Source: Saccharomonospora amisosensis
Lineage (GTDB): Bacteria > Actinomycetota > Actinomycetes > Mycobacteriales > Pseudonocardiaceae
DNA length: 64,000 nucleotides
Direction: 5' to 3'
NCBI RefSeq assembly: GCF_011761185.1
Contig: NZ_JAAOYM010000002.1
Coordinates: forward strand, 62,001-126,000
Shown here one piece after another: positions 1 to 64,000 of the stretch. Below the pieces are notes generated by a model. That model had not been told where the DNA came from. It made no database searches and worked only from the letters and a program-made list of their open reading frames with translations. How positions within the stretch are numbered: the first letter of the stretch is position 1; each line of letters opens with the position of its first letter. A program made the translations under genes and the position numbers.

Positions 1-965
1 CCGGCCTGCGCGTTTCCGAACTGCTGCTGGGCACCATGGGGCTCGGCTTCCGCGACCCTGGCGAGGTCCGGCGCGTCGTCGACGCCTACGCCGACGCGGG
101 TGGCAACGTGCTCGACACCGCCTCGGCCTACGGTGAGGGAGAGGCCGTGCTCGGCTCCTTGCTCCAGCGGCGCGACCGATTCGTCCTCGCCACCAAGTAC
201 ACGCTGTCGCGGGACGCGGCAGATCCGAACGGTGCAGGAAACCACCGCAAGAACCTGGTGCTGTCATTGGAACGGAGTCTGCGTCGGCTCCGCACCGACT
301 ACGTCGACATCCTCTGGGTGCACGTCTGGGACCGGCACACGCCGGTCGAGGAGACCATGCGCGCCCTGGACGACCTCGTGCGCGCGGGGAAGGTGCTCTA
401 CGTCGGCATGTCGGACGCCCCTGCGTGGGTGGTGGCGCACGCGAACACGCTCGCACAGTGGCGCGGCTGGGCACCGTTCGCCGGGCTGCAACTGCGCTAC
501 AACCTGCTCGATCGCGACATCGAACGGGAACTGCTACCCATGGCGGAGGCGTTCGGGCTGAGCGTGGCGGCCTGGGCGCCGCTGGCGGCGGGCAAGCTCT
601 CCGGTGCCGCCGAGACGGGCGCCTCCAGCCGATTCGACCCCGGCGCGCTCACCGAGCGGGAGCGTGCGGCGGCGCGGACTGTGCGTGAGGTCGCCGACGA
701 ACTGGGTGCCACCCCCGCCCAGGTGGCGCTCGCCTGGACCCGCGCCAAGTCGCGGGCGGTGCTGCCACTCGTCGGCGTGAGCACCGTCGATCAGCTCACC
801 GACAACCTCGGCGCGCTGGCGCTGACGCTGCCCGCGGAGGCGATCGCGCGGCTGCAGAGCGCGGTGGAGTTCCGGCTCGGTTTTCCGCACGACTTCATCG
901 CCGAGTCGGAGTCGTCGTCGTTCGTGTTCGGTGACGCCGCGACTCGGGTGGTGCCGCGGGGGTGA
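1..965 (+). CDS. Aldo/keto reductase (5' end outside window)
   Basis: Cytosolic NADPH-dependent aldo/keto reductase of the bacterial AKR type; substrate unknown. The frame is open from the window edge and reads GLRVSELLLGTMGLG before the first internal ATG at 36, the usual AKR N-terminus, so only about 10-15 residues are missing upstream. Visible AKR hallmarks are the catalytic Asp and Tyr in LDTASAYGEG, the Lys in LATKYTLS, the His region VDILWVHVWD, and the C-terminal cofactor loop LPLVGVSTVDQL. No neighbour hints at the substrate. The downstream region holds a decayed gene on the other strand. Confidence 0.9.
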   Translation, partial: GLRVSELLLGTMGLGFRDPGEVRRVVDAYADAGGNVLDTASAYGEGEAVLGSLLQRRDRFVLATKYTLSRDAADPNGAGNHRKNLVLSLERSLRRLRTDYVDILWVHVWDRHTPVEETMRALDDLVRAGKVLYVGMSDAPAWVVAHANTLAQWRGWAPFAGLQLRYNLLDRDIERELLPMAEAFGLSVAAWAPLAAGKLSGAAETGASSRFDPGALTERERAAARTVREVADELGATPAQVALAWTRAKSRAVLPLVGVSTVDQLTDNLGALALTLPAEAIARLQSAVEFRLGFPHDFIAESESSSFVFGDAATRVVPRG

Positions 966-1078
966 GTCCTGCGGGCTGTCCATCCCTTGTGGATGGTGAC
1001 GGTCGAGCGGATCATTGATCAGAGGTCAGCCGAGTCATCCTGCCGTCGACCAGTTCGGTGATGCCCTGGCCACGGCTG

Positions 1079-1240
1079 TTACAGCAGCGGTGTCAGGACT
1101 GCAACGATGTTGATGGCGCCATGGACGACCAGGATGGGCCACATCGTGCGGTACTTGCTCGACAGTCGGTGCTCTGGATGCCGTGTGCCAGGCGGCCCAC
1201 AGCAAAGAGGCGAGCACGAGGAACTCCCACCTGGCACTGG
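1079..1240 (-). pseudogene. Remnant of a CPBP (CAAX-type) membrane protease, C-terminal end only
   Basis: Read on the minus strand, one frame gives WEFLVLASLLWAAWH, a hydrophobic segment like the second motif region of CPBP intramembrane metalloproteases. After a frame change around 1165-1190 another frame gives SKYRTMWPILVVHGAINIVA followed by VLTPLL and a stop at 1079-1081. The latter resembles the family's last motif (Trp-x-x-Ile-...-His-...-Asn). No start codon and no upstream EExxxR motif can be recovered between 1240 and 1457, so this looks like a frameshifted, N-truncated fossil. It is the only thing recognised in the gap between the reductase and the next gene. The family call rests on two short segments. 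Confidence 0.45.
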
Positions 1241-1457
1241 ATCTGCCGTGCCGTGACGGCTGAGTAGGAATACGGCTCGGCGTTGACAAGGCGGCGCGGC
1301 AGTCGGACCCAGAGCTTGGGGCCGCGCCCCTCGGCGCGGGCGGCCTGCGCGACTGGTGGGAGCCGTAGCTCTTCCGTACCGATGTCTGGTATAGGGGCAG
1401 GTACTGAATTCGGAGCACCTGGGGAATGCCAGCAGGGCCGCATAGAGTCACCGCACC

Positions 1458-2372
1458 ATGGAACTGGCTGTGGACACAAACGTCATCACTTTCCAGGTGA
1501 ACGGCGGGGATGACGACTTGCTCCAGGGAATGGCGCCGGCCAAGGCCGCAGACGCCGTCCGGCAGGCATGGAGTCAGGTACAGCAGGAGCGGCAGATCCA
1601 GGCAGCCGAGATAACCAAGGTTCACAGCACCTGGCAGGCCTCGCGGGCGGATCGGGTCTTCCTGGCCGGGATGTTCCCCAGCGCCGAGTACACCCATCAG
1701 TTCGATCGTCCCGATGGCGATGACTGGAGTGAGGCCTTCGAGGTCGCGGGCAAGGTGATGGCGAAGGCGCTGTTGGAGCGCAGCGCGGAAACCGAAGAGA
1801 ATGGTGAATGGCTGCCCATTCTCCACACCTATGACGGCCCGTTGAAAGTTTACGCTTCCTTGCCGATTGTGGACGGAAGGCTGTACCTCGGGTTCGCCAA
1901 GACAACGGTCACACCCACAGGCCGGGTCGGGATGTCCCACCTGCTGCGAAACACGTTGGAGGAGATGAGCGAGGACGAGTTCCTGGAGCTGGCCGCCGAA
2001 GCATGCGACAACCTCAAACGCGGGCTGTCCTTCACTGGAAATGCGGACGCGGAGAAAGGGATCCTGATCACCCTGGAGCGCGACGACAACAACCTCTGTG
2101 CCGGGTCAGTGATCGTGCTGGACGACTTTCACGAGCAAGCCGCGCAGCATGTCGGCGAGGACAAGCTGATCGTGGGGCTGATCAGCCCGGACCATATTTG
2201 CGTGGCGGGCGCGAGTTCGGGCTGGGGCGAGGAGATCAAGGACTGGGTGCGCGCCTCGCCCGATACGAGCGGCGACCTGGTTCCCTGTGCCCTGCTGATC
2301 GACGGCTCCAAGAGGATGGAAATCGTCGCGGAGCGTCCCACTGGACGACTTCCGGCTGCCACACCCAGTTGA
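1458..2372 (+). CDS. Hypothetical protein, 304 aa
   Basis: Not recognised. The protein is soluble and acidic, without signal peptide or membrane segment. It has a helical N-terminal part (to about residue 110, rich in Ala, Gln and Glu) and a mixed C-terminal part. The segment KLIVGLISPDHICVAG near residues 235-250 and the overall plan faintly recall DUF1444/YtpQ-like proteins; this is a guess. Codon bias is coding-like but weaker than in the housekeeping cluster downstream. There is no clear ribosome-binding site before the ATG, and GTG 12 bases further in is an alternative start. It stands alone among gene remnants, so it may be part of a small acquired patch. Confidence 0.6.
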   Translation: MELAVDTNVITFQVNGGDDDLLQGMAPAKAADAVRQAWSQVQQERQIQAAEITKVHSTWQASRADRVFLAGMFPSAEYTHQFDRPDGDDWSEAFEVAGKVMAKALLERSAETEENGEWLPILHTYDGPLKVYASLPIVDGRLYLGFAKTTVTPTGRVGMSHLLRNTLEEMSEDEFLELAAEACDNLKRGLSFTGNADAEKGILITLERDDNNLCAGSVIVLDDFHEQAAQHVGEDKLIVGLISPDHICVAGASSGWGEEIKDWVRASPDTSGDLVPCALLIDGSKRMEIVAERPTGRLPAATPS

Positions 2373-2525
2373 TTGGGCACGGCCACGGCGCTTGCGGTAG
2401 GGACGACATCGCGGCTCCGCCGATCCGGCCGGGTTGGCGGCTGAATCAGTTTCCCAAACCCGCTGACGTTCCCGGTGTAATGAAAGCTGTGCCGTGGCGC
2501 CCGCCCCACGGGCATCCCGGCTTTG

Positions 2526-2873
2526 CTATGCGTCGCCGCGAGGCTCGGGTCTGCCGTTCCACCGAATCGGGTCCGGATGGTCGAGGGACTTTCGCAGGTG
2601 CTGCTCCTCCGGTCGGACGTGTAGGCGGAAGGTGAAACTCGAGCCGTCGGGCCAGTTGAGTGTGCGCGTGCGCAAGCTGATTTTGGGAGTTCGCGGTTCC
2701 CTGGCTTCCCAGACGACCTGGGGTGTCATAGCGTTGGCCGGATTGGCGATCGTCGATCCGGTGTCCACGATCGCGAGGCAGGACGGCGAGCACGCCAGCC
2801 ACGGCCCCCTGGCGGTCCGGAGCTTGTCGACCAGGTCGAGCGCCATCGCGTCGGCCGGGCCCTTCACGTGCAC
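2526..2873 (-). CDS. Hypothetical protein, 115 aa, in frame behind an amber stop
   Basis: Not recognised. The reading frame is coding-like and contains GPADAMALDLVDKL, then a stretch with two Cys (WLACSPSCLAIVDTGST), then SSFTFRLHVRPEEQHLR. There is no signal peptide or membrane segment. It begins at a GTG placed directly after the TAG of the upstream 53-codon gene and in the same frame, so it may be either a separate, translationally coupled gene or the second half of a gene split by a nonsense mutation. No separate Shine-Dalgarno sequence is visible in front of the GTG. The 150 bases between its stop and the gene to the left hold nothing recognisable. Confidence 0.4.
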   Translation of the reverse strand: MHVKGPADAMALDLVDKLRTARGPWLACSPSCLAIVDTGSTIANPANAMTPQVVWEAREPRTPKISLRTRTLNWPDGSSFTFRLHVRPEEQHLRKSLDHPDPIRWNGRPEPRGDA

Positions 2874-3035
2874 CTAGCCCTGTTTGGCGAAGGCGCCCAT
2901 GATCCCCCATGCCTCGTCGGTCACGTCGGCGGCGTCGACGAGGTCGCGGAACTTGTCAGCTTCCTGTTCGTAGTGCGGAAGCTTCCTGGCGTATCCGGAG
3001 ATGGCTTCGATGTTGGTCTGCATTCCGGGTGACAT
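2874..3035 (-). CDS. Small ESX-target-like protein (53 aa), possibly truncated
   Basis: A short protein starting MSPGMQTNIEAISGYARKL and ending AWGIMGAFAKQG before TAG. The pattern (short N-terminus, helix with GY.RKL, then a VTDEAWG turn) resembles the first half of the small helical type VII secretion targets (EspC-like) common in Pseudonocardiaceae, which are usually about 100 aa. The start is supported by GAGGGA nine bases upstream of the ATG. The TAG lies exactly where the family would continue into its second helix, and the same frame stays open for 115 more codons. The 260 bases upstream (3036-3294) contain no gene that I can support. Confidence 0.5.
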   Translation of the reverse strand: MSPGMQTNIEAISGYARKLPHYEQEADKFRDLVDAADVTDEAWGIMGAFAKQG

Positions 3036-3294
3036 CGGCGGTCCCTCGCGAAATGTGTTCAGTTGCGGAGAACGGCGCTCTGCTCGAAGTAGTCGTCGTC
3101 ATCCGGCGTGCTTGGTCGGCGCGATTATGGCACCTATCGAGCATGCCGCGTGTGCGAAACAAGCATCGGCCTGCGCGAGGCGTTGCGGGGACCAGCTGAT
3201 GGTAGCTGGACGTACCAGCCGCACCTGCCCGACGCTTTGGGCGAATCAGGACAGCGCAGGTCCCAATTCGCCCAGCGAACGCGCCATTACGCGA

Positions 3295-3888
3295 TCAGCT
3301 CTTCCACAGGATCGGCTTCTCGTCGTAGTCACCCTGGTCGTACCTGGCTCCCGCGATCTGGTCGCCGGAGGCGGCTGCGTCTAGTTCACACGTCTCGAAC
3401 TTGGCACCGACCTTGGTGAACGAGCCCGGCGTGAGCGTTGTCTCGCAGGCCTCGATCGAGCCGGTGAGGAACGTGCCGGTGCCCGAGCCGTCCGGTAGCG
3501 CGGCCCTGACCTGCGGCGGGTTCTTTACGGACAGATCAGTGCCACCGAGGTTTTCCAGTGTGAGGCGCACGTAGTACGGCTGCATACCTTCGGCATCGGC
3601 GCCGTACGCCTTGCGAAACGCGTCGGTGTCGCCGGACTCGACAGCCGTCACGGTGATGGAGATGTAGCCGTCCTGCCACGGCACCACCGCGGGCTGGCCG
3701 ACCTCCAACTCGGTGCCGGGTTCAGTGATGTTGTCCGGCACGACCGTGGTGGGCGGTGTTGAGGGGGTAGGGGTCGTGGCAGCGCTGTCGTTGTCGTCGG
3801 AAGAACCGCACGCGCTGATGGTGACCAGGCACAGGGCGGCTCCGCCGAACGCGATGAACTGCTTGATAGGCGGCTTGATGGGCGGCAC
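3295..3888 (-). CDS. Secreted lipoprotein, DUF4352-like
   Basis: A 197-aa lipoprotein. A lysine-containing N-terminus (MPPIKPPIKQF) is followed by a hydrophobic stretch and the lipobox TISAC (Cys27), a Thr/Pro-rich linker (to about residue 55) and a beta-rich domain that fits the DUF4352/telomeric-repeat-like immunoglobulin fold (VRLTLENLGGTDLSV near residues 107-121). Two further Cys (in SIEACETT and FETCELD) could form a disulfide. It should be exported, lipidated and anchored on the outer face of the membrane. The start is GTG with AGAGGAAC just upstream. Its role is unknown; it stands alone, with the promoter presumably in 3889-4037. Confidence 0.75.
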   Translation of the reverse strand: MPPIKPPIKQFIAFGGAALCLVTISACGSSDDNDSAATTPTPSTPPTTVVPDNITEPGTELEVGQPAVVPWQDGYISITVTAVESGDTDAFRKAYGADAEGMQPYYVRLTLENLGGTDLSVKNPPQVRAALPDGSGTGTFLTGSIEACETTLTPGSFTKVGAKFETCELDAAASGDQIAGARYDQGDYDEKPILWKS

Positions 3889-4037
3889 AGTGTTCCTCTC
3901 GATCGTTGGGAGCTTGAGTCTTGCGCAACCCGTTCCCGAGCGATCGTTCAGGTGGCCGCGATGTGACCGGTGTCAATGCGGTCGGCACATCGCGAGTGTC
4001 CACAATGCCTGGAAGGCTCAGTCGGTCACCGCGCCGC

Positions 4038-4336
4038 ATGTCGTCCCAGCCCTCCCCGTCGGCGTAGAAGCTGCTGACCACGCGTACGACGCAGCTACCG
4101 TGCTCGCGAGCCTGGACGAGGAACTCGGTCGCGATCACCGGCCCCGGTGGTTGCGCCCGTTCCTCGTAGGAGAACCGGTTCGGCGGTTCCCACGCGGTCA
4201 CCGTGGCGGAGGCATCCGGCCCGAACGGTCCTCTGTGGATTTCTACGCGACCGCCTTCGTGCGGCTCGACGTCCGAGCGGAACGACCAGGCGGCGCTGCC
4301 GGACGCGAGAGAACTCTTGACAATTTGATTTGTCAA
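4038..4336 (-). pseudogene. Degenerate SRPBCC (AHSA1-type) domain gene
   Basis: The frame starts with TTG as LTNQIVKSS, typical of small SRPBCC proteins, but jumps at once to GGRVEIHRGPFGPDASATVT, so the first third of the fold is missing. The middle is intact: AWEPPNRFSYEER, then ATEFLVQAREHGSCVVRVVSS, the classic AHSA1 core. After DGEGWDD the expected C-terminal helix (usually ending in LRLYL) is absent, and the frame runs on without coding character into the lipoprotein region. It therefore seems to have lost two parts and is unlikely to fold. Intact relatives bind small hydrophobic ligands and often pair with an ArsR regulator, which is not present here. Confidence 0.6.
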
Positions 4337-4349
4337 ACCGTCTCACGCG

Positions 4350-5534
4350 TCAACGGGTGTGGTCGGCGCCTGGCTGCTCCTGCCAGTCGACCCGGTAGTC
4401 GTAAAGCCATCGCATGCTGGCCTCACTGGGTTTGAAAAGCCTGAAGAACAACGGGATCACCTGCCGCGTCACCGGCCCGAGCGATTTGCCGCTGCCGTTG
4501 CGCTTGCCCTGCCGGACCACACGTTCCACCCGCGTGCGGCGCAACCGCTCGTAGTGCTGGAACGCGGTGGGAATGTCCACGCTGTCGCGCAGGCACTTGG
4601 CGAGGGTGACCGCGTCCTCGACGGCGAGCGACGCGCCCTGCCCGGACGCCGGTGAGGTGGCGTGCGCCGCATCTCCGACAATGATCATCCGGTCGCGATG
4701 CCAGGTCGGCACCTTCGGAAAGTCGTAGGTGCTCCAGCCCGCGAAGATCTCGGGGGATTCGGTAACGAGGTCGCGCGCCGGACCGTCCTCGTCGGCGAAG
4801 AGTTCGAGCAACTGCTCCCGCCAAGGGATCCGCGCCAGTTCGGTTCGGGACAGCTCGCGTGGCTGCCTCGGGTTCGCGAACCACCACACGTCGCCGCCCG
4901 GGTGAAGGACGTAGGCGTAGAAGCACCGCCGTCCGAACACCATGCGCAGGTGGCCCGGTTCGGTGTCGAGCACGAGGCCACGCGCGTAGCCGCCCGCATT
5001 GAGTAACGGGACGTATCGAGGGGCGGGCGCGTTCGGGTCGATGATCGTGCGGGTGGCCGAGCGCAGGCCGTCCGCACCTACCAACAGGTCGCTGGTGGCC
5101 GACGAGCCGTCGGCGAACCTGGCGACCACACCGTCGCGCTCGGCTTCCGCTGACACGAGCCGCTTGCCGTGTACGACCGGTATGCCTCGGCGGACGGCTT
5201 CGTCGCGCAGTGTGGAGTAGAGCACCGCACGGGTGACCGTCTGGCTGACCGTGCCGTCCGGCAGCGGATCGCCCAGCCTGAATTCTGCCAGCGGTTTGCC
5301 GCCCATGCCGATGGACATGCCGGGCGTGTCGAACCCCTTGTCACGTACGGCGGTGTGCAGATCGAGTTCGCGCAGCGCGGCAAGGCCGTTCACCGCGAGG
5401 GTGAGGAAGGCCCCGACTCCCTCGGCCGTTCGGTCGTACGCCTCGTACACCGTCGCGTCGATCCCGGCCTTGCGCAGAGCGATGGCCGTGACCGGTCCCG
5501 CGATCCCGGCGCCGATTACCAATGCTGAAGTCAT
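4350..5534 (-). CDS. FAD-dependent monooxygenase (aromatic hydroxylase type)
   Basis: A flavoprotein of the PHBH/UbiH class that hydroxylates small aromatic or polyketide-like substrates with NAD(P)H and O2; the true substrate is unknown. Visible motifs: the Rossmann GxGxxG in LVIGAGIAGPVTAIALRKAG at the N-terminus, the DG motif VGADGLRSATR near residue 155, and the GD motif VGDAAHATSPASGQGASLAV near residue 285. I chose ATG at 5534 over an upstream in-frame GTG because it gives the standard N-terminus MTSALVIGAG. It is divergent from a PadR regulator with only 54 bases between starts. The promoter on this strand would place the transcript start at the ATG itself, so it is probably leaderless and PadR-controlled. 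Confidence 0.88.
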   Translation of the reverse strand: MTSALVIGAGIAGPVTAIALRKAGIDATVYEAYDRTAEGVGAFLTLAVNGLAALRELDLHTAVRDKGFDTPGMSIGMGGKPLAEFRLGDPLPDGTVSQTVTRAVLYSTLRDEAVRRGIPVVHGKRLVSAEAERDGVVARFADGSSATSDLLVGADGLRSATRTIIDPNAPAPRYVPLLNAGGYARGLVLDTEPGHLRMVFGRRCFYAYVLHPGGDVWWFANPRQPRELSRTELARIPWREQLLELFADEDGPARDLVTESPEIFAGWSTYDFPKVPTWHRDRMIIVGDAAHATSPASGQGASLAVEDAVTLAKCLRDSVDIPTAFQHYERLRRTRVERVVRQGKRNGSGKSLGPVTRQVIPLFFRLFKPSEASMRWLYDYRVDWQEQPGADHTR

Positions 5535-5568
5535 ATTATGACTATACATAAAATGACTACTTTGCCAA
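5529..5568. promoter_or_regulatory. Divergent promoters with PadR-type operator
   Basis: A perfect 7+1+7 palindrome, AGTCATATTATGACT, covers 5529-5543 across the monooxygenase start; a further copy of the half-site ATGACT lies at 5552-5557. On the minus strand TTGGCA (5568-5563), 16 bases, then TATAGT (5546-5541) make a near-consensus sigma-70 promoter whose expected start falls on the ATG at 5534. On the plus strand TATACA (5543-5548) is a good -10 for the regulator. Binding of the adjacent PadR here, silencing both genes, is inference from geometry. Confidence 0.65.
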
Positions 5569-5588
5569 GCGGTACTAGAGTTGGCCCC

Positions 5589-6191
5589 GTGGCGAGGCGC
5601 ACCGTTCGACGATCACCGCTGGCACTCGTGTTGCTCTCCCTGCTGGCGGAGGAGCCGATGCATCCGTACCGGATGCACGAGCTGATCAAGGCGCGCGGCA
5701 AGGACCGGATCGCCAACGTGGCGCAGCGCAACAGCGTCTACCAGACCATCGACCGGCTGCTACGGCTCGAACTCATCGCTGTACGAGAGACAGCGAGGGA
5801 CGAACGCCGCCCGGAGCGAACCGTCTACCAGATCACCGACGCGGGCTGGGAGGCGTTGCGTACCTGGACCGCGGAGATGCTCGCGAGCCCCGCGCGGGAG
5901 TACCCGGAGTTCCCCGCCGCGCTTTCCTCGCTCATGGTGCTCACGCCGGAGGAGGCCGTCTCCCGACTGCGGCAGCGGGCCGTCGAACTCGACGAATCGC
6001 TCGCCGAAGACCGCAGGGCGATGGCGGCCGCCCCGGATCTACCCCGGCTGTTCCTGCTGGACGAGGAGTACCAGATTGCGGTGCGCGAGGCGGAACTCGC
6101 GTGGGTGCGAGACGTCATGGAGGCGTTGCGCACAGGTGAGCTGAGTTGGTCGCGGGAGTGGATTCGCGCGGTCGCCGAGAAGTTCTCCTGA
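5589..6191 (+). CDS. PadR-family transcriptional regulator
   Basis: A 200-aa winged-helix regulator. The N-terminal domain shows the PadR signature RSPLALVLLSLLAEEPMHPY, then NSVYQTIDRLLRLELI (recognition helix) and the wing TVYQITDAGWEAL; the rest (from about residue 90) is a Vir-type C-terminal helical domain rich in Glu and Arg for dimerisation (ELDESLAEDRR). I prefer GTG at 5589 (VARRTVRRSPLAL) because the upstream ATG at 5538 lies inside the operator and upstream of the expected transcript start. It probably represses itself and the divergent monooxygenase and releases DNA on binding an aromatic ligand. That role is inferred from context. Confidence 0.85.
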   Translation: MARRTVRRSPLALVLLSLLAEEPMHPYRMHELIKARGKDRIANVAQRNSVYQTIDRLLRLELIAVRETARDERRPERTVYQITDAGWEALRTWTAEMLASPAREYPEFPAALSSLMVLTPEEAVSRLRQRAVELDESLAEDRRAMAAAPDLPRLFLLDEEYQIAVREAELAWVRDVMEALRTGELSWSREWIRAVAEKFS

Positions 6192-6221
6192 CGTACGCGT
6201 GCCCGGCCACCTGCGAAACGG

Positions 6222-7214
6222 TCAACTCTCGCAGCCGACCCCGTCGCCGTCGCCGTCGAAGCCGTGCGGGTCACCCTCCTGGACGCGGAAGTCCTGCTCC
6301 GGGATCTGCGAGCAGTCCAGATCCGGCGGGTAGGGGTAGCTGACAGCGCCGTGGTCGGGCTCGGGCTCGGGCTCGGGTTGCGGAGCGGGTTGCGGAGCGG
6401 GTTGCGGAGCGGGTTGTGGCTCCTGCTCCCGAGTATCGGAATGCGCGCACGCTCCCCACAGCCCGGCGCGCGCGGCCCGTGCCTTGTCGCCCGCGGCGCT
6501 GATCCGTTGCCAGTGTCGGTCGTTGGGTTCGTAGAGGGTCGGCCGTGCGTAGCCCTCGCTGACCAGCTTGAGGTTCACGAACACGCCCTCGTCGTTGTAG
6601 AGGTAGAGCAGGTAGCGGCCGTACTTGTCGCGCGGTTCCTTGTCGCGCTGCACCCACACCGTGCTGCCCCGCGGTGCGAGTTGCGCCAGCCGCGCGGTCG
6701 CCTCCTCGCCGTAGCACTGCCGCGGCTCGGTCGGGTGTTTGGTTTCCGGCGTGTCGATCTCCAACAGTCGCACGTCCACCTGGGCAACGCTCCTCAGCAC
6801 GGGGCCCGCACTGACGGCGGCGATCTCGAGTGTGTCGCCGTCGACCACCCGCCGTACCCGCGCCTGCTGGACATCGTCGGGTACGCCCGCAGGGGTGGGA
6901 GCCACCGAGGTGGTGGGGGAGGCGGTCGACGGCGTGGTTTTGGTGGGCGTGGTTTTGGTGGGCGTGGTTGGTTGAGCCGGTGCCGTGGGCGTCGCGGTCT
7001 CCGCCGCGTCGTTGGTCGAGTCCTGTTGTGAGGTGGCCGTGCCCAGGCCCACCAGTACCAGCAACACAGCCACCCAGGTGAGGATCGACAGCCCGGCGGC
7101 GCGGCCAGGGCGTTGCCTGGCCGCATACCACTTGCGAACCGGACTTCGCGGGATCAGTGCCAACACGCCGAGGACGATCGACGCCAGGAGGAACAGGACG
7201 ATCACGACTGCCAT
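6222..7214 (-). CDS. Membrane-anchored thermonuclease with Excalibur domain
   Basis: A 330-aa protein with two N-terminal hydrophobic segments (MAVVIVLFLLASIVLGVLAL and LTWVAVLLVLVGLG), a Thr/Pro linker, a staphylococcal-nuclease-like domain (about residues 115-255: RVVDGDTLEI, VRLLEIDTPETK, YGRYLLYLY) and a Pro/Glu repeat spacer. It ends in a calcium-binding Excalibur module (DLDCSQIPEQDF ... DGDGDGVGCES). The family cleaves DNA and RNA with Ca2+; the active Arg/Asp/Glu positions seem present. It should act outside the membrane. ATG at 7214 is preceded by GAGGAG nine bases away; an in-frame ATG at 7289 lacks such support. Two short in-frame DNA repeats (encoding TKTTP and PQPA units) mark variable linkers. 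Confidence 0.85.
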   Translation of the reverse strand: MAVVIVLFLLASIVLGVLALIPRSPVRKWYAARQRPGRAAGLSILTWVAVLLVLVGLGTATSQQDSTNDAAETATPTAPAQPTTPTKTTPTKTTPSTASPTTSVAPTPAGVPDDVQQARVRRVVDGDTLEIAAVSAGPVLRSVAQVDVRLLEIDTPETKHPTEPRQCYGEEATARLAQLAPRGSTVWVQRDKEPRDKYGRYLLYLYNDEGVFVNLKLVSEGYARPTLYEPNDRHWQRISAAGDKARAARAGLWGACAHSDTREQEPQPAPQPAPQPAPQPEPEPEPDHGAVSYPYPPDLDCSQIPEQDFRVQEGDPHGFDGDGDGVGCES

Positions 7215-7326
7215 GGCCCGCGCTCCTCGGTTGTCTGGAGTAGCTGTGGCATACCAACGGCCTACCCAGGCAACGGGCACTTCAGCCATTGTGATGCGTT
7301 GAGGTTGAAGTCCCTGGAAAAAGGCC

Positions 7327-7353
7327 TTGCTTTATACCCCTACCCCGTATAGT
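7327..7353 (+). promoter_or_regulatory. Promoter with CsoR-like metal operator
   Basis: TTGCTT (7327-7332), 15 bases, then TATAGT (7348-7353) form a promoter. Its spacer is the sequence TATACCCCTACCCCGTATA, with TATAC/GTATA arms and C-runs like the sites bound by CsoR/RcnR copper or nickel sensors. The placement between -35 and -10 suits repression. No csoR gene is present in this window, so the regulator would be encoded elsewhere. Confidence 0.5.
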
Positions 7354-7388
7354 AATATATGAGCGAACGAGGGGAAGGGGTTGCAGCG

Positions 7389-7937
7389 ATGTCGAACGTC
7401 CATCAGCACGCCACGGCGCCGAACGAGGAGCACGGGTCAGACCACGCGGACCACATGGGGCATGCTCGCCACGCGAGCCATGCGGATCACGCGGGCCACC
7501 CGGCAACCTGGGGCGTGGCGGCGTCGGCCACATTGCACTGCCTGACCGGGTGTGCCGTCGGCGAGATTCTCGGCATGGTGATCGGCACCGCGCTCGGTTG
7601 GAACGCCGTCGCGACCATCGTGCTGGCCGTGGCGCTGGCGTTCTTCTTCGGCTATGCCTTCAGCATGCGCGGGGTGCTGAGGGCGGGCGTCGGCTTCAGG
7701 CAGGCGTTGAAGGTGGCGTTGGCGGCGGACACCGTCTCCATCGCCGTCATGGAGATCGTGGACAACGGCGTGATGGTCGCGGTGCCGGGTGCCATGGAAG
7801 CCGGACTCGACATGGCGCTGTTTTGGGGAGCGCTCGCGTTCGCGTTCCTCGTGGCCTTCCTCATCACGATGCCGGTGAACAAGTGGCTGATCGGTCGCGG
7901 GCGCGGGCACGCCGTCGCGCACGCGTACCACCACTGA
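7389..7937 (+). CDS. His-rich DUF4396-type integral membrane protein
   Basis: A 182-aa membrane protein. The first 40 residues are a His/Asp/Glu-rich tail (HADHMGHARHASHADHAGH) able to bind metal; then come four or five transmembrane segments, including HCLTGCAVGEILGMVIGTAL and TIVLAVALAFFFGYAFSM, with conserved-looking TGC and His residues, and a short cytosolic end. This fits DUF4396 proteins, often found beside copper genes. I chose ATG at 7389, with GGGGAAGGGG upstream, over ATG at 7359, which lies at the expected transcript start. The CsoR-like promoter supports a metal-responsive role, perhaps copper handling; transport is not shown. Confidence 0.7.
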   Translation: MSNVHQHATAPNEEHGSDHADHMGHARHASHADHAGHPATWGVAASATLHCLTGCAVGEILGMVIGTALGWNAVATIVLAVALAFFFGYAFSMRGVLRAGVGFRQALKVALAADTVSIAVMEIVDNGVMVAVPGAMEAGLDMALFWGALAFAFLVAFLITMPVNKWLIGRGRGHAVAHAYHH

Positions 7938-8017
7938 ACCCAAGGCGGTGGCGGTGGCCGTGAAGGCCGCCGCCACCGCGACGCTCCGGCCGGGCCCCGG
8001 AGGTCATCTGGTTCACT

Positions 8018-8557
8018 GTGCTACTTATGCGCAGACTGGTCGTGCTCGCGGCGGCGGCCGCACTACTGGCGGCCTGCTCGGGTGAGCAGCCCACCGCCGA
8101 GTCCTCGAACACCACGGAGCTGAGTCCCCAGGCATCGTCGGCGGTTGAGCTGCCGCCCGATCCGGAGCCAGCGGCGGAAGGGCCATGCCCATACCTGGAG
8201 ACCGACTACGTGTCGCGGGCCAACGGTCAGCGAGTAGCGCGGGTCATGGTCTCGGACGAGAAGCCGTACCCGGCGTGCTTCTTCTACCGGCCGGATGGCG
8301 GTCTTCAGCTCACCGTACGTGTCTACGTCGGTGAGGCCGGCATCGCGACCGCGCTGGTCGACAAGGCGGCACCGGTAGACACGTCGAACCCCACCGGGCA
8401 GCCCCCTGGCTGGAAGGGCGGCTACGAGTCAACCGACAAGGGGGCCGTTTACGCGGTCTCCAAGGGTGACACGGCCGTGATCGTGTCGACGAATCAGCAA
8501 CAGAGTGTGAAGGCTCGATCGGTCGCCACGGAGGCCATTTCCGCGCTCGGGACCTAA
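8018..8557 (+). CDS. Lipoprotein, DUF2020-like
   Basis: A 179-aa lipoprotein with a Leu/Ala-rich signal and lipobox LLAACSG. The mature part begins with a disordered Ser/Thr/Pro stretch and then a compact domain: CPYLETDYVSRANGQRV, PYPACFFYRPDGGLQLTVRV and TDKGAVYAVSKGDTAVIV. Two Cys (in GPCPY and YPACFF) probably pair. The layout matches actinobacterial DUF2020 lipoproteins of unknown role (memory, not searched). GTG at 8018 lies 14 bases after GGAGG; ATG at 8027 is an alternative. The 168 bases after the gene hold nothing recognisable. Confidence 0.7.
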   Translation: MLLMRRLVVLAAAAALLAACSGEQPTAESSNTTELSPQASSAVELPPDPEPAAEGPCPYLETDYVSRANGQRVARVMVSDEKPYPACFFYRPDGGLQLTVRVYVGEAGIATALVDKAAPVDTSNPTGQPPGWKGGYESTDKGAVYAVSKGDTAVIVSTNQQQSVKARSVATEAISALGT

Positions 8558-8725
8558 GCGTGACGGCAAGATACCACTGCGTGCAGGCCAAGTTGATCTT
8601 GTACTACTCTTTCCCGCACGTGTAGGCAGCAAGTAACCGGCATCACCCATACGGGCACGCCGGAGCTGCTAGCGAACCGTGCGACACCCGATCGTTGATC
8701 TCGACATGACGAAGGATAGGAATCC

Positions 8726-9175
8726 GTGGCTGACACCCTGAAGGAAATCCTGCTCGAATCCAGCCGGCGCCCGACCGTCGTGGCGGACCTCGAAAAGCTG
8801 ATCGACGAAGAGGTCGCCGACAAGAGCGGCGTCTCCGGCACCGTCATCAAGACCGGCTTCTCGGCCGTGAAGAAGATCAAGCCGGGCATCATCGGCTCCG
8901 CCGTCGACAGCCTGCTCGACGACTTCGCCAACGCGCTCGAGCCCATCTACGCCGACTTCAAGGCCAGCGGGGGCAGCGACTTCGGCTCCTACCTGCCGAA
9001 CAGGTCCAGCGAGGCCGCCGACGCACTGCTCTCCGTCACCGACGCCCGCGCGGAGCAGAGCAGCCGCGACAGCATCAAAAAGGTCTACGGCAAGCTCCGC
9101 CCGAAGGGCAAGGAGAACGTCGAGGAGGCACTGCCGCGCCTCGGCAAGCTGATCGACAAGCACGCCGCCGCCTGA
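8726..9175 (+). CDS. DUF6918-like small soluble protein
   Basis: A 149-aa all-helical acidic protein without signal or membrane segment. It begins MADTLKEILLESSRRPTVVA, continues DLEKLIDEEVADKSGVSG and AVKKIKPGIIGSAVDSLLDDF, and ends with ALPRLGKLIDKHAAA. The pattern is that of the widespread actinobacterial family DUF6918, whose function is unknown. The start is GTG with AGGATAGGA upstream. It is monocistronic and ends in a strong bidirectional terminator facing the next, convergent gene. Confidence 0.75.
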   Translation: MADTLKEILLESSRRPTVVADLEKLIDEEVADKSGVSGTVIKTGFSAVKKIKPGIIGSAVDSLLDDFANALEPIYADFKASGGSDFGSYLPNRSSEAADALLSVTDARAEQSSRDSIKKVYGKLRPKGKENVEEALPRLGKLIDKHAAA

Positions 9176-9191
9176 CGGCCGCCTAGCCAGC

Positions 9192-9245
9192 CCGAGGCCG
9201 CCGAGCATCGCCGACGTCCAGCGCCGCGATGCTCGGCGGCCTCGG
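9192..9245. terminator. Bidirectional terminator hairpin
   Basis: A 19-bp perfect stem (9192-9210 with 9227-9245) and a 16-base loop lie between two convergent genes. There is no long T-run on either side, as is usual in high-GC actinobacteria. Confidence 0.85.
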
Positions 9246-9255
9246 TGTGTTCGGG

Positions 9256-9999
9256 CTAGCTCTTGCTCTGCTGCCCGTCACCGCGTGTCGACGACTTGGC
9301 CGAGGAAGTCCTGCGCTCGGAGCTCGCGGAGCCTGTCGTGGAGGGTGCGGGTTCGGAGGCGGAAGCCGGTCGTGAGGAAGTGGGCAGGTCGGTGCTGCGG
9401 GGCGGTGCGGGCGCCACGGGCTCCTCCCGCTGCGGCCGGGTCAGGTAGCCAACTGCGGCCACCAGTGCACCCAGGCCCAGCAGCCACGGCCACCGCCTGC
9501 GCTTCTTGCTCTCACCCCTGGCCGCGACCTTCGCCTCGGCCATGGCCGCCTTGAACTCCTTCTTGGCGTTCTTGAAGTCACGCTTGGCCCTGCGTTTGGA
9601 CTGGCCCGCCGACCTCGCCGCCTGGATCGCGGCCCTTCTCGCCTTACGGGTGGGCTCCCGCAGTTCCTCACGCCGCTCGGCCGCGACCTTTCGAGCGTGT
9701 TGCGTGCTCTTGGCTACGTCCTTGCGGGTACGCTCCGCGCGGCGTGCCAGCTCCTTGCGGGCTCGGCGGGAGTTCTTGGCCCACTCCTTGCGCGCTGCCT
9801 CCGTCCCCTCTGCAAGCCTGTGCTCGGCGAGCTGTGCTGCCTGTGTGGCCACCTCGGCCCCCACCTTGCCGACCTCACGGGCCCGGCTCTTCAGCGCACG
9901 CGAGCTGGTCCTGAACGAGTCACCGGCCGTCTCCTTGGTTCGAGCCATCGCCTCCACCTCGTCGATCGTTGATCCAGCTGTGTCGTGTTTGTGACCCAT
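9256..9999 (-). CDS. Highly basic coiled-coil membrane protein
   Basis: A 247-aa protein. Residues about 20-165 are an uninterrupted Ala/Lys/Arg/Glu-rich helix (ARKEWAKNSRRARKELARRA), histone-H1-like in composition. It is followed by one transmembrane segment (WPWLLGLGALVAAVGYLT) and a Ser/Thr/Pro tail. The basic helix would face the cytosol and could bind DNA or anionic lipid; this is inference from composition. Two starts are possible: ATG at 9999 after AAAGGGG, and ATG at 9948 after GAGGTGGAGG. It lies divergent from ppiA with only 38 bases between starts. Confidence 0.7.
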   Translation of the reverse strand: MGHKHDTAGSTIDEVEAMARTKETAGDSFRTSSRALKSRAREVGKVGAEVATQAAQLAEHRLAEGTEAARKEWAKNSRRARKELARRAERTRKDVAKSTQHARKVAAERREELREPTRKARRAAIQAARSAGQSKRRAKRDFKNAKKEFKAAMAEAKVAARGESKKRRRWPWLLGLGALVAAVGYLTRPQREEPVAPAPPRSTDLPTSSRPASASEPAPSTTGSASSERRTSSAKSSTRGDGQQSKS

Positions 10000-10037
10000 C
10001 CTGCCCCTTTCCTGGCCATCTCGCCGTGGATGGCACG

Positions 10038-10595
10038 ATGATTCGCGTGACTGAAAACAACGAATCCCTCAGTGGCACCGGGGCGAAGGCGACCCTGCAC
10101 ACCAATCGTGGCGACATCCGGCTGAACCTTTTCCCTGATCACGCGCCAAAGACCGTCGCGAACTTCACGGGGTTGAGTGAGGGGACGAAGGAGTACACCC
10201 AGCCCAACGCCAAGGGCGAGAAGTCGGGCCCGTTCTACGACGGCTCGATCTTCCACCGGGTGATCGACGGGTTCATGATCCAGGGAGGCGACCCGACCGG
10301 CACCGGACGCGGCGGACCCGGTTACAAGTTCGGCGACGAGTTCCACCCGGAACTGCAGTTCAACCGCCCTTACCTGCTGGCGATGGCGAACGCGGGCCCC
10401 GGCACGAACGGGTCGCAGTTCTTCGTCACCGTCGCACCGACGCCTCACCTCAACTTCAAGCACACCATCTTCGGTGAGGTCGCCGACCAGGAGTCGCGCG
10501 ACGTGGTGGACGAGATCGCGCGGACCGCTACCGGTCCGGCCGACAAGCCGCTCGAGGACGTCGTCATCGAGCACGTGAGCATCGAGCGCGGCTGA
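10038..10595 (+). CDS. ppiA: Peptidyl-prolyl cis-trans isomerase A (cyclophilin)
   Basis: A 185-aa cytosolic cyclophilin that catalyses cis-trans isomerisation of Xaa-Pro bonds. The fold runs from ATLHTNRGDIRL to the end. The active-site block FHRVIDGFMIQGGDPTGTGR holds the catalytic Arg (FHR), and AMANAGPGTNGSQFFVTV and the HTIFGEV strand complete the site. Sequence and position match mycobacterial ppiA (Rv0009). ATG at 10038 or GTG at 10047 could start it. The conserved growth cluster begins here. Confidence 0.95.
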   Translation: MIRVTENNESLSGTGAKATLHTNRGDIRLNLFPDHAPKTVANFTGLSEGTKEYTQPNAKGEKSGPFYDGSIFHRVIDGFMIQGGDPTGTGRGGPGYKFGDEFHPELQFNRPYLLAMANAGPGTNGSQFFVTVAPTPHLNFKHTIFGEVADQESRDVVDEIARTATGPADKPLEDVVIEHVSIERG

Positions 10596-10680
10596 CCGGA
10601 CGCGAACAACGGGTAGGTTGGAAAGCGGACGCGGTGGTTCCCGCCGCGTCGTCCAGCCATGACCGCGGACCGCGAGGATC

Positions 10681-11610
10681 ATGACCCAACCTCCGCACCC
10701 CCCACCGTACGAGCAGCAGCCGCAGCAAGAGGCTCTGCCCGGTTGCTGGTGGCATCCGAACAGGCAGACCGGCCTTCGTTGTGTCAGGTGTGACCGGCCT
10801 GCCTGCCCCGACTGCCTGCGGGAGGCGTCGGTCGGCTACCAGTGCGTCGACTGCGTTCATGCCGCCAGCCAGGAACACCGTGCGAGGGCCATGCAGTACC
10901 GCCGCGCGGGGTACGGCGCGAGAACCGTGGCAGGCGCCCGCGTGTCGCAGCGGGCGGTGGTCACTCCGGTGCTCATCGCACTCAACCTGCTGGTCTACGT
11001 CCTCACCGCCGTGCAGGCGCAGGACTTCATGCGCAACGACGTCTCCCGGCTGTTCAACGACGGTGTGTTGTGGCCGGTGGGCATCGCGGCCGCCGACGAG
11101 TGGTGGCGGCTGGTCACCTCGGGTTTCCTGCACTTCGGCCTGCTGCACATCGGCATGAACATGCTCGCGCTGTGGATACTCGGCCGAGACCTCGAACTGC
11201 TGCTCGGCAAGGTCAGATTCCTGGCGGTCTACTTCGTTTCGATGCTCGGCGGGTCGGCGGCGGTGTTCGCGTTCGGCGCCGTGAACACCGGAACCGCGGG
11301 CGCATCCGGGGCCATCTACGGCCTGATGGGCGCGATCCTGGTCGCCGTGCTGCGCCTTCGGCTCAACCCGACGGCCGCGATCGGCATCATCGTGCTGAAC
11401 GTGGTGCTCACGATCTCCATCCCGGGGATCTCGCTGCTCGGTCACCTCGGTGGGCTCGTCGTGGGTGCGCTCGCGATGGTGGCGATGGTGTATGCCCCCG
11501 CCAAGAACCGCGCGACCTACCAGACCGTCGCCATACTGCTGCTCACCGCCGCCATCGCCGGGCTCGTGCTGTATCGCGACGCGCAGTTGTCGGCCCAGTT
11601 GCTGCCGTAA
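10681..11610 (+). CDS. Rhomboid-family intramembrane serine protease
   Basis: A 309-aa protein with an N-terminal B-box-like zinc finger (CWWHPNRQTGLRCVRCDRPA, then CPDC and CVDCVH), followed by six or seven transmembrane segments of the rhomboid fold. Catalytic elements are all visible: HIGMN with the oxyanion Asn160, the GASG motif with nucleophile Ser209, and GHLGG with His255. It should cleave transmembrane substrates within the bilayer; the zinc finger may bind partners in the cytosol. It follows ppiA by 85 bases in the same direction and could share its transcript. Confidence 0.93.
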   Translation: MTQPPHPPPYEQQPQQEALPGCWWHPNRQTGLRCVRCDRPACPDCLREASVGYQCVDCVHAASQEHRARAMQYRRAGYGARTVAGARVSQRAVVTPVLIALNLLVYVLTAVQAQDFMRNDVSRLFNDGVLWPVGIAAADEWWRLVTSGFLHFGLLHIGMNMLALWILGRDLELLLGKVRFLAVYFVSMLGGSAAVFAFGAVNTGTAGASGAIYGLMGAILVAVLRLRLNPTAAIGIIVLNVVLTISIPGISLLGHLGGLVVGALAMVAMVYAPAKNRATYQTVAILLLTAAIAGLVLYRDAQLSAQLLP

Positions 11611-11632
11611 GCCCCGCGGCTTCAGGCGGGGC
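11611..11632. terminator. Hairpin between convergent genes
   Basis: GCCCCGC (11611-11617) pairs with GCGGGGC (11626-11632) around an 8-base loop, directly after the rhomboid stop and overlapping the end of the convergent PH-domain gene. Confidence 0.6.
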
Positions 11633-12059
11633 GCAGCGCGAGCAACTCCTCGTGCACGTCACGCGGGTCGGCACCCAGTTCGGTCCAGCCGAGCACCACG
11701 AGGTCGGACGATTCCGGATCGAGCGGCTCGACCTCGAGCACGGTCACCTCGCGACCGAAGCGCCTGGCCGTCGACAGCGTCAGCCGTACTTCGGACCAGC
11801 CGAAGGCGCGGGTACCGCCGAGCGTGCGCACGCGCAGGCCGGTGCTACCGGCGGTCAGCCTGGGACGAAGAAGGGTGCCGTGCAGGGCCGCGGCGAGCAG
11901 GGCCAGCGCCGCCACGGCGAGCAGCAGCGTGCCCGGCCGGTCGCCGAAACGCCCCGTCAACACGGCACCGGCCGCTGCCGCGACGGCCAGCACCCAGCCC
12001 GCGCCGACCAGACCGGCGCGCGGAGCCCAGCTACGGGCCGAGTTATCCACAGGCCTCAT
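11622..12059 (-). CDS. PH-domain-like membrane protein (Rv0010c type)
   Basis: A 145-aa protein with two hydrophobic hairpin segments (GLVGAGWVLAVAAAAGAVLT and TLLLAVAALALLAAALHG) followed by a bacterial PH-like domain (STGLRVRTLGGTRAFGWSEV, then LSTARRFGREVTVLEV). The C-terminus is acidic. Size and location between ppiA and crgA match mycobacterial Rv0010c, an envelope protein of unknown role; a link to division is suggested only by the neighbourhood. It is likely cotranscribed after crgA, 68 bases away, in the same direction. Confidence 0.8.
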   Translation of the reverse strand: MRPVDNSARSWAPRAGLVGAGWVLAVAAAAGAVLTGRFGDRPGTLLLAVAALALLAAALHGTLLRPRLTAGSTGLRVRTLGGTRAFGWSEVRLTLSTARRFGREVTVLEVEPLDPESSDLVVLGWTELGADPRDVHEELLALRPA

Positions 12060-12127
12060 CCACAGTGGGGATTAATCACACCGTTGTCATTCGGTGTCAA
12101 GCCGCCGTTGCGACGATCGCGGTCCTC

Positions 12128-12394
12128 TCAACGCCAGCGCATTGTCATGAGTAGGCCGGTGACCATGAGCGCGAAGCCGATCGCGAAGTTCCAGTTGCCG
12201 AGCTCCAGCATGAAACCGATCTTGTCCCCGGCCAGGTAGTTCACCACCAGCCAGGCCAGTCCTAGGAGCATCAGCCCGAACATCACGATCTTGTAGATCG
12301 GGTGGGACGGCCCCGCCGCGCGCACCTTGACCGGTGTGCGGCGATCGGCAGGCGGCGTGTATGCCGTCTTCTTGCGGACCTTGGACTTGGGCAT
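12128..12394 (-). CDS. crgA: Cell division protein CrgA
   Basis: An 88-aa protein with a basic cytosolic N-terminus (MPKSKVRKKTAYTPP) and two transmembrane helices (IVMFGLMLLGLAWLVVNYL and NWNFAIGFALMVTGLLMT), ending MRWR; this is the full CrgA pattern. CrgA bridges FtsZ, FtsQ and PBPs at the septum in mycobacteria and inhibits FtsZ rings in Streptomyces. The ATG at 12394 fits the conserved N-terminus; longer upstream frames lack family resemblance. The 160-base gap to the divergent sortase gene holds both promoters. Confidence 0.93.
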   Translation of the reverse strand: MPKSKVRKKTAYTPPADRRTPVKVRAAGPSHPIYKIVMFGLMLLGLAWLVVNYLAGDKIGFMLELGNWNFAIGFALMVTGLLMTMRWR

Positions 12395-12541
12395 GGGAGT
12401 CCTCGCGTACTGTCGGGCAAAATCCTGGGGCAGTGCGAAACCGCCGCTTTCTGAACACGTTAACGTAATCAAGCAGGTGCTAGAACCGGGGAGCGAGCGC
12501 CGCATCAGCAGATCGTTATCGCGGGCATCCCGCTCGTGCCC

Positions 12542-12550
12542 GAGGAGGAG
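12542..12550 (+). promoter_or_regulatory. Ribosome-binding site deciding a TTG start
   Basis: GAGGAGGAG ends six bases before TTG at 12557, an ideal spacing. It selects the TTG over the in-frame GTG at 12536, for which this sequence would lie inside the coding region. Confidence 0.75.
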
Positions 12551-12556
12551 CTCTCT

Positions 12557-13546
12557 TTGTCGAGGTACGAGGAACCAAGGACTCAGGAGATCGCCCGCCC
12601 AGACTTCGGCGGCCGTCAATCGGTGGACGCACCCGCGGCTGGCCACCGCCGTCCGGCAGGGTTTTCCGAGCAGGCGACACAGCGGATGCGACCGGTCGCC
12701 AGATCGACTCCACCACCTCGGAGGCCGACCCGCCCGCCCGCGCCGCCGTCTGGCAACGGCGACGGCAAGGGCCGGGTGATAGTGCGAACCATCGGCGAGA
12801 TCCTCATCACGTTGGGGATCGTCGTTCTGCTGTTCGTTGGCTACGAGCTATACGTCACCAACTGGATGTCCGCCCAGTTGCAGCGAGAGGCGAGCGCTGC
12901 GCTCGACGACCGCTGGCAGCAGGAGCGGGAACTGCACGCTGGGCCCGTTGACGGTGAGGCGTTCGCCCGCATCTACATTCCGTCGTTCGGAGCCGACTGG
13001 GGGTTCACCATCCAGGAGGGCACCGACGCCGCGGCACTGGAGGTGGGCCCAGGTCACTACAAGGGATCGGCTCTGCCCGGCGAGCCGGGCAACTTCGGCG
13101 TCGCGGGCCACCGGGTGGGCAAGGGCGCGCCGTTCAACGACTTGGACCTGCTGAACTCGTGTGACGCGATCGTCATCGAGACGGTGGACAGCTTTTTCGT
13201 CTACCGCGTGTTGCCGATGACCGACGAGATCGACGGTTGGAGCCAGAGCAGGGGACGCGACCCCAGGTGCGCCGACGTCGAGCCGCTGCGCGGCGAGGCA
13301 TACAGCAGCACGGTCGGGCGGCGAATCGTGCTTCCCGAGCGCGGTGACGCGGTCGCTCCCGTTCCGTACCGGCCTGCCGATGTGCTGCCCAAGGCTTCTC
13401 AGGCGTCCCTGCTCACGCTGACCACCTGCCACCCGCAGTTCTCCGACCGCGAGCGCATGATCATCCATTCGGTGCTGACGAACCAGTTCAAGAAGCAGCC
13501 GGGCGCGAGTTATGAGGACCTGCTGCGAGAGATCGGAGAGGCCTGA
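12557..13546 (+). CDS. Class E sortase
   Basis: A 329-aa membrane-tethered transpeptidase. A long disordered Pro/Arg-rich cytosolic tail precedes one transmembrane helix (IGEILITLGIVVLLFVGYEL) and an extracellular sortase domain. The catalytic triad is visible: His185 in FGVAGHRVG, Cys291 in LTTCHP and Arg300 in DRERMIIH (numbered from the TTG). Class E enzymes of high-GC actinobacteria cut LAxTG and attach the protein to peptidoglycan; a fitting substrate with LAQTG is encoded at 25839-27056. It overlaps the next small gene by one base (TGATG), so the two are translationally coupled. Confidence 0.93.
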   Translation: MSRYEEPRTQEIARPDFGGRQSVDAPAAGHRRPAGFSEQATQRMRPVARSTPPPRRPTRPPAPPSGNGDGKGRVIVRTIGEILITLGIVVLLFVGYELYVTNWMSAQLQREASAALDDRWQQERELHAGPVDGEAFARIYIPSFGADWGFTIQEGTDAAALEVGPGHYKGSALPGEPGNFGVAGHRVGKGAPFNDLDLLNSCDAIVIETVDSFFVYRVLPMTDEIDGWSQSRGRDPRCADVEPLRGEAYSSTVGRRIVLPERGDAVAPVPYRPADVLPKASQASLLTLTTCHPQFSDRERMIIHSVLTNQFKKQPGASYEDLLREIGEA

Positions 13547-13707
13547 TGTACGGCTGGATCTGGCGGCACCTGCCCGGCCCCGTCGGCGTGCGGGCGGCCA
13601 TCGCCGCGCTGCTGGTGCTGGGCGTAGTGGCGCTGTTGATGCTGGTGGTTTTCCCCTGGGTGGAACCGATGCTTCCGTTCAACCAGGTGGCGGTCAACGG
13701 CGAGTGA
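13546..13707 (+). CDS. Small single-pass membrane protein coupled to sortase
   Basis: A 53-aa protein with a basic start (MYGWIWRHLPGPVGVR), one transmembrane helix (AALLVLGVVALLMLVVFPWV) and a short extracellular end. Its ATG overlaps the sortase stop, so translation should be linked. Such short proteins are common between the sortase and pabA in this group (memory). The role is unknown; assisting the sortase in the membrane is a guess from coupling. Confidence 0.75.
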   Translation: MYGWIWRHLPGPVGVRAAIAALLVLGVVALLMLVVFPWVEPMLPFNQVAVNGE

Positions 13708-13755
13708 CCACAACAGGCCGCGAGTCGCGTGCCTGCCCACCGCTAGGCTGTCGAC

Positions 13756-14403
13756 ATGCGCGTACTCGTCGTCGACAACTACGACAGCTTCGTCTACAAC
13801 CTGGTGCAGTACCTCGCCCAGCTCGGCGCGGACTGCACGGTGCGGCGCAACGACGTGGTGGAGCTTGACCAGATTCGTGATTTCGATGGCGTGTTGATCT
13901 CCCCCGGACCCGGCACACCGGAGCGGGCGGGCAGCAGCATCGACGTCGTACACCGTTGCGCGTCCGACGGCGTCCCGCTCCTCGGTGTGTGCCTTGGCCA
14001 CCAGGCCATCGGCGTCGCATGGGGCGCGACGGTCGACAGGGCGCACGAACTACTGCACGGCAAGACCAGCCTGGTGCGGCACAGCGGCGCGGGTGTGCTC
14101 GCCGGACTGCCGGACCCGTTCACGGCCACCAGGTACCACTCGCTGACGGTCCTGCCCGAAACCATCCCGGACGAGTTCGAGGTCACCGGCCGCACGGACT
14201 CCGGCATTGTGATGGGAATGCGGCACAGGGAACTTCCGGTCGAGGGCGTGCAGTTCCACCCCGAGTCGGTACTCACCGAGGGTGGCCACCGGATGCTCGC
14301 CAACTGGTTGGGCTACGCGGGCCACCCGGTGTCGGAAGGCGTGGTGACCGAGCTGGAGCAGGCGACCCGCGCGTTGCAGCGGGCGGCCACCGCCGCTGCC
14401 TGA
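13756..14403 (+). CDS. pabA: Glutamine amidotransferase, PabA/TrpG type
   Basis: A 215-aa class I amidotransferase that frees ammonia from glutamine for aminodeoxychorismate or anthranilate synthase. The catalytic triad is intact: Cys79 in LLGVCLGHQ, and His168 and Glu170 in VQFHPESVLTEGG. The N-terminus VLVVDNYDSFVYNLVQYL is typical. The synthase partner is not nearby, as with mycobacterial Rv0013, which holds the same place beside pknB. The symbol is provisional because PabA and TrpG functions are often shared by one protein. Confidence 0.9.
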   Translation: MRVLVVDNYDSFVYNLVQYLAQLGADCTVRRNDVVELDQIRDFDGVLISPGPGTPERAGSSIDVVHRCASDGVPLLGVCLGHQAIGVAWGATVDRAHELLHGKTSLVRHSGAGVLAGLPDPFTATRYHSLTVLPETIPDEFEVTGRTDSGIVMGMRHRELPVEGVQFHPESVLTEGGHRMLANWLGYAGHPVSEGVVTELEQATRALQRAATAAA

Positions 14404-14427
14404 TCCACCCGCTCGGGCGGATCAGGC
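14398..14427. terminator. Hairpin at pabA/pknB convergence
   Basis: A 9-bp stem (GCCTGATCC at 14398-14406 with GGATCAGGC at 14419-14427) overlaps the pabA stop and precedes the convergent pknB end. Confidence 0.7.
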
Positions 14428-14440
14428 AGCGCCCCGAAGC

Positions 14441-16426
14441 TCAGCCGCCCGGTCCTGGCAGGTCGAAGGTCGGCCTCGACTGCGACGTCTCCGTCGACCC
14501 GTCCTCGTCCTCGCCGATGTAGAGCGTCACCGGCTGGTTCTTGGTGATCGTGTTACCTGGCGAGGGGTCGGTGTTGGTGACCCTGCCGACGAGGTCGGAG
14601 TCGCTGACCTTCTCCGTCTTGGTCTTCACCGAGCCGCTCCAGCCGGCGTCACGCAGCGTCGCCAGCGCCTGGTCCTGGGTCATGCCCCGCAGGTCAGGCA
14701 TCTGGATCTGCTGCTCGGCGCCGTTGGACACCTCGAGGGTGATCGTGGAGCCCTTCGCCACGCTGCCGCCGTTGGGCCGCTGGTTCACCACGGTGCCCGC
14801 TGGCTGGTCCGAGTCGACGTCCGAGCGGCTGACCTGGAAACCCGCGGCCTCCAGCCCTGCCTTGGCCGCGTCGAAGCTCTCGCCGGTGAAGTCGGGGACC
14901 TCGACCAGCTCCGGCTCGACCCCGACGGTGATCTTGACGGTGCGGCCCTGTTCCACCTTGGCGTCCGGTTTGGGGTCCTGCTCCACCACCTTGCCGTACT
15001 GGTTGGGGTCTTCCACCTCGACCTCGGCGATGTCCTGGTCGAGCACCAGATTCGCCTGCTTGAGCTTCTGCTCGGCCTCGTCCCTGCTCAGTCCGGTCAG
15101 GTCGGGCACGGCCACCTTCGCGGGTGGTGTGCCGACGCGCAGCGTGATCTGGGATTCGAGCGGAACCTGCTCGGTGGCCTGCGGGTCGGTGCTGATGACC
15201 TTGCCGATCTGGTCGGGCGAGCAGGCAGGCTCTCCACTGACGTCGTCGCGGCAGACCACCTTCTCCTCGGCGAAGCTGCTGAACCCCGCCGCACGCAGCT
15301 CGCGTTTGGCCTGCTCGACGGTCTTGTCCCGGACATCGGGCACGGTGGCCAGGGACGCCTCGCTGCTGAACGCGCCTGCCAGCCACATCACGAACACCAC
15401 AAGACCGACGCCGAGCAGGGTGAGCAGCGCGATCAGCAGGCCACGCTTCCTGCGCCTGCGGCGGTCGGCTTCCTCGTCGTCGTAGCCGTTGGGGTCGTAG
15501 TCGTCGAACGGGTCGCCCTGCTGCCCGCCCGCGCCGAGCACCTGGGTGCGCTCGTCGTCGGACATGACCATCGGGGCGGCCGGCCGCTGGCCAGACAGCG
15601 TCCGCACCAGGTCGGAGCGCATCTCGGCGGCCGACTGGTACCGGTTGGCCGTGCCCTTCGACAGCGCCTTCAACACCACGGCGTCGAGCTCGGGGGAGAC
15701 CGCGGGGTTGACCGCGGACGGCGGTCTCGGGTCCTCCCTGACGTGCTGGTAGGCGACGGCGACAGGGGAATCGCCCGTGAACGGCGGCTCGCCCGTGATG
15801 AGCTCGTAGAGCACGCAGCCTGCGGCATAGACGTCGCTGCGGGCGTCCACCTGCTCACCGCGTGCCTGCTCGGGGGAGAGGTACTGGGCGGTCCCGATGA
15901 CGGCGGCCGTCTGCGTCATGGCGGCCTGACCGTCGTGAACGGCGCGGGCGATGCCGAAGTCCATGACCTTGACCGCGCCGTTGCGGGTGATCATGACGTT
16001 GGCGGGCTTCACGTCGCGGTGCACGATGCCGTGCCGGTGTGAGAAGTCCAGGGCGGCGCAGACGTCGGCCATGACCTCCATGGCTCGCTTCTGCGACATC
16101 GGCCCCTCGGTCTTGACGATGTCCCGCAGCGTCCTGCCCTCGACGTACTCCATGACGATGTAGGGCAGCGGGCCGTACTCAGTGTCGGCCTCGCCGGTGT
16201 CGTACACCGCGACGATCGCCGGATGGTTCAGTGCGGCCGCGTTCTGCGCCTCCCGGCGGAACCGTTCCTGGAACTGCGGGTCCCGCGCGAGGTCGGCACG
16301 CAGGATTTTGACCGCAACCTCCCGGCCAAGTCGCACGTCATGACCATGGTGGACCTCGGACATGCCACCGTAGCCGAGCGTCTCGCCCAGCTCGTAGCGG
16401 TTTGAGAGCAGTCGGGGTGCGCTCAT
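14441..16426 (-). CDS. pknB: Ser/Thr protein kinase PknB with four PASTA domains
   Basis: A 661-aa receptor kinase governing growth and division. The kinase domain (1-280) is numbered exactly as in M. tuberculosis PknB: Lys40 (VAVK), catalytic Asp138 (HRDVKP), Asp156 of DFG, and activation-loop Thr171/Thr173 (TQTAAVIGTAQYLSPEQA). After an acidic and Arg-rich juxtamembrane segment comes one transmembrane helix (IALLTLLGVGLVVFVMWLAG), then four PASTA repeats (VPDV, VPDL, VPDF, MPDL) that sense muropeptides or lipid II. The last PASTA is followed by an acidic Ser/Thr tail. ATG at 16426 (MSAPRLLSNRYELGE) matches the family. It is the last gene of the fhaA-to-pknB transcription direction. Confidence 0.97.
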   Translation of the reverse strand: MSAPRLLSNRYELGETLGYGGMSEVHHGHDVRLGREVAVKILRADLARDPQFQERFRREAQNAAALNHPAIVAVYDTGEADTEYGPLPYIVMEYVEGRTLRDIVKTEGPMSQKRAMEVMADVCAALDFSHRHGIVHRDVKPANVMITRNGAVKVMDFGIARAVHDGQAAMTQTAAVIGTAQYLSPEQARGEQVDARSDVYAAGCVLYELITGEPPFTGDSPVAVAYQHVREDPRPPSAVNPAVSPELDAVVLKALSKGTANRYQSAAEMRSDLVRTLSGQRPAAPMVMSDDERTQVLGAGGQQGDPFDDYDPNGYDDEEADRRRRRKRGLLIALLTLLGVGLVVFVMWLAGAFSSEASLATVPDVRDKTVEQAKRELRAAGFSSFAEEKVVCRDDVSGEPACSPDQIGKVISTDPQATEQVPLESQITLRVGTPPAKVAVPDLTGLSRDEAEQKLKQANLVLDQDIAEVEVEDPNQYGKVVEQDPKPDAKVEQGRTVKITVGVEPELVEVPDFTGESFDAAKAGLEAAGFQVSRSDVDSDQPAGTVVNQRPNGGSVAKGSTITLEVSNGAEQQIQMPDLRGMTQDQALATLRDAGWSGSVKTKTEKVSDSDLVGRVTNTDPSPGNTITKNQPVTLYIGEDEDGSTETSQSRPTFDLPGPGG

Positions 16427-16595
16427 TGCCTGGTGCCGTCCCATTCCGTCAGTCTGCTTCCCACGCGGGCGTGATCACGTAGCCGGGGCGCCGCCGAGGC
16501 AGGTCGCTTCCACGCAGCGCGAACCGGTGACCGGAGTCCGGGGTCACGGGGCCTTCGGTCGGTGCGTGTACGCGGTGCACGTCCACTATCGGATC

Positions 16596-17849
16596 TCACC
16601 TGCGGTTCTCCATAGGAAGTGTGCCCATCATGCCTTGTCCGCCGTCTTCATCGGGTGAACGCCCACCATTGTTCGACCAGTTGTCCTCGACGCCGGTCGA
16701 GCCGCCCTCGCCACCGGGTGTGCGACCGTCACCGCCGGTACGCAGCACCACTGTCAGCAGCACGGTCACGAGCGCGACCAAAAGCACGAACGCCAGCCCG
16801 AGAAGTATCCACGCTCCCGAAAACCGGCGGCGTTGACCCGTCACTGTGAGGGGTGTCGCGGTGGGTGCGGAAGGGGGTCCTACCGGCCGCATCGACGGGT
16901 GAGAGCTGGGACCGACCGGTGTCATGGCGCTGGCCGGGACAGGACCACTCGTTGGTGTGAGCGGATTCACAGGTAGTGCCACGTATCCGGCGCTGACCAA
17001 ACCGGACGGAGGTGGTAATGGGTGGCCCGCCCTCACGGCGGCAACGGCGCCGGCGAACTCGCCGCCGCTGGCATAGCGCTGCCTAGGGTCCTTGATCATT
17101 GTAGCTTCGATCACAGCTCGCGCCCCTGGTGGAACGTCGGGCGGCAGCGGCGGCGCGATGTCCCTGATGTGCATCATCGCGACACTGACGGCGTTCTCCG
17201 AAAGGAACGGCCGGTGGCCAGCCAGGCACTCGTAGCCACACACGGCGAGTGAGTACACGTCACTGGCGGGCTCGGCGTCGTGCCCGAGTGCCTGCTCGGG
17301 GGCGATGTAGTGGGCGGTGCCCATGACCATGCCCGACCGGGTGACCGGTGCCGCGTCGGCGGCCTTGGCGATACCGAAGTCGGTCAGCTTGACCGTGCCC
17401 GTCGCCGTGACCAGGATGTTTCCCGGCTTGACGTCGCGATGCACCAGGCCCCGCTCGTGCGCGGCCTGTAGCGCCCGCCCCGCCTGCTCAAGAATGTCGA
17501 GCGTGCGGTCGGCCGACAGCCGCCGCTCGCGAGCAAGGATCGCTGCCAGCGGCTCGCCCGCCACCAGTTCCATCACCAGGAACGCGATCGAGTGCTCACC
17601 GGCCTGGGTCTCGCCGTAGTCGTGCACCGCCGCGATGCCGTGGTGGTTGAGCGAGGCCGTTGTGCGCGCCTCGGTGCGGAAGCGATGCAGGAACTCCGCG
17701 TCGCCGGACAACTCGGCCTTGAGGACCTTCACCGCCACGGTCCGATCGAGCCGCGTGTCGCTGGCTTCCCAGACCTCCCCCATTCCGCCGACCGCGATGC
17801 GTCCGGAGAGGCGATACCGCTCCGCGATCAGTTGTCCGGACGACAGCAT
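16596..17849 (-). CDS. pknA: Ser/Thr protein kinase PknA
   Basis: A 417-aa membrane kinase. The kinase domain shows the P-loop IAVGGMGEV, Lys41 (VAVK), Asp139 in HRDVKPGN, Asp157 in DFG and the activation loop ending [13 protein letters not shown] Pro/Ser/Thr juxtamembrane linker, one transmembrane helix ([20 protein letters not shown]) and a short outside tail of Gly/Asp/Asn follow, with no sensor domain, as in other PknA proteins. ATG at 17849 sits four bases after the pbpA stop. It presumably acts with PknB on division and envelope proteins. The 169-base gap to pknB is long enough for a separate pknB promoter. Confidence 0.95.
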
Positions 17850-17853
17850 CGCC

Positions 17854-19323
17854 TCACCCGGCTCCGAGTGCGGCGGCGATCGTGGCCCTGCCGATCTCGG
17901 CGGCCACGGTGCCGCCGGTGGCGGCCAGCCCCCGGTTACCACCGGACTCGACGATCACGGCGATGGCCACCTTGGGGTCGTCGTAGGGAGCGAAGGCGGT
18001 GTACCAGGCGTGCGGCGGCGTCGCCTTCGGATCGGAGCCGTGCTCGGCGGTCCCGGTCTTCGAGGCGATCTTCAACGAGGAGTCCTTGCCACCACCGCTG
18101 GTGTTGGCCTCCGAAGCGATCATCATGTCCCGCAACACCGCCGCGTTCTCCGCCGACAGCGCGGGCTCGCCGGTGAGCTCCTCCGGGCTGAACTCCTCGA
18201 TGGTGGACAGATCCGGCGCCAGCAGCGCCTTCACCAACTGGGGTTTCATCGCGACGCCGCCGTTGGCGACCGTGGCCGACAGCAACGCGTCCTGCAGCGG
18301 GGTGAGCCGGACATCGCGTTGCCCGATCCCGCTTTGGTACAGCGCGGCCTGGCTCTCCAACTCGCCGAGCCCCGACGGCACGACGTTCATCGGAATCTGC
18401 AGGTCGGAAAGGCCGATACCGAAGTTGGCCGCGGTCTCCTCCAGCTTTTCCTTGCCGAGTTGACCCGCGATCTCGGCGTAGGCGGTGTTGCACGAGTAGG
18501 CCAGCGCGTCGGCGAGCGTGTTACCGGGGCAGGTGTTGCCCGCGAAGTTCTCAAGGGTCGTGCTGGTGCCCGGCAGTGTTACGTTCGAGGCTGTGGTCAC
18601 CTCGGTGTCGGCCGTGGCGCCGTTCTCGAGCGCGGCCGCCGTCGTCACGATCTTGAACGTGGAGCCGGGAGGGTAGGTCTCACGGACGGCCCGGTTCAGC
18701 ATCGGATTCGCCGGGTCGTTGTTGAACGCCTCCCACGCCTTCTGCTGCTTCTCCGCGTCGTGCGAGGCCAGCTTGTTGGGGTCGTAGGAGGGGGTCGAGA
18801 CCATGCCGAGGATGTCGCCCGTCTTCGGGTCGAGCGCGACAACAGCGCCGGTGTAGCCGTTGGCGACCATCGCCTGGTACGCCGCTTCCTGAACCGAGGG
18901 CTTCACGGTCAGTCGCACGTTGCCGCCGCGGGGATCCCTTCCGGTGATCATGTCGGAGAGCCTGCGTACGAACAGCCTTGGATCGGAGCCGTTGAGGAAC
19001 TCGTCCTGGGCTCGCTCGAGCCCGCCCGCGCCGTAGAGCACCGAGTAGTAGCCGGTGACCGGCGCGTACAGCGGACCGTTGCTGTAGGTGCGTCGGAACT
19101 GCAAGGTGTCGTCCGTCGGCTCCACGCCCGCGAGCACCTGGCCTGCTTCCTCGGACACGATCTTGCCGCGCTCGCGGGAGTACTCGTCGAGCAGCACCCG
19201 AGCGTTGCGTCCGTCGCTGCGGTAGTCGTCAGCGCGGACGACCTGGAGGTAGGTGGCGTTGGCCAGCAACAGCGTCACCATGACGAGCATCGTGATGCCG
19301 ACCTTGCGCAGCGGCGTGTTCAC
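17854..19323 (-). CDS. pbpA: Class B penicillin-binding protein PbpA
   Basis: A 489-aa D,D-transpeptidase. A short cytosolic start and one transmembrane helix ([20 protein letters not shown]) precede an N-terminal pedestal domain and a transpeptidase domain with all motifs: Ser221-x-x-Lys224 (GSTFK), Ser277-Cys-Asn279 (YSCN) and Lys422-Thr-Gly (SKTGTAEHG). It crosslinks peptidoglycan outside the membrane and pairs with the RodA-type polymerase encoded just upstream, whose stop it overlaps by four bases. In mycobacteria PbpA is phosphorylated by PknB and is needed for septation. Confidence 0.95.
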
Positions 19324-20825
19324 TGCTGCCTACCCCCTTCACCCACGGCGCCTGGCTGACCTTGAGCCGGTGGACGCTGCACCATCACGGTGTGGGCCTC
19401 CGCAAGCGGAGCCTGCGACTGTGGCCGTGGCCGTGCGGGCTGTTGCGGCCGACGCGCCGCGTCGGAGATCCGCAGCAGCAGCGCGATCAGCACGTAGTTG
19501 GCCAGTAGTGAGGAACCACCGGCGGAAAGGAACGGCGTGGTGATGCCGGTCATGGGGATCAACTTGGTGACACCGCCGACGATCACGAACACCTGCATGA
19601 TGATCGTGAAGGACAACCCGCCGCCGAGGAGCTTGCCGAAGGTGTCGCGTACCGCGAGCGCGCTGCGCATCCCACGCATCGCCAGCAGGAGGTAGATCAT
19701 CAGGATCGCGCCGAGGCCGACGAACCCGAGTTCCTCACCGAGTGCGGCGGAGATGAAGTCCGTGCTGGCCTCCGGGACGGTCTCCGGCCTGCCGGAGCCC
19801 AGACCGGTACCGAACACCCCACCCGTGCCGAGGCCGAAGAGCCCCTGCGCGATCTGGTACCCGCCGCCCGCGTCGTTGTACGTGGCCAGCGGGTCGATCC
19901 AGTTCGCGACGCGCTGCTGCACGTGTGTGAAGAGCTGGTATGCGATCAGCGCGCCGACGAGGAACATGCTCAGCCCCACGACCACCCAGATCACGCGCTC
20001 GGTGGCGACGTAGAGCATCATCAGCACGATGCCGAAGAACAGCAGTGCGGTGCCGAGGTCCTTCTCGAACACGAGGATGCCAAGGCACACAACGGCCGCG
20101 ATGATGATCGGGCCGAGGTCGCGGGCTCGTGGCAGTTCCACATTCATGACGCGCTTGCCCGCCGTCATGAACAGGTCTCGCTTCGCCACGAGGAACGAGG
20201 CGAAGAAGATCATCAACAGGATCTTGGCGAACTCGCCGGGCTGGATGGAGAAGCCCGGCAGCTTCAGCCACACCTTCGCGCCGTTGACCTCGGAAAGCGA
20301 ACTGGGCAGCAGGGCGGGCAACGCCAGCGCCGCGATGCCGATCAGGCCGAACGTGTATGCGTAACGGGTCAGCGTTCGGTGATCCGAGACGATCAACAGC
20401 ACACCGAGGAACAGCGCGAGGGCGAGCACGGTGAACAGCACCTGCCGCGGCGCGTTGGAAGTGATTTCCTCACTGAGTGCGAGCGCCTTCTGCTCGCGCG
20501 CCAGGTCGATACGGTAGATCATCACCAGACCCAGGCCGTTGAGCAGTGCCACGCACGGCAGGATCAACGGGTCGGCGTACGGCGCCCAGCGGCGCACCGC
20601 GAGGTGCGCGACGGCGAAGATCGCCAGGTAGGCCAGCCCGTACCAGATCAGTGAGAACGACAGCTCACGTTCCTGGTTGGCCTGTACGAGCATGAACGCC
20701 GAGGTGACGATTACCGCCGCGAAGGCGAGCAGCCCCAGTTCGGTGCCTCGCCTTGTCGGCAACTCACGTGGCGGGTTGGTTGTGTACGCGTCCGCCGCCC
20801 CCGACATCGCTGCGGGTTGAGCCAT
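19320..20825 (-). CDS. rodA: SEDS peptidoglycan polymerase RodA/FtsW type
   Basis: A 501-aa polytopic protein with about ten or more transmembrane segments. SEDS landmarks are present: GYQIAQGLFGLGTGGVFGTG with the large extracellular loop, EELGFVG, and GGVTKLIPMTGITTPFLSAG, ending with a cytosolic Gln/Pro-rich tail. It polymerises lipid II as the glycosyltransferase partner of PbpA. It overlaps pstP by one base and pbpA by four, so the three are translated as a coupled set. RodA rather than FtsW is inferred from gene order. Confidence 0.94.
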   Translation of the reverse strand: MAQPAAMSGAADAYTTNPPRELPTRRGTELGLLAFAAVIVTSAFMLVQANQERELSFSLIWYGLAYLAIFAVAHLAVRRWAPYADPLILPCVALLNGLGLVMIYRIDLAREQKALALSEEITSNAPRQVLFTVLALALFLGVLLIVSDHRTLTRYAYTFGLIGIAALALPALLPSSLSEVNGAKVWLKLPGFSIQPGEFAKILLMIFFASFLVAKRDLFMTAGKRVMNVELPRARDLGPIIIAAVVCLGILVFEKDLGTALLFFGIVLMMLYVATERVIWVVVGLSMFLVGALIAYQLFTHVQQRVANWIDPLATYNDAGGGYQIAQGLFGLGTGGVFGTGLGSGRPETVPEASTDFISAALGEELGFVGLGAILMIYLLLAMRGMRSALAVRDTFGKLLGGGLSFTIIMQVFVIVGGVTKLIPMTGITTPFLSAGGSSLLANYVLIALLLRISDAARRPQQPARPRPQSQAPLAEAHTVMVQRPPAQGQPGAVGEGGRQQ

Positions 20826-22210
20826 CAGTTACCGCCTGCGCTGGGCGCCGGGCGGCAGTCCACGCCCGGCCGCTGGCCGCCCTCCGGCTGTTGCGCCGCT
20901 GTCGTCTCAGTCGGTTGCCGCGACGACCCGCCCTGCTCGATCCCGCCGAGGCCGCCGCCCTGCGGCTGGTCGGTGTCGCAGATTTCGAGCATGTTGTTGC
21001 GACGGAGAGTGTCGATATAGTCGCGTGACTCCGACAGCCCGTCGCGCTTGACCCCGTTGCGTACCGCGACGCGGGCGTCCTGTTGCAGGTCCTGCACCCG
21101 CAGCGGCTCGCACAGCGACGCACCGGGCGGGCAGGAACCCTCCGAAACCCGGTGCAGGTCGAAGCCCAGGATGCTTCCGGGAACGCCCTGGAAGACGACG
21201 ACTTCCTGGTTCGTGCCGACGCCGACGTAGTACTGCCTCAGCACGAAGTAGCGGGTGGCGATCACGGCTGCCGCGAGCAGGATCAGCGCGAGCCCGAGGG
21301 CGACGAGTAGCCGAATCCGCTTACGGCGCTTGGCTTTTGGGTCCGGCGCCTGCTCGGCCTGCTCCGACTGTTGCTGCGGTGGGGGCGGCGGCGCCGTGAG
21401 AGCCCTCGCCCTCGCGGCGGGTGAGTCGCCCTGATGGCCTTCGTCGCTGCCATCGCCTGCCGCGCCGCCGACGATGGGCGCGTCCTCGCCGAAGTCCACG
21501 TCGACGACGTCGGCGATGATCACGGTGACGTTGTCCGTGCCACCGCCCTTGAGCGCCAGTTCGATCATGCGGTCGGCGCATTCCTGCGGGTCAGGGATGC
21601 GCATGGCCTCGGCGAGAGTCTCGTTGCTGACCATGCCCGACAGCCCGTCGGAGCACAGCAGGTACCGGTCGCCCGCGCGCGCCTCCCGCACGGTGAAGCT
21701 CGGCTCCACTTCGTGCCCGGTGAGCGCCTTCAGCAACAGTGACCGCTGCGGGTGGGTCGCGGCCTCGTCCTCAGTGATGCGGCCCTGCTCGAGCAGTTCG
21801 TTGACGAAGCTGTCGTCACGGGTGATCTGGGAGAACTGCCCGTTGCGCAGCAGGTAGGCACGTGAGTCGCCGACATGCACGAGGCCGAGTCTCGACCCGG
21901 AGAACAGCACGGCGGTGAGCGTCGTGCCCATTCCGTCGAGGTCCGGGTCGTTGGCGACGAGTTCGGAGATCGCCTGGTTGCCCTGGTGTACCGCCTCACG
22001 CAACTGCGTGACCAGGTCGTCGCCGGGTTCGTCGTCGTCGAGGGGGGCAAGCGAGGCGATGACCACCTTGCTGGCGACCTCACCGGCGGCGTGGCCGCCC
22101 ATGCCGTCTGCGAGTGCGAGCAGGCGCGGGCCGGCGTACACCGAGTCCTGGTTGCTCGAACGGACCAGGCCACGGTCACTGCGGGCCGCGTAGCGAAGGA
22201 CGAGAGTCAT
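20825..22210 (-). CDS. pstP: PP2C-type Ser/Thr phosphatase PstP
   Basis: A 461-aa membrane phosphatase that reverses PknA and PknB signalling. The cytosolic PP2C domain (1-240) begins LRYAARSDRGLVRSSNQDSV. Metal-binding motifs are clear: ALADGMGGHAAGE, VHVGDSRAYLLR, LLCSDGLSGMV and GGTDNVTVII. A disordered Pro/Gln linker, one transmembrane helix (LLVALGLALILLAAAVIATR) and an extracellular domain of about 150 aa with three Cys follow. ATG at 22210 overlaps the fhaB stop (ATGA). Confidence 0.96.
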   Translation of the reverse strand: MTLVLRYAARSDRGLVRSSNQDSVYAGPRLLALADGMGGHAAGEVASKVVIASLAPLDDDEPGDDLVTQLREAVHQGNQAISELVANDPDLDGMGTTLTAVLFSGSRLGLVHVGDSRAYLLRNGQFSQITRDDSFVNELLEQGRITEDEAATHPQRSLLLKALTGHEVEPSFTVREARAGDRYLLCSDGLSGMVSNETLAEAMRIPDPQECADRMIELALKGGGTDNVTVIIADVVDVDFGEDAPIVGGAAGDGSDEGHQGDSPAARARALTAPPPPPQQQSEQAEQAPDPKAKRRKRIRLLVALGLALILLAAAVIATRYFVLRQYYVGVGTNQEVVVFQGVPGSILGFDLHRVSEGSCPPGASLCEPLRVQDLQQDARVAVRNGVKRDGLSESRDYIDTLRRNNMLEICDTDQPQGGGLGGIEQGGSSRQPTETTAAQQPEGGQRPGVDCRPAPSAGGN

Positions 22211-22668
22211 GGGCGAAGCTCGATCACCGTCTTGCCTATCCGGATGGGGACGCCGAGTGGAACTCGGAGGGGTGCAGTGACCTTAGCCCGGTCCAGGTAG
22301 GTCCCGTTCGTCGAGCCCAAATCTTCCACATACCACTCGTTGCCTCGCAGTGAAAGCCGGGCGTGCCGGGTCGAGGCGTAGTCGTCGTCGAGGACAAGGG
22401 TCGAGTCGTCCGCCCGCCCGATCAGGATCGGCCTGCCGTCCAGGGCGATCCGTGTTCCGGCCAGCGCACCGTGGGTAACCACCAGTTGCCGTGGCGTCTT
22501 GCCACCGCGCGGCCTCTTCTCCTTTCCGCGCCGAAAGCTCGGCACATTGACCCGCAGCCCGGATGCCGCATAGAGATCCGAGCGCACCACGCGTAACGCT
22601 GCGAACACGAACAGCCAGAGCAGCAGCAGAAACCCCGCTCTGGTGAGTTGTACGACCAGCTCCGGCAC
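22207..22668 (-). CDS. fhaB: FHA-domain protein FhaB (FipA)
   Basis: A 153-aa protein with one N-terminal transmembrane helix (LTRAGFLLLLWLFVFAALRV), a basic linker and a cytosolic FHA domain (ILIGRADDSTLVLDDDYAST, then RHARLSLRGNEWYVEDLGST and NGTYLDRAKV). The phosphothreonine-binding Arg, Ser, and the RHA and GSTNGT motifs are all present. It binds phosphorylated PknA/PknB or FtsZ-ring partners. GTG at 22668 (VPELVVQLTRAGF) gives the conserved N-terminus and has GGGAG upstream; longer frames are not conserved-looking. Confidence 0.93.
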   Translation of the reverse strand: MPELVVQLTRAGFLLLLWLFVFAALRVVRSDLYAASGLRVNVPSFRRGKEKRPRGGKTPRQLVVTHGALAGTRIALDGRPILIGRADDSTLVLDDDYASTRHARLSLRGNEWYVEDLGSTNGTYLDRAKVTAPLRVPLGVPIRIGKTVIELRP

Positions 22669-22758
22669 CTGTTGTGTCAGCTCCCGCCTTTTCGCGCCCA
22701 TCCCGTGGCGCCGTGCTCTTCTCCTGGTTGGTTCCAGCGACTCGCGGCCCACGGGACC

Positions 22759-22806
22759 CCCGCATGGCCGCCATTATGCGGGACGAACCCGCGCGGGCCA
22801 TGCGGG
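22759..22806. repeat. Inverted repeat between fhaA and fhaB
   Basis: An 11-bp perfect stem (22759-22769 with 22796-22806) encloses a 26-base loop that itself holds a GCGGG/CCCGC hairpin. It lies in the 156-base gap after the fhaA stop on the transcribed strand and could terminate, attenuate or process the fhaA message ahead of fhaB. Confidence 0.55.
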
Positions 22807-22824
22807 ATGGGGGAAAAGGCCGCC

Positions 22825-24090
22825 TCAGCCCTGGGTACGGAACACCAGGGAGGAGTGTCCGACCCTGATGACATCACCATCGGCGAGCTGCCAGGTTTGC
22901 ACGGGCGTGCCGTTGACAGTGGTGCCGTTGGTCGATCCGATGTCGGCGAGTGTCGCGCTCTGGCCGTCCCAGGTGATCTCGAGGTGACGTCGCGACACCC
23001 CGGTGTCCGGCAGGCGGAAGTCGGCGTCCTGACCCCGGCCGACGACGTTGCCGCCCTGCTTGAGCGCGTAGGTGCGGTTGGAGCCGTCGTCGAGCTGCAA
23101 CATGGCGTTCAGTTGCCTGCCGCCACCTGGTCCAGGGGGCGCGTATCCCTGCTGTCCGTAGGGGTCGCCACCGGGGGGCGGAGCCTGTGCCGGGTAACCA
23201 CCGGGCGGGCTCGGCGGGGCCGCGTAGCCCTGGTCGTAGCCGGGAGCGGGTGGTTGGCCGTAGCCCTGGTCGTAGCCGGGGGCCGGTGGTTGGCCGTAGC
23301 CCTGGTCGTAGCCGGGGGCCGGTGGTTGGCCGTAGCCCTGGTCGTAGCCGGGGGCCGGTGGTTGGCCGTAGCCCTGGTCGTAGCCGGGGGCCGGTGGTTG
23401 GCCGTAGCCCTGGTCGTAGCCGGGGGCCGGTGGTTGGCCGTAGCCCTGGTCGTAGCCGGGGGCCGGTGGTTGGCCGTAGCCCTGGTCGTAGCCGGGGGCC
23501 GGTGGTTGGCCGTAGCCCTGGTCGTAGCCGGGGGCCGGCGGTTGGCCGTAGCCCTGGTCGTAACCGGGCTGTCCCTGTCCGTAGCCGTACTGGCCCTGCT
23601 GGCCGTACGGATCACCCTGGTCGTATTGGCCGTAGCCGCCGGGCTGGCTCATTGGTCGGTCTCCTGCGTCGCTGGGTCGTGCTGACCGTGCCGAAGCCCC
23701 GGCGCCGTGTTGTTTGACGTCGGGGTCGACGGTCGAGCGGGTCCTGAACTTTCCAGTATGCAGCGCCTCGTTGCGCTCGAGCGAAACTACGACGTCACCA
23801 TAGGTGTCCCAGCCGTGCTCGGCGAGGTGCTGTGCGACTGCTTCGGCGAGCACTCGGGTGACCCGCTGCTCGTCTTCGGCCATCCGGTCGTAATCGGTGA
23901 CTCCCAGAGACACGATGTAGTGATTGGGCGCGAGTCTGCGCCCGCCGGCGAGCTCACGAACGTTGTCCTCACACTCACGCTCCAGTTCATGCGCCACCTC
24001 GGCAGTGACGACGTTGCCACCGAATATCCGCGCGAAGGCGTCACCCACGAGCGACTCGAGGCGCCGATCGAAGCGCTGTACGCGTCCCAC
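22825..24090 (-). CDS. fhaA: FHA-domain protein FhaA with DUF3662 and PGYDQGYGQ repeats
   Basis: A 421-aa cytosolic protein. The N-terminal DUF3662 domain (1-125: [30 protein letters not shown]) is followed by a Gly/Tyr/Gln/Pro disordered region and a C-terminal FHA domain ([34 protein letters not shown]). In mycobacteria FhaA binds phosphorylated MurJ/MviN and PknB targets to control peptidoglycan synthesis. GTG at 24090 is preceded by GGAGGGAGGAGG and gives the known start [10 protein letters not shown]. The disordered region carries nine near-identical 12-residue repeats. It is the first gene of the kinase-side operon. Confidence 0.95.
23233..23556 (-). repeat. Nine tandem 36-bp repeats inside fhaA
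   Basis: Nine back-to-back 36-bp units each encode [12 protein letters not shown] (any phase). The seven inner copies look identical at DNA level; only the first and last differ by a few bases. A degenerate copy flanks each end ([21 protein letters not shown]). Such identity despite codon freedom means recent expansion or gene conversion, and copy number probably varies between strains. Confidence 0.95.
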
Positions 24091-24217
24091 CGGGCGACCT
24101 CCTCCCTCCTGGTTGGCCTTCCGAACGCATCGTATCTGGGATCGGGGCTCGAAACACCGGGGCCGGTGAAACGGCCATCCGGCGCCTGCTACGCTGATCT
24201 GGCTGCTGCGGTTACTC

Positions 24218-24303
24218 GGGCGAGTGGCGGAATGGCAGACGCGCACGGTTCAGGTCCGTGTGTCCGGAAGGACGTGAGGGTTCAACTCCCTCCTCGCCCA
24301 CCA
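24218..24303 (+). tRNA. tRNA-Leu (anticodon CAG)
   Basis: An 86-nt class II tRNA. The acceptor stem GGGCGAG pairs with CTCGCCC, followed by A and an encoded CCA. The anticodon arm is CACGG-TTCAGGT-CCGTG with anticodon CAG; a variable arm (TGTCCGGAAGGACG region) and the T-arm GAGGGTTCAACTCCCTC are present. The D-loop includes the G-G of TGGC/GGCAGAC. It is transcribed away from fhaA. Confidence 0.95.
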
Positions 24304-24637
24304 GATCCTCATCACGCAGGTATATCCTCACAAGCTCTGATCGGGTCTTCCCTTTCATGGTGCCGCACGCCGTTGAGCTCGAAAGTGCCTCGACCCTTCG
24401 TGGGTCGGTTCGCGGTGACAGGCCTGCCGGCGGAGTCCACCGCGCATCGCACCCCTTGCGTCTGATCAATATCAGGGTTTCGGCCACACCCATTTGGTGA
24501 GGTGGACAGCACGTTCGAGAGTCCGCGGCTTGCAGCCGCGCTATCCGTTGCCTGCGTGAACCGCCCTTGTCCGGTCGAGCGGAGCTTCACCCATAATCAT
24601 GCGGTTTGGATCAGGTAACGGCGGGAGGCATTGTCCG
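24304..24637. other. Intergenic region after tRNA-Leu, no confident gene
   Basis: About 330 bases with no supported gene. On the minus strand a frame reads TKGRGTFELNGVRHHERE, slightly coding-like, but without a usable start or known family. Because tRNA 3' ends are common integration sites, this could be the eroded edge of an old element; there is no flanking repeat of the tRNA end that I can see. The last bases hold the ribosome-binding site (GGGAGG, 24623-24628) of the next gene. Confidence 0.4.
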
Positions 24638-25678
24638 TTGGAAAGCCAGTGGTCGGCGCGAACGCGGGCGGTTGTCGCCGGACGACCCGCCGGTGACACG
24701 GAACCGATGAACGTTCCCATCGTCGCGGCAAGCAGCCTCGGTCTGGGCTATTCGAGGGAGGACGGCACCGCGACGTGGGCCGCACTCGAGGAGGCGATCG
24801 GCGAACTGGAGGGTGGAACGGCCACCGCGTTCGCATCGGGCATCGCTACGGTTTCGGCGGTGCTCGACCAGTTCAGCGTGCCGGTGACCGTCGCGGTGCC
24901 CGTCGACAGTTACGCGGGCACCCGTGGTGTGCTCGAGCACGGTGAGCGCACCGGTCGCGTGCGGACCGTGCGGATCGCACCCGAGGACACCGGTGCGTGG
25001 ATCGCCGCCTCTGCCGAAGCCGACCTGCTGTGGCTGGAGTCACCGACCAACCCCAGCCTGCGCCTTGTGGACATCACCGCCGTCGCGAACGCCGCGGCCA
25101 CGCAGGAGCGGCCACCCAAAATCGTGGTGGACAACACGTTCGCGACACCGCTCGGGCAGCAGCCACTCGCGTTGGGGGCCGACATCGTGGTGCACAGCGC
25201 GACGAAGTTCATCGGCGGTCACAGCGATCTCCTGCTCGGGCTCACGGTGACGGCGGACGAAACCCTCGCCGCAGGCCTGCGCGACGCGCGAACCAGGGGT
25301 GGTGCCACTCCTGGCGCGCTGGAGGCTTGGCTGGCGCTTCGCGGGCTGCGCACCCTTGCGGTGCGGTATGCCGAAGCGTCGCAGACGGCCACGCTGCTCG
25401 CTCGGCGGCTTTCCGAGCACCCGGCGGTGACCGTGGTGCGCTACCCGGGATCGGGCGCGATGCTGGCTTTCGAGGTCGCCGATGCCGAGTCGGCCGACCG
25501 GTTGTGTGCCGGGCTGCGGCTGATCCGGCACGCCACGAGCCTCGGCGGTGTGGAGAGCACCATCGAACGCAGAGCCGCGCGGGCCGGTGACGCGCATGTG
25601 CCCGGTGGTCTACTCCGGTTGAGTGTGGGGCTCGAGGACCCCGAAGATCTGTGGCGCGATTTGGACTGTGCGTTGTAG
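24638..25678 (+). CDS. Cys/Met metabolism PLP-dependent enzyme (cystathionine synthase/lyase-like)
   Basis: A 346-aa fold-type I PLP enzyme of the MetB/MetC family. Seen: RTRAVVAGRPAG and VPIVAASSLGLGYSREDGT at the start, ATAFASGIATVSAVL (PLP phosphate-binding Ser/Gly), LLWLESPTNPSL, VVDNTFATPLGQQPLALGAD, the PLP lysine in VHSATKFIGGHSD, and the C-terminal ATSLGGVESTIE. It is shorter than the usual 380-400 aa, mostly within the C-terminal domain, so the exact reaction (gamma-synthase, lyase or sulfhydrylase) is open. The start is TTG, chosen for GGGAGG nine bases ahead; an upstream in-frame ATG at 24599 lacks a site. Confidence 0.87.
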   Translation: MESQWSARTRAVVAGRPAGDTEPMNVPIVAASSLGLGYSREDGTATWAALEEAIGELEGGTATAFASGIATVSAVLDQFSVPVTVAVPVDSYAGTRGVLEHGERTGRVRTVRIAPEDTGAWIAASAEADLLWLESPTNPSLRLVDITAVANAAATQERPPKIVVDNTFATPLGQQPLALGADIVVHSATKFIGGHSDLLLGLTVTADETLAAGLRDARTRGGATPGALEAWLALRGLRTLAVRYAEASQTATLLARRLSEHPAVTVVRYPGSGAMLAFEVADAESADRLCAGLRLIRHATSLGGVESTIERRAARAGDAHVPGGLLRLSVGLEDPEDLWRDLDCAL

Positions 25679-25838
25679 TCAGTGAACTTGGGGGCCACAA
25701 TTTTCACTCAAATGAGTGCCGCTTAACACTGCTTTGATGCTCTGTGTATGCTCCGCTCTCGCTGGGAAGTCTGATCTTCACTCGAGCCGGGGGAACGAAA
25801 TAGTCCCGCGCTCCCTGGAATGTGGGCTAAGGAGATTC

Positions 25839-27056
25839 ATGCGCAGCAGAAGAGGCAGAACGGGCAGCAAGGGGGCTGCCAGATTCGGCGCCGTCGTCGC
25901 CGGTGTGTCGATCGCCGCCCTGCTCGGCGGTGTCCCCGCCGCGGCCGACGAGGCGCAGGGCAGGATCGACAACAACAACGGCACGCAGGGCCACCGGGTC
26001 AACCTTGGCCATGGCTACGCGGGCATGAAAACGGTGCTGTTCAAACTGGATCTGGACGGCGGCAACTCGTTGCGGTCCTACTGCGTGGAGATCGATGTGC
26101 CCATTGATCCCAAGCGGTCCATGCAGGAACGGCCGTGGGACGAGTTCCCCAACCCGGACTCGCCGTTCCACGAGAACCGGAACGAGATCAACTGGGTGCT
26201 GCACCACGGCTACCCCGCCAGCGACCTGGACGCGCTCGCGGGGGTGCTGACCGAACAGGGCGCCGAACTCCATGACGGTCTGGACCAGAAGGAAGCCATC
26301 GCGGCGACCCAAGCCGCCGTGTGGCACTACAGCGACGGCAAGAACCTCGACCGCGACAACCCGGTGAAGGGTGACGACGCCGACGCCGACGCGGACGTGC
26401 TCGCGCTCTACGACTACCTCACCGGTGAGGCCAACGTCGGCATCGGCGAGCAGCCCGCCCCCGCCCTCGAACTGACTCCCGAGGAGATCGCGGGCAACGC
26501 GGGCGAGCGGCTCGGGCCGTTCACCGTCTCCACGACCGGTGACATCACCGGCCTCAGCAGCGAGCTGCCGGAGGGCGTGACGCTGACCGACTCCGAGGGC
26601 AACGAACTCGACGGCGGCGATATCGCCGACGGCACCGAGATCTACGTCGACGTGCCCGCCGACGCGCAGGACGGGGAAGGTTCCTTCGAACTCCAGGCCA
26701 GCGCCCACCTCGACACCGGCAGGCTTTTTGTGAGCGAGAACTACGACCGCAAGCCTGCGCAATCGCTGATCGTCGCCGCCTCGCAGCGCACCAAGCTGAC
26801 GGCGGGCGCGGGCGTGCAGTGGCAGGCCGCACCGCAGCCGACGTCGCCGCCCGAGACCACCACGCCGGAGGCACCGAGCACGACGTCGCAGGTGGCCGCC
26901 CCGCCGACGACCGAGGCCCCGGTCTCGCCGCAGGCCAGTGAGGACTTCCTGGCGCAGACCGGCTTCTCCGCGCTGACACCGATCCTGATCGGCGTCGGAC
27001 TCGTGGGTGCGGGTGTGGCAGCGCTGCTGCTACAGCGCCGCCGCAAGAACGCCTGA
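25839..27056 (+). CDS. Sortase-anchored thioester-domain surface protein (LAQTG)
   Basis: A 405-aa exported protein: basic signal peptide (cleavage near AAADE, residue 36), a thioester domain with Cys82 (RSYCVEID) and Gln158 (ATQAAVWHYSDG) placed to form an internal Cys-Gln thioester, a beta-rich middle domain, a Thr/Pro/Glu spacer, and a sorting signal. The sorting signal is LAQTG (371-375), a hydrophobic helix (LIGVGLVGAGVAALLL) and QRRRKNA. Thioester adhesins in Gram-positive bacteria bind host or surface amines covalently. ATG at 25839 follows AAGGAG; the signal peptide would be spoiled by longer frames. LAxTG is the class E sortase motif, and the window encodes such an enzyme at 12557-13546. 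Confidence 0.9.
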   Translation: MRSRRGRTGSKGAARFGAVVAGVSIAALLGGVPAAADEAQGRIDNNNGTQGHRVNLGHGYAGMKTVLFKLDLDGGNSLRSYCVEIDVPIDPKRSMQERPWDEFPNPDSPFHENRNEINWVLHHGYPASDLDALAGVLTEQGAELHDGLDQKEAIAATQAAVWHYSDGKNLDRDNPVKGDDADADADVLALYDYLTGEANVGIGEQPAPALELTPEEIAGNAGERLGPFTVSTTGDITGLSSELPEGVTLTDSEGNELDGGDIADGTEIYVDVPADAQDGEGSFELQASAHLDTGRLFVSENYDRKPAQSLIVAASQRTKLTAGAGVQWQAAPQPTSPPETTTPEAPSTTSQVAAPPTTEAPVSPQASEDFLAQTGFSALTPILIGVGLVGAGVAALLLQRRRKNA

Positions 27057-27073
27057 CGGCCGAGTGGCCATGA

Positions 27074-27109
27074 GAAGGCCCCTGAAGCCGCGCGGCTTCA
27101 GGGGCCTTC
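27074..27109. terminator. Perfect 36-bp palindromic terminator
   Basis: The 36 bases are fully self-complementary (two 18-base arms, no spacer), so RNA from either strand can fold the same hairpin. It separates the surface-protein gene from the convergent lyase operon. Confidence 0.85.
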
Positions 27110-27118
27110 CTGGTTGGT

Positions 27119-27979
27119 TCAGTCCTGCTTCTCGATGGCCTCGGCGAGGGAGAGGATGCGGCGGGCGTTCTCGACATGCAGGTTCTCGATCATCCGGCCG
27201 CCGACGGTGACCACACCGAGCCCCCTGGCGCGGGCCTGCTCGAACGCGTCGATGATCTCGCGAGCCTGCTCGATCTCCTCTTCCGAAGGCGCGAAAACCC
27301 GGTTGCAGGGCTCGATTTGCCCGGGGTGGATCAGCGTCTTGCCGTCGAAGCCGTACCGCCTGCCCTGCAGGCACTCGACCTCGAAGCCCTCGGGGTCACG
27401 CACGTCGTTGTAGACGCCGTCCAGAATCACCTTCCCCGCGGCGCGAGCCGCGAGCAGGCACAGCGACAACCCGCCAAGCAGCGGGCCTCTGCCGGGCACG
27501 AACTCGGCGTGCAGTTCCTTCGCCAGGTCGTTGGTGCCCATCACCAGCACGGTCAGCCGGTCGCTGGCCGTGGCGATCTCCTCCGCCCGCAGCATCGCGA
27601 CGGGTGTTTCCAGCATCGCCCATATCGTGGTGTGCTCGGGCGCGCCGCCGAGTTCGAGAGCGCGCTCGATGTTCTGCACATCGCGGGCCGAGTTGATCTT
27701 TGGCACGACCACGGCCGCCGGACCTGCCTGCGCAGCGGCCCGCAGGTCGGCGTCGTGCCACTCGGTGTCCAGCCCGTTGACTCGGATCGTCACCTCTCGC
27801 GAGCCGTAGTCGCCGGAGGCTGCGGCCGAACACACCCGGTCCCTGGCTTCCTCCTTGGCTTCCGGCGCGACCGCGTCCTCCAGGTCGAGGATCAGCGCGT
27901 CGGCGGGCAGCGCCTTGGCCTTCTCCAGCGCGCGCTCGTTGGCGCCGGGCAGGTAAAGAACGGAGCGGCGGGGTCTCAC
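27119..27979 (-). CDS. CitE/HpcH-family (citryl/malyl-CoA lyase-like) enzyme
   Basis: A 286-aa TIM-barrel enzyme of the HpcH/HpaI aldolase clan. Marks: [19 protein letters not shown], the metal site [32 protein letters not shown]-type strand (here [15 protein letters not shown]), and [20 protein letters not shown] near the end. Members cleave or make CoA esters such as malyl-, methylmalyl- or citramalyl-CoA, or hydrolyse malyl-CoA. It overlaps the upstream lyase gene by four bases, so both are translated together. Pairing with an Mcl-type enzyme suggests the malyl-CoA thioesterase role known from ethylmalonyl-CoA pathways; this is inference. Confidence 0.85.
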
Positions 27980-29046
27980 GAGAGGGCCTCCTCGGTGGCG
28001 GCGTCGTACGCCTGCGCCAGTTCAGGGTCACGTTCGGCAAGGGCATCGGCCAGTTCGGCCACCACCCTGCACTGCTTCACCGACGCGTCATCCTGCATCT
28101 TGCCGTCGATCATCACCGCGCCGGTGCCGTCGCCCATGGCGGCGATCACCTTGCGTGCCCATGCCACGTCGTCGGGCGCGGGGGAGAACACCTTCTTGGC
28201 GATGTCGATCTGCGCGGGGTGCAGGCTCCACGCGCCGACACAGCCGAGGAGGAACGCGTTGCGGAACTGGTCCTCGCAGGCCACCACATCCCGGATGTCG
28301 CCGAACGGTCCGTAGTAGGGCAGGATTCCGTTCAACACGCAGGCGTCCACCATGCGCGCCACGGTGTAGTGCCACAGGTCCTGCTGGTAGGTCGTGCGAC
28401 CGGCGTGCAAGTCGTCGCCCACCGGGTCGGTGCGAACCAGGTAACCGGGATGCCCGCCGCCGACCCTGGTGGTCTTCATCCTGCGGCTCGCGGCGAGGTC
28501 GGCGGGTCCCAGCGAGATGCCCTGCATCCGAGGGCTCGCGCCCGCGATCTCCTCGACGTTCGCGACGCCGCTCGCGGTCTCCAGGATCGCGTGAACCAGC
28601 AGCGGCCGGCGTAATCCGGCCCGCGCCTCCAACTGGGCGAGCAGCCGGTCGACGTAGTGGATGTCGGCCGCACCCTCCACCTTCGGCACCATGATGACGT
28701 CGAGCTTGTCGCCGATCTCGGTGACGAGAGTGATGAGGTCGTCCAGCACCCATGGCGAGTCGAGGCTGTTGATTCGGGTCCACAGCTGGGTGCCGCCGAA
28801 GTCGTTCTCCTTGGCGATGCGCACCAGCCCTGCCCTGGCCGCCTCCTTGCGGTCGGCCTTGACGGCGTCCTCGAGGTTTCCGAGCAGGACGTCGACCTTC
28901 TTCGCCAGGTCCGGCACCTTCGTCGCCATCTTCTCGTTGCTGGGATCGAAGAAGTGGATCATCCTCGACGGCAGCGCCGGGATCTGCCTCGGCGGTTGTG
29001 GCGCACCCACGGCCAGGGGTGCGAAGAAGTCCTTCGGCGAGCGCAT
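27976..29046 (-). CDS. HpcH/HpaI aldolase, malyl-CoA/methylmalyl-CoA lyase (Mcl)-like
   Basis: A 356-aa TIM-barrel lyase. The N-terminal extension ([19 protein letters not shown]) and [20 protein letters not shown] are typical of Mcl proteins. Then come [40 protein letters not shown] with the conserved Glu, [18 protein letters not shown], and the C-terminal lid [17 protein letters not shown]. It would split malyl-CoA or beta-methylmalyl-CoA into acetyl- or propionyl-CoA plus glyoxylate using Mg2+. It is the first gene of the two-gene lyase operon and divergent from the kinase gene, with 90 bases between starts. Confidence 0.87.
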
Positions 29047-29136
29047 CGTGCTCCTTGCAGCAATCGGTACTACCGGCCCGTAACCCTAGCCCGGCCGTTG
29101 AGGGAACCGCTGCGGCAGTGGTCACCTCACAGTCGC

Positions 29137-30891
29137 ATGAGTGAGTGGTCGTTGCCGGGTTTCACCGAGACCGCGCTGCTCGGCGAGGGCGGGTTCGGCC
29201 GGGTCGTGCTGGCGCGGCGGGACGTCACCGGTGAGTACGTGGCGATCAAGTACCTGTACCCACGCCACCTCGCAGACCCGGCCAAACTCGCGGAGTTCCG
29301 CGCGGAGGCGCAGGTGTTGAGCAGGGTGAGCAGCCCGCACGTCGCGCGGCTGTACCAGTTCGACGAGACCGGCCAGGGCGCCGCCATCGTCATGGAGGCG
29401 GTGGCGGGGGTGAGCCTTCGTGCGGTGCTGTCCGCCGCGGGCGTGTTGCGGCCCGAGTCGGCGCTCGCCGTACTGAAGGGCTCGCTGCTGGGACTCGCCG
29501 CCGCGCACGCCGAGGGCATCGTGCACCGCGACTACAAGCCACCGAACGTGCTGGTCTCACCCGACGGCCAGAGCAAGCTGGTGGACTTCGGGATCGCCGT
29601 GCTCGCGGGTCAGGCAGGCGCGCCGGTCGGCACCCCGGCCTACATGGCTCCCGAGCAGTGGAGCGGACTCGCGGTGGGCCCCGCCACCGACGTCTACGCC
29701 GCCACCTGCGTGTTCTTCGAGTGTGTCACCGGAAGGCGGCCGTACGAGTCCACCGACACAGAGTGGTTGCGCTCACTGCACCAGCAGGCGCCGGTGCCCT
29801 CCTATGCGGCTCCGGAGGCGGTGCGCGGGCTGATCAGCAGGGGCATGGCCAAGGACGCGCGGCAGCGCCCCGCTACCGCCGACCTGTTCGTCGCCGAGTT
29901 GGAGGCCGCCGCCAGATCGGCCTACGGCGAGGACTGGGAACGGTGTGGCAAAGGTTCGCTGGCCGCGCGGGCGGGCGTGCTGCTCGCCGCGTCCCCGCTG
30001 GCGATGCTCGCGGCGAGTTCGGCGGTGACGCCCGCCACCGGGGCCGCGGTGGCGGGAGCGGGCAAGGGCATCGCGGCCGCGGCCGGAGCCAAGATCGCCA
30101 CGTCGGTGGTGGCCGCCGCGGTGGTGGCCGCTACGGCCACGGTGGTGGTGATCATCAACCAGGACACGGGGACGCCGCCGGCGACCGGGCAGCCCTCCGT
30201 GGAGCAGGTCGCGCTACAGGCGTCGGTGCGTGAGAGGGAGGAGGACTTCGGCGACTTCACGTTCAGCGGTCAGTACGTGCGGATCAGCGGTCATCCCGAC
30301 CAGGAGATCCAACGCAGGGCCAACGAACTTCTGATGGCTCCGCTCGACGACTGGATCGAGCACGCCCGCTCCGGGCTGCTCGGCCCTGACCCGGGTGGCG
30401 GGGTTCCCGAGGCGACCACGCGGGTGGAGATCCTGCGCCAGGACGAGCGGGTGATCTCCGTGCGATACAGCCGCATGATCGCCTCCCCGCAGTTCGGCAA
30501 CCGGGGAGGTTACGGCTTTCGGCTGGTCACGGTGGATCTCACGACCGGTGGGCCGCTCAACGCTCCTGAGGTGTTCGCCGACGCGGCGAGCGACGCCGCG
30601 GCGGCGGGGCTGCTCGAACAGCGCGTCCTGGCGCACGCGGGCGGCTCCTACTGCCCCGGCTCACCGGAACAGCAGGCACCGATGTCGCCGCTGTTCCTGA
30701 CGGAGCCGTACACGGCCGGAGGCGGTGATCCTGCGGTACAGACCGGCTTCACGGCCGGTGGTGTGGAGTTCCTGGTCTACGCCCCGGCCTTCGGGCACGC
30801 GATGGCCTGCGACTTCCAGTCCTACCTCGTGCCGTACCGCGAGGTCGAGGCACTGATGACTCGCCACGCCAGGGAGGTGTTGGTGAAGTGA
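29137..30891 (+). CDS. Receptor-type Ser/Thr kinase with RsiV-like extracellular domain
   Basis: A 584-aa protein. Kinase domain 1-275: LLGEGGFGRVVLAR, Lys38 (VAIK), Asp132 in HRDYKPPN (Tyr in place of the common Leu/Val), Asp150 of DFG, and GTPAYMAPEQW. An Ala/Gly-rich hydrophobic stretch (about 290-345) ends in a transmembrane helix (VVAAAVVAATATVVVIINQD). Outside lies a 230-aa sensor: ISGHPDQEIQRRANELLM and GYGFRLVTVDLTTGGPLN resemble DUF3298/RsiV-type domains, which bind wall or lysozyme-like ligands. Two Cys could pair. The downstream unknown gene follows in the same direction after 254 bases. The ligand is unknown. Confidence 0.88.
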   Translation: MSEWSLPGFTETALLGEGGFGRVVLARRDVTGEYVAIKYLYPRHLADPAKLAEFRAEAQVLSRVSSPHVARLYQFDETGQGAAIVMEAVAGVSLRAVLSAAGVLRPESALAVLKGSLLGLAAAHAEGIVHRDYKPPNVLVSPDGQSKLVDFGIAVLAGQAGAPVGTPAYMAPEQWSGLAVGPATDVYAATCVFFECVTGRRPYESTDTEWLRSLHQQAPVPSYAAPEAVRGLISRGMAKDARQRPATADLFVAELEAAARSAYGEDWERCGKGSLAARAGVLLAASPLAMLAASSAVTPATGAAVAGAGKGIAAAAGAKIATSVVAAAVVAATATVVVIINQDTGTPPATGQPSVEQVALQASVREREEDFGDFTFSGQYVRISGHPDQEIQRRANELLMAPLDDWIEHARSGLLGPDPGGGVPEATTRVEILRQDERVISVRYSRMIASPQFGNRGGYGFRLVTVDLTTGGPLNAPEVFADAASDAAAAGLLEQRVLAHAGGSYCPGSPEQQAPMSPLFLTEPYTAGGGDPAVQTGFTAGGVEFLVYAPAFGHAMACDFQSYLVPYREVEALMTRHAREVLVK

Positions 30892-31145
30892 CCGCGGTCG
30901 AACACCCACACGCTTCGAAAGCGACCGTTCGGCCGGACGTCACCCATCCGGCCGCACCGTCGGGCCGAAGTCCCGAAACCGCCCACCGACCGATCACCGA
31001 CCGTTCAGCGCCGCCGATCGCAGGCACGCGCTCAACCCGCAGACCTGCTCCGTTGTCGCTGGTACCTAACTTATGTGCCGTTTGTTCGCGGCACGGAGAA
31101 GCAAATGCGTGGCTCGCACGAGAACGGCAGAGGGAGGCGGACTTC

Positions 31146-31787
31146 GTGGCGGTAACACGTGGGCAGACCGCGGTGACGAGCGGTTCGAACAGCACCCGGT
31201 CGGTCCCCAGCCGTGTCGTGCCGCCTGTCGAGCTTCCGGCGGACCCCGACCGGCTCGCCCGTGAGGCGGCCGCCCGGCTGGGCTGGGACGGGGTCGTGCT
31301 CCCGCACCGAAAGCTGTTCGGCAGGCACGTGTCCGTCGTGGCGAGGCTGCGTTCCGAGGCGCACGCCGAGCGGATCGCCATCGGCGTGGAGCCGGTGACC
31401 GATCGGGCCACCGTGGCCACGTGGACCTGGCCGGAGCTGGCGGCCACGGCCCCGCCCACCGCGGTGCGTGTCGTGGGTGTGCTGGCCGTGGCCAGGCACT
31501 GGCGCACCGGGATGGCGGCGGTGGTCCCGTTCGCTCGCTACGGCGAGGCGGCCATGGTTCTGCCCACCTCCGCGGCGCTGAGCCACGACTACGTCGACAA
31601 CTGCCTGCCCCGCGCACGCGCCTACGGTCTTGGAGTGGTGACAGCGGCCGAGGACGCCACCACGGAGCTGGACCTGGCCTCCCGCGTCGACCGGATCACG
31701 CTCGGCGAGGACCCCGTGTCCCGCTGGATCAACGAGATGGCCTACGAGCAACTGCTCGCACTGGAAGCGCCCGCCCCGGCCGAGTGA
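31146..31787 (+). CDS. Hypothetical protein, 213 aa
   Basis: Not recognised. A soluble alpha/beta protein without signal peptide: an N-terminal Ser/Thr/Arg tail, then PDRLAREAAARLGWDGVVLP, RHVSVVARLRSEAHAERIAI, VGVLAVARHWRTGMAAVVPF and a C-terminal helix ISRWINEMAYEQLLAL-like (seen as SRWINEMAYEQLLAL). I chose GTG at 31146 because GGGAGG stands eight bases before it. A longer frame would start at GTG 30888, overlapping the kinase stop, but that 85-residue extension is low-complexity and poorly coding. The 254 bases before the start hold a GTGCCG/CGGCAC hairpin near 31072-31094 and no other signal. Expression with the upstream kinase gene is possible. Confidence 0.6.
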   Translation: MAVTRGQTAVTSGSNSTRSVPSRVVPPVELPADPDRLAREAAARLGWDGVVLPHRKLFGRHVSVVARLRSEAHAERIAIGVEPVTDRATVATWTWPELAATAPPTAVRVVGVLAVARHWRTGMAAVVPFARYGEAAMVLPTSAALSHDYVDNCLPRARAYGLGVVTAAEDATTELDLASRVDRITLGEDPVSRWINEMAYEQLLALEAPAPAE

Positions 31788-31802
31788 ACCCGAGCACGAC
31801 GG

Positions 31803-32456
31803 ATGCGAGTTGTCATAGCCGGTGGTCACGGCAAGATCGCGGTGCGGCTTGAGAAGCTGCTCGCTGCGAACGGTGACACAGCAGTTGGAATCATCCGCAA
31901 TCCCGACCACGCGGCCGACCTTCGTGACGCGGGAGCACACCCCGCGGTACTCGATCTCGAACAGGCCGATGCGGACGAGGTAGCCGAGGTGCTTTCGGGT
32001 GCCGACGCGGCCGTGTTCTCGGCCGGTGCCGGCCCCGGCAGCGGTGTCGCGCGAAAGGACACTGTGGACCGTGCTGCGGCCGTTCTGTTCGCGCGCGCGG
32101 CCGAACGCGCTGGTGTGCGCCGGTTTGTACAGGTCGGTTCCATGGGAGCGGGCCGACCGATCGACGCCGGGCAGGTGGGCGAGGTGTTCGCGGCATACCT
32201 GCGGGCGAAGGCCGCGGCCGAGCAGGACCTGCGCGAGCGCGAGCTGGATTGGACCATCCTGCGGCCGGGCAGGCTCACCGACGAGCCGGGCACCGGGCTC
32301 GTCCACCTCGCCGACGAGGTGGAGCGGGCGGACGTGCCCCGTGACGATGTCGCGGCCGTGCTGCTGCGGTTGCTCGCAGACTCGACCACCGTGGGCCGCA
32401 CTCTGGAGTTGACCTCCGGGAACACCCCGATCGAGGAGGCCGTGGCGCGGCTGTAG
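31803..32456 (+). CDS. NAD(P)-binding Rossmann protein (atypical SDR, NmrA-like)
   Basis: A 217-aa atypical short-chain dehydrogenase. The nucleotide motif VIAGGHGKIAVRLEKLLAA is at the N-terminus, followed by VLDLEQADADEVAEVLSGAD, RRFVQVGSMGAG and YLRAKAAAEQDLRERELDWT, where the Tyr-x-x-x-Lys pair (YLRAK) is kept, and ILRPGRLTDEPGTG. Such proteins sense redox state or act as epimerase-like or flavin reductases. It lies 15 bases after the unknown gene and may share its transcript; it ends 25 bases from the convergent oxidase gene. Confidence 0.87.
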   Translation: MRVVIAGGHGKIAVRLEKLLAANGDTAVGIIRNPDHAADLRDAGAHPAVLDLEQADADEVAEVLSGADAAVFSAGAGPGSGVARKDTVDRAAAVLFARAAERAGVRRFVQVGSMGAGRPIDAGQVGEVFAAYLRAKAAAEQDLRERELDWTILRPGRLTDEPGTGLVHLADEVERADVPRDDVAAVLLRLLADSTTVGRTLELTSGNTPIEEAVARL

Positions 32457-32481
32457 TCGCGCTCGCGACACCGTTCCCACC

Positions 32482-33789
32482 TCAACCGACCGGCCCAAGC
32501 ACCCGATCGAGGTAGGCGTTGGAGAACGTACCGCCCGGATCGACCTGTGCGCGCACCCGTACGAAGTCGTCGAAGCGCGGGTAGCGGTCGCGCAGCGCGG
32601 CCGCGTCGAGGTCGTGCAGCTTGCCCCAGTGTGGCCTGCCGCCGACCTCGCCTGCGATCCTGGCGAACCGCTCGAAGTACTCGCGGTAGGGCATGCCGAC
32701 GTACTGATGCACCGCGATGTAGGCGCTGTCCCGACCGTATGCCGTGGACAACCAGATGTCGTCGGCGGCCGCGACCCGGACCTCCACCGGGAAGGCCACC
32801 GGGTGCCGCAGCCTCGGTACCAGGGCGCGAAGCTCGGCGAGTACGTCGAGCGCCGCTGACCTCGGCACCGCGAACTCCGACTCGACGAACCGCACCGCGC
32901 GCTGGGTGGCGAAGACGCGATGAGAGGCGTCGCTGTAGTCGCGGGCGGAAAGCACAGAGGAGGCGAAGCCGCCGAGGGAGGGCACCAGCCGAGGGACGGC
33001 GCGGCCGACCCGGCACAGCGCGCCGAAGGCCGCGTTTTCCATGACCGTGTAGTCGACGAACTCCCGAACTCGGGACAGCGGACGCGGTCGCGTGCCCGCA
33101 GGCTGCCGGTTGTTCCGCTTGACCAGCGCGTTCTTGCCGTAAGGGAACCAGTAGAACTCGAAGTGGTCGTTGTGTTCGGCGAACTCGTGGAATTCGGAAA
33201 GCACTCGTTCGAGTGGTTCTGGACGCTCGCTCGCCGCGAGCACGAAGGCGGGCTCGCAGCGCAGGGTCACCGTGCTGATGACCCCGAGTGCGCCGAGGCC
33301 CACCCGCGCGGCGTCGAACAGTTCCGGCCGGAGTTCGCGCGAGCAAGTCACTGTCGACCCGTCGGCCAGTACGAGCTCAAGGGCTTCCACCTGGGTGGCG
33401 AGGCCGCCGAACCGGGCACCCGTGCCGTGCGTGCCGGTGGAGATGGCGCCCGCGATGGTCTGGGCGTCGATGTCGCCGAGATTGCTCATGGCGAGCCCCA
33501 TCGAGGCGAGCGCGGTGTTCAGTTCCCGCAGCGTGGTCGCCGAGCGAACGGTCACAAGGCCGGACGCGGAGTCGGCCGAAACGATGCCCTTCCACGCCCG
33601 GAGGTCGACGGCGTCCCCGTCGGCCACCGCGATGCCGGTGAACGAGTGCCCGCTGCCTGGCACCTTGACCCGCCGTCCCCGCACGGAGGCATCGGCGACG
33701 ATCTTCGCGATCTCCTCGGTGTCCATCGGCCGGTGGACCCGGCGCGGCAGAGCGCTCTCGGTTCCCGCCCAGTTGGTCCACGGCTTCAT
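32482..33789 (-). CDS. FAD-linked sugar-lactone oxidase (L-gulonolactone dehydrogenase-like)
   Basis: A 435-aa flavoprotein of the aldonolactone oxidoreductase family. The PCMH FAD domain contains VKVPGSGHSFTGIAVADG and TIAGAISTGTHGTGARFGGL; then FDAARVGLGALGVISTVTLR. The C-terminal D-arabinono-lactone oxidase domain holds HFEFYWFPYGKNAL, AYIAVHQYVGMPYREYF and the diagnostic HWGK. It is close in plan to M. tuberculosis Rv1771, which oxidises L-gulono-1,4-lactone toward ascorbate-like products. ATG at 33789 begins MKPWTNWAGT, the known start. It is divergent from the PLP enzyme gene by 85 bases, a pairing seen in other actinobacteria (memory). Confidence 0.9.
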   Translation of the reverse strand: MKPWTNWAGTESALPRRVHRPMDTEEIAKIVADASVRGRRVKVPGSGHSFTGIAVADGDAVDLRAWKGIVSADSASGLVTVRSATTLRELNTALASMGLAMSNLGDIDAQTIAGAISTGTHGTGARFGGLATQVEALELVLADGSTVTCSRELRPELFDAARVGLGALGVISTVTLRCEPAFVLAASERPEPLERVLSEFHEFAEHNDHFEFYWFPYGKNALVKRNNRQPAGTRPRPLSRVREFVDYTVMENAAFGALCRVGRAVPRLVPSLGGFASSVLSARDYSDASHRVFATQRAVRFVESEFAVPRSAALDVLAELRALVPRLRHPVAFPVEVRVAAADDIWLSTAYGRDSAYIAVHQYVGMPYREYFERFARIAGEVGGRPHWGKLHDLDAAALRDRYPRFDDFVRVRAQVDPGGTFSNAYLDRVLGPVG

Positions 33790-33874
33790 CTGCGCATCAC
33801 ACCCTTGCGATCTCGCCAACACGATAGGTGAACAGCATTCGTGTTTCAACGTTTCTTGACGTACCGTGGGCCGC

Positions 33875-35059
33875 GTGACCACGGGAAACGCCAGCTACGA
33901 CTCGGCGACGAAACATCTTGACCCGCCATTGGCGATTGTCGACCTCGACGCCTTCGACGCCAACGCGGAAGACCTGACGCGCCGCGCGGCAGGGTTGCCC
34001 GTGAGGTTGGCCAGCAAATCGGTGCGGTGCAGACACCTGCTGGAACGCGCCCTCGCGCGGCCAGGATTTCGCGGAGTGCTGGCCTATTCGCTGGCCGAAG
34101 CGCTGTGGCTGTTCCAGCAGGGCAGCTGTGACGACATCGTGGTCGGGTACCCGTCGGTGGACCACTCCGCACTGCGCGCTCTCGCCGCTGACGACGCCGC
34201 GCGCGCAGCCATCGCGATCATGGTCGATTCGCCGGAGCACCTCGACGTCGTCGATGCCGCACTCGGCCGCGAGCACCCCGAGATCAGGGTGTGCCTTGAG
34301 TTCGACGCGTCGTGGCGACCACTGCCCGGCGTGCACGTGGGAACGCGCAGATCACCCGTGTTCACGCCGCGACAGGCGGGCAGGCTCGCCGCGACGATCG
34401 CGGCGCGCCGGGGATTTCGCCTGGTCGGCGTGATGGGGTACGAGGGCCAGATCGCCGGGGTGCCGGACGGGGCGCCTGGCGTCCGGGGTGCCGTGGTGCG
34501 CTCGATGCAGCGGCGTTCCGCCGCCGAACTTGCCCCTCGAAGGGCAGCCGTGGTGGAGGCGGTGCGCGCGGTGGCGGACCTGGAGTTCGTCAACGCAGGT
34601 GGCACCGGAAGCCTTGAACTCACCAGTGCCGAACCGGCGGTCACCGAGGTCACCGCCGGGTCCGGGCTGCTCGGACCCGCGCTGTTCTCCCGCTACTCCC
34701 GCTTCACCCCGCGACCGGCGGCGCTGTTCGCGCTACCCGTGGTGCGCCGTCCCACCTCCCGGATCGCGACGCTCTTCGCCGGTGGCTACGTCGCCTCCGG
34801 CAAGGCGGGGCCGTCACGGCTGCCGTCGCCGTACCTGCCATCCGGGTTACGGCTGCTCGGGGTTGAGGGCGCAGGAGAGGTGCAGACCCCGGTTACCGGT
34901 GGCGCGGCACGGTCGTTGCGGCTCGGTGACCGGGTGTGGCTGCGCCACGCGAAATCCGGGGAGTTGGCCGAACACTTCACCGAGTACCACCTGCTGTCGA
35001 GTGGCCGGGTGGTGTCCACGGCGCCGACCTACCGGGGAGAGGGAGAGTGCTTCGGCTGA
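33875..35059 (+). CDS. PLP-dependent amino-acid deaminase/aldolase (D-threonine aldolase/alanine racemase fold)
   Basis: A 394-aa fold-type III PLP enzyme. The N-terminal barrel shows LDPPLAIVDLDAFDANAEDL, the PLP lysine in VRLASKSVRCRHLL, then VGYPSVDHSALRAL, CLEFDASWRPLPG, VGVMGYEGQIAG and EFVNAGGTGSLELTSAEP (phosphate-binding loop). The C-terminal beta domain has LRLGDRVWLRHAKSGELAEH, carrying the His residues that hold a divalent metal in D-threonine aldolase-like enzymes. Likely substrates are D-3-hydroxy amino acids; unproven. GTG at 33875 is preferred over the GTG three codons earlier; both starts fit. Confidence 0.85.
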   Translation: MTTGNASYDSATKHLDPPLAIVDLDAFDANAEDLTRRAAGLPVRLASKSVRCRHLLERALARPGFRGVLAYSLAEALWLFQQGSCDDIVVGYPSVDHSALRALAADDAARAAIAIMVDSPEHLDVVDAALGREHPEIRVCLEFDASWRPLPGVHVGTRRSPVFTPRQAGRLAATIAARRGFRLVGVMGYEGQIAGVPDGAPGVRGAVVRSMQRRSAAELAPRRAAVVEAVRAVADLEFVNAGGTGSLELTSAEPAVTEVTAGSGLLGPALFSRYSRFTPRPAALFALPVVRRPTSRIATLFAGGYVASGKAGPSRLPSPYLPSGLRLLGVEGAGEVQTPVTGGAARSLRLGDRVWLRHAKSGELAEHFTEYHLLSSGRVVSTAPTYRGEGECFG

Positions 35060-35130
35060 CAGCGAGGCGATGAGTTTTTCGGCGCGGGCGGGCCTAACTG
35101 CCGGAAGCCGGAACGGAAGGAAGACGCCCG

Positions 35131-35675
35131 ATGCGTAAACGTCAAGCTGTGGATGCAGGTCTCACTCGACGGCTACATCGAAGGACCGAACGGCGAGTTC
35201 GACTGGCCTGCCTTCGACGAGGAGATGCAGACCTTCGCGGTTGACCAGGCGGCGGACATGGGCGGTTTCCTGTTCGGCAGGAAGGTCTAGGAGGGGATGG
35301 TCGCGTACTGGCCGGACCCCTCGCGCTTCGGCGAGGCGAAGGAACTCGATCTGGAATACTCGCGGATCTGGCAGCCGATGCCCAAGGTCGTCTTCTCTAG
35401 TGATCTCCGACAACATCGCAGAAGAGGTCGCGAAGCTGAAGGAGCAACCAGGGGGCGACCTGTTGCTGTTCGGCGGCGCCGAGATCGCCGCGACGTTCAT
35501 CCGGCTCGGTCTCATCGACGAGTTCTGGCTGTTCGTGCACCCGGTCATGCTCGGAGGTGGCAAGTCGCTGTTCCCCGAGCTGGAGCAGCGGCAGAACCTG
35601 CGCCTGCTCACCACCCGCACCTTCGGCTCGGGTGCGGTACACCTGCGCTACTCGCCGAACTTGCCGGCCAAGTAG
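35131..35675 (+). pseudogene. Dihydrofolate-reductase-like (RibD C-terminal domain) gene, three lesions
   Basis: After a good GGAAGGAAG site, ATG CGT AAA starts the protein, but one extra C near 35140 shifts the frame. The next frame then reads VKLWMQVSLDGYIEGPNGEF and continues DWPAFDEEMQTFAVDQAADM, GGFLFGRKV. An in-frame TAG (35288-35290) stands where relatives have Tyr (GRKTYE). The frame goes on as GMVAYWPDP, to PKVVFSS, where it breaks again with a loss of about ten codons. The third frame resumes ISDNIAEEVAKLKEQPGGDL and LLFGGAEIAATFIRLGLIDE to the stop. Three independent lesions make it inactive. Its end overlaps the convergent TetR gene by 28 bases. Confidence 0.85.
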
Positions 35676-36286
35676 CCCTTGATGAGTGACTTGGTCTCGG
35701 CGATCACGTCGGGGTCGCCCTGCGGGTCCGTCCGAAACGCCAGGTTGAGCAGCCCGTCCGCGGCCTCGACCGCGATCGAGATGGGAAGGATGAGTTCGTC
35801 CCGCTCTACCTCGACGTGCTCGATGATCAGGTCGGCGAGGGAATCGGTGATGACCCTGTTGTTGGTGCGGCGGTCGTCGAGCAGCCGGACGTCCACCACA
35901 TCACCGAAGTGCACCCGGGAGAACCCGGGCACTTCCCGGTGCATTCGCAGGTAGATGTCGAGCAACGAGTCGACGACATCCCACCAGTGCTTGGGATCGA
36001 GGGTGCTCAGCCGCTCGTTGACGGCTGCGATGAACCGTTCGAGGTTGCGCTGTGTCAGTGCCTGTACCACGGCACGCTTGTCGGGAAAGAACTGGTAAAG
36101 CGAGCCCACCGCGACCCCCGCGCGTTTGGCGATCAGCGTGGTGGTCAGCGCCTCGTAACCGAGTTCCTGCAGCAGTTCGGCACTGGCGTCCAGCATTCGT
36201 TCGACACGTTGCGCGCTGCGTTGCTGGACGGGTCGCCGCCGCAGCGGCGTCGTCTCGGTGGGCTTCACGGCCTGGTTCTCGGACAC
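35648..36286 (-). CDS. TetR-family transcriptional regulator
   Basis: A 212-aa repressor. The N-terminal HTH reads RSAQRVERMLDASAELLQEL, GYEALTTTLIAKRAGVAVGS and LYQFFPDKRAVVQAL, the complete TetR pattern; the C-terminal ligand domain begins RNLERFIAAVNERLS and includes WWDVVDSLLDIYLRM. GTG at 36286 has AAGGAG seven bases ahead. Its target is unknown. The dihydrofolate-reductase-like pseudogene beside it is convergent and so is not an obvious regulon member. Confidence 0.88.
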   Translation of the reverse strand: MSENQAVKPTETTPLRRRPVQQRSAQRVERMLDASAELLQELGYEALTTTLIAKRAGVAVGSLYQFFPDKRAVVQALTQRNLERFIAAVNERLSTLDPKHWWDVVDSLLDIYLRMHREVPGFSRVHFGDVVDVRLLDDRRTNNRVITDSLADLIIEHVEVERDELILPISIAVEAADGLLNLAFRTDPQGDPDVIAETKSLIKGYLAGKFGE

Positions 36287-36651
36287 GTCGCGCTCCTTGC
36301 TGTGCAGGTCAGCGACTTTATCGTGTCCGTTACCGCGATCACTTCCGAGTGAACGCTTACCGATGGGCAGCGTCCGCGGCTGGGACCGCGGGCCGGTGCC
36401 GGTCGGGGGAGGGGAGTGCAACGGCACCGGCCCGCGGAGTATCGGGGCCACCTCGGGCGGGGAACACCCTGGTGTGTTGTGAAGTTGTCGGGCGATCGCG
36501 CGGCCGAACATAGCCGTGGAATAGCCCGCCCGCTAGGGGTTGGATCACAATTTTCTCGATTAATCGCCGGAGGGGACCGGCGGCCGGACTCGTCACGCTC
36601 GGGGGTACGCACGAGCCGGCCGCCGGCGACCGGGGCGCCTCTGCCGGTCGG
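36287..36651. other. Intergenic region with two long inverted repeats
   Basis: It holds the tetR promoter region (AT-richer near 36310-36360) and two strong hairpins. A 16-bp perfect stem pairs 36386-36401 with 36422-36437. A 10-bp stem extended by ACGAG/CTCGT pairs 36577-36586 with 36617-36626, just after the end of the leftward gene pair and followed on that strand by AT-rich sequence, so it is probably their terminator. No gene seen. Confidence 0.6.
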
Positions 36652-37095
36652 CTATGCCCTTAAGCCGCCGACAACGGCGCGTCGGGGAGCCGGTGGGGAA
36701 ACCAGGGAGTGCTTACCGGTCTGCTCCGGCACCTGCCGGGTCCGGGCCGGGCTGGTGCTGCCGTCGTGTGTCGGGGACACGGCGGAGTGCCTGCGCGCCC
36801 CGCGGGTGTCCTGCTGGGGCGCGAGACCACCGGCGACGAGGTGCTCGTGGGCCACCTGCCACACGGAGCAGGGAGCCTTGCACCTGTGCCACCGGGTGGA
36901 GCAGGTGGGGCAGTCGCCACGCTCGTCCGGTTCGTGAGCGGTCAGCATGGCGCGCCAGCCCGCGGTGAGGCGGGGTAACTCGGAGCGCGCGACGGAGATC
37001 AGTGCGGGTGCGTCGGCACGGTCCGCGAGGTCGGAGAGCATGTCAAGGCGCTCCCACACCGCGTTGCGAAGGACCTGCCCGAGGATCTGATCCAC
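36652..37095 (-). CDS. Hypothetical protein with Cys/His zinc-finger-like motif, 147 aa
   Basis: Unknown function. The N-terminal helix region (VDQILGQVLRNAVWERLDML, SDLADRADAPALISVARSEL) leads to HEPDERGDCPTCSTRWHRCK and APCSVWQVAHEHL, where CPTC, two further Cys and His could bind one zinc. The last 55 residues are disordered and Arg/Ser/Pro-rich. The same layout occurs in small proteins of Pseudonocardiaceae encoded near XRE regulators (memory). GTG at 37095 is chosen because the homologous-looking part begins there. It follows the next gene by 13 bases and forms a leftward pair divergent from the XRE-TPR regulator. Confidence 0.65.
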   Translation of the reverse strand: MDQILGQVLRNAVWERLDMLSDLADRADAPALISVARSELPRLTAGWRAMLTAHEPDERGDCPTCSTRWHRCKAPCSVWQVAHEHLVAGGLAPQQDTRGARRHSAVSPTHDGSTSPARTRQVPEQTGKHSLVSPPAPRRAVVGGLRA

Positions 37096-37108
37096 CTTGA
37101 ACTCACCG

Positions 37109-37444
37109 TCACCTTTCCGCCAGTTTCGCGGCTTCGTTGAGCGCGGCTCGAAGCTGACCGAGCTGGCCTGCCGTGAGCCGTGCTGTCTCGCCGGGCGGGC
37201 CGACGAGGACCACCTCACCCTTGTCCACGAACACCGTCACACAGCGTTCGCGGCTGATCAGGTCGCCGCACTGCACCCGCCACACGACCTGGCCGCCCTC
37301 GTACCTGCGGCCGCTGGTGCCACGCGGGTCCACTGTCGACGTCGACGAAAGCGGCTGGCGCGGCTTGTCGCCAAGAGCGGGCCTGCGGACGGGCGCCGTG
37401 CCGGTCGCAGCACGTCCTGCTGTGATCGAGTGCACGAACTCCAC
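37109..37444 (-). CDS. Hypothetical small protein, 111 aa
   Basis: Unknown. A disordered, basic N-terminus (to about residue 50) precedes a compact beta-rich domain, VVWRVQCGDLISRERCVTVF and VDKGEVVLVGPPGETARLTA, ending in an Ala/Leu/Arg helix (GQLRAALNEAAKLAER). The domain plan recalls the small partners of XRE regulators in actinobacteria, but it is not the DUF397 sequence. GTG at 37444 has GGAG/GGGAG upstream. It is the first gene of the leftward pair and divergent from the XRE-TPR gene. Confidence 0.6.
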   Translation of the reverse strand: MEFVHSITAGRAATGTAPVRRPALGDKPRQPLSSTSTVDPRGTSGRRYEGGQVVWRVQCGDLISRERCVTVFVDKGEVVLVGPPGETARLTAGQLGQLRAALNEAAKLAER

Positions 37445-37762
37445 GTCTGTGTCTCCCGCTCTCCTTCGCCGACATCCGCGCCTGTGGCGTGGTCGCCGGA
37501 CCTGCCTGCCTGACTATGACGCGATCCCCGCGGTAGCCGTCCGTGTTCGCCCGGCCACGGAGATCTGGAACTACATTGCGCCGAAAACAACTCCGATAGA
37601 AGCCTCGCCGGAGGTCATAGCGGCGACCGGCTCCCGTTGACCGTTGAGCGGTCAGCCGAGTTCACCTCAGCCGATCAGTGCCCATAATCGAGCCTTCGCG
37701 CGGTTCAATAGGTGTTGCTTACGCTGCACACCGACGCCCGACGGGACTGTGGAGGGGCGCGC
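37445..37762. promoter_or_regulatory. Divergent promoter region between regulator and small unknowns
   Basis: Some 318 bases without a gene. It must hold the promoters for the leftward pair and the rightward XRE-TPR gene; no -10 box strong enough to name was found. The last bases carry GGAGGGG, the ribosome-binding site of the regulator. A short AT-richer tract lies at 37561-37620. Confidence 0.45.
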
Positions 37763-39130
37763 ATGGACGCCAACGACGCGAAGCAAAGTCGCATCAAGTC
37801 CGAGGTATGGGAAACCGCGGAGATGCGGGACGCTCTCGCGAACCGCAACATCAGCGAGGTTTACCGACAGCTGCGCAAACACGGTGTGTCGCAGCGCCAG
37901 ATCGCTGCCATGACCGGCCAGTCACAGTCCGAGGTGTCGGAGATCCTCAAGGGTCGCCAGGTGATGGCCTACGACGTGCTTTCCCGGATCTCCGAAGGCC
38001 TCGGCATTCCCCGCGGGTACATGGGCCTCGCCTACGACGAGGCCACGGAGATCCAGGTCGTCGGCGCCGCCGACGAGCAGCAAGCTGAGGAGGACGAGTC
38101 CGTGAAACGGCGGAAGTTCCTCGCGCACGCAGCCCAGGTGACGATGGGGGCCGCGGTCTTCGGGCCTGCCTCGGACGCGTGGGCGGCGAGTCCGGCAAGG
38201 ACACCCGCACCAGGGCGGATCGGGATGACCGACGTGCGCCAGGTGGAGGCGGCGACGAGAGCACTACGCGCGCTCGACTACCAGTACGGCGGTGGGTTCT
38301 GCCGGGACGCTGTGGTCGCCCAGTTGTCCTGGGGGCAGCAGATGCTCCAGGCGAGCGGGACCGAAGGCGTGAAGTCCCGGCTTTACGTCGCGCTCGCCGA
38401 CCTGCACAGCCTCGCCGGATGGACCTCGTTCGACATCGGGCTGATCGACTCGGCCCGTGGTCATTTCGCCAACGCCCTCGATCTGGCCAAGCAGGGCGAG
38501 AACCACCCACTCGTCGCCAACGTGCTGTACCGGATGGGCAGGGTCTACCTGCACCAGGAGGCCCCCAACGATGCGCTCAAGCTGTTCCAGCTCGGTCAGA
38601 TCGCGGCGCAGGAGTCCGGTTCGGAGCTCGCCGTCGCCGTGCTGTGTGCGAACGAGGCGTGGGCCTACGCGATGATGGGTAACGCCGAGCAGGCCATCAA
38701 ACTGCTCGGCAGGACAAGGGACGAGTTCGCGCGCGCGGATCTGGCCAATGCCGAGTCGTGGGTGCGCTTCTTCAACGAGACCGACGTCTACGCCATGATC
38801 GGCACGGTTCACACCGCGCTGGCGCAGCAGGCCGACGTGTCACACACCAAGTACGCGATTCCGGCGCTGGCGAAGGCCACCGACGCCTACGGCGACGACA
38901 TGGCCCGCAGCAAGACGTTCAGCCTGAGCATGCTCGCGACCAACCACCTGCTCGAGGGCGACATCGACCACGGCGCGAAGGTCGGAGGCAAGGCGCTGGA
39001 CTGCGCGGAAGGGCTGAAATCAAAGCGTGTCGAGCAGCGGATGCGCCCACTGAAGGAGGAAGCACAACGGCGCAGCAACAATCCCGACGCGCGCGATCTC
39101 GTCGAGCGGATGTCGACGTTCTTCTCCTGA
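37763..39130 (+). CDS. XRE-family regulator with TPR domain and internal Tat-like segment
   Basis: A 455-aa protein. The HTH (about 25-90) reads NISEVYRQLRKHGVSQRQIA, AMTGQSQSEVSEILKGRQVM. An acidic linker is followed by KRRKFLAHAAQVTMGAAVFG and ASDAWAAS (115-142), which has the look of a twin-arginine signal with AxA cleavage. The rest (150-450) is helical TPR-like repeats (ADLHSLAGWTSFDIGLIDSA, NVLYRMGRVYLHQEAP). Similar actinobacterial regulators carry this odd RR segment (memory). ATG at 37763 follows GGAGGGG. It is likely cotranscribed with the APH-like gene 32 bases downstream. Confidence 0.85.
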   Translation: MDANDAKQSRIKSEVWETAEMRDALANRNISEVYRQLRKHGVSQRQIAAMTGQSQSEVSEILKGRQVMAYDVLSRISEGLGIPRGYMGLAYDEATEIQVVGAADEQQAEEDESVKRRKFLAHAAQVTMGAAVFGPASDAWAASPARTPAPGRIGMTDVRQVEAATRALRALDYQYGGGFCRDAVVAQLSWGQQMLQASGTEGVKSRLYVALADLHSLAGWTSFDIGLIDSARGHFANALDLAKQGENHPLVANVLYRMGRVYLHQEAPNDALKLFQLGQIAAQESGSELAVAVLCANEAWAYAMMGNAEQAIKLLGRTRDEFARADLANAESWVRFFNETDVYAMIGTVHTALAQQADVSHTKYAIPALAKATDAYGDDMARSKTFSLSMLATNHLLEGDIDHGAKVGGKALDCAEGLKSKRVEQRMRPLKEEAQRRSNNPDARDLVERMSTFFS

Positions 39131-39162
39131 ACGCCGGGGTTCACCGCCTAGGTGCAACGTTC

Positions 39163-40050
39163 TTGGACGGCCGGTTCACCAGGCAGAAGCTGGATGACGT
39201 GCTCGCTCGGGTCTGTGATCTGCTGGGCCTCGACGCCAGGAACGCCACTCTGCTGCGATTCACCAACAACGCGGTGTACTCGCTGGCACGCGACCCGGTG
39301 GTGGTGCGCATCGTCGGGTCGCGTGCGCTGGCGCATCGGGCTCACAAGGTGGTGAAGGTCGCGCGGCACTTCGAGCGCCACGGCGTCGCGGCCATCCGGC
39401 TGTTCGGCAACCTGCGGCAGCCGCTATTGATCGGCGAGAACGTGGTGACCGTCTGGCACCGGGTCGAGGAAACGGGCAGGCGGGCGACGTCGGCCGAGTT
39501 GGCGCGGCTGCTGCGCGAAGTCCATGCCTTGCCGCTGCCAGAGGGCATCGGTGACTGGGCACCGCTGGCCGACGTGCGTGCTCGCGTGTCCGACGCGGAG
39601 GAGTTGGATCCGGCCGACAGGCGGTTCCTGCTGCGACGCTGCGCGGAGGTGGAGGAGCACCTGCTGGAGCTGGAGTTCCCGCTGCCCAGGGGGTTCGTAC
39701 ACGGCGACGCCCACCCCGGCAACGTGATCGTCGGTGCTGACGGCCCCGTGCTGTGCGACTTCGACTCCTCCTGTATCGGACCGCCGGAGTGGGACCTCAC
39801 CCCGCTCGCGGTGGGAAGGGAGCGTTTCGGTGACCCCGACGCCTGGTACCGCGACCTCGCGCGTACCTACGGCTTCGATGTGACCGAGTGGGATGGGTTC
39901 CCCGTGTTACGCGCGGCGAGGGAGCTGAAGCTCACGACGAGCGTGCTGCCCATCGTGCGTAGCCACCCTTCCGTGCGGCACGAACTGCGGCGGCGGCTGG
40001 AGGATCTGCGGTTGGGTCGCACGCACACCCGGTGGGTTCGGTACCGCTGA
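39163..40050 (+). CDS. Aminoglycoside-phosphotransferase-family kinase
   Basis: A 295-aa protein of the APH/choline-kinase fold. Seen: LLRFTNNAVYSLARDPVVVR (nucleotide-binding part), the catalytic HGDAHPGNVIVG with Asp, and the metal-binding CDFDSSCIGPPEWDL. No resistance role is implied; these chromosomal homologues phosphorylate unknown small molecules. ATG is absent; TTG at 39163 (LDGRFTRQKLDDVL) gives the usual N-terminus and has AGGTG upstream. Coupling to the XRE-TPR regulator is seen in other actinobacteria (memory). A hairpin terminator follows. Confidence 0.82.
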   Translation: MDGRFTRQKLDDVLARVCDLLGLDARNATLLRFTNNAVYSLARDPVVVRIVGSRALAHRAHKVVKVARHFERHGVAAIRLFGNLRQPLLIGENVVTVWHRVEETGRRATSAELARLLREVHALPLPEGIGDWAPLADVRARVSDAEELDPADRRFLLRRCAEVEEHLLELEFPLPRGFVHGDAHPGNVIVGADGPVLCDFDSSCIGPPEWDLTPLAVGRERFGDPDAWYRDLARTYGFDVTEWDGFPVLRAARELKLTTSVLPIVRSHPSVRHELRRRLEDLRLGRTHTRWVRYR

Positions 40051-40104
40051 AACGGTTCGTCCGGCCCTCATTCAGCGACCAAATGTGACCGCTCGCCGTT
40101 TTCG

Positions 40105-40133
40105 CCGGGTCGCGCGTTAAGAAGACCCGGTTT
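40105..40133 (+). terminator. Rho-independent-like terminator
   Basis: CCGGGTC (40105-40111) pairs with GACCCGG (40124-40130), followed by TTT. It lies 55 bases after the APH-like gene. Confidence 0.6.
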
Positions 40134-40198
40134 CGGCTCAACCGATCACCCGAACGGCGGATGGCAGGTGTATGCCGGTGGCGTTAGGCCTGACGGCC

Positions 40199-41221
40199 TC
40201 AGCCGACAGGGGTGCGGGTGAGAACCGTGGCGAAACCCAGTGCCAGCCCCATCACGGTCAGTTCCAGGGTCAGCCACATCGCGACCGTCGTGCGATGGTG
40301 CCGGACGATGCCGGGCAGCAGTTTCAGCCGCACGTACCCGCCGAGCGCGGCGATGAGGCCCGCGGCGAGGAACTTGAGCAGCACGAGGACGCCGTACGGC
40401 GTGGTGAACAGTGCCGACCACAGGTTCGTGCCAGGGGCCAGCACGATCTGGACCACCCCGTTGAAGACGCCGGTGCCCGCCGTGATGAGCAGGCACAGCG
40501 TGGCGAGCCGGGAGAAGCGGGGCAGCGCGTGCGCGAGTAGCACGCGGTTGGCAGGCAGCAGCACCGCCAGCGCACCCAACCCGCCTACCCAGGCGATCGC
40601 GGCGAGCACGTGCAGTTCGAGCGAGATCAGCGTGTAGTCGTGCAGGCTCCAGTCCGACGAGTGCCCGGTCACCGGTAGTGCGAGCAGTGCGAACAGGCCG
40701 AGTCCGACTCTGACCTCCGGGGGCACCCGTTCCCCCCTGCGCACGGCCAGTAACCCGACACCCACCTGTACCAGCGCGAACGCGGCCACAATCAGCAGTG
40801 CCTTGCCCGCGGCGGCCGCGCCAACGTACTCGGCGATGTCCCCTGTAGAGACCGAGGTGTCGGCAGGCCGGTACTCCGCCGTTTGCAGCACCAGCGTCAC
40901 CAGCGCGGCCAGCGCCCACAGTAGGGCCGCCGCGACAGCGGCCCTGCGCGCGACGGTGAGGACGGGTTCGGTGATCCTCGGCCGGTCGTAGCCGACGAGC
41001 ACCGAGAGCAGCCCCAACCCCACCGTCGCCGCAGCCGCGATGTTGAGCAGCACCCGCGCGATGGGCAGGCCGACCGAGACCACCTCGGACACGTTCGCCA
41101 CACCGCTGACCGGTGCGGTGGCGGTGAGCGCCACGCCGACGAGCACACCGGCAAGGGCTCCGGTGAGCACGCTCAGCAGCGGAGCCAACCGCATCGAAGG
41201 CGTGGTCTCGGTCCTGGCCAC
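40199..41221 (-). CDS. copD: Copper resistance D-family membrane protein (CopD)
   Basis: A 340-aa protein with eight or nine transmembrane segments; the family signature is near LELHVLAAIAWVGGLGALAV, with His and Trp, and PVTGHSSDW and YTLISLELH upstream. CopD works with CopC to move copper across the membrane. Its GTG starts two bases after the copC stop, so the genes are coupled. Codon pattern and membrane layout are typical. The operon order YcnI-CopC-CopD matches other actinobacteria. Confidence 0.9.
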   Translation of the reverse strand: MARTETTPSMRLAPLLSVLTGALAGVLVGVALTATAPVSGVANVSEVVSVGLPIARVLLNIAAAATVGLGLLSVLVGYDRPRITEPVLTVARRAAVAAALLWALAALVTLVLQTAEYRPADTSVSTGDIAEYVGAAAAGKALLIVAAFALVQVGVGLLAVRRGERVPPEVRVGLGLFALLALPVTGHSSDWSLHDYTLISLELHVLAAIAWVGGLGALAVLLPANRVLLAHALPRFSRLATLCLLITAGTGVFNGVVQIVLAPGTNLWSALFTTPYGVLVLLKFLAAGLIAALGGYVRLKLLPGIVRHHRTTVAMWLTLELTVMGLALGFATVLTRTPVG

Positions 41222-41223
41222 GG

Positions 41224-41805
41224 CTATTCGTCCGAGGATTTGCCCATGCGCAGGGCGAGGGTCAGCCCGGCACCGAGGAGCACGACGGCACCGACAACCC
41301 ACACCCACACCGGAATGCCGGAGTCCTCGGCGGGTTCGCGCTGTCGCACGGTGGCGGTCGCCTCGGGCTTGGCCTGCCCCGTCGGTTCCGCTGTCATCGA
41401 GGTGTCCGGGGCCGAGGGGGCTGCCGCACCGGGCGTCGTCAGCGTGAAGCGGATCTCCTCGGAGACCGGGTGCCCGTCGGCCGACAGAATCCGGAACCCG
41501 ATGATGTACTCGCCCGCTGGCCCGAGCGGTCGCAGTGGCGCGGTGACGACGTTACGTGCCACCCGCACTTCGCCCGTTGCCCACTGCTCACCGTCCGGCC
41601 CGGTGACGGCCAGCTGGTTGACGTCAGCGTCCTGCACCGGTTGGTCGAAGGTGAGCGTCACCACCGCCGGAGCGGTGTCGAGCCGGTCCCCGTCGGCGGG
41701 GTCGGAGGATACGAGCGCGTTGTGAGCGGCGGCCTGCCCGGCGATGCCGAGCAGTGCCAACGCCGCCACCCAGACCACCAGCAGTGCGTTGCGTACCGTC
41801 CTCAT
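41224..41805 (-). CDS. copC: Copper resistance protein CopC
   Basis: A 193-aa exported protein: signal peptide ending AGQAAAH, so the mature chain starts with His, the Cu(II) ligand of CopC. A beta-barrel (ALVSSDPADGDRLDTAPAVV, TLTFDQPVQDADVNQLAVTG) contains the second His site (LSADGHPVSEEIRFTL); a Pro/Thr linker and a C-terminal transmembrane helix (VWVWVVGAVVLLGAGLTLAL) anchor it. It binds Cu(II) outside the membrane and hands it to CopD. It overlaps the YcnI-like gene by four bases. Confidence 0.92.
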   Translation of the reverse strand: MRTVRNALLVVWVAALALLGIAGQAAAHNALVSSDPADGDRLDTAPAVVTLTFDQPVQDADVNQLAVTGPDGEQWATGEVRVARNVVTAPLRPLGPAGEYIIGFRILSADGHPVSEEIRFTLTTPGAAAPSAPDTSMTAEPTGQAKPEATATVRQREPAEDSGIPVWVWVVGAVVLLGAGLTLALRMGKSSDE

Positions 41806-42155
41806 TTCGCCACCTGCTTGCGTGCCAGCGGCGCCGCACCCGCGCCGACGGCGAGCCCGGCCCCACCGTGGCCGGCGCTCGAGGGCCCGGCCAGCGCCAC
41901 GACGGGAGCCGGCTCCGGCTCCTCGCTCTCGGGTAGCGGGCCCGCCGTGAACTCGAACTCCTGGTAGGAGGTTGTTCCGTCCTGCTCCACGTTGGGCAGC
42001 CGTAGTGCGACGGTGCCGTAGCCGCCCTTCTCGGGTCGGCTGCCATAGCCGTTTGCCGTGACGTGCGCTGCGGCGGGTGAGGTGGTGGCCAGTCCTATCG
42101 AGCCCGCCGTGGCCGCGAGCGCGCCCGCGCGCAGCATGAATCGATTTGTCGACAT
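41802..42155 (-). CDS. YcnI-like (DUF1775) copper protein, internally shortened
   Basis: A 117-aa protein against 200 or more for YcnI. The signal peptide (MSTNRFMLRAGALAATAGSI, ending AAAH) and the first strand block HVTANGYGSRPEKGGYGTVA, LRLPN are normal, and His at the mature N-terminus can bind Cu. After LPNVEQ it jumps to TTSYQEFEFTAGPLPES, normally about 70-80 residues further on, then to EEPEPAPVVALAG, skipping the next segment. The frame is kept, so the gene still gives a short protein and remains coupled to copC. The family's central conserved Trp region is lost. It may be non-functional or a minimal form. Confidence 0.75.
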   Translation of the reverse strand: MSTNRFMLRAGALAATAGSIGLATTSPAAAHVTANGYGSRPEKGGYGTVALRLPNVEQDGTTSYQEFEFTAGPLPESEEPEPAPVVALAGPSSAGHGGAGLAVGAGAAPLARKQVAK

Positions 42156-42202
42156 CAGAGATTGCGCTCCTGAACTCGGTGGCGAGTGGGTTTCGATTCG
42201 GT

Positions 42203-42727
42203 TCAGTAGCGCTGGGGTGGCCCGCGCCTGCGGTGCACCCGTCGCAGCAGCACCTCGACGGCGTGACCGCCCTCGGCCGGACGCACGGTAGCGACGGCGA
42301 CGGTGGTGGCTGGCGCGGCGTCCGAAAGCCACACCGAAGGCAGCAGGAGCCGAACCGCGGCGATGCCTCTGACCAGTACCAGTTCGGCGTGTGTGAGCAC
42401 CAGCGCGGTGACCAGGGTGGCGACGATGTGGCTGGCCGTCATCGCGGCGCCACCACCGGAATGGCCGGAAAGCTCGCTCAGCACCAGGTGCGAGGCGAGC
42501 TGCGCGCTTGCTAGCACCAGCATGATCCCGGGCAGTCCTCGCGTGTGTTCCGCGACGGCGGTGGAGACCCAACCGATGAGCGCTGTCAGCAGCACGGTGG
42601 TGGGTAGCTGGGGCAACTGCCCGTCGGCAAAGGTGTGCGCGCTCACGGTGAGCGCGGCAGAGCAGCCCGCGAGCAACCCGCCTCGGACGCGGCGCGCGGG
42701 CAGGGCCGCGCGGAACGGGCTGCTCAC
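42203..42727 (-). CDS. Integral membrane protein, first gene of copper operon
   Basis: A 174-aa protein with five hydrophobic segments (GLLAGCSAALTVSAHTFADG, TVLLTALIGWVSTAVAEHTR, IMLVLASAQLASHLVLSELS, HIVATLVTALVLTHAELVLV) and a basic C-terminus. Several His lie in or next to the membrane helices, fitting metal handling. No family recognised. GTG at 42727 gives the first membrane helix in full; longer frames lack coding character. It lies 47 bases upstream of the YcnI-like gene in the same direction, so it probably leads the operon. Confidence 0.68.
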   Translation of the reverse strand: MSSPFRAALPARRVRGGLLAGCSAALTVSAHTFADGQLPQLPTTVLLTALIGWVSTAVAEHTRGLPGIMLVLASAQLASHLVLSELSGHSGGGAAMTASHIVATLVTALVLTHAELVLVRGIAAVRLLLPSVWLSDAAPATTVAVATVRPAEGGHAVEVLLRRVHRRRGPPQRY

Positions 42728-42893
42728 GGCACACAGCCTACGCAGCCGGTGACGGGGAAAGGAACGTGCCGCCCGGCACGCCGAGAACGTGCGGTGAGGA
42801 ACTTTCCGCCCGGCGATCCGCTCACGAAGGTCTATGGTGCTCTCCTGACGCCGCCGAGGTGAGGGAAGGAGGCCGCGCTCACAGCGCGCCCGT

Positions 42894-44624
42894 ATGTCCG
42901 AACAACACGACGGAACCGACGCGCCGAGCACGCTGGGGCCGCATTCGAACCCGCCAGAGGCGACCGGCGCGGGCACGCCGGACGCCGCAACAGGGCACGG
43001 CGACCGACCCCATCGGGAAACCGGGATCGACCGGGTGGTGTTCGGCGTGGCAGCGGCACTCGCCGTGCTCGTGATCGCGTGGGGTGCCTCTTCCCCCGCG
43101 ACGCTCGCCTCGTTCGCCGACAGCCTGCTCAACGACGCGGTGATCCCCTATGGCGGCTGGCTGTTCGTACTGACGGCAAGCGGTTTCGTGCTGTTCGCTC
43201 TACTGCTGGCGGTCAGCAGGTACGGCCGCATTCCGCTTGGCCGCGACGACGAGAGACCGGAGTTTCGCACCTCGTCGTGGGTGGCGATGATGTTCAGCGC
43301 CGGGATGGGCATCGGCCTGATGTTCTTCGGGGTTTACGAACCGGTGACTCACCTCACCAACCCGCCGCCCGGCTCCGCGGCACCGGGCTCGGACGAGGCA
43401 GTGCACACGGCCATGGCCACGACGTTGTTCCACTGGACCGTGCACCCGTGGGCCATCTACGCCGTCGTCGGGCTCGCCATCGCCTACAGCACGTTCCGAA
43501 GGCGGCGCGGCCAGTTGATCAGCGCGGTGTTCGAACCGCTCATCGGTGCCCGGCGCAGCAACGGCCCGCTCGGCAAGGCGATCGACATCATGGCGATCTT
43601 CGCGACCCTCTTCGGGTCGGCTGCGTCGCTCGGTCTCGGCGCGTTGCAGGTCGGCGGCGGGCTCGCGGCCGTGGGGTGGCTCGACAACCCGGGCACCGGC
43701 CTGCTCGTCGCGATCATCGCTGTGCTGACCGTCGCCTTCGTCGCCTCCGCCGTTTCCGGCGTGGCAAGGGGCATCCAGTGGCTGTCCAACATCAACATGG
43801 TGCTCGCCGCGCTGCTCGCGGTATTCGTGCTGGTTGTCGGCCCGACCGTGCTGATCCTCAATCTCGTTCCGAGCGCCATCGGCGACTACTTCCGCGAGTT
43901 CGCCGAGATGTCGGGCCGCACCGGCGTCACCGGCGGTGAGGAGATGCGGGAGTGGCTGGCCGGCTGGACGGTCTTCTACTGGGCCTGGTGGATCTCCTGG
44001 ACACCGTTCGTCGGCATGTTCATCGCTCGCATCTCACGGGGACGTACCATCCGGCAGTTCATTTTCGGTGTGATCGCGGTGCCGAGCGTGGTCAGCCTCG
44101 GCTGGTTCGCCATCTTCGGCGGTGCCGCAATAGACCGGCAGCGGTCGGGCACCGACATCGCGGGCGCGGGTGGTTCGGAGGCTGCGACCTTCACGCTGCT
44201 GGAAACCTTTCCGCTGTTCCTGCCGATCGCGGTGATCGTCATGCTGCTGGTGTCGATCTTTTTCGTCTCCGGCGCCGACGCCGCCTCGGTGGTGATGGGC
44301 ACGCTGTCGCAGCGAGGCTCGGTGGAACCGGGTCGCGGCGTCGTCGTGTTCTGGGGTGTGCTGATGGGCGCGGTAGCCGCGGTGATGCTGCTCGTCGGTG
44401 GTGGGAACGCGCTCACCGGCCTGCAGAACCTGACGATCCTGGTCGCCGTGCCGTTCGTGGCGGTCATGATCGCGTTGTGCGTGTCGCTGTGGCGCGACCT
44501 GCGGCACGATCCACTGATGATCCGGGAGGACGAGATGATGCGCTCGCTTGCGGAGATCCACGCCGAACGAACCGGTGGGGCGACTCCACCGCGTCGCAGG
44601 AGTGTGCGGGGTCGCGCCAGGTGA
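42894..44624 (+). CDS. BCCT-family betaine/choline transporter
   Basis: A 576-aa secondary carrier of the BetT/OpuD family with twelve transmembrane segments, importing glycine betaine, choline or carnitine with Na+ or H+. Family signs: FSAGMGIGLMFFGVYEPVTH, TLFHWTVHPWAIYAVVGLAI and the Trp-rich FYWAWWISWTPFVGMFIARI that forms the substrate box. The N-terminal 40 residues and the C-terminus are hydrophilic and may sense osmotic strength. The start ATG is close to a GAGG-rich leader. The stop overlaps the next gene (GTGA), tying the carrier to an ABC importer. Confidence 0.93.
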   Translation: MSEQHDGTDAPSTLGPHSNPPEATGAGTPDAATGHGDRPHRETGIDRVVFGVAAALAVLVIAWGASSPATLASFADSLLNDAVIPYGGWLFVLTASGFVLFALLLAVSRYGRIPLGRDDERPEFRTSSWVAMMFSAGMGIGLMFFGVYEPVTHLTNPPPGSAAPGSDEAVHTAMATTLFHWTVHPWAIYAVVGLAIAYSTFRRRRGQLISAVFEPLIGARRSNGPLGKAIDIMAIFATLFGSAASLGLGALQVGGGLAAVGWLDNPGTGLLVAIIAVLTVAFVASAVSGVARGIQWLSNINMVLAALLAVFVLVVGPTVLILNLVPSAIGDYFREFAEMSGRTGVTGGEEMREWLAGWTVFYWAWWISWTPFVGMFIARISRGRTIRQFIFGVIAVPSVVSLGWFAIFGGAAIDRQRSGTDIAGAGGSEAATFTLLETFPLFLPIAVIVMLLVSIFFVSGADAASVVMGTLSQRGSVEPGRGVVVFWGVLMGAVAAVMLLVGGGNALTGLQNLTILVAVPFVAVMIALCVSLWRDLRHDPLMIREDEMMRSLAEIHAERTGGATPPRRRSVRGRAR

Positions 44625-45268
44625 ACCTCCTCGAATACGTCGCCGATCGCTGGGATCGGCTCTCGTTGCAGGCCTGGCTGCACGTGAGTGAGGTGGTGCA
44701 GTCCACCCTGCTGGCCGCGGTCATTGGCGTGCTGATAGGGGTGGCGGTCTATCGAAGCCCCGCGGGTTCCGCCATCGCGACCGCGCTGGCCAGCACGATC
44801 CTCACCATCCCCTCGTTCGCGTTGCTCGGCCTGCTCATCCCTGTGGTGGGGCTCGGTGCGACGCCGACGGTGATCGCGCTGGTGCTGTACGCGCTGCTGC
44901 CGATCACTCGCAACACCATCGTCGGCCTCGCCGGGGTCGACCCCGCCATCACCGACGCCGCGCGGGGTATCGGAATGAGCCGCTTCGGCGTACTCACCAA
45001 GGTCGAGCTGCGGTTGGCGTGGCCGGCGATCCTGGCGGGGATGCGGGTTGCGACCCAGTTGCTGATGGGCATCGCGGTGATCGCGGCCTATGCGAAGGGT
45101 CCCGGGCTCGGCAACGAGGTTTTCTCCGGCCTCACCAGGGCGGGCAGTGCGAACGCGACCAACCAGGCGCTCGCCGGAACGGTCGGCGTCGTGATGCTGG
45201 CCCTGTTGTTGGAGGGCGGCTACTTCATCATCGCCCGACTCACCGTCTCGAGGGGTATCCGTGGCTGA
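44621..45268 (+). CDS. Osmoprotectant ABC transporter permease (OpuCB-like)
   Basis: A 215-aa permease with five or six transmembrane segments of the binding-protein-dependent type; the EAA-like loop is TDAARGIGMSRFGVLTKVEL. Sequence style matches ProW/OpuCB. GTG at 44621 overlaps the stop of the BCCT gene. It pairs with the second permease encoded two genes later to form the channel. The end overlaps the ATPase gene by eight bases. Confidence 0.92.
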   Translation: MNLLEYVADRWDRLSLQAWLHVSEVVQSTLLAAVIGVLIGVAVYRSPAGSAIATALASTILTIPSFALLGLLIPVVGLGATPTVIALVLYALLPITRNTIVGLAGVDPAITDAARGIGMSRFGVLTKVELRLAWPAILAGMRVATQLLMGIAVIAAYAKGPGLGNEVFSGLTRAGSANATNQALAGTVGVVMLALLLEGGYFIIARLTVSRGIRG

Positions 45269-46424
45269 CAACGTAAGTGGTGTCGAGATCCAGTTGGACA
45301 GGGTCACCAAGCGCTACCCGGGCAGCAGGGAACCCGCGGTGAAGGACTTCACCATGACCATCCCGGCAGGCAAGATCGTCATCCTCGTCGGGCCGTCCGG
45401 CTGCGGCAAGACAACCACGATGCGGATGATCAACCGGTTGATCGAGCCGACGTCGGGACGGATCACGATCGGCGGGGAGGACGCGCTCGAACTCGACCCG
45501 GACAAGCTGCGCCGCAAGATCGGCTACGCGATCCAGCAGGCCGGGCTGTTCCCGCACTTCACGGTGGCGCAGAACATCGGCGTTGTCCCCGGCCTGCTGC
45601 GGTGGGACACAAGCCGCATCCGGGAGCGGGTCGACGAACTGCTGGATCTGGTCGGACTCGACCCCGCCCAGTACCGCGATCGCTACCCACGCCAGCTCTC
45701 CGGAGGCCAGCAACAGCGCGTCGGTGTGGCGCGAGCCCTCGCGGCCGACCCGCCCGTGCTGCTGATGGACGAGCCGTTCGGTGCGGTGGACCCGATCACG
45801 CGCGGAAACCTGCAGGACGAGCTGCTGCGGCTGCAGGACGAGCTGCGCAAGACCATCGTCTTCGTCACCCACGATTTCGACGAGGCCGTGAAGCTCGGCG
45901 ACAAGATCGCCGTGCTCGGGGACGCCTCGACCATCCAGCAGTACGACACCCCTGAGGCGATCCTGGCCAACCCGGCCAACGACATGGTCGCGGGCTTCGT
46001 CGGCGCTGGTGCCTCGCTCAAGCAACTCACCCTGCTGCGGGTGCGCGACGTCACCTACAGCGACGACGCGCTCGCCGTGGTCGCCGGTGAGGTGACACCG
46101 CAAGCACTGCGGCAGCGCATGATCGAGGAGGGCAGAACCTACGCGCTGGTGCTCGATGCCAGGCGGAGGCCACTGCGCTGGGTCCACGTGCGCGACCTGA
46201 CCACCGCGCGTTCGCTCACCGACGCCGGCAGGCCGGTTGGCGACCCGGTGAGCACCCGCTCGACCCTGCAGGACGCGCTCGAGGCGATCCTCGCGGAGGG
46301 CGGCAACGCCGTGGTCACCGGCGCAAGGGGCGAGTACGTCGGCACGATCGACATCACAACCGTCACCGACACCGTGCGGCAACTGCGTGAGGAACACCTC
46401 GACTCCGAAGGCGCCGCGTCGTGA
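45261..46424 (+). CDS. Osmoprotectant ABC transporter ATPase (OpuCA-like) with CBS pair
   Basis: A 387-aa ATPase. Walker A GPSGCGKTTT, Q-loop YAIQQAGLFPHF, signature LSGGQQQRVGVARAL, Walker B VLLMDEPFGAVD and switch His (VTHDFDEA) are intact. The C-terminal 120 residues form two CBS motifs (LRWVHVRDL and YVGTIDITTV), the module that senses ionic strength in OpuA. GTG start. It overlaps the next permease gene by four bases. Confidence 0.94.
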   Translation: MADNVSGVEIQLDRVTKRYPGSREPAVKDFTMTIPAGKIVILVGPSGCGKTTTMRMINRLIEPTSGRITIGGEDALELDPDKLRRKIGYAIQQAGLFPHFTVAQNIGVVPGLLRWDTSRIRERVDELLDLVGLDPAQYRDRYPRQLSGGQQQRVGVARALAADPPVLLMDEPFGAVDPITRGNLQDELLRLQDELRKTIVFVTHDFDEAVKLGDKIAVLGDASTIQQYDTPEAILANPANDMVAGFVGAGASLKQLTLLRVRDVTYSDDALAVVAGEVTPQALRQRMIEEGRTYALVLDARRRPLRWVHVRDLTTARSLTDAGRPVGDPVSTRSTLQDALEAILAEGGNAVVTGARGEYVGTIDITTVTDTVRQLREEHLDSEGAAS

Positions 46425-47206
46425 CCGTCACCGGAACGCGGGAGGCGTTGGGGTTCTCGACGGAGTCCGGCTCGCGGCGAACCGAGCGACTCCGGTTGCT
46501 GGTCCAGCCCTCGGTCGTGATCCTCGTCGCCGGTGGCGTGTTGACCTGGGCCTTCAGCCGAAGCAACGACGCCATCGAAGCCGAGTCGATCAATGCCGAC
46601 GTGCTGCTGACCAAGACCTGGGAGCACCTGGCGATCACCGCGGTGGTGACCGTGATCGTGGTGGCACTCGCCGTGCCGCTAGGGATGGTGCTGACCCGGC
46701 GGTGGGCGAGACCGTTGGCGCCGCTGTTCATCGGGATCGCCAACATCGGGCAGGCCGCGCCCGCACTCGGGGTGCTCGTGCTGTTCTTCCTGTGGAGCGA
46801 GTGGGAAGGGTTGTGGGCGGCGGCCCTGCCGATCGCCTTCTACTCGTTGCTACCGGTGCTGCGCAACACGATCGTCGGTATCGACTCGGTCGATCCGGCA
46901 CTGGTGGACGCGGGCAGGGGTATCGGCATGTCGTCGACGGGTGTGCTGCTGCGCATCGAGGTTCCGCTCGCGGTGCCGATGATCCTGGCCGGGCTGCGGA
47001 CGGCACTCGTGCTCGCCGTCGGCACGGCGACCCTGGCGTTCTTCGTCAACGGCGGCGGGCTCGGCGAGCTGATCGACACCGGGTACAAGCTGAACCGCGT
47101 GCCCGTCCTCGTCGTCGGCGCGGTGCTCGCCGTCGGGCTCGCGCTGATCGTGGACTGGCTGGGTGCGGTGCTCGAGGAGTTCCTCGGACCGAGGGGGCTG
47201 TCATGA
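46421..47206 (+). CDS. Osmoprotectant ABC transporter permease (OpuCD-like)
   Basis: A 261-aa membrane permease with six or seven segments and the cytosolic loop VDAGRGIGMSSTGVLLRIEV for ATPase contact. The N-terminal 35 residues are extra. It is distinct from the first permease but of the same family, as in four-gene OpuC operons. ATG of the next gene overlaps its stop. Confidence 0.91.
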   Translation: MTVTGTREALGFSTESGSRRTERLRLLVQPSVVILVAGGVLTWAFSRSNDAIEAESINADVLLTKTWEHLAITAVVTVIVVALAVPLGMVLTRRWARPLAPLFIGIANIGQAAPALGVLVLFFLWSEWEGLWAAALPIAFYSLLPVLRNTIVGIDSVDPALVDAGRGIGMSSTGVLLRIEVPLAVPMILAGLRTALVLAVGTATLAFFVNGGGLGELIDTGYKLNRVPVLVVGAVLAVGLALIVDWLGAVLEEFLGPRGLS

Positions 47207-48177
47207 AGCGCGCGGCGAGCGCACTCGCCGGGGCGGTACTGCTGCTGGTCACCAGCGCGTGCGGCCTCAACGTCAACGCCGCGCTGCCGTTCTCCGTCGG
47301 TCCCGGTTCCATCAAACCGGTTCCGCAGTTGGAGGGCGTCGAGGTGACGGTGGGCTCGAAGGACTTCACCGAGCAGGTCATCCTCGGCTACATCGCCGAG
47401 CTGGCGCTGGAGGCCGCGGGCGCCGACGCCATCGACCTGACCAACATCAACGGCTCCAACAGCGCCCGCTACGCGCTGCTGGACGGCCAGATCGACCTGC
47501 AGTGGGAGTACACCGGCACCGGCTGGCTCTCCTACCTCGGTTACGACGAGCCGGTGCCGACCGAGCGCGGGCAGTACGAGGCGGTGCGCAAGGCCGACCT
47601 TGAGCGAAACGGGATCGTGTGGTTGCCGTACTCGCGGGTGAACAACACCTATGCCTTCGCGACCACCGAGGAGTTCGCACGCGAACACGAGCTGCGCACC
47701 ACCACGGACATGACCGAGTTCCTGAAGCAGCACCCGGAGGAGGCCGTGTTCTGCGTGGAGACCGAGTTCGCCAGCAGGCCGGACGGGATGCCAGGCGTGC
47801 GCAAGACCTACGGCTTTCCCGTCACAACCACCAAGACGTTCGGCACCGGGGCGATCTATGCCGCTGTGGACAACGGGACGTGCAACTTCGGCGAGGTGTT
47901 CACCACCGACGGCCGCATCGCTGGGTTGAACCTGCGGGTGCTCGCCGACGACAAGCGGTTCTTCCCGCAGTACAACGCCTCGGTCACGCTGCGCGCGGAG
48001 TTTATCGCCGAGCATCCGCGCATCGCCGACGTGCTGGCGCCGGTCTCGGCCGCGTTGAACAACGAGGAGATCATCGAGCTGAACAAGCAGGTCGATGTCG
48101 ACGGAAGGGACCCGGCGAAGGTGGCGAGGGACTGGATGGTGGGCAAGGGCTTCATCACCACCTCCGGTGCCGGCTGA
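47203..48177 (+). CDS. Glycine betaine/choline-binding lipoprotein (OpuCC-like)
   Basis: A 324-aa lipoprotein: signal and lipobox VTSACGL, then the OpuAC-type substrate domain VTVGSKDFTEQVILGYIAEL, SARYALLDGQIDLQWEYTGT, GWLSYLGY, and a C-terminal hinge lobe (YNASVTLRAEFIAEHPRIAD). Aromatic residues for quaternary ammonium binding are present in the YTGTGW and FPQYNAS regions. It captures substrate outside and feeds the importer; it is the last gene of the operon. Confidence 0.93.
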   Translation: MKRAASALAGAVLLLVTSACGLNVNAALPFSVGPGSIKPVPQLEGVEVTVGSKDFTEQVILGYIAELALEAAGADAIDLTNINGSNSARYALLDGQIDLQWEYTGTGWLSYLGYDEPVPTERGQYEAVRKADLERNGIVWLPYSRVNNTYAFATTEEFAREHELRTTTDMTEFLKQHPEEAVFCVETEFASRPDGMPGVRKTYGFPVTTTKTFGTGAIYAAVDNGTCNFGEVFTTDGRIAGLNLRVLADDKRFFPQYNASVTLRAEFIAEHPRIADVLAPVSAALNNEEIIELNKQVDVDGRDPAKVARDWMVGKGFITTSGAG

Positions 48178-48198
48178 GCACGGCGAGCGGCGGCCTCC

Positions 48199-48672
48199 TC
48201 AGACACCGAGGCGATGAAGCAGCTGCTCCTCGATCCTCTCCAACTCCGAGGCAACCGCCTTGTGAGCGGCCCTCCTGCGGGTCGCGGGCATCCGCTCCGC
48301 TGCCCGTACGGACGCCGTGAGCTGTTCAAGGGTCCCGCCGGAGCGCTCGGCGAACGCGAGATCGTCTTCACTGGCTTGCGGTGACCGCCGCAGCGCGCTG
48401 AGCCCTTCGGCGGCGCCCGCGAGTCGGGCGAGCAGCGCACCGCCTCGGCCGGAGAATTCCGACAGCCGCTCGACCCCGACCCCCATGCGTCGTGCCTGGT
48501 AGCGGTCGTAGGCCTCCCTCGCGGCGCCGGCGGCCTTCAGCGCGGCAGGCGCAAGTACCGGCACGGCGGCAGGCAGTACGACCTTGGCGACGCGCACCGC
48601 GTTGCGGGCCTTCCTCGGCGTGAGCCCCGGCTCCTGCTCGGCTTTGCCTGACCGGTGTGATCTGCGCCCCAT
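48199..48672 (-). CDS. DUF6474-like small basic protein
   Basis: A 157-aa basic protein of unknown role. It starts MGRRSHRSG, continues GLTPRKARNAVRVAKVVLPA, PVLAPAALKAAGAAREAYDR (amphipathic or membrane-touching helix), then YQARRMGV, SGRGGALLARLAGAAEGLSA and a long C-terminal helix. This is the pattern of actinobacterial DUF6474 proteins (memory). ATG at 48672 follows GGAGGGCGG. It converges with the opu operon (21-base gap) and diverges from the nuclease gene. Confidence 0.78.
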   Translation of the reverse strand: MGRRSHRSGKAEQEPGLTPRKARNAVRVAKVVLPAAVPVLAPAALKAAGAAREAYDRYQARRMGVGVERLSEFSGRGGALLARLAGAAEGLSALRRSPQASEDDLAFAERSGGTLEQLTASVRAAERMPATRRRAAHKAVASELERIEEQLLHRLGV

Positions 48673-48776
48673 CGCGACCGCCCTCCTCACGCTGCGTGTG
48701 ACTGCCGCCAACTTACTTGGCGCCTCCGAAGCGGGCACATCGGCAACGTGTCGGTGCTTTCTCATACAGTGAATAC

Positions 48777-50414
48777 ATGGCTGATGAGGTGTTGCTCGAC
48801 GCGGGAGTCGTCACGTGCTGCCGCAGGCGAGTGCACCTCGACCATGACCCGACCATGCGTGACGCGCGGCTCGCGCCGCCCGATCCGGCCGCCGAGCAGC
48901 GCATCGCCGACGCTTGGGCACACCGGGTGGAGATCGCGCAACGGCTGCGGGAAAGCACCCCGGGCAGTTGGGCTGTCGTGCCAAGGGAGCTTCCCCACAG
49001 CGAACGGGTCGAACTGACTCTGTCCGCCTTGCGGGAGGGTGTGAGCTACCTGTGGGGCGGGTTGTTGCCTCCCGACCGCGCCGGAGGCAGGTGGGGTGGC
49101 GCCGAGTTGCTGGTGCGCACGCCGAACGGCTACGTGCCGGTGCTTGTGGTGCGTCACCGCATCACCGATCCCGGCGACGGCGCGCGCACCGCCGAGCTGC
49201 CGGACCTGGACCCGGAGCGCGCCGCGGTCGACCCCGCGCGCAAGGTGCGTTCCCAGCCACGTGACCAGCTTCGGCTGGCGCACGTGCGGCGGCTGCTGGA
49301 GGCGGCGGGGGTGGCCGAGCCGCAGCGGGCCATCGGCGGTGTCATCGGGCTCGATGCCGACGTGGTGCTGTGGCACGACCTCGACGCGACCACCTGGCCG
49401 GGCGGGCGCACGGCACTGACCGAGTACGACGAGCGTTTCATCGACCGTCTCGCTGTGGCACGGGCGGCCGCGACCAGGCGGGAGTCACTCACCGAGCCGT
49501 CACGGGTGCTGGAGTGCAGGCGCTGCCAGTGGTGGCCGGTGTGCGAATCGCAGCTCACCCAGACCCGTGACGTCAGCCTCGTCGTTCGTGGGGAGGACGC
49601 GGTTGAGTTGCGCAACGCGGGCGTCTCAACGGTGGACAAGCTGGCGGCGCTGAATCCGGCGGAGGAGTCACCGATCCAGTGGACCGGCACGAGCTTCACC
49701 GACGCGGTCGCGCTGGCGCGCGCGTGGCTCGCCGATCTCACCGTCGTGCGCAAGGTCAGCGAGGTGACCGTGCCGAGGGCCGACGTCGAGGTCGACATCG
49801 ACATGGAGAGTTTCGGTGACTCCGGCGCCTACCTGTGGGGTTGCCTGCTCAGCGGCGCCGACATCGGTGTGCGGCCCGGCTACCGCGCCTTCGCCACGTG
49901 GGACCCGCTGCCGACCCCGGACGAGGGGCGTTCGTTCGCCCGGTTCTGGGCGTGGCTTTCCGACGTGCGGGCAAGGACCGCGGCCGAAGGACTGACCTTC
50001 CGGGCGTACTGCTACAACGCGCTTGCCGAGAATCGCTGGCTGTTCTCCTCCATCGAGCGGTTCGGCGACATGGACGGCGTTCCCACGCGGGAGGAGATGC
50101 GTGAGTTCGTGGAGTCCGACGAGTGGGTTGACCTCTTTCGTAGCGTCACCGACCAGTTCCTGTGCTCGCACGGCAAGGGACTGAAGGTCGTCGCGCCCGC
50201 GGCGGGTTTTCGGTGGCGCGACCCGGAGGCCAGCGGTGAGGCGTCGATGCGGTGGTATCGCGACGCGGTCGGCATGGACGGCGCCGAACCCGACCTCGGC
50301 CAGCGGGAACGGTTGCTGCGCTACAACGAGGACGACGTGCTGGCCACCCGAGCACTGAGGGAGTGGATCAGCGGCGAGGCCGGGCACGCCGTCCCGTACA
50401 TGGGAGACCTGTAG
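48777..50414 (+). CDS. TM0106-family RecB-like putative nuclease
   Basis: A 545-aa protein. The N-terminal RecB/Cas4-like nuclease part begins ADEVLLDAGVVTCCRRRVHL and has the Cys cluster CRRCQWWPVCESQL, fit for an iron-sulfur site with the N-terminal Cys. A helix-hairpin-helix region (VELRNAGVSTVDKLAALNPA) follows. The C-terminal part is an RNase H-like/predicted exonuclease domain (VDIDMESFGDSGAYLWGCLL ... RYNEDDVLATRAL, with acidic residues). Its DNA or RNA target is unknown. The ATG seems near the transcript start (TACAGT at 48765-48770), so it may be leaderless. Confidence 0.9.
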   Translation: MADEVLLDAGVVTCCRRRVHLDHDPTMRDARLAPPDPAAEQRIADAWAHRVEIAQRLRESTPGSWAVVPRELPHSERVELTLSALREGVSYLWGGLLPPDRAGGRWGGAELLVRTPNGYVPVLVVRHRITDPGDGARTAELPDLDPERAAVDPARKVRSQPRDQLRLAHVRRLLEAAGVAEPQRAIGGVIGLDADVVLWHDLDATTWPGGRTALTEYDERFIDRLAVARAAATRRESLTEPSRVLECRRCQWWPVCESQLTQTRDVSLVVRGEDAVELRNAGVSTVDKLAALNPAEESPIQWTGTSFTDAVALARAWLADLTVVRKVSEVTVPRADVEVDIDMESFGDSGAYLWGCLLSGADIGVRPGYRAFATWDPLPTPDEGRSFARFWAWLSDVRARTAAEGLTFRAYCYNALAENRWLFSSIERFGDMDGVPTREEMREFVESDEWVDLFRSVTDQFLCSHGKGLKVVAPAAGFRWRDPEASGEASMRWYRDAVGMDGAEPDLGQRERLLRYNEDDVLATRALREWISGEAGHAVPYMGDL

Positions 50415-50420
50415 CGCGAA

Positions 50421-51494
50421 TCAGGACCGGCTCGGTCGACCGAGCCGGGTCCGTTCTGGCTCGGTCGGTTCGAGCCAGACGAACTCCTGTGCGGTGCCCG
50501 TCAGCGTCGCCACCATGTCGTCGCGGAGCCCCGACAACTGCCTCGCCATGGCAGGTGGAAGTCGAAGTGCAGCAGCGGCGACGGAGGTCTCGTTGGGAGT
50601 GAGCCGCTGCGCGACCACCAGGTCCGCCTGGGCCAGCATGGGACCGTGGGGCGGGATCAACTGACGCAGCACGGTCAGCTGTGTTCGCCATGGTGCCGGT
50701 GTCTCGTTCGCGGGCGGGTGGGGTGCGTCGTGCAGCCGCAGCACCGGCCTGCTCGCCGAGGCAGTCACGTCGGCGGCCATGTCGGCGGCGAGCACTACGA
50801 CACGGTCGGCGCGGCCTGTCGCTGCCCTCCCGAGGTCGGCCCAACCGTCTGGCTCGACCGATGAGACCACCACCCGAGCACCCAGCCTCAGCGCGCGAAA
50901 CGCGACCAGCTTCGCCACCCACGCGCCGCCGATGAGGCAGGCCGTTATCGGTACCGGCTGGAACAGGCTGAGCGCCGCCGGCAGTCCTGATTGGTTGCGG
51001 CCCAACCGGAAGCCGAACGAGGCGCCGGTGAGTTGCAGCTGATCCAACGCGTGGTCCGGGGCGTAGTGGGTGCCGATCCGCAGTCGCGGGATCGCCCGGT
51101 GCCTGCGGACTCGCCAGTCGCGATGGCCGCGATCGGACGCCGGCGGGCTCTGGGTAGGGCCAGCGCCGCCGGGTGCGCTGGGTGGAGCGCCTGCGGGGGC
51201 GGCTACCGCCAGCGCCTGTGGCCGCACCACCTCCGCGGTTGTCGCCGAGGCGTAGCCGTATCCCGCTTCCGTTCCTGCCTCGGGCTGGGCGGCCGGTCCG
51301 GCCTGCTGTCGCTGCTGTGACGGGGGCGGTTGCGGCGCGCCGAGTACGGCCGGTTGCGCCGGTGCGGGAGTGGGCGGCTGCGGTTGCTGCTGCTGTTGCG
51401 GTGGGGGCGGCGGCGCGACCGCCGCGGTTGGCTGCTGTGGTTGCGGTGTGGCGGGATAGGGCTGCACACGCTGCTGCTGATGCTGCCAGTTCAC
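50421..51494 (-). CDS. ESX-locus protein of unknown function, coupled to eccE
   Basis: A 357-aa protein with a 130-residue Pro/Gln-rich disordered N-terminus and a C-terminal alpha/beta domain: GLPAALSLFQPVPITACLIG, GAWVAKLVAFRALRLGARVV, VVLAADMAADVTASA, RLHDAPHPP and VWLEPTEPER. The fold looks Rossmann-like without a P-loop. No transmembrane helix is certain. The GTG at 51494 overlaps the eccE stop by four bases and has GGAGGAGGTG upstream, so the two are made together; by position it is an EccE partner. Ends six bases from the convergent nuclease gene. Confidence 0.65.
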   Translation of the reverse strand: MNWQHQQQRVQPYPATPQPQQPTAAVAPPPPPQQQQQPQPPTPAPAQPAVLGAPQPPPSQQRQQAGPAAQPEAGTEAGYGYASATTAEVVRPQALAVAAPAGAPPSAPGGAGPTQSPPASDRGHRDWRVRRHRAIPRLRIGTHYAPDHALDQLQLTGASFGFRLGRNQSGLPAALSLFQPVPITACLIGGAWVAKLVAFRALRLGARVVVSSVEPDGWADLGRAATGRADRVVVLAADMAADVTASASRPVLRLHDAPHPPANETPAPWRTQLTVLRQLIPPHGPMLAQADLVVAQRLTPNETSVAAAALRLPPAMARQLSGLRDDMVATLTGTAQEFVWLEPTEPERTRLGRPSRS

Positions 51495-52669
51495 CGGGCA
51501 CCTCCTCCGCTTGGCGCTGAGGCGTAGACGGCCGGGGCGTGCTGGCCGTCCAACCTGGTCAGTTGAGCACCGGTCCAGCCGACTATACGTTCCGCGTTGG
51601 CACACAGCGCCTGGTAGTGGTCGCGTGCGGCGGCCAGCCGTACCAGGCAGCGAAGCGTGGTGCCGTGGAAGGACGGTTCGATCAGGAACGAGATGCTGAT
51701 CAGCGCCGCCGGCAGTTCCAGCAGTGTGGCGAACAGCCGTACGTTGCGTTCCGGGTCCGGCCATGTCCGTAGCCAGTAGCAGCCGTGTGCCAGGCGTGTG
51801 GAGTGCCAGCAGTCCCAGTCCTCGCGGACCTGGGTGAGCTGGTTCGGCAGCAGGTCGCAGGAGCGGACGAGCGCATCGGTCAGTTCGTCGGCACGCAATG
51901 GCCTCGCCCGCAGGTCGTGCTTGTGCAGCAGCCGCTCGACCCGGTGCGTGAGTTCAGCGAGCACCACGGGGACGTCCACCTGGCTGCTGGGCTGGTCGAT
52001 CACGGACTGGGCGACCGCGTTGGCGTCCAGCCGGACCGCGACCCACATCGCGTTGTCGCGCGCGGCGGTTCTGTGGGAAACGACCTGGATCACCACGCCT
52101 GCCTGTTCCGCTTCGTCGGCGATGGCCGCGAGCGGAGCCAGTGGCACCGGTGGCATCGGTCCGTCCTCGGTCAGGGCGATCTCCAGCACAGCGAACCAGC
52201 CCGCGCCGTCGCTTCCCATACCCAGCTCGCCGTCGCCAGAGTCGTCGATGTCCTCGATAACCAGCTCGGGCGTGAGTTCGCACAGCGCCGCGACCCGCGG
52301 GTCACCCGCCTGCGACCCCGACCTTCCCGCGCGCAGCTTGTAGCGCAGCCACAGTCCGAGGCTTTCGCTCCACCATCGACCGTTTGACCGGCCGAACATC
52401 GCGACGACGGCGAGCAGGCCGAGCGTCCCGCCAAGCAGCATGGCCCACAGTTCCTGGAGTACCACGAAGAAGACGGTGCCGAGGACTACTTCGAGTGCCA
52501 GCAGGCGTACCACACTGACCACGCCGAGCCGCCCTGGTTCCCGTCTCGGCTTGAACCACTGGCCTTGGGTGGTACGGGGACGTTGTTCTGCCGTCTGCGC
52601 GTCGGGCGGGTAGCCGTTCCCGCCGGATCGCGGCGGTCGGGTCGTCATCGAAGGCGAGGCGCTAACCAC
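51491..52669 (-). CDS. eccE: Type VII secretion protein EccE
   Basis: A 392-aa membrane component of the ESX complex. After a hydrophilic start, two adjacent transmembrane helices (VVRLLALEVVLGTVFFVVLQ and MLLGGTLGLLAVVAMF) lead to a cytosolic or periplasmic domain typical of EccE (YDWCW-like motif region here DWDCWHSTRLAHGCYWLRTW). GTG at 52669 or ATG at 52648 may start it; neither has a strong site. In mycobacterial ESX systems EccE lies at the outer rim of the membrane complex and stabilises it. It is divergent from the VWA gene across 293 bases that presumably hold both promoters. Confidence 0.82.
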   Translation of the reverse strand: MVSASPSMTTRPPRSGGNGYPPDAQTAEQRPRTTQGQWFKPRREPGRLGVVSVVRLLALEVVLGTVFFVVLQELWAMLLGGTLGLLAVVAMFGRSNGRWWSESLGLWLRYKLRAGRSGSQAGDPRVAALCELTPELVIEDIDDSGDGELGMGSDGAGWFAVLEIALTEDGPMPPVPLAPLAAIADEAEQAGVVIQVVSHRTAARDNAMWVAVRLDANAVAQSVIDQPSSQVDVPVVLAELTHRVERLLHKHDLRARPLRADELTDALVRSCDLLPNQLTQVREDWDCWHSTRLAHGCYWLRTWPDPERNVRLFATLLELPAALISISFLIEPSFHGTTLRCLVRLAAARDHYQALCANAERIVGWTGAQLTRLDGQHAPAVYASAPSGGGAR

Positions 52670-52962
52670 GTGCCAACGATAGCTCCGAGTGTCCGCGTGG
52701 CTGGTGTCAAAACCGCACCTCTTTGATCAAGTCCTGTTTTGCCCGTACTAGTTCGCTTCTTGCCGAATGTCGAGCCGCGCCACCAGTGCCTCACCCCTGC
52801 CACGGCATGGGGCGGTTGTCGGCGGGATCGCAGCCGCTTGCGCCAGTCTGCACGCTGTGACTTCTCCGGACCAGACTTCGCGTGTGGGAACCGTATGACC
52901 AATGTGACCATCCAAAGCCGAGTCGCCAGCGAAGGACGATCGGGGATGGAGTGGGTCGGACG

Positions 52963-54903
52963 GTGAAGCTGAACAGATCGGCGGGCGTACTGGTGTCGGC
53001 CCTGTTGTTGTGCTCGCTCGGGACACCGGTTGCCCTCGGGCAGCCGGCAGAGCCGGGTTCGCGGTACGCGCCCACGATGCTCGTGCTCGACGCGTCGGGC
53101 TCGATGGCCGAGGCTGACGCGGCTGGGGTTGTGAAGATGGACGCGGCCAAGCAAGCCGTGCATGCGGTGGTGGATGCGGCACCGGCCGGTTCCCGGGTTG
53201 GGCTCGCCGTATACGGCACGGCCACGGGCAACTCCGAAGCCGAGCGCACCAAGGGGTGCCAGGACGTGCTCGTCCTGCGTGAGCCGGAACCGATCGACAA
53301 GTCGGTGATGGCCGATGCGGTGGACGGGTTGACGCCACGCGGGTACACGCCGATCGGCAAGGCCCTGCGGGTGGCCGCCGAGCGATTGCCCGAGCAGGGG
53401 CCGCGCGCGATCGTGTTGGTCTCCGATGGGGAGGACACCTGCGCACCGCCGCAGCCCTGCGAAGTCGTCAAGGAACTGACCGCTGAAGGCATCGACCTGG
53501 TCGTGCACACGGTTGGGTTCGCCGTGGAACAGCAGGCTCGCTCCCAGTTGACGTGTGTGGCGCACACCACAGGTGGAACCTATACCGACGCTCCGGACGC
53601 GAGGACGTTGGAAGAGGTCCTGCCGAGGGTGACGGCGACCGCGCTTCGCAACTACGAGCCCGCGGGCGTGCCCATAGCGGGCTCGCACGCGTACGACTCC
53701 GCGCCGGTGGCAGGGCCAGGCCAGTACCTCGACACGATCGGGCAGCGGGAACGGCGGTTCTACGCGGTGGACGTGCCGGAAGGTGCCACGGCCTACTTCA
53801 GTGCCACGGTGTCGTTTCCCCGGCTGCGGGGCATCTCGGTGACCGAGGACTTCAGCTCGTTGCGGCTTCGCACCTACGGCACCGACGGCGAGGACTGTTA
53901 CGAGTTCGAGACCGAGCAGGCGACCCGGTCAAGCGACGGTGTCGCCCTGACGGTGGCGACGACGTGGCGGGGTGCCGCCGAACCGGAGACCGGAAGCGAG
54001 CGGGGCGATCGCTGCAAGGGCGGTGGGCGTTATTACTTCGCCGTCGAGTGGTCCCGGGTGGCCTCGGGTGTCCCCGAGCGCCTGCCAATGGAACTGCTCG
54101 TCGGCGTGGAGCCCGCGGCGGCCGACACCGGTCCCACCGCGGTGCGACCGAAGGTGGAGTTCGTCGAGCCTTCCGGTCGCAGCGTTCCGGTGACCGGAGG
54201 TGGCTCGTTCAACGTCGCTGGTGTCCTAGCCGGGTCAGGAAGTTACACCGACACGGTGCAACGTGGCGAGTTCCTGTTCTACCGCGTCAAGCTCGACTGG
54301 GGGCAGGGCCTGGCCTACCGGGTGCGGTTCGGGCAGACACCGGGCCGGGGCTTGCCGAACCTGTCCAACATCTCCACGACGCTGTACGCACCGTCGCGCG
54401 AGCAGATCGACTGGGACGGCACCGCCTACACCGGCTCTGCCAACGCGCTGCCGACGCATGATCCTTCGATCGCCACGGTCCCTGTGCGGTACAACAACCG
54501 CACCGCCGACACGCGCAGCGCGCGCAGCCAGAGCGTCGCGGGTTGGTACTACATCGCGGTCAAGGTCAGCCCACCGCACGAGGACGACGGCACCGCGCAT
54601 CCGGTGCCTGTCCACATCGAGCTGACAGTCGGCGGCGATCCGGAGCAAGGGCCCCGCTACAAATCAGACTCGCCGGACTCGGGTGGCGTCGGCCCGTTCG
54701 GCCACGGCGGCACACGGCTCGGCGGTGACGCCGGCAAGGCACGAGCTGGTGTGCTGACCAGCAGCCCGGCTCAGACTTCACCGTCGATGCTGGGTTGGGT
54801 CGTCGCAGGCGGGCTGGTGGGGGCCGCTGCCGCCGGGGCGGGGCTGTTCTTCCTACTGCGCCGCCGTGGCCGGCCGTCCGTACGCAGACAGCGGCTCCCG
54901 TAG
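52963..54903 (+). CDS. Surface protein with von Willebrand A domain
   Basis: A 646-aa exported protein: signal peptide (to about residue 27), VWA domain 35-215 with the MIDAS motif DASGSM (LVLDASGSMAEADA), then VGLAVYGTA and VLVSDGEDTC, two Cys-rich beta regions, and a C-terminal transmembrane helix (LGWVVAGGLVGAAAAGAGLF) with a basic end. It would be displayed outside and bind a partner through a metal ion. GTG at 52963 gives VKLNRSAGVLVSALLL, a proper signal. It sits between EccE and the secretion substrates and so may be part of the ESX module. Confidence 0.85.
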   Translation: MKLNRSAGVLVSALLLCSLGTPVALGQPAEPGSRYAPTMLVLDASGSMAEADAAGVVKMDAAKQAVHAVVDAAPAGSRVGLAVYGTATGNSEAERTKGCQDVLVLREPEPIDKSVMADAVDGLTPRGYTPIGKALRVAAERLPEQGPRAIVLVSDGEDTCAPPQPCEVVKELTAEGIDLVVHTVGFAVEQQARSQLTCVAHTTGGTYTDAPDARTLEEVLPRVTATALRNYEPAGVPIAGSHAYDSAPVAGPGQYLDTIGQRERRFYAVDVPEGATAYFSATVSFPRLRGISVTEDFSSLRLRTYGTDGEDCYEFETEQATRSSDGVALTVATTWRGAAEPETGSERGDRCKGGGRYYFAVEWSRVASGVPERLPMELLVGVEPAAADTGPTAVRPKVEFVEPSGRSVPVTGGGSFNVAGVLAGSGSYTDTVQRGEFLFYRVKLDWGQGLAYRVRFGQTPGRGLPNLSNISTTLYAPSREQIDWDGTAYTGSANALPTHDPSIATVPVRYNNRTADTRSARSQSVAGWYYIAVKVSPPHEDDGTAHPVPVHIELTVGGDPEQGPRYKSDSPDSGGVGPFGHGGTRLGGDAGKARAGVLTSSPAQTSPSMLGWVVAGGLVGAAAAGAGLFFLLRRRGRPSVRRQRLP

Positions 54904-55066
54904 TCGAACAGTAGCTTCCCCTCACCTCGCGGTTGTCGAGTGGATGAGCTGCGGGTTTGGGGTAAGGCAGACCACGCGCCGTGCTCTGTCTTCGTCAGCG
55001 AAGTCGGAAAGACTCAATCAAAGTGTGAACGTGGCAGGAGGGGGAGTACGGGATGAGCGAATACTC

Positions 55067-55363
55067 ATGGTCAAGAAGCGAGACTGTTGCGACGTCTGCG
55101 GCGGAGCCGATGGCTGGGTTCTGGACACCGTTGTCGACCACGATTCCGGCCTGATCACTTCCGCCGAACGACCTTGCCAGGCGTGCGCGCAGCGCAGGTC
55201 GCAGGAGCTGGCGGTACCGCAGTTGGGCAGGCCGCGGACGCATTCCGCGAAACAGCGCGGCAGGAGCCGACGCAGGCTGTCGAAGCTCGCCGCCGGGTTG
55301 CAGCGCAGGCGTACTGACTCCGCCACGCCGGTCGCGAAGGACCACAAGCGACACGCGGCGTAA
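55067..55363 (+). CDS. Small protein with two CxxC pairs (zinc-ribbon-like), 98 aa
   Basis: Unknown. MVKKRDCCDVCGGADGWVLD and RPCQACAQRRSQEL provide two CxxC pairs 32 residues apart that fit a single zinc site. The C-terminal half is Arg/Lys-rich (RGRSRRRLSKLAAGLQRRR) and could bind nucleic acid. The ATG at 55067 is the first in frame next to the domain; its site (GGGATGAGCG) is weak. A second, overlapping frame starting ATG at 55052 with a better site gives only 33 codons. The gene follows the VWA gene in the same direction after 163 bases. Confidence 0.55.
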   Translation: MVKKRDCCDVCGGADGWVLDTVVDHDSGLITSAERPCQACAQRRSQELAVPQLGRPRTHSAKQRGRSRRRLSKLAAGLQRRRTDSATPVAKDHKRHAA

Positions 55364-55455
55364 CGAACGACGAGAAACCTACCCGCGGCTTGCCTTCGGA
55401 TCGCTGCCGCTGCGGTGATGCCTCAGGTGCGCGCCAGTTCTAGAAGACTGCTCCT

Positions 55456-55499
55456 GGTAGCTGCCCGCCCGCCCCTCGGTAGGCGGGCGGGCAGCTACC
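55456..55499. terminator. Bidirectional terminator, 18-bp stem
   Basis: An 18-bp perfect stem (55456-55473 with 55482-55499) with an 8-base loop. It follows the CxxC gene on one strand and overlaps the stop of a short leftward frame on the other. Confidence 0.8.
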
Positions 55500-55707
55500 A
55501 CTTGGCGTGGCACGGAAGCTTTTGGACACTGCCTTTGCGTTCCTTGTGCCAATACGCTGCCCGGCCCTCGAGCCGGGCTTCTTTTGCGTAACAGTCCACT
55601 TCGCGCTGTGGTGACACCCCGTCGGTGCCCACCAACCATTCCTGGCGGCAAGTGAGCAATACCGTTTTGCCCGCACCATCGCCAACTGGCCAACGGTGCG
55701 GGCACAC
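55495..55707 (-). CDS. Doubtful small ORF after the ESX substrate gene
   Basis: About 70 codons from a GTG, with WLVGTDGVSPQREVDCYAKE and AAYWHKERKGSVQKLPCHAK, ending inside the terminator stem. The amino-acid mix is protein-like, but no family is recognised, the start lacks a ribosome site, and two other frames over the same bases are also open. A hairpin (GCCCGCACC at 55669-55677 with GGTGCGGGC at 55695-55703) lies within its start region and may terminate the upstream gene. Together with 55364-55494 this fills the gap between the CxxC gene and the ESX substrate; nothing else seen there. Confidence 0.25.
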   Translation of the reverse strand: MCPHRWPVGDGAGKTVLLTCRQEWLVGTDGVSPQREVDCYAKEARLEGRAAYWHKERKGSVQKLPCHAKW

Positions 55708-55765
55708 CCGAGCGACAGCTACCGAACGAACTCGCTGCCGATAGCCGTCGCTTGTCGACCGTCCG

Positions 55766-57790
55766 TCAGTGCCTGCCCTCGATGGCGGAAACCTGTTCCG
55801 GGCGGTACTTCGATTCCTTCGTGGCCGACGAGACCACCGGCCCACCGGGTGTACGCACCTCCCAGGTCGGCTTCGTCACCGCCGGACCCGTGTGCTCGCC
55901 CTGCACGACGGAGCGAGTCGTCCGGTCCGCGTACGCCTGCGGCCGAGCCTGGCGGTCGTGTTCTTCCGCCGCGGCAGCAGAGGCGCCACGCAGTTCGACG
56001 GGGACGTCGCCGGCAGGCTCCGCGGTTTCGACCCGTACAGGCCCGACCCTGCCCTCGAACACCGGCGAGGTGCCCTCGGCCACGCCCGTCTCGAACTCGG
56101 AGAGCTTTCGGTAGGACTTGCCGCGGCGTTGCGAGGTGCTGGGTGGCCGCACGCCTTCGGTTGACTGTTGCACTCGCGGATTCGCCAGCAGCGGGGGTAC
56201 GGCACCAGGAGTGGTGCGGCTTGTCGCCGCCGCGGCTGCCGCATCGGTGCTGATCGCTTTGCTACGCCTGCGGTTGGCGACACGATTGTCCAGCACGGAC
56301 GGTGTGGCGGGTGGCGGGGGGCGGAAGGCTTCTGGAATCTCAGGGTGCTGCACCGGCAGCGTCGGCGCGGCCGGTTCCTTGGCGCGATGCGCGGGTGTGC
56401 TGCCGGGCGGCGGGACGGGTGGAGTGGAACCAGCCAGCCCCGGTGTCGATGATCCGATGATCTTGCCTTGCTGCCGCTGCTGCGGTGGTTTGCCCGGAGG
56501 GGTGGTCGAGGGCGGTGGCGGGATCGTGCCCGGCGGGTAGCCGCCGTTACCCGGCATGGCGGGTATCCCGGGAGCTTGGCCGGGCGCGGCAGGTGGCGTC
56601 GCCGGGGCTCCCGGACCGCCAGGGGGCAGAACGGGGACTTTGGACGGTGTGCCAGGACCCAGACCCAGGCCGGGGGCGGTGCGCAGCGACCCCGGCGTTC
56701 TGGGCGCACCTGGGCCGAGTACCGGGGCCAACGGCACGCCAAACATGCCAGACCCACCCGCGCCCACTGGCGGCACCTGCGGGGGTGACGGTGGCACCGG
56801 TGCGTTCGGCACCGCTGGAGCGTTCGGTGCCGGGGGCGCCGTCGGTGCGCCCGGTGGTGAGCTCCCACCACCGGGAGTCGCGGGAGTGTCGCCGCTGAAG
56901 GCCGGTGCGTTCTGGGCGAATGTTCCTGGCGCGCCCGGAGCGCCCGGGGCGCCCGGGGCACCCGGGGCTCCGGGAGAGGCCGGAGGGAGCGGACCACCGT
57001 TCGCGCTGGGATGCAACACCGCGTTGAGCGGGTCGAGCATCTTCGCCCGACCCATCTGGAGCTTCTGGATTACCGGCGCGTAGGCGTTCGCGGTCTCGCT
57101 GGCCAGTTCGCGGGCCTTCTGGTTGTACTCGTCTTTCGTCCTGCCCACTTCGGTGAGATTGTCGAGCGTCTTGTAGTACTCGATCATCATCTTGCGCTGG
57201 TCGCCCTTCAGTCCCCTCATGGGGCCCGTGGCCAGGTGGGCTTCCGCGGATTCACCCAGCTCCCGGTGATACTCCGCCCACAGGTCGCGCATCTTGGACT
57301 GTGCGATTGTCATCTCGGCGGACAGGTTGTAAAGCGCCTCGGCGTTGGCCTCCGCCGCCTCACTCCAGACCTGCGCGTATGCCATTGTCTCACCGACCTG
57401 TCGCAGGAAGGCGTCCTTGGCCTCCGGTGACTCCCACTTGGCTTCCAGGTCGAGGGTCTGGTTGTAGAGCTCGTTCTTGACGTAGAACAGCATCGAGGCG
57501 ATGTTCGACCACACACCGGCTCGTTCCAATGTGGTGCCCGGCTGCTCGCCCATGATCTGCATCTTGACCTGGTCGATCGTGATGCCGTCGGCGGCGTCGG
57601 ATTTCGGATCGGGAGTCTCCGGAGGTGGGCCGGACTGGGGCTTCTTGCCGGTCTCTGCCTCTTGCTGCCGTTCCCACTCCGTCGTGTAGTACATGACCGC
57701 TGACGGCACGTACGGGACGTAGCCACCACCGTGCGACAGTTGGCGCAGGTAGGAGATGCCGTAGCCGAAGTAGAGATCGGATTCGCCCAC
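55766..57790 (-). CDS. ESX-linked PPE/WXG-like protein with collagen-like linker
   Basis: A 674-aa protein, no signal peptide. Residues 70-260 form a helical bundle resembling WXG100/PPE proteins: a Trp-Glu-Ser turn at 119-121 (LEAKWESPEAKDAFL), long helices, and YKTLD (206-210), which fits the YxxxD/E export signal of type VII substrates. From 270 to 520 it is Pro/Gly-rich, including a collagen-like GAP triplet run near 273-288 and many PPG/PGAP units. The last 150 residues are charged and disordered with a GxAEGTSPVFEGRVGPVRVE block. It should be secreted by the adjacent EccC. It follows the next gene by six bases. Confidence 0.7.
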   Translation of the reverse strand: MGESDLYFGYGISYLRQLSHGGGYVPYVPSAVMYYTTEWERQQEAETGKKPQSGPPPETPDPKSDAADGITIDQVKMQIMGEQPGTTLERAGVWSNIASMLFYVKNELYNQTLDLEAKWESPEAKDAFLRQVGETMAYAQVWSEAAEANAEALYNLSAEMTIAQSKMRDLWAEYHRELGESAEAHLATGPMRGLKGDQRKMMIEYYKTLDNLTEVGRTKDEYNQKARELASETANAYAPVIQKLQMGRAKMLDPLNAVLHPSANGGPLPPASPGAPGAPGAPGAPGAPGTFAQNAPAFSGDTPATPGGGSSPPGAPTAPPAPNAPAVPNAPVPPSPPQVPPVGAGGSGMFGVPLAPVLGPGAPRTPGSLRTAPGLGLGPGTPSKVPVLPPGGPGAPATPPAAPGQAPGIPAMPGNGGYPPGTIPPPPSTTPPGKPPQQRQQGKIIGSSTPGLAGSTPPVPPPGSTPAHRAKEPAAPTLPVQHPEIPEAFRPPPPATPSVLDNRVANRRRSKAISTDAAAAAATSRTTPGAVPPLLANPRVQQSTEGVRPPSTSQRRGKSYRKLSEFETGVAEGTSPVFEGRVGPVRVETAEPAGDVPVELRGASAAAAEEHDRQARPQAYADRTTRSVVQGEHTGPAVTKPTWEVRTPGGPVVSSATKESKYRPEQVSAIEGRH

Positions 57791-57796
57791 GGTGGC

Positions 57797-58813
57797 TCAC
57801 AGCCCCGTGCGCATGGTGGCGCGCTGCAACGCGTCGTCGGTCTGCCGCATCCAGTCGTCGGTCGTCACCGCGGGCGGTTGCCGGGGGATGTAGCGCTCGT
57901 CGGTGCGCTCCGTCGTCACCTTGCCGTCCTCGTCCTTCTTCTCCGTGAGGGTGTAGTACTCACGGCTTTCGGTGCCGTCCTCGTGTTTCGTGGTCACGAT
58001 GTGGCGGGTCGTGGTGGTCTCGTTGCCGTTGGCGTCCACGGCCGTGGTCGTCACCTGCGAGTGAGTCGTGCCGCCCCTGATTACTTCCGTTGACTCCTTG
58101 GTGGTGGTGCTGACCTTCTCGCCTTCGTCGTCGTAGCTGGTGGTCACCGAGTCGCCGTTGAGATCCGTCGTGACCTCGTAGACGGTGTTGCCCTTCTTGT
58201 CGTAGCCCACCTCAGTTGTGCCACCAGGATGGTGCGTGACCTTCCGCGTTCCCCCGCTGGCCGTCCGGTACTCGTAGATCGTCACCGGGCCGTAGCTCTT
58301 CGTCGAGATGAGCACGTCGTCGTTCGGGTTGATGTCAGCCGCGCCGCTTTCCGACATCGCTTGCTCGATGGTCTTGCCTTCGGCGAGATACTGCGGAAGG
58401 TTCGCGGGTTTGTCGGCCCCCGGCACCGCGAAGGCCCAGTTCACCGCGTCCAGCGTCGCACCGCTGGCGTTGTCGGTGTTCTCGTACAGGTCGGCGAGGA
58501 TGTGCGCGCACGAGGGGATGGCCGTCAGGTTCTGCCGCAGGTCCTGGATGAACGCCACTATCTCGCTCGCGTTGCGCGAGGTGAGCTGGTCGCAGTAGGA
58601 GCCTTCCGGGAAGCCGCCCGTGCTCAGTGAGACGTCCTTGCCGCCACCGTTCACGAGCATAACCGGGCCCATCATGTCGTCCTGCAGGTTGGTCCCGATC
58701 GCCGCGACATTGGTGGCATAACCCCGAAACGTGCTGGAATCCGCGTCGATCACGGCGTTGCCATCGTAGGTCCATGCCGCCGCGACAGGTCCCGAGTAGG
58801 GTGGCTCCCCCAT
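57797..58813 (-). CDS. ESX-linked protein with YD-like beta repeats
   Basis: A 338-aa protein without signal peptide. The N-terminal 130 residues are helical with two Cys (74, 102) and the candidate type VII signal YENTD (110-114). From residue 170 on, short beta hairpins repeat about every 20 residues (VGYDKKGNTVYEVTTDLNGD, TTSYDDEGEKVSTT, NGNETTTTRHIVTTKHEDGT), recalling YD/RHS repeats of secreted toxins but without a recognised toxin end. ATG at 58813 follows GGAGGAAG. It lies between eccC and the PPE/WXG-like gene in one operon, so export or assembly with that protein is likely. Confidence 0.65.
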   Translation of the reverse strand: MGEPPYSGPVAAAWTYDGNAVIDADSSTFRGYATNVAAIGTNLQDDMMGPVMLVNGGGKDVSLSTGGFPEGSYCDQLTSRNASEIVAFIQDLRQNLTAIPSCAHILADLYENTDNASGATLDAVNWAFAVPGADKPANLPQYLAEGKTIEQAMSESGAADINPNDDVLISTKSYGPVTIYEYRTASGGTRKVTHHPGGTTEVGYDKKGNTVYEVTTDLNGDSVTTSYDDEGEKVSTTTKESTEVIRGGTTHSQVTTTAVDANGNETTTTRHIVTTKHEDGTESREYYTLTEKKDEDGKVTTERTDERYIPRQPPAVTTDDWMRQTDDALQRATMRTGL

Positions 58814-58961
58814 GGCTTCCTCCGTCTGCACTGTGGACGTGTTCGACTGGACAGTTCGAGTGGACAGTTCGATGGACCAAGCCCCGGAAGGCAGCGGCGA
58901 CGCTGCCCGCGTCATCCAGCTAACCACCACGGGTCAACCCCCCGGCTTGGTCGAACCTGCT

Positions 58962-61900
58962 TCACTCCTGTTGAGGTAGATGCGCGAACTGCACGAGCAG
59001 TTCCCCCTGGGAACGGGTAATGAGCCAGCCCCGGCCCGTCGGGAGCGGTCCCGGCCTCCGGTTGCCGATGAGCGGCCCCTCCTCACGGTTGCCGGACATC
59101 AGGATTCCCGGTGAGGCCAGATCGCGGATGCGCGAGACCACCGGATCGAACAACGCGCGGCCCGCGCCACCTGAGCGCCGGGTCACCACAAGGTGCAGGC
59201 CGATGTCGCGGCCTTGCGTCATGAACTCAAGCAGCGGTGCCAGCGGGTTGCTGTGCGAGTTCGGGGCCACCAGGTCGAGGTCGTCGACGAGGATGAACAG
59301 TTCCGGGCCACTCCACCAACTGCGGTTACGCAGTTGCTCGGGAGTGATGTCGCCTCCTGGCAGGCGTTTGGTCATCGCGTCGATCGTGACGTGGACCATC
59401 TCCTGCACGGTTTTCGTCGCCGTCGCGTATCCGATGAGGTACTCGTCGGGAATCAGCCCCAGCAGGCTGCGCCGGAAATCCACGACCGCGATCTGGGCCT
59501 GCTCCGGCGTGTAGCGCCCCATGATGCCGGTGGCGAGCGCGCGCAGGAAGTTGCTCTTGCCCGACTCCACATCGCCGAACAGCAGCAGATGAGGTTCCGC
59601 CTCGAAGTCGAGGTAGACGGGCTGCAGGTCGGTTTCGGCGATGCCGACCGGGATACCGGGGCCCTCGTCGGCGGGAGGAAGCTCGGAGTACGGCAGGTCG
59701 GTCGGCAGCAGCCGCACGCGTTGCGCGGCAGGACCGGTCCATCCGGCGTTGATCGAGTCGATCAACTGCTTGATGCCTTCCGAGAGCTCGGCATCGGTGC
59801 AGCGGCCGTCCACTCGCGGCACGCCGGCCAGGAACTGCGCGCCGTCCGGCGAAAGACCCCTGCCGGGTGCCTGCTCCGGCACGGCCGCCGCCTGCCGCCT
59901 GCCGAACACCGAGTCCACCGGATCACCGAGCCGCAGCTCCAGCTTGCTGCCGAACATGTCTCGCACGTTCATGCGCAGGTCCATCCACCGGTTCGCGGCC
60001 GCTATGACGTGCACGCCGAAGCCGAGGCCGCGGTTGACCAGTTCGGTGACGGTTGGCTCCAGTTGCTCGTACTCGGTACGCAGCGTGGCCCAACCGTCCA
60101 CGACGAGGAACACGTCGCCGAAGTTGTCCTCCGGAAACTTGCCCTCCCGCAGCAGCTTGCGGTAGGTGGCCATGCTGTCGATTCCGTGCTCGGAGAACCG
60201 TTGCTCGCGTTCCAGCAGCAGGTTGTACGCCTCGGCGACGCTGCGCCGCACCTCGGTGGTGTCGCGCCGGGTCGAAACGCCACTGACATGGGCAAGTCCC
60301 CGCATCGAGGCCAGCCCGCCGCCACCGAAATCCAGGCAGAAGAACTGCACCTCGGCCGGGGTGTGGGTGAGCGCGAGGCTGCCCATGATCGTGCGGATCA
60401 CCGTGCTCTTGCCGCTGTGCGGACCGCCGACGACGACCAGGTTCCCGCCCGCGCCGGACAGCTCAAGCCAGCACACGTCCCTACGCTGTTCGGCAGGCCG
60501 GTCGATGACACCCGCGGCCGCGGTCAGCGCCCCCCACAGGTTCGGGTCCTCGGTCGTCAGGCCGCGCTCGGAATCGGTCCGCAGCGCCGTCAGCAGTTGG
60601 TCCAGGGTCGGCGGCTCGGCCAGCGGGGGCAGCCACACCTGGTGTGCGGGCCTGCCGTTGCCCTCCATCCGCTCCACCAGCACGTCGAGCAGGGTCTCGC
60701 CAGCCTCGGCTTCGTCGTCGCGGCTCTGGGTCGGTTCGAGCTGTTCGGTGGTGCGGGGCCGCAGGTAGCGCGTCGAGTACTCCTGTACCGGGTCGATGTG
60801 CCTGCCCTGGTCGTCGGTGCGTACCGCGCTGGCGCCGCGCCGGTGGACGCCGGACACGTACGCCGCCCGGAACCTGACGAGATCCTCGGTTCCCGCGCGC
60901 AGAAAGCCGTTACCGGGCGCGCGGGGCAACTGGAAGGCGTCGGGGGCGCCGATCGCGGCCCTGCTCTCCATGGCGGAGAACGTCCGCAAACCGATCCGGT
61001 ACGACAGGTGTGAATCCAGGCCGCGGAGCCTGCCCTCCTCCAGCCGTTGCGACGCCAGCAGCAGATGCACGCCCAGTGAGCGGCCCACCCGCCCGATCTG
61101 GACGAACATGTCGATGAAGTCGGGCCGAGCGGTGAGCAGTTCGGAGAACTCGTCAACGATCACCAGTAGCGCGGGTAGCGGTTCCAGCGGCGCGCCCGCG
61201 GTGCGGGCCTTTTCGTAGTCACGTTGGGAGCCGTAGTTGCCCGCCTTTCGCAACAGTTCCTGGCGACGCAGCAGCTCACCCTGGATGGCGTCGAGCATGC
61301 GGTCCACCAGGTGCAGCTCGTCGGCAAGGTTGGTGATCACCGCGCTGGTGTGCGGGATCCGGTCGAGCTTGGTGAAGGTGGCGCCGCCCTTGAAGTCCAC
61401 CAGCACGAAGTTGAGGATCTCCGAGTCGTGCCTGATGGCGAGTGCCAGCACCAGGGTGCGCAGCAGCTCCGACTTTCCGGAACCGGTCGCGCCGACGAGC
61501 AGGCCGTGTGGCCCCATGCCGTCCTGTGCCGACTCCTTCAGGTCGAGTTCCATCGGCCTGCCGTCGGCGGTCACCCCGATCGGCACCCGCAACCGGTCCC
61601 GATTCGACCGCCTCGCCCAGCTTTCGGAGAGGTCGAACTCGTACGGGTCGCCGAGTCCGAGCAGGTCGGTCAGCTCCAGCGAAGTGGCCAGCGGTTGTTC
61701 CGCGGTGGTGGCCGAGGACAGCCGCAGCGGGGCGAGCGTGCGCGCGAGGCCGAGCATTCCGGCCGGGTCGAGCGAGTCGGCCTTGCCGACGGTGCTCTCT
61801 CCGTCCATCGTCCTGCTCCGCAGGGTCCCGTCGGCGGCGATGTCCAGCACGAGTGTCGTGGCGTCCAGCAGTCTTGGTGGTGTGCCGGACAGGTCGATCA

Positions 61901-62930
61901 GCGTGGTTCCCTCGACGCCGCCCTCGATCATGAGGTGTTCCGAGCCCGCCGTGTCACCCCCGTCGAGGACCACGACGACGTGTGTGGAACCGTCCGCGGG
62001 CGGGGTGGCGGGGTTGAACCTCGGCCGGTTGGCGAGCACGTCGTCGAGCATCGCCTCGATCGCGGTGATGCTGGGCGCGACGAGGCGGATGGGGCCCACC
62101 GCATCGTGCTTGTCGGGATGCAGCGCGTGCGGAATCCATTTCGCCCAGTCCCATGCCTGCCGATCCCTCGGGCCCACGCAGAACGCGGCCAGCACGTCGC
62201 CAGGAGCGTGGAAGGTGCCGAGTTGGGCGAGCATCGCCCTGGCGAGCCCGCGCCCCCGTTCGGTGTCGCCGGTGACATAGATGCGGGAGAACCCGCGAAG
62301 CGCCACCGCCACGGGCAGGTCGGGCACCGTGGAGTAGGTCGTCACGAACTTGCGCAACGCCATCGCGCAAAGCGGTTCCAGCTCGTCGACCGGTTTGGTC
62401 TCCGGCGGCACCAGCGGCGTTGCGAGTTCCTGGCTACCAAGTCCGATTCGGATGATCGTGAAGTCCCAGTCGCCCGGCCTGCGTTCCCACACTCGCGCGC
62501 TCTGCGCCGTTGACCAGAGGCGGTCGGGGTCGGGGTGGCGGTAGAACATGGCCTGACGCTGGCGCGAGATGGTGTCTCGAACCTGTGCGCGTAGCTGGCT
62601 CAGCTTGCGCATGTACTGCCGCCGGTTCTGGATCATCTCCTGCTTGCCAGGCCCCTGTCCGGCCTGGCTCATGATCTGGAACAGGATCATCCCGAGAACC
62701 GCGGCACCGTAAAGGCCGCCCGCTACGTACATGATCGGCCCCGGCGACCGCGCACCGATCAGCAGTCCCATACCGGCGGTGCCCGCCAGCATCGGCAGGA
62801 TCATCAGGACCCTTGTCCAGTTCTTTCCGGTGACGGGCGGGTTCTCAGGTGGCGGGTCCAAAACCACTTCACCGGAAGGCAGTTCGGGCGCGGGCCTACG
62901 TATGGGCCGCTTGACTATGATCGTTGCCAA
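58962..62930 (-). CDS. eccC: Type VII secretion ATPase EccC (fused EccCa-EccCb)
   Basis: A 1322-aa FtsK/SpoIIIE-type motor. Two N-terminal transmembrane helices (VLMILPMLAGTAGMGLLIGA; IMYVAGGLYGAAVLGMILFQ) precede three P-loop ATPase domains: GATGSGKS near residue 480, GGPHSGKS near 837 and GDVESGKS near 1122. The first has Walker B-like LPALLVIVDEFSELL. The single chain joins what mycobacteria often split into EccCa and EccCb. It binds substrate export signals through the last domain and powers secretion. The TTG at 62930 (LATIIVKRPIRRPAPELP) has GGGAGG seven bases ahead; longer frames have no site. It is divergent from eccD by 98 bases. Confidence 0.95.
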   Translation of the reverse strand: MATIIVKRPIRRPAPELPSGEVVLDPPPENPPVTGKNWTRVLMILPMLAGTAGMGLLIGARSPGPIMYVAGGLYGAAVLGMILFQIMSQAGQGPGKQEMIQNRRQYMRKLSQLRAQVRDTISRQRQAMFYRHPDPDRLWSTAQSARVWERRPGDWDFTIIRIGLGSQELATPLVPPETKPVDELEPLCAMALRKFVTTYSTVPDLPVAVALRGFSRIYVTGDTERGRGLARAMLAQLGTFHAPGDVLAAFCVGPRDRQAWDWAKWIPHALHPDKHDAVGPIRLVAPSITAIEAMLDDVLANRPRFNPATPPADGSTHVVVVLDGGDTAGSEHLMIEGGVEGTTLIDLSGTPPRLLDATTLVLDIAADGTLRSRTMDGESTVGKADSLDPAGMLGLARTLAPLRLSSATTAEQPLATSLELTDLLGLGDPYEFDLSESWARRSNRDRLRVPIGVTADGRPMELDLKESAQDGMGPHGLLVGATGSGKSELLRTLVLALAIRHDSEILNFVLVDFKGGATFTKLDRIPHTSAVITNLADELHLVDRMLDAIQGELLRRQELLRKAGNYGSQRDYEKARTAGAPLEPLPALLVIVDEFSELLTARPDFIDMFVQIGRVGRSLGVHLLLASQRLEEGRLRGLDSHLSYRIGLRTFSAMESRAAIGAPDAFQLPRAPGNGFLRAGTEDLVRFRAAYVSGVHRRGASAVRTDDQGRHIDPVQEYSTRYLRPRTTEQLEPTQSRDDEAEAGETLLDVLVERMEGNGRPAHQVWLPPLAEPPTLDQLLTALRTDSERGLTTEDPNLWGALTAAAGVIDRPAEQRRDVCWLELSGAGGNLVVVGGPHSGKSTVIRTIMGSLALTHTPAEVQFFCLDFGGGGLASMRGLAHVSGVSTRRDTTEVRRSVAEAYNLLLEREQRFSEHGIDSMATYRKLLREGKFPEDNFGDVFLVVDGWATLRTEYEQLEPTVTELVNRGLGFGVHVIAAANRWMDLRMNVRDMFGSKLELRLGDPVDSVFGRRQAAAVPEQAPGRGLSPDGAQFLAGVPRVDGRCTDAELSEGIKQLIDSINAGWTGPAAQRVRLLPTDLPYSELPPADEGPGIPVGIAETDLQPVYLDFEAEPHLLLFGDVESGKSNFLRALATGIMGRYTPEQAQIAVVDFRRSLLGLIPDEYLIGYATATKTVQEMVHVTIDAMTKRLPGGDITPEQLRNRSWWSGPELFILVDDLDLVAPNSHSNPLAPLLEFMTQGRDIGLHLVVTRRSGGAGRALFDPVVSRIRDLASPGILMSGNREEGPLIGNRRPGPLPTGRGWLITRSQGELLVQFAHLPQQE

Positions 62931-62937
62931 GGCCGAA

Positions 62938-62943
62938 CCTCCC
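62938..62943 (-). promoter_or_regulatory. Ribosome-binding site deciding the eccC TTG start
   Basis: GGGAGG lies seven bases before TTG at 62930 and there is no comparable site for the upstream GTG/ATG codons in this frame. Confidence 0.7.
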
Positions 62944-63028
62944 GAGAGCGGTTTATCGTGACCCACTGCCGTGGTGCACATTGTTACTCTGCCAGTCGAG
63001 GCGGGGTTCCCAGTTGGAGGTGTGCGGC

Positions 63029-64000
63029 ATGACGTCGGCGATGGGCCTGAAACTGGCCAAGGTGACGATCTCCACGCCGAAACGTGGTATCGATGTCGCC
63101 TTGCCCGAAGACGTCACGCTCGCGGAACTGCTTCCCTACATTCTGCGGCACGCCGGTGACGAAACCGCGGACGCCGGCGAGCGGCACGGAGGCTGGGCGC
63201 TGAGCCGTCCGACAGGTGAACGGCTGGACCCGAGGCAGACCCTTGGCGCGCAGGGCGTCCGCGACGGCGAGGTACTGCACCTCGTTGCCGGGCAGGTCGA
63301 ATGGCCGGAGATCGAGTACGACGATCTGATGGAGACGATCGCCAGCGGTGCCCGGCGTTACGGCCGCAGCTGGGGGCGCGCGGCGACGCGGCGCTGCGGA
63401 CTCGCCGTGGTCGTGGGGATTCTCGCCTTGGCGACGCTGGTCACGTTCCTGTTCCGGCCACCTTGGCTGGTGCCCGGTCTGGTACTGCTCGGCGCGGCGA
63501 CCGTGCTGATGGCGGCGGGCGTCGTCGTCGCGCGGACGGTTCCCGACGCGCTGGCTGGCGCCGCGCTCGCAGGTCCCGGGCTGGTCTACGCCTTTCTCGG
63601 CGGGCTGGTGCTCACCGCGCCGGATCACGCGAACCTGTTCAGCATGGGGGCACCGAGGCTGCTGCTCGGTTCGATCTCGCTGCTGGTGTTCGGGATCGTG
63701 GGTTACGTGGGCATCGCGGCTGTCGGCCGGGTGTTCATGGCCGCGATCACCATCGGACTGCTCGGCACACTCGGCGCGTTGTTCGGCAACCCGCTCAGTC
63801 CGGACGGCGCGGCGGCACTCGTACTGACCGTCGGAATCGCGTTGTTGCCTGGCTACCCGATGCTCGCGGTGCGGCTCGGTCGGGTTCCGCTGCCCGAACT
63901 TCCGCAGCGCTCCGCGGAGCTGCTCGAGGACGACAAGCCTGTGCCGACGCCCGCCGTCTTCGCCGCCGCGGCCCGCGCCGACGAGGTCCTGTCGGGGTTG
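63029..64000 (+). CDS. eccD: Type VII secretion membrane channel EccD (3' end outside window)
   Basis: The first 324 codons of EccD, cut by the window edge. After MTSAMGLKLAKVTISTPKRG comes a ubiquitin-like cytosolic domain (IDVALPEDVTLAELLPYILR, LDPRQTLGAQGVRDGEVLHL), then a linker and the first of eleven expected transmembrane helices (GLAVVVGILALATLVTFLF, LVPGLVLLGAATVLMAAGVV, GLVYAFLGGLVLTA, LLLGSISLLVFGIVGYVGIA, AAITIGLLGTLGALFGN, and more). EccD dimers line the central pore of the ESX complex. GGAGG (63016-63020) precedes the ATG by eight bases. EccB and MycP should follow just beyond the edge. Confidence 0.9.
   Translation, partial: MTSAMGLKLAKVTISTPKRGIDVALPEDVTLAELLPYILRHAGDETADAGERHGGWALSRPTGERLDPRQTLGAQGVRDGEVLHLVAGQVEWPEIEYDDLMETIASGARRYGRSWGRAATRRCGLAVVVGILALATLVTFLFRPPWLVPGLVLLGAATVLMAAGVVVARTVPDALAGAALAGPGLVYAFLGGLVLTAPDHANLFSMGAPRLLLGSISLLVFGIVGYVGIAAVGRVFMAAITIGLLGTLGALFGNPLSPDGAAALVLTVGIALLPGYPMLAVRLGRVPLPELPQRSAELLEDDKPVPTPAVFAAAARADEVLSGL

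What the first reader, a model, noticed from the sequence alone, without database searches (positions are those of the whole stretch)
55766..63028. ESX operon carrying a collagen-like PPE/WXG-like protein and a YD-like repeat protein
Directly downstream of eccC lie two coupled genes that are not the usual EsxA/EsxB pair. Both show a YxxxD motif (YKTLD and YENTD) after a helical N-terminus and lack signal peptides. One continues into a Gly/Ala/Pro triplet run and a long PPG-rich linker, the other into RHS/YD-like beta repeats. A secreted pair built as rod plus repeat domain would be an unusual ESX cargo or an extracellular appendage. No small WXG100 gene is seen beside eccC.
Basis: partly seen in the sequence, partly recalled or inferred. 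Interest (0 to 1): 0.65.

Follow-up and report, generated by a model that had tools for sequence, protein, structure and literature searches.

The report
PE–PPE-like pair beside secretion ATPase
Next to the motor gene of a type VII protein-export system, this actinomycete carries a conserved two-gene pair that looks like a distant relative of the mycobacterial PE/PPE partner proteins, with a flat beta-sheet on one partner and a long flexible arm on the other, in a gene neighbourhood that also holds a very large, uncharacterised open reading frame.

Summary
The pair is real and conserved. Downstream of eccC lie a 338-aa gene (57797-58813, minus) and, 6 nt on, a 674-aa gene (55766-57790). The first has a PE-like helical hairpin ending in [YF]xxxD, then a single-layer beta-sheet with RHS/YD affinity. 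The second has a PPE/WXG-like helical domain, a Pro-rich linker and a conserved C-terminal tail. Folded as one chain, the two superpose best on EspB, the PE-PPE substrate of ESX-1 (Z 13.2, 217 residues; middling for helical bundles). The order eccC, PE-like, PPE-like recurs across the family. The locus also holds a YbaB-like gene, a small helical protein and an 8,996-codon ORF. Homologues of that ORF follow in 18 of 18 extended loci, and the pair accompanies one in another family without local ecc genes. Best reading: a PE-PPE-type, probably EspG-independent adaptor/substrate pair of an ESX-4-like system that may export giant proteins. Gene order and conservation are shown; fold and pairing are predicted; secretion and function are inferred.

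The parts
58962..62981 (-). eccC (fused EccCa-EccCb, 1339 aa)
   Evidence: TIGR03924 942.7 bits and TIGR03925 858.8 bits, both over cut-off; best-scoring solved relative 4nh0 (FtsK/SpoIIIE), then EccC5
57797..58813 (-). PE-like protein, 338 aa (corrected start ATG 58813)
   Evidence: 21 homologues; start: ribosome site and upstream stops in 17 of 21 homologues
58484..58729 (-). PE-like helical hairpin, residues 29-110
   Evidence: AlphaFold helices 29-55 and 73-110; included in the superposition with EspB by range
58472..58486 (-). YENTD, aromatic-xxx-D motif directly after helix 2
   Evidence: [YF]xxxD in 20 of 22 sequences
57878..58315 (-). YD/RHS-like single-layer beta-sheet, residues 167-312, 11 strands in the model
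   Evidence: pLDDT 73-88 in blocks of ten from residue 171 to 310; OspA, TCP10 and teneurin matches at Z 8-11; profile match to an RHS protein
55766..57790 (-). PPE-like protein, 674 aa, GTG start 6 nt after the PE-like stop, same frame
57053..57577 (-). PPE/WXG-like helical domain, residues 72-246
   Evidence: domain alone pLDDT 82; top matches PPE15 and PPE41; Pfam PPE match in 16 of 26 sequences at E up to 1, not in the window's own
57428..57436 (-). WES (W119-S121), at the place of the WxG turn
   Evidence: WES 17, WKS 6, F-x-S 2 of 26 sequences; one row reads W-S through an alignment gap, its protein reading WSG; lowest-entropy stretch of the domain
56192..57013 (-). Pro/Gly/Ala-rich linker, 274 residues, holding the (GAP)n run
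   Evidence: 28% Pro; 248-432 residues in the 26 sequences with a measurable linker
55769..56146 (-). conserved C-terminal tail with WEVxTPGGPVV-type motif
   Evidence: alignment A6, 26 sequences; no further place beyond those 26 in 30 genomes searched (first look capped)
63029..64000 (+). eccD, divergent, runs off the window
   Evidence: PF19053 and PF08817 in the full gene

Best explanation
The two genes encode a heterodimer of PE-PPE (EspB-like) architecture that belongs to an ESX-4-like type VII system. The PE-like hairpin and the PPE-like helical domain pack together. The aromatic-xxx-D motif behind the PE hairpin, with the WxS turn of the PPE partner, forms the export signal read by EccC. 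By analogy with PE35/PPE68 in ESX-1, the pair engages EccC and licenses export of co-encoded substrates (the WXG100 pair and, by conserved neighbourhood, the giant protein). The long Pro-rich arm with its conserved tail and the flat beta-sheet would serve to hold or hand over that cargo. Shown: gene order, conservation, neighbourhood. Predicted: folds and packing. Inferred: dimer in the cell, secretion, adaptor role, and independence from EspG (no espG lies in the locus and the helical tip, where EspG would bind, is the most variable part of the domain).
For: Fold: the pair folded as one chain has five EspB PE-PPE entries at VIA ranks 1-5 (Z 12.7-13.2, 217-231 residues aligned, model range 27 to 596-603), against 159-168 residues and Z 8.2-8.7 for PPE-only chains, which implies that the PE hairpin shares the superposition. 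PPE-like domain alone: ranks 1-4 of both Foldseek and VIA are PPE chains. Sequence: at E up to 1, Pfam PPE matches 16 of 26 and WXG100 7 of 26 members, best 1.9e-4 and 4.7e-6. Signal: [YF]xxxD in 20 of 22. Synteny: of 26 strong PPE-like places outside the own genome, 22 have the PE-like gene within 4 kb and 21 have eccC within 5 kb on the same strand. EspG: 8 in the genome, the nearest on this contig about 168 kb from the pair. Tip: distal helix and tip loop 2.17 and 2.05 bits against 0.99 at the WES turn. Cargo link: a homologue of the giant ORF in 18 of 18 extended loci, out of 21 ecc-bearing loci, and pair plus 119-aa, WXG-type, YbaB-like, 124-aa and giant genes in 3 of 3 loci of another family without ecc genes in the 20-kb piece. 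Role of PPE68: passages of PMC9765416.
Against: Z 11-13 is within what unrelated helical models can reach (tool note), and BAR domains tie with PPE chains for the PPE-like domain alone (I-BAR 4nqi Z 11.1). VIA only re-ranks Foldseek's hits: Foldseek itself gave no match at E below 0.001 for either model, and for the joined model its top 50 are mostly OspA, without EspB. The joined model reads a stop codon as Trp, has mean pLDDT 64.7 and pTM 0.51, and comes without an interface score. Pfam PE matches none of 22 PE-like members, and profile searches of PDB sequences found no PE, PPE or EspB for either protein. The motif is strictly YxxxD in only 9 of 22. Four PPE-like places have no ecc gene in the stretch fetched. 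Whether the giant module occurs without the pair was not searched. No secretion data exist.
Confidence: 0.55

Rival explanations
1. The pair is an end-product cargo: an EspB-like secreted effector or surface structure split over two genes, whose beta-sheet and Pro-rich arm act outside the cell, perhaps after mycosin cleavage of the linker.
For: EspB is the closest fold and is itself secreted, cleaved in its C-terminal region by MycP1 and able to form heptamers (passages of PMC9811218). A subtilase gene in mycP position lies in the locus. PPE-like copies away from ecc genes suit a substrate.
Against: One PPE-like place in 18 of the 21 genomes with strong hits, usually fixed beside eccC, and a conserved C-terminal tail, which fits a role at the machine better. 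Oligomers and cleavage were not tested.
Confidence: 0.25
2. Collagen-like rod plus YD-repeat appendage.
For: Six Gly-X-Y triplets in the window (1 of 300 shuffled linkers reached this) and twelve in the congener (0 of 300); beta-sheet with RHS affinity.
Against: The other homologues with a measurable linker have runs of 2-5 triplets, within shuffled range, so the run looks like a recent local expansion.
Confidence: 0.05
3. The second gene is an EspK-like chaperone (helical WxG-type N-domain, disordered linker, C-terminal binding domain) for the first, rather than a dimer partner.
For: Same overall layout as EspK: N- and C-terminal domains joined by a low-complexity linker, with a WxG motif at the N-terminus (passages of PMC9811218); conserved C-terminal tail.
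Against: The conserved tail is about 125 residues, while the solved EspK fragment is 484-729. The joined model places the hairpin with the PPE-like helices as in EspB. The tail was not compared with EspK.
Confidence: 0.1

Closest known systems
EspB (ESX-1, fused PE-PPE)
   Same: Predicted helical core of both proteins superposes on it as one unit (Z 13.2, 217 residues); EspB too has a C-terminal region behind the PE-PPE core and does not depend on EspG (passages)
   Different: Two genes instead of one; beta-sheet behind the PE hairpin; conserved C-terminal tail. An espK-like gene was not searched for
PE35/PPE68 and other PE-PPE pairs
   Same: Two adjacent genes, PE first, next to eccC (mycobacterial order recalled); PPE-type fold predicted; PPE68 is needed for export of EsxA and EspE (passages of PMC9765416)
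   Different: No match to the Pfam PE or PPE model for the window's proteins; WxS instead of WxG; no espG in the locus; the PE partner carries an RHS-like beta-sheet
ESX-4 clusters
   Same: eccC, eccD, eccB, mycP and two WXG genes; PMC4791881 lists these components for ESX-4 and reports ESX-4 in Pseudonocardiales (passages)
   Different: That list has no pe or ppe; here a PE-PPE-like pair, a YbaB-like gene and a giant ORF are added. The genome has another full, divergent ESX locus (EccC 49% identical). No tree was built
RHS/YD repeat proteins
   Same: The beta region's profile matches an ORF with 12 RHS repeats
   Different: Short single-layer sheet of 11 strands in the model; Pfam RHS matches only 2 of 22 members, best E 0.04

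Membership tests
PE-PPE heterodimer / EspB | PPE-type helical domain | tested here: met
   Domain alone pLDDT 82; PPE chains at ranks 1-4 of Foldseek (E 0.02-0.04) and VIA (Z 11.1-11.9, rmsd 3.7-4.7, 168-171 residues); at the level of predicted fold only, BAR domains tie at Z up to 11.1
PE-PPE heterodimer / EspB | PE-type helical hairpin docked on the PPE domain | tested here: inconclusive
   EspB entries at VIA ranks 1-5 for the joined chain, but the chain reads through a stop, has pTM 0.51 and no interface score, and Z is within the range of helical models
PE-PPE heterodimer / EspB | Sequence match to PF00934 (PE) above cut-off | tested here: not met
   0 of 22 members at E up to 1; no PF00934 match in the own genome
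PE-PPE heterodimer / EspB | Sequence match to PF00823 (PPE) above cut-off | tested here: not met
   No match for the window protein. Among relatives 16 of 26 at E up to 1, best 1.9e-4; one relative 22.6 bits, cut-off 26
PE-PPE heterodimer / EspB | YxxxD/E export signal behind the PE hairpin | tested here: inconclusive
   YENTD in the window; [YF]xxxD 20 of 22, YxxxD 9 of 22 in the family
PE-PPE heterodimer / EspB | WxG turn in the PPE partner | tested here: not met
   WES here; WES 17, WKS 6, F-x-S 2 of 26, and one row with a gap at this place whose protein reads WSG
PE-PPE heterodimer / EspB | Secreted through ESX | not testable with these tools
   needs culture-fluid analysis
ESX-4 cluster | eccC, eccD, eccB, mycP and a WXG pair | tested here: met
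   mycP named from a subtilase hit and its place
ESX-4 cluster | no eccA, eccE or espG in the cluster | tested here: inconclusive
   espG searched and not there. eccA and eccE were not searched with models; the genes from the PPE-like gene to the end of the giant ORF leave none unassigned. Genes beyond both ends were not identified
ESX-4 cluster | EccC in the ESX-4 clade of a tree | not tested
   no tree built
Collagen-like protein | long conserved Gly-X-Y repeat | tested here: not met
   6 triplets here, 12 in the congener, 2-5 in the other homologues with a measurable linker
RHS/YD repeat | RHS/YD repeats above Pfam cut-off | tested here: not met
   No match for the window protein; 2 of 22 members at best E 0.04. 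Fold and profile affinity only
EspK | folded C-terminal EspB-binding domain | not tested
   tail not folded or compared with EspK

The most novel reading that the evidence does not exclude
A PE-PPE-type pair built as cargo adaptor for an ESX-4-like system whose main substrate is a protein of roughly 3,000 to 9,000 residues: a type VII exporter for giant proteins. In this reading the Pro-rich arm and its conserved tail, with the beta-sheet, capture or feed the giant chain. If so, PE-PPE pairs can work without a local EspG and EccE, and may be older than, or have arisen apart from, the plasmid-borne systems proposed as their origin.
Probability: 0.3. Interest if true: 0.85.

Novelty: new variant of a known kind. 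Interest (0 to 1): 0.55.

Why it matters
A published model has pe, ppe, espG, eccA and eccE enter a plasmid-borne ESX ancestor together, and lists ESX-4 components without them (PMC4791881, passages). A PE-PPE-fold pair fixed beside eccC without a local espG, and with no eccE found in the cluster, would give a simpler system in which to ask what such pairs do at EccC. It does not by itself overturn that model: PF00823 and PF14011 (EspG) genes occur elsewhere in these genomes (PPE in 21 of 21 searched; EspG in 10 of 10). The constant neighbourhood with a giant ORF makes a direct test possible: does the pair license export of one defined, very large protein?

Tried and rejected
Collagen rod: rejected by comparison of linkers. 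YKTLD as a second export signal: rejected. Absence of WXG100 genes: an effect of the window's edge. [DN]xxG repeat count as proof of YD repeats: weak; 5 found against 1.7 shuffled in the window (0.016 of shuffles reach it), and below 0.05 in only 3 of 22 sequences. Scan of genome contigs with the first protein alone found no relative. Profile searches of PDB sequences found nothing relevant for either protein, and phmmer of the second only low-scoring matches, the best to a nucleoid-associated protein, the next two with E 0.16 and 0.25. Foldseek of the joined model listed mostly OspA in its top 50, TM-scores near 0.1, no E below 0.001 and no EspB among the 50 rows shown; the PPE-like domain alone had PPE chains first but also no E below 0.001. 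Literature: the held library has no paper with 'type VII secretion', 'Pseudonocardiaceae' and 'PPE'; some searches listed 1, 8, 3 and 9 papers, none seen to describe this pair, but I looked only at listings and at passages of a few of them; 'giant protein' with 'type VII secretion' and 'actinobacteria' gave two. Seven papers were seen as passages only, the rest as listings, none in full.

Rows dropped or limits: PPE-like copy L046 (short open frame) and the weak hit L061 were left out of A1 and A6; the weak hits L062 and L063 gave no tblastn match. A3 used 9 of the 26 rows of A1. The 26 places found with A6 are the same sequences it was built from, so one search shows only that no other place was found, in 30 genomes chosen by me (22 because one search found the PPE-like domain there), with at most 144 first-look candidates scored per genome. 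The start codons of homologues were chosen nearest to the expected place; one search checked the start independently. Eighteen of 21 ecc-bearing loci were extended; L056 and L059 were not, and the congener was read. BLAST runs on loci had the low-complexity filter off, which can inflate weak matches.
Full report
What is in the window. On the minus strand eccC (58962-62981) is followed by a 338-aa gene (57797-58813) and, 6 nt on, a 674-aa gene (55766-57790). EccC is a fused EccCa-EccCb, 943 and 859 bits to the NCBIfam models. The longest frame of the first gene starts at GTG 58930, but 17 of 21 homologues have an in-frame stop within 39 codons upstream of the start that matches ATG 58813; in the congener the last residues and the GGAGGA site are the same and a stop lies further up.

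Surroundings. The window is part of contig C2 of a 5.5-Mb genome. Past its right edge the plus strand carries the rest of eccD, eccB and a WXG100 pair of 122 and 95 aa, then come a subtilase gene in mycP position on the minus strand, a YbaB-like gene (PF02575, 61 bits), a 112-aa protein and an ORF of 8,996 codons (C2:130997-157987). So an Esx-type pair is there. The genome has 8 EspG genes, the nearest on this contig about 168 kb from the pair. eccA and eccE were not searched with models, but no gene between the PPE-like gene and the end of the giant ORF is left unassigned. The genome has two further loci with EccC_b matches over cut-off. One has EccC (49% identical), EccD, EccB and mycosin-like matches and two small WXG-type genes; the other an EccC-like ORF of 1,483 codons without an EccD or EccB match in the stretch read.

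Conservation. The PPE-like N-domain was found in 24 of 200 genomes of the family (9 of 46 genera), own and congener included; three of the 24 are weak. tblastn on fetched stretches gave 27 places outside the own genome, 26 of them strong. Of the 26, 22 have the PE-like gene within 4 kb, 21 have eccC within 5 kb on the same strand, and 22 have an ecc or mycP match in the stretch. The PE-like gene comes first in 19 and second in 3. In L040, counted as lacking it, the profile does find a PE-like match between eccC and the PPE-like gene. Gaps between the two genes are -1 to 7 nt in 13 of 18 measured cases and 19 to 64 in 5. Named examples are Saccharopolyspora, Amycolatopsis and Prauserella. In the order, the PE-like profile matched 17 of 298 genomes, 7 of them in the own family. 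Of the other ten, six carry the whole pair and four match only in the beta region. In three of the six the pair sits beside eccC-eccD-eccB; in the other three no ecc or mycP match lies in the 20-kb piece, but a 119-aa gene, a 96-aa WXG-type gene, a YbaB-like gene, a 124-aa gene and an ORF of at least 2,387 codons do, in all three. The N-terminus of that ORF matches the own giant ORF (E 2e-13 to 7e-11).

PE-like protein. The model has helices 29-55 and 73-110, YENTD right behind, eleven strands (167-312) and a last helix. [YF]xxxD holds in 20 of 22. Fold matches are OspA's free single-layer sheet, TCP10 domains and teneurin (Z 8-11). One of the weak profile matches, the only one followed, lies in an ORF with 12 RHS repeats and a HINT domain. 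Pfam's PE model matches no member.

PPE-like protein. The domain alone folds with pLDDT 82 into helices 22-30, 34-66, 72-138, 146-157 and 163-197 of the fragment. PPE chains lead Foldseek and VIA, and EsxA/EsxB entries match the first hairpin at rmsd 1.5-2.4 in six of seven rows (5.6 in one). BAR domains tie (Z up to 11.1) and no Foldseek E-value is below 0.001, so the assignment rests on rank and coverage, on the WxS turn and on the Pfam PPE signal in 16 of 26 members, not in the window's own. The linker is 22-31% proline in the 26 sequences with a measurable linker. The C-terminal tail was found at 26 places in 21 of 30 genomes, all of them sequences the profile was built from, and nowhere else among the candidates scored.

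Pairing. The two genes are in one frame, so reading the TGA between them as Trp gives a single chain for AlphaFold. Five EspB entries rank first by VIA (Z 12.7-13.2), aligned from residue 27 (PE hairpin) to 596 or beyond (PPE domain); 217-231 residues align, against 159-168 for PPE-only chains. This implies that the hairpin lies where the PE half of EspB lies. Limits: mean pLDDT 64.7, pTM 0.51, no interface score, Z within the range that helical models can reach by common arrangement, and Foldseek's own top 50 does not show EspB. I mark it inconclusive as a membership test.

Mechanism. In M. marinum the PE35/PPE68 pair is needed for export of EsxA and EspE, the authors propose that it activates EccC, and the last 10 residues of PPE68 matter for EspE (PMC9765416, passages). 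EspB is served by EspK rather than EspG, at the helical tip (PMC9811218, passages). The pair here fits such an adaptor or first substrate. Of eight stretches of the domain compared, the distal helix and tip loop are the most variable (2.17 and 2.05 bits, 38% gaps in the loop) and the WES turn the least (0.99), which argues against a conserved EspG-type partner. The steps from fold to function are inference.

Giant ORF. In 18 of 18 loci extended past mycP (of 21 ecc-bearing loci) an ORF of 2,970 to at least 6,200 codons follows, each with a BLAST match to the own giant; 16 of the 18 run off the fetched piece, so those lengths are lower bounds. The congener's is open for at least 5,712 codons. 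Pfam on 8,968 of the 8,996 residues gave nothing over cut-off and two weak matches at E up to 0.01; NCBIfam on the first 6,501 gave none at E up to 0.1. Giant multi-toxin proteins of actinobacteria are mentioned in PMC3482391 (passage); whether this one belongs with them is open.

Comparison with print. PMC4791881 lists the ESX-4 components without pe or ppe, reports ESX-4 in Pseudonocardiales with frequent rearrangements, and derives pe, ppe, espG and eccE from a plasmid ancestor (passages). PMC11217815 calls ESX-4 the only T7SS of non-mycobacterial Actinomycetota such as Nocardia and Gordonia (passage), while PMC2763215 notes two PPE-like genes in a second locus of Nocardia farcinica (passage). 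I saw no paper that describes this pair (listings and passages). Other PPE-domain genes are common in these genomes: PF00823 matched 21 of 21 searched.

Verdict. A real, conserved, ESX-linked pair of probable PE-PPE type, new as a variant rather than as a kind. Its link to a giant-protein module is the most interesting part and is directly testable.

Noticed in passing
genome G000 C2:130997-157987 (L003 from 11998, L077, L089), beyond the window: ORF of 8,996 codons in the same ESX locus; no Pfam family over cut-off in the 8,968 residues scanned; homologous giant ORFs in 18 of 18 extended family loci.
   Followed up: partly
L109, L110, L111 (another family of the order): PE-like/PPE-like pair with 119-aa, WXG-type, YbaB-like, 124-aa and giant genes but no ecc match in the 20-kb piece.
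   Followed up: partly
G015 C1 near 226-230 kb, 4.69 Mb and 4.91 Mb (L038-L040): Five PPE-like copies in one genome, two of them with no ecc match within the 20-kb piece.
   Followed up: no
L046 (G035 C1 near 2.39 Mb): PPE-like gene with a shortened open frame and no PE-like match in the piece, perhaps decaying.
   Followed up: no
window 55456-55500: GC-rich inverted repeat about 270 bp past the PPE-like stop, a possible terminator without a T run (read by eye).
   Followed up: no
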